A DNA stretch of 12,285 nucleotides, from positions 1 through 12,285 of the forward strand of contig DASVDK010000076.1 in NCBI GenBank assembly GCA_036381125.1. Reading direction: 5' to 3'. The position numbers and the translations under genes were made by a program. This DNA is from DASVDK01 sp036381125 [NCBI: Thermodesulfobacteriota bacterium] (GTDB taxonomy: Bacteria > DASVDK01). Below are positions 1-12,285 of this stretch, one piece after another; position 1 is the first letter of the stretch; the number at the start of each line of letters is the position of its first letter. The notes below the pieces were generated by a model. It saw only the letters and a program-made list of their open reading frames with translations, ran no database searches and was not told the origin of the DNA.

Positions 1-52
1 CTACAAGATCGCCGAGTACGGCATCGAGGACGGCCGTACCCGGGCGAGCTAG
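1..52 (+). CDS. C-terminal end of a probable PilR-like sigma-54-dependent response regulator (partial)
   Basis: Only the last 16 codons are present (reading frame from base 2, TAG at 50-52), ending YKIAEYGIEDGRTRAS. The YKIAEYGIE part matches the usual end of the Fis-type helix-turn-helix of NtrC-family activators, where the recognition helix is followed by a pattern like LYxKLKEYGI. In T4P loci the NtrC-family member next to pilin genes is typically PilR, the response regulator of the PilS/PilR pair that works with RpoN on pilin promoters. Three sigma-54-like promoters lie downstream, which agrees with this. The identification rests on a very short peptide, so the family (Fis-type HTH) is moderately likely and the specific name PilR is an inference from context. 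Confidence 0.5.
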   Translation, partial: YKIAEYGIEDGRTRAS

Positions 53-59
53 GCACGGA

Positions 60-74
60 CGGGGCCTGACCCCG
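60..74 (+). terminator. Small GC hairpin after the upstream gene
   Basis: CGGGG and CCCCG form a 5-bp stem around a 5-nt loop, starting 8 nt after the stop codon at 50-52. There is no T-tract. It could help end transcription of the upstream regulator gene, but short hairpins are common by chance at this base composition. The rest of the gap up to the promoter at 195 is GC-rich with a single A-tract at 88-93. Confidence 0.2.
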
Positions 75-194
75 GTGCGGCGCCCCGAAAAAAGTAGCGA
101 CCGGGACGCGCCGCGCGGCCGGCCCCGCGCGGCCGGGGCCCCGGCTTCCCCCTGCCGGCGCGGCGTTGCCCCCGCGGGCGCCGGCGCCGCCGGG

Positions 195-210
195 TGGCAC
201 GCCGCTTGCT
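195..210 (+). promoter_or_regulatory. Sigma-54 (RpoN) -24/-12 promoter of the solo PilW-like pilin
   Basis: The 16-mer TGGCACGCCGCTTGCT matches the consensus TGGCACG-N4-TTGCW at every fixed position. The GG (196-197) and GC (208-209) doublets are 12 bp apart as required. Counting from the -12 GC, transcription should begin near 221, only about 6 nt before the ATG at 227. The upstream gene looks like a sigma-54 activator, and two more elements with the same geometry occur in this window, so a chance match is unlikely. Confidence 0.75.
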
Positions 211-226
211 CGTGGTCCGCCGCGCG

Positions 227-1006
227 ATGCCGGGACGACTCCGACCACGGGAAGGTGCGCTCCGGGGGACGGCGGGGGTCACCCTCGTCGAGTTGACCGT
301 CGCGCTCGCCGTGGCGGTCGTCGTGACGCTCGGCATCTACCTCCTCTACGCGGGCGCCACCCGGTCCTTCGTGGCCCGCGACCCGGTCCTCGAGGCCCAG
401 CGGGTCGCCCGCCTCGCCATCGAGTCGCTGACGCAGGACCTGATCCGGGCCGGGTACAGGGTCCCGTCGCCCGCCCCGGCCATCGCCCACGCATCGGCCG
501 ACTCCGTCACCGTCGAGTACTTCAACGACCAGGCCGACCGGTTCGAGCGGGTGCGGTACGCCCTCGACCAGGAGGGGCGGCTCGTCCGCGAGGTGCTGCG
601 CAGGACCGGGGACGACTGGACGGCGCCGCCCGAGTCGGTGCTGACGGAGGTCGTCGCCGAGCAGGTCCGCTTCGCCGACGCCGACGGCGACGGCGTGCGG
701 GAGCCGGGCGAGGCCCCCGCGCTCGAGTTCGCCTTCTTCACGGAGGCGCCGGCGCCGGCCTCGTCGGGGCCGGACGGGTGGCTCGACGTGACCACCCCGC
801 TCGACGCCGCCTCCGGCGACGCGGCGGCCGTCGGGCGCCTGCGCCGGATCCGCCGCGTCGCGATCACCCTGACCGTGCGGCCGACCCAGCCCGACCCCGT
901 GACCGGGGCCTACCTCCACCGGACGCTCCGCGCCGAGGTCGTCCTGCGCCACGCCGGCCGGGGAGCCGACGCGAAGGCCTCCGCGCACCACCCACCGGCG
1001 CCCTGA
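227..1006 (+). CDS. Type IV prepilin, PilW/GspJ-like minor pilin (monocistronic)
   Basis: The 259-residue protein has a class III (type IV prepilin) signal. Residues 1-17 are a basic leader ending in Gly17. Mature Val18 is followed by TLVEL with Glu at +5 (Glu22) and a hydrophobic stretch to about residue 42. PilD would cleave after Gly17 and methylate the new N terminus. The body resembles the PilW/GspJ class, with the R-R-V-A-I-T-L-T-V-R pattern near the C terminus typical of those proteins. Residues 151-162 (DADGDGVREPGE) have the exact spacing of a 12-residue EF-hand loop and may bind calcium. The in-frame GTG at 194 would lie inside the sigma-54 promoter, so I use ATG 227. No in-frame start exists between that ATG and the cleavage site, and no Shine-Dalgarno precedes it. 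It is separated from the main operon by about 250 bp and its own promoter. It is a second PilW-like gene beside the one at 2248. Confidence 0.85.
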   Translation: MPGRLRPREGALRGTAGVTLVELTVALAVAVVVTLGIYLLYAGATRSFVARDPVLEAQRVARLAIESLTQDLIRAGYRVPSPAPAIAHASADSVTVEYFNDQADRFERVRYALDQEGRLVREVLRRTGDDWTAPPESVLTEVVAEQVRFADADGDGVREPGEAPALEFAFFTEAPAPASSGPDGWLDVTTPLDAASGDAAAVGRLRRIRRVAITLTVRPTQPDPVTGAYLHRTLRAEVVLRHAGRGADAKASAHHPPAP

Positions 1007-1021
1007 GGCGCGGGGCCCCGT

Positions 1022-1058
1022 CGGTTCGGGCGACCGGCCGCGCAGGCGGCCGCAACCG
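1022..1058 (+). terminator. GC-rich hairpin downstream of the solo pilin gene
   Basis: CGGCCGC (1035-1041) and GCGGCCG (1046-1052) form a perfect 7-bp stem with a 4-nt loop. Flanking CGGTT (1022-1026) and AACCG (1054-1058) could extend it imperfectly. It lies about 30 nt after the stop codon at 1006. There is no U-tract, so termination would be weak, Rho-assisted or unusual; it could instead protect the 3' end. Confidence 0.35.
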
Positions 1059-1095
1059 GGCCGCACGGGGCGATTCGGGCCCGCCGCTACCTCGC

Positions 1096-1225
1096 AAAAA
1101 GTCGCAGGCGGCCCAACCTGCTTGCGCGCCGCGGCCGTCCGCGCCCGGCGCGATGGCCCGGCAATTGTCGTCCAAGTTCCTGCCATAGCGAAGATATTTG
1201 ACGTTTCGCACAGGTCAAGTGACCC
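1096..1225 (+). promoter_or_regulatory. Upstream region of the minor-pilin operon, possible activator/bending sites
   Basis: This stretch precedes the second -24/-12 promoter. It opens with an A-tract motif AAAAAGTCGC (1096-1105), nearly the same as AAAAAGTAGC at 89-98 upstream of the first promoter. From about 1163 to 1220 it is clearly poorer in G+C than the rest of the window (for example GAAGATATTTGACG near 1190). Sigma-54 promoters need an activator bound roughly 100 bp upstream and often a DNA bend between, so the position is apt. Binding of PilR or IHF is inferred from position only. Confidence 0.3.
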
Positions 1226-1241
1226 TGGCATGGCGCTTGCT
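1226..1241 (+). promoter_or_regulatory. Sigma-54 (RpoN) -24/-12 promoter of the minor-pilin/pilY1 operon
   Basis: TGGCATGGCGCTTGCT has the invariant GG (1227-1228) and GC (1239-1240) 12 bp apart, with TTGCT identical to the first promoter. The predicted start is near 1252, 2 nt before the only usable ATG of the first gene (1254). The following bases CG are also the same as at the first promoter. Confidence 0.75.
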
Positions 1242-1253
1242 CGACGCCCGGGC

Positions 1254-1772
1254 ATGCACACGCGTCGCTCGGCCACCGCGGCCTCGGGCTTCACGCTGAT
1301 CGAGGTCATCGTCGTCATGACGGTCATGGTGATCTTCATGCTGATCGCCCTGCCGAACTTCCGGGCCTGGGTGGTCCAGCAGCAGATCCAGTCCGCCGTC
1401 GCACGGGTCGAGGCCGACCTGCGGCTGGCACGGATGACCGCGATCAACGAGAACGGGCCGGCGGCGATCCGGTTCCAGGCGGCGCCCGGCACCGGGTACG
1501 AGGTCTTCATCGACGACGGCGCCGGCGGGGGGATCGCGCGCAACCTCCAGCGGGATGGGGGCGAGACGCTCGTCGTGTCGCGCACGCTCGACAACGGGAT
1601 CGTCTTCTCGGCGGTCGACTTCAACGGCGGGGTCGCCATGTCGTTCAACGGCCGCGGGCTCAAGGCGCTGCCGGCCACCGGGCCGGCGCAGGTCGTTCTC
1701 GAGAACCACGTCGGGACCCGGTACCGGATCCGGGTGAGCCCCGCGGGGAGCATCGATGTCTCGCGTCTGTAG
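1254..1772 (+). CDS. fimT: FimT/GspH-like minor prepilin
   Basis: The 172-residue prepilin has a leader of residues 1-12 ending in Gly12, then mature FTLIEV with Glu17 at +5, and a hydrophobic helix to about residue 35. The C-terminal R-I-R-V-S-P-x-G-x-I pattern (about residues 158-167) and the size are typical of the GspH/FimT family, whose T4P members are minor pilins that help start the fibre and in some species bind DNA during uptake. In-frame ATGs at 1122 and 1230 lie upstream of or within the sigma-54 promoter. ATG 1254 is the only start codon between promoter and cleavage site, and it lacks a Shine-Dalgarno. It is the first gene of the operon; its last 17 bases overlap the start of pilV, implying translational coupling. 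FimT versus FimU or GspH cannot be separated by eye; the T4P setting favours fimT/fimU. Confidence 0.85.
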   Translation: MHTRRSATAASGFTLIEVIVVMTVMVIFMLIALPNFRAWVVQQQIQSAVARVEADLRLARMTAINENGPAAIRFQAAPGTGYEVFIDDGAGGGIARNLQRDGGETLVVSRTLDNGIVFSAVDFNGGVAMSFNGRGLKALPATGPAQVVLENHVGTRYRIRVSPAGSIDVSRL

Positions 1773-2238
1773 ACCCGGCGCGCGCCGCGCGGCCGCCCCC
1801 CGGCGCGCCGGCTTCACCCTCCTCGAGGTGCTCGTCGCGGCGGTCATCCTCGCCGTCGGCCTCCTGGCGCTCGGCGCCGCCGAGATCACGGCGGCCGGCG
1901 CGACCGGTCGGTCGCGCGCGGTGTCGATCGCCACGGCATACGGCGAGGAGATGATCGAGCGGATCCGCCGCAACCGCGACGAGGTCGCCGCCTACGACGG
2001 CTTCGACACGCAGGACCCGACGACCCGGCCGACCGGGGCCGGCATACTGCAGACCGACTACGACCAGTGGAAGTCCCGCCTCGAGCAGGGCGGCCAGGCG
2101 GGCCTCGGCGGGGCCCGCGGGACGGTGACCGTCCTGACCGACTCCCCGATCCCCGGGGCGAACGCCGTGCGCGTGGCCGTCTCGTGGTCGGACGGGACCG
2201 ACCGCGAGGTGGTCGTCATGTCGGTGCTCTTCAACTAG
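1756..2238 (+). CDS. pilV: Minor prepilin PilV
   Basis: The 160-residue prepilin has a basic leader (residues 1-19, ending RRAG) cleaved before Phe20, then the FTLLEVLVA signature with Glu at +5 and a helix rich in Ala, Leu and Val (VILAVGLLALGAAE). This N terminus, followed by an EEMIERIRRNR helix near residues 70-80, is characteristic of PilV (T4P analogue of GspI), part of the minor-pilin priming complex. The domain ends with a short beta-rich part including VRVAVSWSDG, as usual in the family. It overlaps the end of fimT by 17 nt and is followed 9 nt later by pilW, so it is clearly within the operon. Confidence 0.9.
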   Translation: MSRVCRPGARRAAAPRRAGFTLLEVLVAAVILAVGLLALGAAEITAAGATGRSRAVSIATAYGEEMIERIRRNRDEVAAYDGFDTQDPTTRPTGAGILQTDYDQWKSRLEQGGQAGLGGARGTVTVLTDSPIPGANAVRVAVSWSDGTDREVVVMSVLFN

Positions 2239-2247
2239 GAGACGGCG

Positions 2248-3165
2248 GTGGCACGGCAGGGGAGACACGAGAAGGGCCTCACGCTCGTCGAGCTCATGAT
2301 GGCGATCGCGCTGTCGCTCGTCATCGGGGCGGTGGGATACGTCTTCTACGCGACCACCGTCACCTTCGCGGCGACGCAGGGGCGCGCCGCCGCCATGCAG
2401 GCCGACATCCGCGTGGCGGCCGACATGCTGTCGCGCGACATCCGGAACGCCGGCTTCGGCATCCTCGACCCGTTCGCCCGCGAGGTGATCGGCGCGACCC
2501 CTCCCGTCGCGCCGGCGAACAACGTCGACTCCGGCGTCGACGGCATAGGCCAGACCGACCGGATCACGCTGCGAGGCGGGTACGTCATCGCCGGGGCGCT
2601 CATCGCCGACGCCACGCAGGGCGCGACGACCATCAGGCTCACGCCGCAGGCCGGGATCGACCCGCAGACCCTGAACGGCCAGACGATCACGATCGAGGGC
2701 TTCTACACCGGAACGGCCGGGGCCTGGACGTCCGCGACGAACACGCTCGCCATCTCCCCCGGCCTCACCCGGGACTTCAACGCGGGCGACGCCGTGGTGA
2801 TCGTCCGGACGGTCTCCTGGTCGGTGGCGGTGCCGACCGGCGAGACGGAGCCGGCCCTCTTCCGCGACGACGGCGGCGGCGCGGGGCCCCAGATCGTCGC
2901 GCGCGGCGTCGAGGACCTCCAGTTCGCCTACCTGCTCGCGAACGGGACCGAGGCGAACGGCCCGGTGCTGCCGGCGCTGCCGGCCTGGCCCACGGTGCGG
3001 GCGGTGCGGTTCACGATCGTGGCGCGGCGACCCGAGGCGCGAGCCGACCAGCGGGCCGTGTCGATCCGGCCGGCCGTCGAGGACCGGGGGGCCGGCGCGG
3101 CCGCCGACGCGTACCGGCGGCGGATCATCACGAAGGTCGTGGAGGTACGCAACCTTGGCGGGTAA
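2248..3165 (+). CDS. pilW: Minor prepilin PilW
   Basis: The 305-residue prepilin starts at GTG 2248 behind AGGAGA (2237-2242). The leader is 10 residues (ends EKG); the mature protein begins at Leu11 with LTLVEL, Glu15 at +5, and a helix to about residue 33. Then comes a helix containing DIRVAADMLSRDIRNAGFG, a PilW hallmark, a beta-rich middle, and a C-terminal half with VEDLQFAYLL and VRAVRFTIVARR, the standard pattern of PilW proteins. PilW (analogous to GspJ) sits in the tip/priming complex with PilV, PilX and PilY1. It is larger than the PilW-like protein at 227-1006 and, unlike it, is embedded in the operon, so this is the more likely orthologue of classical PilW. It overlaps pilX by 11 nt. 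Confidence 0.92.
   Translation: MARQGRHEKGLTLVELMMAIALSLVIGAVGYVFYATTVTFAATQGRAAAMQADIRVAADMLSRDIRNAGFGILDPFAREVIGATPPVAPANNVDSGVDGIGQTDRITLRGGYVIAGALIADATQGATTIRLTPQAGIDPQTLNGQTITIEGFYTGTAGAWTSATNTLAISPGLTRDFNAGDAVVIVRTVSWSVAVPTGETEPALFRDDGGGAGPQIVARGVEDLQFAYLLANGTEANGPVLPALPAWPTVRAVRFTIVARRPEARADQRAVSIRPAVEDRGAGAAADAYRRRIITKVVEVRNLGG
3141..3146 (+). promoter_or_regulatory. Ribosome binding site supporting a TTG start for pilX
   Basis: GGAGGT lies 8 nt before TTG 3155, inside the end of pilW. This strong Shine-Dalgarno, with correct spacing, is what makes the rare TTG codon the preferred start. The protein from this point has a proper basic leader before the hydrophobic segment. Confidence 0.65.
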
Positions 3166-3745
3166 GCGGCAGACGCGGCGCCCGGCGCGCCGCCGGGGCG
3201 TCGCCCTGATCACGATCCTCCTGATGCTCTTCCTCGCCGCCGCCATCGGCCTCATGGTGCTGACGGTCAGCGAGACGGAGAGCCAGCTCGCGAGCACGAA
3301 CCGGCGGACGACGCAGACGCTGCACGGCGCGGGGGGCGGCGCGGACACGGCGATCCCGGTCATCCGGTCGGTCGTCGACGCCAACGCGATCCCGAGCTTC
3401 CCGGCGTCGGTCGAGGTCGACACGAGCAACACGACCGGCAACGCCGCCATCGACGACTTCGTCGAGGAACTGACAGGCGGCCCCGGCGGGGACGACACGG
3501 TCCAGTCGAAGCCGGACATCACGCTGGCGGGGGTCTTCCCGTCCCAGACGGTCCGGGTGGACGTGGACTACGCCGGCCAGGTCAGCCTGCCGGGCTCCGA
3601 GGTGGAGGAGTTCGCCGCCGGGTACCACAAGAAGACGGGCGGCGCGGGCTGCGCGTCCGGCAGCCTCTACTACGTCGACTCGCTGTCGCAAGGCGTCCTG
3701 CGGACCCAGTCGCGGGTCGGGCAGGCCTACTTCATGTGCCCGTGA
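3155..3745 (+). CDS. pilX: PilX-like minor pilin (PilX/GspK type N terminus)
   Basis: The 196-residue protein starts at TTG. A basic leader of about 15 residues ends RRRG, followed by VALITILLMLFLAAAIGLMV, a hydrophobic N-terminal helix of the PilX_N type. The +5 residue is Thr, not Glu, as usual for PilX and GspK, which are thought to cap the fibre tip. Just after the helix, PilX proteins normally have a motif like AxxAAEAGxxxA. Here the matching stretch is THLGAGGG-like (L56-H-G-A-G-G-G-A-D-T-A66), with Gly in place of the usual Glu, although the surrounding spacing and the AIPVIRS continuation are kept. The C-terminal domain is short and polar, with two cysteines in the last 45 residues, possibly a disulfide. 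It overlaps pilW and precedes the small exported protein by 15 nt. The family call is firm at the N terminus; the rest is not recognisable by eye. Confidence 0.8.
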   Translation: MAGKRQTRRPARRRGVALITILLMLFLAAAIGLMVLTVSETESQLASTNRRTTQTLHGAGGGADTAIPVIRSVVDANAIPSFPASVEVDTSNTTGNAAIDDFVEELTGGPGGDDTVQSKPDITLAGVFPSQTVRVDVDYAGQVSLPGSEVEEFAAGYHKKTGGAGCASGSLYYVDSLSQGVLRTQSRVGQAYFMCP

Positions 3746-3760
3746 GGCACCAGGGACGGC

Positions 3761-4105
3761 ATGGTCATGGGAACGAAGACGCTCGTGATGGCAACGCTCG
3801 TCGCACTCGCAACCGCCGTGGCAATGCCCGGCTCGGCGCCGGCCCACTCGCCCTACGAGCGGCTGCGGGAGAACACGCAAGCGGAGCCGCGAGACGTCGT
3901 CCACGGCGTGCTCGAGGGCCGCAACGACGAGGGGGTCGCGCTGAGCGGGGTCCGCTACGCTACGGCGCCGAACGTCGTGGTCTACGACGCGGAGGGGCGC
4001 GAGCGACCCAACGGGCTCCTCGGGGTGTCGCTGCCGGCCGACGCGCAGCTGACCATCGAGCACGACAGGGTCGTCGAGATCCGGCTGCTCGCCCTTCCCA
4101 GGTAA
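3761..4105 (+). CDS. Small exported protein of unknown function, between pilX and pilY1
   Basis: The 114-residue product (ATG 3761; ATG 3767 is equally possible and lies better spaced from GGGA at 3753-3756) has a Sec signal peptide: a short basic start with Lys6, a hydrophobic core around residues 8-22, and a likely signal peptidase I site after APA (residue 28). The mature part of about 86 residues looks all-beta: alternating segments such as VVHGVLEG, ALSGVRYATAPNVVVYDAEG and LTIEHDRVVEIRLLAL suggest a small periplasmic beta-barrel or OB-like fold. Its general look (value of a parameter, a default, a closing VVEIRLL strand) recalls small accessory proteins encoded beside pilY1 in other T4P operons; P. 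aeruginosa encodes a similarly sized PilY2 beside pilY1, but I cannot claim homology. Operon position implies a role in PilY1 or minor-pilin assembly. No cysteines or catalytic motif are visible. Confidence 0.75.
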   Translation: MVMGTKTLVMATLVALATAVAMPGSAPAHSPYERLRENTQAEPRDVVHGVLEGRNDEGVALSGVRYATAPNVVVYDAEGRERPNGLLGVSLPADAQLTIEHDRVVEIRLLALPR

Positions 4106-4120
4106 GGGCTTGAAGAAGTG

Positions 4121-4125
4121 AGAGG
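4121..4125 (+). promoter_or_regulatory. Ribosome binding site deciding the pilY1 start
   Basis: AGAGG sits 7 nt before ATG 4133. The in-frame GTG at 4118 lies upstream of this site and would add MRGCT before the signal peptide, so ATG 4133 is preferred. Confidence 0.55.
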
Positions 4126-4132
4126 TTGCACC

Positions 4133-7100
4133 ATGTTCACCCGACGGATTCTGCTCGGCGCCTTCACCGGCGCCCTCCTCTCGATCGCGGCCCCCGCGGC
4201 GGCGCAGACGATCGAAGACTACAGCGCGCTGCCGCCGTTCGTGGCGAGCCCGGTCACCCCGAACGTCCTGCTCATCATGGACAACTCGGGGAGCATGCGG
4301 CAGCCGGCGTACAGGCCGTCGACCGAGCCGTACGATCCGTCGGTGAAGTACGGCGGCTACTTCAACAGCGACCTCTGCTACGACGGGAGCACCTCGAACG
4401 GGTTCACGGTCCACGTCCCGATCAGCGGGGCGCCGAAGCCCTGCGGCGCCACGGGCCACTGGGATGGGAACTTCCTCAACTGGTTCACCATGAGCCGGCT
4501 CGAGGTCACCAAGTACGTGATGATGGGGGGCAAGTGCGCCCCACGCGTCGCCGGGAACTGCTACCCGGGCGGCTCGCTCCGTTTCGAGTCTGACGTCTCG
4601 AGCAGCGAGGCGTACTTCTGGCAGGAGACGATCCCGGCAGCGGTCATGGCGGCGAACACGCCGATCACCACCTCTCGGTGCCTGCGGCGCGACTCGACCG
4701 AGCTCAGGGTGCGCAGCGGCAGCAGCTGCTCGAGCGGCACGTTCACGGACTACCCGCTCCGGGTGGAGGCCTTCGGGGCCGAGCCGAACGGGGTCATCCA
4801 GCAGATCGGCACCCGCGCGCGGTTCGGCCTCATGGAGTTCACGTCGAGCAACACGGCCAACGGCGGCAAGGTGCTCTCCGTGGTGGGCGGCAACACGACG
4901 TCGATGGTCAACGCCATCGAGAACACGATCGCCTCCACCTGGACGCCGCTCGCGGAGTCGCTCTACGAGGCGAGCCGCTACTTCGCGCAGGTCCCGCCCG
5001 CCTACGCGAACTCGGATTATCAGACCAACACGTCGAACGACCCGTACTACTTCCAGCAGCCCGACTGGATCCCCAGCTCGCAGTACGTGCCGTGCTGCAA
5101 GAGCTTCGTGATCCTCTTCACCGACGGGCAGCCGACGAAGGACCAGAACATCCCGAGTGCCATCCGGAATTACGCGGTCACGGCGCTGAACCAGTCGAGC
5201 ACCGGTCACCTCGACGTCTGCTCGTCGTACTACGGCGGCTCGTCGAGCGACCCCTGCGTCAGCGACGGCTCGCACTACCTGGACGACGTCGCCCTCTGGG
5301 CGCACACGAACGACCTGCGCGCGTCGACTCTGCCGGTCATCGGCGGCTCCGGCAAGGACCTGCCGGGCATGCAGAACCTGACGGTCTACACGTTCTTCGC
5401 CTTCGGCTCGGGCGCGAGGATCCTCCAGGACGCGGCCAAGGCGGGCGGCTTCGACGACATCAACGGCGACGGCGTTCCGGGCCCGAGCTCGCTCGAGTGG
5501 GACAGGAACGGCGACGGGGTGCCCGATACGTACTTCGAGTCGTCCGACGCCTTCGCCATGAGGGAGCGCCTCATGGCGGCCATCACGGACATCCTCGCCC
5601 GGAGCGCCTCCGGGACATCGGTCTCCGTTCTCGCGACCTCGTCGGGCGGCGAGGGGGCCGTGTATCAGGCGTACTTCTACCCGGCGCTCTTCGACGAAGG
5701 ACGAGAGGTGAGCTGGCTCGGCTTCCTTCAGGGCATCTTCATCGACGACCAGGGCCGGCTGCGGGAGGACACCGACGAGGACGGCCGGCTCGTCCTCACC
5801 CGGGACCGCGTCATCCAGACGTTCTTCGACCCGCTGGCGAACGAGACGCGGGTGAGACGCTGGGCGGTCGACTCGAGCACCGGCGAGCCGACCGGCTCGC
5901 CCGAGACCATCGGCCTGCGCGACCTCCTGCCGATCTGGGAGGCGGGTCGCGAGCTTGCCGAGCGGGACCTCGCCACGTCACCGCGCACGATCAAGACGTG
6001 GGTCGACCTCGACGGTGACGGCGTCGTCGACGACGGGGAGTTCATCGACTTCGACACGGCGAACGAGTCGACGTTGAGGCGGTACCTCCGCGCGGCGAAC
6101 TCGACCGAGGGGACCAACATCATCGAGTTCATCCAGGGCTCCGCGGTCACCGGTTACCGGTCGCGGCAGATCACGGTCCGGGGGACGAAGCGGACCTGGC
6201 GGCTCGGGGACATCATCTACTCGAGCCCGGTGTCGGTCGGCGCGCCGGCCGAGCGGTTCGACCTGCGCTACCGCGACCAGTCGTACCAGGCCTTCTTCGA
6301 GAAGTACAAGAACCGCCGCAACGTGGTCTACGTCGGCGCCAACGACGGCATGCTCCACGCCTTCAACGGCGGCTTCTTCAAGAAGGGGGACGACCCGTCG
6401 ACGACCGACAGGGAGCAGGTCTGGTTCGCGACGACCCCCACGGGCACCGGCTCGGGGACGCCGCTCGGCGCCGAGCTCTGGGCGTTCATCCCGCAGGAGC
6501 TGCTCCCGCACCTCAAGTGGCTCACCGGGGAGAACTACGACAAGACGAAGCACGTGTACTACGTCGACGGCACGCCGCGCATCGTCGACGCGAAGATCTT
6601 CACCGAGGAGAGCGCCTGCACCACCAGCGGGCTCGACTCGGCCGGGTGCATCCACCCCGGCGGCTGGGGGACGGTGCTCATCGGCAGCATGCGGCTCGGC
6701 GGCGGCCTCATCCGGGCCGACCTCGACGGCGACGGCAGCACGAGCGACCCGGGCGAGGACCGGTTCCGCTCGGCGTACTTCGCGCTCGACATCACCGACC
6801 CCGACAACGCCGACGCGAGCAAGCGGGTCAGGCTGCTCTGGGTCTACTGGGACGGCGACCTCGGGTTCTCCACGAGCTGGCCCGGGATCGTCCGGTCCGA
6901 CGACACCACGTGGTACCTGGTCTTCGGCTCCGGGCCGCTCAGCTATACCGGCGAGCGGATCGCGTCGGCGACCGGCCCCACCGGCAACAAGTTCACGAGC
7001 GGGGCGAGCGAGTACGGCCAGGTCTACGTCGTGGACCTCGCCACCGGCACGCTCGTCCGCAAGATGCAGACGGATACGGCGGACCGGTACGCCTTCATGG

Positions 7101-7990
7101 GCGACCCGGTCGTCTACGACCTGCCGCGCGACTACGTCCCCGACGTGATCTACATCGGCAAGGCGTTCGGGACCGCCGGGAGCCGGTCGGGGAAGCTCTA
7201 CCGGCTCCTGCCGCGGGCCGCCGACTTCTCGTCGGTGGAGCTGACGGCGCTCTTCGACCCGGGCGAGCCGGTGCTCGTCAAGCCGACCGCGAGCATGGAC
7301 CGGAACAACCGCCTCTGGATCTACGGCGGCACCGGCCGGTACTTCACCTCGGGGTCGAGCGGCGACGCGGCCGACTCGACCGCGCAGATGCTCTTCGGGC
7401 TCAAGGAAAGCGAGACCAGCCAGCACGGCTGCTGGAACCTGACCGGCTGGCTCGCCTCCTGCCCGGCCGCCCCCATCCCCGTCTCGACCCTCGTCGACGT
7501 GACCGGCGCGAGCGTGGAGGAGGGGGGCGCGCTCACGTGCGGGACCTGCGGGGGGGCGGCGACCGTCGGCGACCTCGTGGCCGGCGTCATCAACGGGGGG
7601 TCGCCGCCGAAGCAGGGGTGGTACATCAAGCTGACGGGGGGCGAGCGCGTGCTCCAGGAGTCGACCGTCATCGGCGGCCTGGTGCTCGCGACGACGTTCA
7701 CGCCGAACACCGACGTCTGCTCGCCGCAGGGCACCAACGCGCTCTACTCGATGTACTACCAGTCGGGGACCGCGTTCACGTCCAGCACCATCGGCCTCGA
7801 CGGGACCACGGTGCGGCGCAAGATCGCCCTCGGACAGGGCATCGCGTCGAAGGTCAACGTGGTCGTGAGCGAGGGAACGGTCACCGGCCTCGTGCAGAGC
7901 AGCACGGGCGAGATCATCCAGGTGCAGGGCATCGGGCTCACCTCGAACATCCGGTCGGGGGTGCGCGCATGGCGCGAGATGAGCGACTAG
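4133..7990 (+). CDS. pilY1: PilY1, type IV pilus tip adhesin / assembly factor
   Basis: The 1285-residue protein has a Sec signal peptide (MFTRR start, hydrophobic core, cleavage likely after AAA at 24). A von Willebrand A-like domain begins with MIDAS motif DNSGS (Asp50-Ser54); a later strand FVILFTDGQPT carries Asp331. The PilY1 hallmark HWDGNFLNWFTMSRLEVTKYV lies between them (around residues 110-130). The C-terminal half is the PilY1 beta-propeller: GDIIYSSPV (692-700), NVVYVGANDGMLHAFNGG (730-747), ELWAFIPQELLPHLKWL (around 782-798), GGWGTVLIGSMRLGGG (from 843). Calcium-type loops are DINGDG (442), DRNGDGVPD (457), DLDGDGVVDDGE (625-636, exact EF-hand spacing) and DLDGDGSTSDPGED (863-876); P. 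aeruginosa PilY1 uses one such loop in the propeller to control extension and retraction. Length is a little above the roughly 1160 residues of the P. aeruginosa protein. It follows the small exported protein by 27 nt and overlaps the next gene by 22 nt. Confidence 0.95.
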   Translation: MFTRRILLGAFTGALLSIAAPAAAQTIEDYSALPPFVASPVTPNVLLIMDNSGSMRQPAYRPSTEPYDPSVKYGGYFNSDLCYDGSTSNGFTVHVPISGAPKPCGATGHWDGNFLNWFTMSRLEVTKYVMMGGKCAPRVAGNCYPGGSLRFESDVSSSEAYFWQETIPAAVMAANTPITTSRCLRRDSTELRVRSGSSCSSGTFTDYPLRVEAFGAEPNGVIQQIGTRARFGLMEFTSSNTANGGKVLSVVGGNTTSMVNAIENTIASTWTPLAESLYEASRYFAQVPPAYANSDYQTNTSNDPYYFQQPDWIPSSQYVPCCKSFVILFTDGQPTKDQNIPSAIRNYAVTALNQSSTGHLDVCSSYYGGSSSDPCVSDGSHYLDDVALWAHTNDLRASTLPVIGGSGKDLPGMQNLTVYTFFAFGSGARILQDAAKAGGFDDINGDGVPGPSSLEWDRNGDGVPDTYFESSDAFAMRERLMAAITDILARSASGTSVSVLATSSGGEGAVYQAYFYPALFDEGREVSWLGFLQGIFIDDQGRLREDTDEDGRLVLTRDRVIQTFFDPLANETRVRRWAVDSSTGEPTGSPETIGLRDLLPIWEAGRELAERDLATSPRTIKTWVDLDGDGVVDDGEFIDFDTANESTLRRYLRAANSTEGTNIIEFIQGSAVTGYRSRQITVRGTKRTWRLGDIIYSSPVSVGAPAERFDLRYRDQSYQAFFEKYKNRRNVVYVGANDGMLHAFNGGFFKKGDDPSTTDREQVWFATTPTGTGSGTPLGAELWAFIPQELLPHLKWLTGENYDKTKHVYYVDGTPRIVDAKIFTEESACTTSGLDSAGCIHPGGWGTVLIGSMRLGGGLIRADLDGDGSTSDPGEDRFRSAYFALDITDPDNADASKRVRLLWVYWDGDLGFSTSWPGIVRSDDTTWYLVFGSGPLSYTGERIASATGPTGNKFTSGASEYGQVYVVDLATGTLVRKMQTDTADRYAFMGDPVVYDLPRDYVPDVIYIGKAFGTAGSRSGKLYRLLPRAADFSSVELTALFDPGEPVLVKPTASMDRNNRLWIYGGTGRYFTSGSSGDAADSTAQMLFGLKESETSQHGCWNLTGWLASCPAAPIPVSTLVDVTGASVEEGGALTCGTCGGAATVGDLVAGVINGGSPPKQGWYIKLTGGERVLQESTVIGGLVLATTFTPNTDVCSPQGTNALYSMYYQSGTAFTSSTIGLDGTTVRRKIALGQGIASKVNVVVSEGTVTGLVQSSTGEIIQVQGIGLTSNIRSGVRAWREMSD

Positions 7991-9060
7991 GACGCCAGGC
8001 CGCGGGCGGCGCGCCGGGCCGCGGCGGCCGGCCGGGGCAGCCGACTCGGCCGGCAGTCGACGCCGCGGCGGAGGCGGCGCGGCGCGAGGCGGGCGGCGGC
8101 CGCAGTCTCCTCGCCGCGGGGGCCGCGGTCCTGGTCGTCGCGGCCGGCGGCTACCTGCTCCTGGGACGGGGGGCGAACCGGCCGCCCTCGGCCGATCCGG
8201 GGGGGGCCGGGGCCGGCCTCGTCGCGCAGGCCGCCGCCGGGCGGCCGGTTCTCACGCGGGTGGACCTCACGTCGCAGATGCCCGATCGCTCGGAGGAGCT
8301 GGCGGCGGTCGTCGAGGCGCGCGACCCCGACGGGGATCCCGTCACCTACGCCTACGAGTGGCTCGTCAACGGCGAGCCGGCCGGCGAGACGGGCGAGCGG
8401 CTGTCGCTCGCCACGTTCGCCCCGGGCGACCGCGTGGCCGTGCGGGTGACCGCCTTCGATGCCGAGGGGCCGGGCGAGACCCGGGTGAGCGCACCGGCGA
8501 TCATCGAGAACCGGCTCCCCGAGCTGACGAGGGTCGACATCGCCCCGACGCCGCCGAAGCCGGGCGAGCCGCTCCGCCTCGAGATCGAGGCCGCCGACCC
8601 GGACGGCGACGAGGTGGCGTACGGGATCGAGTGGCTCGTGAACGACGAGATCGTCGCCGGCGCGGTGGAGCCGGTCCTCGACGGCTCGAAGGTCGTGAGC
8701 GGTGCGCGCATCGTGGCGGTGGTCACGCCGAGGGACCCGTACGGCGAGGGCCCGAAGCGGACGAGCCCCTTCGTCCAGGTCGGCAACCGCGCCCCCGAGA
8801 TCACCTCCGCGCCGCCGGCCGGGCTCGACGGCGACCGATTCCACTACCAGGTCGTCGCCGCCGATCCCGACGGCGACCCGCTCTCGTACCACCTGGAGGA
8901 GGGGCCGGCCGGCATGACGGTCGACCCGAAGACCGGCGCCGTCGAGTGGAGCCCCACGCTCCTTCCCGGCGACACGGCCTCCGTCGCCGTCCGGGCCGAG
9001 GACGGCAAGGGAGGCCAGGCCGTCCAGCGCTTCACCATCCAGACCCGGCAGTCCTCGTAA
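7969..9060 (+). CDS. Membrane-anchored protein with three Ig/cadherin-like domains, coupled to pilY1
   Basis: The 363-residue protein begins at ATG 7969, 22 nt inside the end of pilY1, with GGGG at 7957-7960 as a weak binding site. Residues 1-45 are polar, Ala/Gly/Arg-rich and probably cytoplasmic; residues 46-65 form one transmembrane segment; about 30 linker residues follow. The rest would be periplasmic: domain 1 (about 94-181) and domain 2 (about 185-272) are clear duplicates, each starting LTRVD and sharing AxDPDGDxVxYxxEWLVN (DPDGD at 119-123 and 210-214). Domain 3 (about 275-358) is a putative-Ig/cadherin-like repeat with DPDGDPLSYHL (DPDGD 299-303) and GMTVDPKTGAVEWSPT. Such beta-sandwich domains with acidic DPDGD turns often bind calcium and mediate protein contacts. 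No standard T4P component has this layout; PilY1 coupling suggests a role in handling PilY1 or the pilus at the inner membrane, which is inference. It is the last gene before an inverted repeat and a new promoter. Confidence 0.8.
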   Translation: MARDERLGRQAAGGAPGRGGRPGQPTRPAVDAAAEAARREAGGGRSLLAAGAAVLVVAAGGYLLLGRGANRPPSADPGGAGAGLVAQAAAGRPVLTRVDLTSQMPDRSEELAAVVEARDPDGDPVTYAYEWLVNGEPAGETGERLSLATFAPGDRVAVRVTAFDAEGPGETRVSAPAIIENRLPELTRVDIAPTPPKPGEPLRLEIEAADPDGDEVAYGIEWLVNDEIVAGAVEPVLDGSKVVSGARIVAVVTPRDPYGEGPKRTSPFVQVGNRAPEITSAPPAGLDGDRFHYQVVAADPDGDPLSYHLEEGPAGMTVDPKTGAVEWSPTLLPGDTASVAVRAEDGKGGQAVQRFTIQTRQSS

Positions 9061-9065
9061 CCGAA

Positions 9066-9106
9066 AGCCGGGCGTCCCCACCCGGATCCTGCGGCGACGC
9101 CCGGCT
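9066..9106 (+). terminator. 11-bp perfect inverted repeat ending the pilY1 operon
   Basis: AGCCGGGCGTC (9066-9076) and GACGCCCGGCT (9096-9106) are perfect reverse complements with a 19-nt loop, starting 5 nt after the stop codon of the Ig-domain gene. Position and stability fit a transcription terminator or 3'-end protecting hairpin, but no T-run follows, so it is not a classic intrinsic terminator. The same arms could also serve as a protein-binding palindrome upstream of the next promoter. Confidence 0.55.
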
Positions 9107-9145
9107 GCCGCACCGCGTCACCGACTCTGAAGGAAGGTCAGGCCA

Positions 9146-9168
9146 CCCGAGCCCTCGGGCGTGCGCCC
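9146..9168 (+). promoter_or_regulatory. Overlapping inverted repeats about 60-80 bp upstream of the third promoter
   Basis: CCCGAG-CC-CTCGGG (9146-9159) overlaps GGGCG-TG-CGCCC (9157-9168). With 2-nt centres they read better as protein-binding palindromes than as RNA hairpins. Distance to the -24 element suits an activator site. The rest of the 309-bp gap (9061-9369) holds the inverted repeat at 9066-9106, AAGTCGC at 9188, an A-tract at 9207-9211, the promoter and a leader; no gene is supported there. Confidence 0.25.
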
Positions 9169-9228
9169 GCATACGGAGGGCGAGGCCAAGTCGCCGTCCC
9201 CGCGGGAAAAACGGGCCAATCGGCCGCT

Positions 9229-9244
9229 TGGCTCGCTCCTTGCT
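9229..9244 (+). promoter_or_regulatory. Sigma-54 (RpoN) -24/-12 promoter of the HTH-pilMNOP operon
   Basis: TGGCTCGCTCCTTGCT keeps GG (9230-9231) and GC (9242-9243) 12 bp apart and the same TTGCTCG end as the other two promoters. One base of the -24 box differs from TGGCAC (T for A). The predicted start near 9255 gives a leader of about 115 nt, in contrast with the first two promoters. Confidence 0.65.
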
Positions 9245-9263
9245 CGGCACCCCCGGCGGGACG

Positions 9264-9278
9264 GGTCGGTCTCCGACC
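9264..9278 (+). promoter_or_regulatory. Hairpin/palindrome in the leader of the HTH-pilM operon
   Basis: GGTCGG and CCGACC pair around TCT, immediately after the predicted transcription start. The nearby AT-rich ACAATTACATACAAC (9280-9294) stands out from the GC-rich surroundings. This could be an operator for the HTH protein encoded next, or a 5' mRNA hairpin. Function is inferred from position only. Confidence 0.3.
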
Positions 9279-9369
9279 GACAATTACATACAACTGCGTC
9301 GGCAGATGCGCACGAGTGGCCCGTAAGTGAGGCGCCCGGCGCGAGGACGACCCGGATTCCGGAGGCCCT

Positions 9370-9585
9370 GTGAAGACCAACCTCCAGCGACTCCGCGAAG
9401 ACCTGCTCATGAGCAAGGCCGAGCTGGCCCGCCGCGCCGGCATCTCGCCGATCACCGTCGATCGGATCGAGCGCGGCTACGGCTGCCGGCTCGACACGAT
9501 GCGGAAGATCATCCTGGCGCTCGGGCTCAAGCCCTCGGACCGCGATCGGGTGTTCGGCTCCGGCGGCGCCAACGGCACGAAGTAG
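9370..9585 (+). CDS. Small XRE-family helix-turn-helix regulator
   Basis: The 71-residue protein starts at GTG 9370 behind GGAGG (9361-9365). It is essentially a single Cro/C1-type HTH: first helix at residues 3-13, a helix at about 15-22 (SKAELARRAG), turn GIS, recognition helix SPITVDRIERG (26-36), and closing helices LDTMRKIILALGL (41-53). Most of its length is the DNA-binding fold, with a short Gly-rich tail, so it has no ligand or enzymatic domain. It lies 12 nt before pilM and is presumably co-transcribed with it from the sigma-54 promoter. It might autoregulate this operon or modulate pilin genes; candidate operators are the palindromes in the preceding gap. Specific targets are unknown. 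Confidence 0.85.
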   Translation: MKTNLQRLREDLLMSKAELARRAGISPITVDRIERGYGCRLDTMRKIILALGLKPSDRDRVFGSGGANGTK

Positions 9586-9597
9586 GCGGGAGGCGGG

Positions 9598-10656
9598 ATG
9601 TTCGGCTTCGGCGGCAAGAGGCACCTCGTCGGGCTCGACATCGGGAGCAGCTCCATCAAGCTCCTCGAGCTCAAGGGCGTCCGGGGCGGCTACCAGCTCG
9701 TCCACTTCGGGCACGCGCCGCTGCACGGCGAGGCGATCGTCGAGGGCGCCCTCATGGACGCCGCGGCGGTGGCCGACACCATCCGCTCGCTCGTGCAGGC
9801 GCACAAGGTGAAGACGAAGGACGTGGCCACCTCGGTCTCCGGTCACTCGGTGATCATCAAGAAGATCAGCCTGCCGACGATGAGCGACAAGGAGCTGGCC
9901 GACCAGATCCGCTGGGAGGCGGAGCAGTACATCCCCTTCGACATCAACGACGTGAACCTCGACTTCCAGGTGCTCGACCGCGGCGGGGCGGGCGGCCAGA
10001 TGGAGGTCATGCTCGTCGCGGCCAAGAAGAACATGATCACCGACTACTCGGCGGTGGTCGCCGAGGCGGGGCTCAACCCGGCGGTGGTCGACGTCGACTC
10101 GTTCGCCCTCTCGAACATGTTCGAGGTCAATTACCCCGAGGAGCGCGACCGCACCGTCGCCCTCATCAACATCGGCTGCTCGGTCCTGAACCTCAACGTC
10201 GTCAGGAAGGGGACCGCCGCCTTCAACCGCGACGTGTCGATCGGCGGCAAGCAGTTCACCGAGGAACTGCAGAAGCAGTTCGGCCTCTCCGCCGAGGACG
10301 CCGAGGCGGCCAAGCTCGGCAAGGGGGGCGGCGGCGTGGGCAAGGACGACGTCCTCGCCGCGCTCCAGCCGGTGGCCGGCTCGATCGCCGGCGAGGTCTC
10401 CCGCTCGCTCGACTTCTTCGGCTCGACGGCACCCGACGAGCGGATCTCGAAGATCCTCCTCTCCGGCGGCGCCGCGCGGACGCCCGGCCTCGCCGAGGTG
10501 ATCGCCGAGCGCACCGGCGTGCCGGTCGAGATGGCCAACCCGTTCAAGAAGATCGCCTACGACCCGAAGGTCTTCGACCCCGAGCACATCGAGTACATGG
10601 GGCCGTCCGCCGCGGTCGCGGTGGGGCTGGCCCTCAGGAAGGCGAACGAACGATGA
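9598..10656 (+). CDS. pilM: PilM, actin-like ATPase-fold cytoplasmic component of the T4P alignment complex
   Basis: The 352-residue protein has the usual length for PilM. The actin/FtsA-like nucleotide-binding motifs are visible: phosphate 1 VGLDIGSSSIK (11-21), phosphate 2 region LINIGCS (189-195) and adenosine motif LLSGGAA (287-293). The conserved PilM segment EAEQYIPFDINDVNLDFQVL (107-126) is intact. PilM binds the cytoplasmic N-terminal tail of PilN and links the cytoplasmic motors to the inner-membrane PilN/PilO complex. GGGAGG (9588-9593) precedes the ATG. Its stop overlaps the pilN start as ATGA (10653-10656), so translation is coupled. Confidence 0.96.
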   Translation: MFGFGGKRHLVGLDIGSSSIKLLELKGVRGGYQLVHFGHAPLHGEAIVEGALMDAAAVADTIRSLVQAHKVKTKDVATSVSGHSVIIKKISLPTMSDKELADQIRWEAEQYIPFDINDVNLDFQVLDRGGAGGQMEVMLVAAKKNMITDYSAVVAEAGLNPAVVDVDSFALSNMFEVNYPEERDRTVALINIGCSVLNLNVVRKGTAAFNRDVSIGGKQFTEELQKQFGLSAEDAEAAKLGKGGGGVGKDDVLAALQPVAGSIAGEVSRSLDFFGSTAPDERISKILLSGGAARTPGLAEVIAERTGVPVEMANPFKKIAYDPKVFDPEHIEYMGPSAAVAVGLALRKANER

Positions 10657-11288
10657 TCAGGATCAACCTGCAGACCGCCGGCCAGCGGAAGCAGAGGCGC
10701 CGCGCCGCGGCGGACGCCGGCGGCGGCAGCGGAGCCGTCCTGCCGGCGCTCATGCTGCTCGTGCCGATCGCCGGCGGCGCCGGGGGGTCGTACTACGTGC
10801 ACGCGAACCTGCTCGGGCAGATCGAGGGCGTGCAGGACTCGATCCGGAAGGGCGAGGCCGAGCTGGCGCGGCTCAAGCCGATCCTCGACGAGATCAACCA
10901 GTTCAAGAAGGACCAGGCGCTGCTCGAGAAGAAGCTGGCCGCGATCGACGAGCTGCAGGCCGCCCGCATCGGGCCGGTCCGCGTCTTCGCGGAGCTGGCG
11001 GCCCTCATGCCGCCGCAGGTCTGGGTGACCTCCATCCGCGAGAAGGGCGGCCGCACCACGATCGACGGGCTCGGGCTCGACAGCCAGAGCATCGCGATCT
11101 TCGCGAACGCGCTCGCCCGTTCGCCGTACTTCGCGAACGTCGAGCTGACGGCCGTGGACCAGGCGCAGTACCTCGGCCTCGACGTGAAGAAGTTCAACGT
11201 CACGTGCCGCTTCCAGAACCCGGCGGCGAAGCGCGCCGAGGCACAGGCGACCGCGGCGGGCGGCCAGCCGGCCGGCCGCGCCAGATAG
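10653..11288 (+). CDS. pilN: PilN, inner-membrane component of the T4P alignment complex
   Basis: The 211-residue bitopic protein has a cytoplasmic tail MIRINLQTAGQRKQRRR, one transmembrane segment (about 28-49), a coiled coil (about 52-102) and a periplasmic ferredoxin-like domain (VFAELAALMPPQVWVTSI at 111-128, GLGLDSQSIAIFANALARS at 139-157). PilN pairs with PilO in the periplasm and with PilM through its tail. In most PilN proteins the tail reads INLLP; here INL is kept but LP is replaced by QT. The transmembrane part is interrupted by a Gly-rich stretch. AGGAAGG (10635-10641) lies inside pilM. The C-terminal tail after residue 190 is Ala/Gly-rich. Confidence 0.94.
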   Translation: MIRINLQTAGQRKQRRRAAADAGGGSGAVLPALMLLVPIAGGAGGSYYVHANLLGQIEGVQDSIRKGEAELARLKPILDEINQFKKDQALLEKKLAAIDELQAARIGPVRVFAELAALMPPQVWVTSIREKGGRTTIDGLGLDSQSIAIFANALARSPYFANVELTAVDQAQYLGLDVKKFNVTCRFQNPAAKRAEAQATAAGGQPAGRAR

Positions 11289-11304
11289 CGGGGAGGGACG
11301 ACAG

Positions 11305-11937
11305 GTGGGCAAGCTGCTCGACCAGTTCGCCGCGTTGAGCCTCGGCGTCCGCGCCGCCGTCTCGGCCGGGCTGCTCGTCCTGATCGGCGGCGGCTACTTC
11401 TACTGGCTCTACCTGCCGAAGTCGGCCGAGCTCGACAAGGCCAGGGCCAAGCTCGAGCAGGTCGAGAAGAAGGTCGCCGAGAGCCGCCGGACGGCCGCCC
11501 AGTTGCCGAAGTTCAAGGAAGATGTCCTCCGCCTGAACCAGGAGCTCATCGTGGCGCTGGCGCAGCTCCCGGAGCAGAAGGAGATCCCCGACCTCCTGGC
11601 GCAGGTGTCCCGGGTCGGTCAGGACTCGGGGCTCGCCGTGCTGTCGTTCCGGCCGGGCCCCGAGCGATCGCAGGGGCTCTACGCCGCCATCCCGGTCCAG
11701 ATGAAGGCGACCGGTACGTTCCACCAGCTCCTGGTCTTCTTCGATCGGGTGAGCCGGATGCCGCGAATCGTGACCGTGTCCGACATCTCGATGACCGATC
11801 CGAAGGAGGCCAACGGGCGCTTCCGGCTGAACGCGACGTTCAACGCGACCACCTATCGATTCCTGCCCGACCCGCCGGCCTCGCCGCCGACGAAGCCGGG
11901 CGCGAAGGGCGCGAAGGGGGCGAAGCGTGGCAAGTGA
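11305..11937 (+). CDS. pilO: PilO, inner-membrane component of the T4P alignment complex
   Basis: The 210-residue protein begins at GTG 11305 with GGAGGG (11292-11297) 7 nt upstream. Layout is standard: short cytoplasmic tail, transmembrane segment about 14-36, coiled coil about 38-95, then the periplasmic ferredoxin-like domain containing the PilO signature PVQMKATGTFHQLLVFFDRV (130-149) and RIVTVSDISM (154-163). It forms heterodimers with PilN and binds PilP, coupling the inner-membrane platform to the secretin. The last 12 residues are a Gly-Ala-Lys repeat tail (GAKGAKGAKRGK), whose codons also supply the purine-rich AAGGGGG upstream of the pilP start. It overlaps pilP by 11 nt. Confidence 0.95.
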   Translation: MGKLLDQFAALSLGVRAAVSAGLLVLIGGGYFYWLYLPKSAELDKARAKLEQVEKKVAESRRTAAQLPKFKEDVLRLNQELIVALAQLPEQKEIPDLLAQVSRVGQDSGLAVLSFRPGPERSQGLYAAIPVQMKATGTFHQLLVFFDRVSRMPRIVTVSDISMTDPKEANGRFRLNATFNATTYRFLPDPPASPPTKPGAKGAKGAKRGK

Positions 11938-12285
11938 CGCGATCACTCCTCGACGGCGCGCCGCCGGCCGGCGAGTCGTCCTCGCCGCGCTGACCGCCGC
12001 GGCGGTCGGCCTGTCGGGGTGCGAGCAGATCAAGGCGATCGGCGCCATGGTCGGCCTCGGGGGCGACGAGCCCAGGGCGGCGGCGACGCCGCCGCCGCGC
12101 GCTGCCCGGAAGCCGCCGGCGCGGCCGGCCGTCGCCGCCTCGCCCGGCGGAGTGACGCCCCCGGCGCAGCAGGCGGCCGCGGCCGCATCGCCGGCCGCGT
12201 CGGCCGCGCAGCCGGCGGCCCAGGCGCCGGCCGCCCAGCCGGCGCCGTCCCCCGCGGCGGCGGTGGCTGCCGCCCGGCCGGCGTC
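11927..12285 (+). CDS. pilP: PilP-like lipoprotein, N-terminal part (runs off the right edge)
   Basis: GTG 11927 opens a frame of 119 codons to the window edge, overlapping pilO by 11 nt. A twin-basic N terminus (RRRAAGRR) and hydrophobic stretch lead to lipobox LSGC (Cys32), so this is a lipoprotein signal. After residue 50 the sequence is a long Ala/Pro/Gln-rich linker, as in PilP, where a flexible segment reaches from the inner membrane to the folded domain that binds PilN/PilO and the PilQ secretin. The residue after Cys is Glu, not the Asp that strongly retains lipoproteins in the inner membrane of enterobacteria, so location is not settled by sequence. The folded C-terminal domain is outside the window; the name rests on the lipobox, linker and position after pilO. 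Confidence 0.85.
   Translation, partial: MASDAITPRRRAAGRRVVLAALTAAAVGLSGCEQIKAIGAMVGLGGDEPRAAATPPPRAARKPPARPAVAASPGGVTPPAQQAAAAASPAASAAQPAAQAPAAQPAPSPAAAVAAARPA

Follow-up and report, generated by a model that had tools for sequence, protein, structure and literature searches.

The window analysed here, i.e. the whole stretch of 12,285 bases, carries a type IV pilus region in which a prepilin gene comes first and pilM lies far downstream (Table 1). Both gene 1 and fimT encode the prepilin signature and a hydrophobic helix and lie inside the pilus cluster, as type IV minor pilin genes do. Neither gene 1 nor the pilX-like gene at 3155 matches any Pfam family at 1e-3. The closest proteins found for the window FimT, at 44% identity, come from Ca. 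Manganitrophus (G020) and from genome G051; nothing further was found at 1e-20 among 395 genomes of their phylum, and nothing at 1e-12 among three genomes of the phylum of G001. The window PilM reaches a best identity of 54%, to Deltaproteobacteria and others, among the matches listed.

Table 1. Genes and predicted promoter features in the window (SD, Shine-Dalgarno duplex energy)
Feature	Position	Strand	Remarks
Sigma-54 -24/-12 element of gene 1, TGGCACGCCGCTTGCT	195..210	+	Exact consensus; -12 C at 209
Predicted 6-nt leader of gene 1	221..226	+	Arithmetic from the usual +1 spacing
Prepilin gene 1	227..1006	+	N-terminal signature, cleavage GTAG/VTLVE; PilW/GspJ-like by position
Sigma-54 -24/-12 element of fimT, TGGCATGGCGCTTGCT	1226..1241	+	Exact; -12 C at 1240; contains in-frame ATG1230
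Predicted 2-nt leader of fimT	1252..1253	+	Arithmetic from the usual +1 spacing
fimT/gspH-type minor pilin gene	1254..1772	+	Pfam GspH (3.2e-11) and N_methyl; cleavage AASG/FTLIE
pilV-like gene	from 1756	+	Pfam N_methyl; SD -7.3 kcal/mol
pilW	from 2248	+	Pfam PilW; SD -7.3 kcal/mol
pilX-like gene	from 3155 (pilV-like/pilW/pilX-like block 1756..3745)	+	Named by position; SD -10.6 kcal/mol
Small gene	3761		
pilY1	4118		Pfam PilY1
Third sigma-54-like site, TGGCTCGCTCCTTGCT	9229..9244	+	One mismatch; 5' of the HTH gene; ordinary leader of about 115 nt
Small HTH gene	9370		SD -9.5 kcal/mol
pilM	9598		Pfam PilM; preceded by the HTH gene

Sigma-54 promoters are characterized by GG at -24 and GC at -12 with ten bases between them, in a context close to TGGCAC-N5-TTGCW, and transcription usually starts 12 nt past the -12 C. 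The initial annotation had placed near-perfect elements of this type shortly before gene 1 and fimT. Both are in fact exact and lie on the plus strand, and they are the only two matches to TGGCAYN5TTGCW in the window, each directly 5' of a prepilin start; dinucleotide shuffles of the window contain 0.01 exact sites on average, and none of the 200 shuffles contained two. The proposed distances from the end of the element to the start codon, 16 nt for ATG227 (211-226) and 12 nt for ATG1254 (1242-1253), were recomputed and are correct, and with +1 set 12 nt past each -12 C the predicted leaders would indeed measure about 6 and 2 nt. The sole sigma-70-like match in the first 1400 bases of the window lies on the minus strand. 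An A-run is found 20-130 nt upstream of each of the three sigma-54 sites of the window (GAAAAAAGTAGCG at 86-105, GCAAAAAGTCGC at 1090-1110 and GGAAAAACGGG at 9205-9215), and two of the three resemble weak minus-strand terminators.

The claim that these two starts lack a Shine-Dalgarno (SD) sequence also holds: the duplex energies are -2.2 kcal/mol for ATG227 and -2.5 kcal/mol for ATG1254, against -4.9 to -11.5 kcal/mol at ten other starts in the window (nine genes, with pilY1 counted with two alternative starts). The window organism uses SD sites, and is without them just at gene 1 and fimT. It had further been claimed that no other in-frame ATG, GTG or TTG precedes the prepilin cleavage sites. 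This is true of the stretches between the two ATGs and the cleavage sites, but in-frame starts do exist upstream, namely GTG194, TTG206 and GTG212 for gene 1 and TTG1122 and ATG1230 for fimT. Three of these, GTG194, TTG206 and ATG1230, share bases with the promoter elements, and the SD sequence is missing as well at GTG194 (-2.2 kcal/mol), GTG212 (-1.5) and ATG1230 (-2.7). Two longer reading frames were considered and rejected: the ORF at 166-1188 is in a different frame from gene 1 and does not extend it, and the 1122-1772 extension of fimT is without a coding-like GC3 bias, with GC3 of 0.64 in 1122-1253 against 0.96 within fimT. If the sigma-54 promoters are used, the RNA starts past every one of the upstream alternatives; judged on the window alone, ATG1230 or GTG194 may nonetheless be read from another transcript.

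Among the 18 genomes of the Ca. Manganitrophus order, eight possess a fimT ortholog at 1e-15, and in all eight a sigma-54 element within one mismatch precedes the gene (TGGTATGGGAGTTGCA is common to four of them). In these orthologs, however, the ATG lies 27, 28, 29, 32, 36, 43, 44 or 46 nt past the -12 C and is served by an SD sequence (-6.4 to -9.2 kcal/mol). The predicted promoter of the window fimT is thus common to the nearest orthologs in position and differs in spacing; either the interval became shorter and the SD sequence disappeared in the lineage of the window, or the reverse happened in the other lineages. Gene 1 has matches in eight of the 18 genomes, the best at 2.4e-6, and these are short N-terminal matches too weak to judge the promoter. 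The suggested conservation of the promoter-to-ATG spacing therefore fails at the eight nearest fimT orthologs, but it is found at the level of a wider class of genes.

This class emerges from 83 motif-bearing prepilin ORFs, comprising 81 from relatives (mostly from the class of Ca. Manganitrophus, with a few from other draws) and the two of the window. They were taken from 96 loci of relatives and the window, and since these loci were picked by similarity to the window FimT, the sample is biased to FimT-like genes; ORFs with the motif but without an in-frame ATG were left out of the count. The gap from the -12 C to the ATG falls into two heaps, 13-19 nt in 51 ORFs and 24-56 nt in the remaining 32, and is exactly 16 nt in 34 of the 51 short-gap ORFs. 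The two heaps differ in SD sequences of -5 kcal/mol or better, which are found in 24/32 of the long-gap ORFs, against 0.39 in shuffles, and in 14/51 of the short-gap ones, against 0.21, i.e. with no clear excess. When the window was excluded and the motif had to lie no more than 150 nt from the cleavage site, a stricter count on these 96 loci found it in 73 of 155 prepilin ORFs and with a short gap in 41, versus 0.60 and 0.000, respectively, in shuffles. Many of the loci are closely related: at identity cut-offs of 60%, 50% and 40% the 51 near loci collapse into 20, 13 and four groups, respectively; two readings each yield 51 near loci, with membership that is not quite identical. In the clusters that were read fully, the motif stands 5' of fimT and further prepilin genes follow. 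The predicted near-leaderless layout, which had been expected to be unusual, is therefore not unique to the window, as it recurs in relatives; it is not described in the literature searched.

A competing explanation is that translation begins at GTG194 or GTG212 and at ATG1230, on an mRNA transcribed from a different promoter, so that the motif lies in or at the start of the coding sequence. Besides the in-frame starts of the window, 26 of the 51 near loci have at least one in-frame start 5' of the motif, and the gap-16 motif itself often carries an in-frame ATG. In a group of 23 gap-16 loci the interval between motif and named start changes preferentially at third codon positions (in independent pairs 9/55 versus 3/55 and 1/55; over all pairs 378, 159 and 69 of 1125), as if it were translated from the in-motif ATG, whereas a group of ten loci exhibits no such excess in the interval (3/20, 2/20 and 2/20). 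Several gap-16 loci contain an AGGAGG-like sequence in the interval (-11.6 kcal/mol), and AGGAGG occurs in the interval of several loci in the group of ten, where the predicted RNA would include it only in part. Some of these species may also start, or also be transcribed, further upstream.

On the other hand, gaps of 16, 17, 18 and 19 nt place the motif in all three reading registers, and in two pairs of loci (L127/L138 and L193/L197) whose proteins are at least 60% identical the distance from motif to ATG is off by one base. An in-frame stop lies between the motif and the ATG in L124 and L177; in L177 there is, in addition, a TTG 6 nt upstream of the ATG. In L131 and L171 the named ATG is the sole possible start past the last stop. 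The gaps in all registers and these four loci, in which no start upstream of the motif is possible, indicate that the motif acts as DNA and not as coding sequence. Two further loci, L088 and L106, among the 131 loci and the window that were read, have the motif but no in-frame start at all. Over the 60 nt that precede the motif, stops are as frequent in the frame of the gene as in the others (62/975, 43/969 and 65/961), while the stretch from the ATG to the cleavage site has none in frame (0/906, versus 18/855 and 37/855 in the other frames), a zero that is partly built in because an open ATG was required for a locus to count. The motif is near-invariant, and the opposite pattern named in the initial annotation, i.e. 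a conserved upstream coding extension combined with unconserved elements, is not seen, given also the frequency of upstream stops and the low GC3 before fimT. Together with the missing SD sequences and the lack of a plus-strand sigma-70-like match in the first 1400 bases, these findings make translation from the upstream starts unlikely.

The search for motif sites in six genomes also led to a second family. In L277 an in-frame stop lies between the motif and the ATG of an exported TPR protein, and the genes in L291 and L299 resemble it. The protein is encoded in 51 of the 78 genomes of the family of G098 at 1e-10, and loci were read in the best 30 of these 51 matching genomes (L308-L337). All 30 contain the sigma-54 motif within one mismatch and a start codon 12-15 nt past the -12 C (15 nt in 16 loci, 13 nt in 11, 12 nt in two and 14 nt in one), which is GTG in 29 loci and ATG in one. 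An in-frame stop occurs inside or after the motif in 16 loci, and in 21 the named start is the first in-frame start codon after the last stop. A stretch resembling a signal peptide, as judged by eye, follows the named start directly; since it begins there, later starts, some of which have an SD sequence near 109 nt, would lose the signal. Codons 2-30 contain no stops in frame (0/870, versus 31/870 and 9/870 in the other frames). In 14 of the 30 loci the first base of the start codon is the sole purine from 9 nt past the -12 C to the start, so that these mRNAs would begin exactly at that codon, nearly always GUG. Provided that the motif is a promoter, a near-leaderless reading of the TPR family is hard to avoid from the sequences; the TPR loci are the clearest near-leaderless case, in a family independent of the prepilins.

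Short spacing is not a general habit of sigma-54 sites in these organisms, as the offsets of ATGs past the motif are flat in the six genomes (136 matches, 113 sites). Sites were read individually in three genomes (41/41 in G098, 39/67 in G020 and 30/41 in G052), and 75 of the sites read are followed by an ORF that does not lie in a long gene. At 65 of these 75 sites a start led by an SD sequence follows at 22-250 nt (23/28 in G098, 24/27 in G020 and 18/20 in G052), by a rule that is lenient, as the fimT of G098 was counted as led though its SD start, at 88 nt, falls beyond the cleavage site. A start at 11-21 nt and no SD-led start within the first 150 nt were found in the TPR genes L347 and L431, in L374 (TTG) and in L343 (gap 21). 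At 37 further sites an ATG occurs at 11-20 nt; 12 of them open an ORF of at least 60 aa, and few are convincing. RpoN is encoded in all 12 genomes of relatives that were tested. We also considered, and rejected, the idea that pilM operons share a sigma-54 site, as just three of the 47 PilM loci examined (of 80) have one within 700 nt, and in these three it sits nearer to pilM than does the 9229-9244 site of the window.

The motif, its spacing, the missing SD sequences, the recurrence in relatives, the loci without an upstream start and the presence of RpoN in 12/12 relatives tested are best explained by sigma-54-driven, activator-dependent expression of gene 1 and fimT from leaderless or very short-leadered mRNAs without an SD sequence, and we regard this as likely. 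An enhancer-binding protein, probably PilR-like, would activate the RpoN polymerase, the transcript would begin at the AUG or within a few nt 5' of it, and ribosomes would start on the terminal or near-terminal codon without a Shine-Dalgarno interaction, while ordinary SD sites would serve the translation of the downstream pilV, pilW and pilX from the shared mRNA. For the window organism we infer promoter activity, the exact +1, the activator and the translation route from this combination of features, and with them leaderless transcription of the pilin genes. A possible benefit, at which we can only guess, would be a tight on/off switch that leaves read-through RNA little translated.

Leadered translation without an SD sequence exists in many bacteria, and the named starts could be right while the mRNAs are longer, as products of read-through or of a distant promoter, with the sigma-54 site in a minor role. 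This scenario is also improbable in our opinion, in view of the co-occurrence of motif and short gap far above the level of shuffles and of the SD sequences regained in the longer-gap class of the same genes. Finally, a chance likeness to sigma-54 sites, conceivable for a short consensus in a GC-rich window, is ruled out for practical purposes by the shuffles of the window and of the relatives' loci and by the retention of the element at 8/8 nearest fimT orthologs.

Sigma-54 promoters of pilin genes are documented, as far as the excerpts of these reports go, for pilA of P. aeruginosa with PilR (PMC6058289) and for pilE of commensal Neisseria with Npa (PMC6528607). The likeness lies in an activator-requiring -24/-12 promoter 5' of a type IV pilin gene; however, pilA and pilE encode major pilins, whereas in the minor-pilin genes of the window 13-17 nt separate the -12 element from the ATG and an SD sequence is missing. 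Leaderless transcripts are reported, again in excerpts, for S. meliloti (171 leaderless transcription start sites, all beginning with AUG; PMC3616915), B. japonicum (320 start sites within 0-10 nt, 192 of them exact, with an extended -10 motif, TGnTA; PMC4842269) and L. interrogans (about 440 leaders under 10 nt; PMC5243855). In these organisms leaderless transcripts and sigma-54 promoters coexist, but the excerpted accounts describe no sigma-54-specific leaderless class. In Deinococcus-Thermus the promoter likewise abuts the ORF and yields leaderless mRNA, as is predicted here, but, according to the portion of the report consulted, the adjoining element is the -10 region (PMC12340547) and not the -12 element of an activator-dependent sigma-54 promoter.

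Our literature search, whose coverage of subscription journals is thin, found no sigma-54-driven leaderless pilin or TPR mRNAs. Sigma-54 pilin promoters and leaderless mRNAs are already known separately, and what would be new, within the literature searched, is a conserved sigma-54 class that abuts the start codon. On balance we lean towards the view that there is such a class, with the -12 element 12-19 nt from the start and leaderless or near-leaderless mRNAs, and that it spans minor-pilin operons and a TPR family of Nitrospira-like bacteria together with the lineage of the window. If this is true, activator-gated leaderless expression would place the SD-independent translation of surface appendages under an on/off switch, and the start annotation of these genes would need correction. 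The same kind of pilin operon would also offer natural sets, with 12-19 nt and no SD sequence versus 24-56 nt and an SD sequence, that would allow the transition between leadered and leaderless expression to be examined directly.

Several minor observations were made in the course of this work. The first base of the motif is C in 44 of the 51 short-gap prepilin loci and T in four, two of which are those of the window, while in the 30 TPR loci it is G in 27 and A in three; the rarity of T in the short-gap class may be a matter of lineage or of function. A VKOR-family gene of G098 (L388) has the sigma-54 motif, an in-frame stop at the end of the motif and a start 18 nt past the -12 C, with a GTG 15 nt before the named start, and is possibly a third short-gap case. 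The sequence GGCATCCACATTGCT occurs in 12 copies in the G052 genome, followed in L339 by a stretch resembling a tRNA T-arm, and these copies are a repeat rather than promoters.
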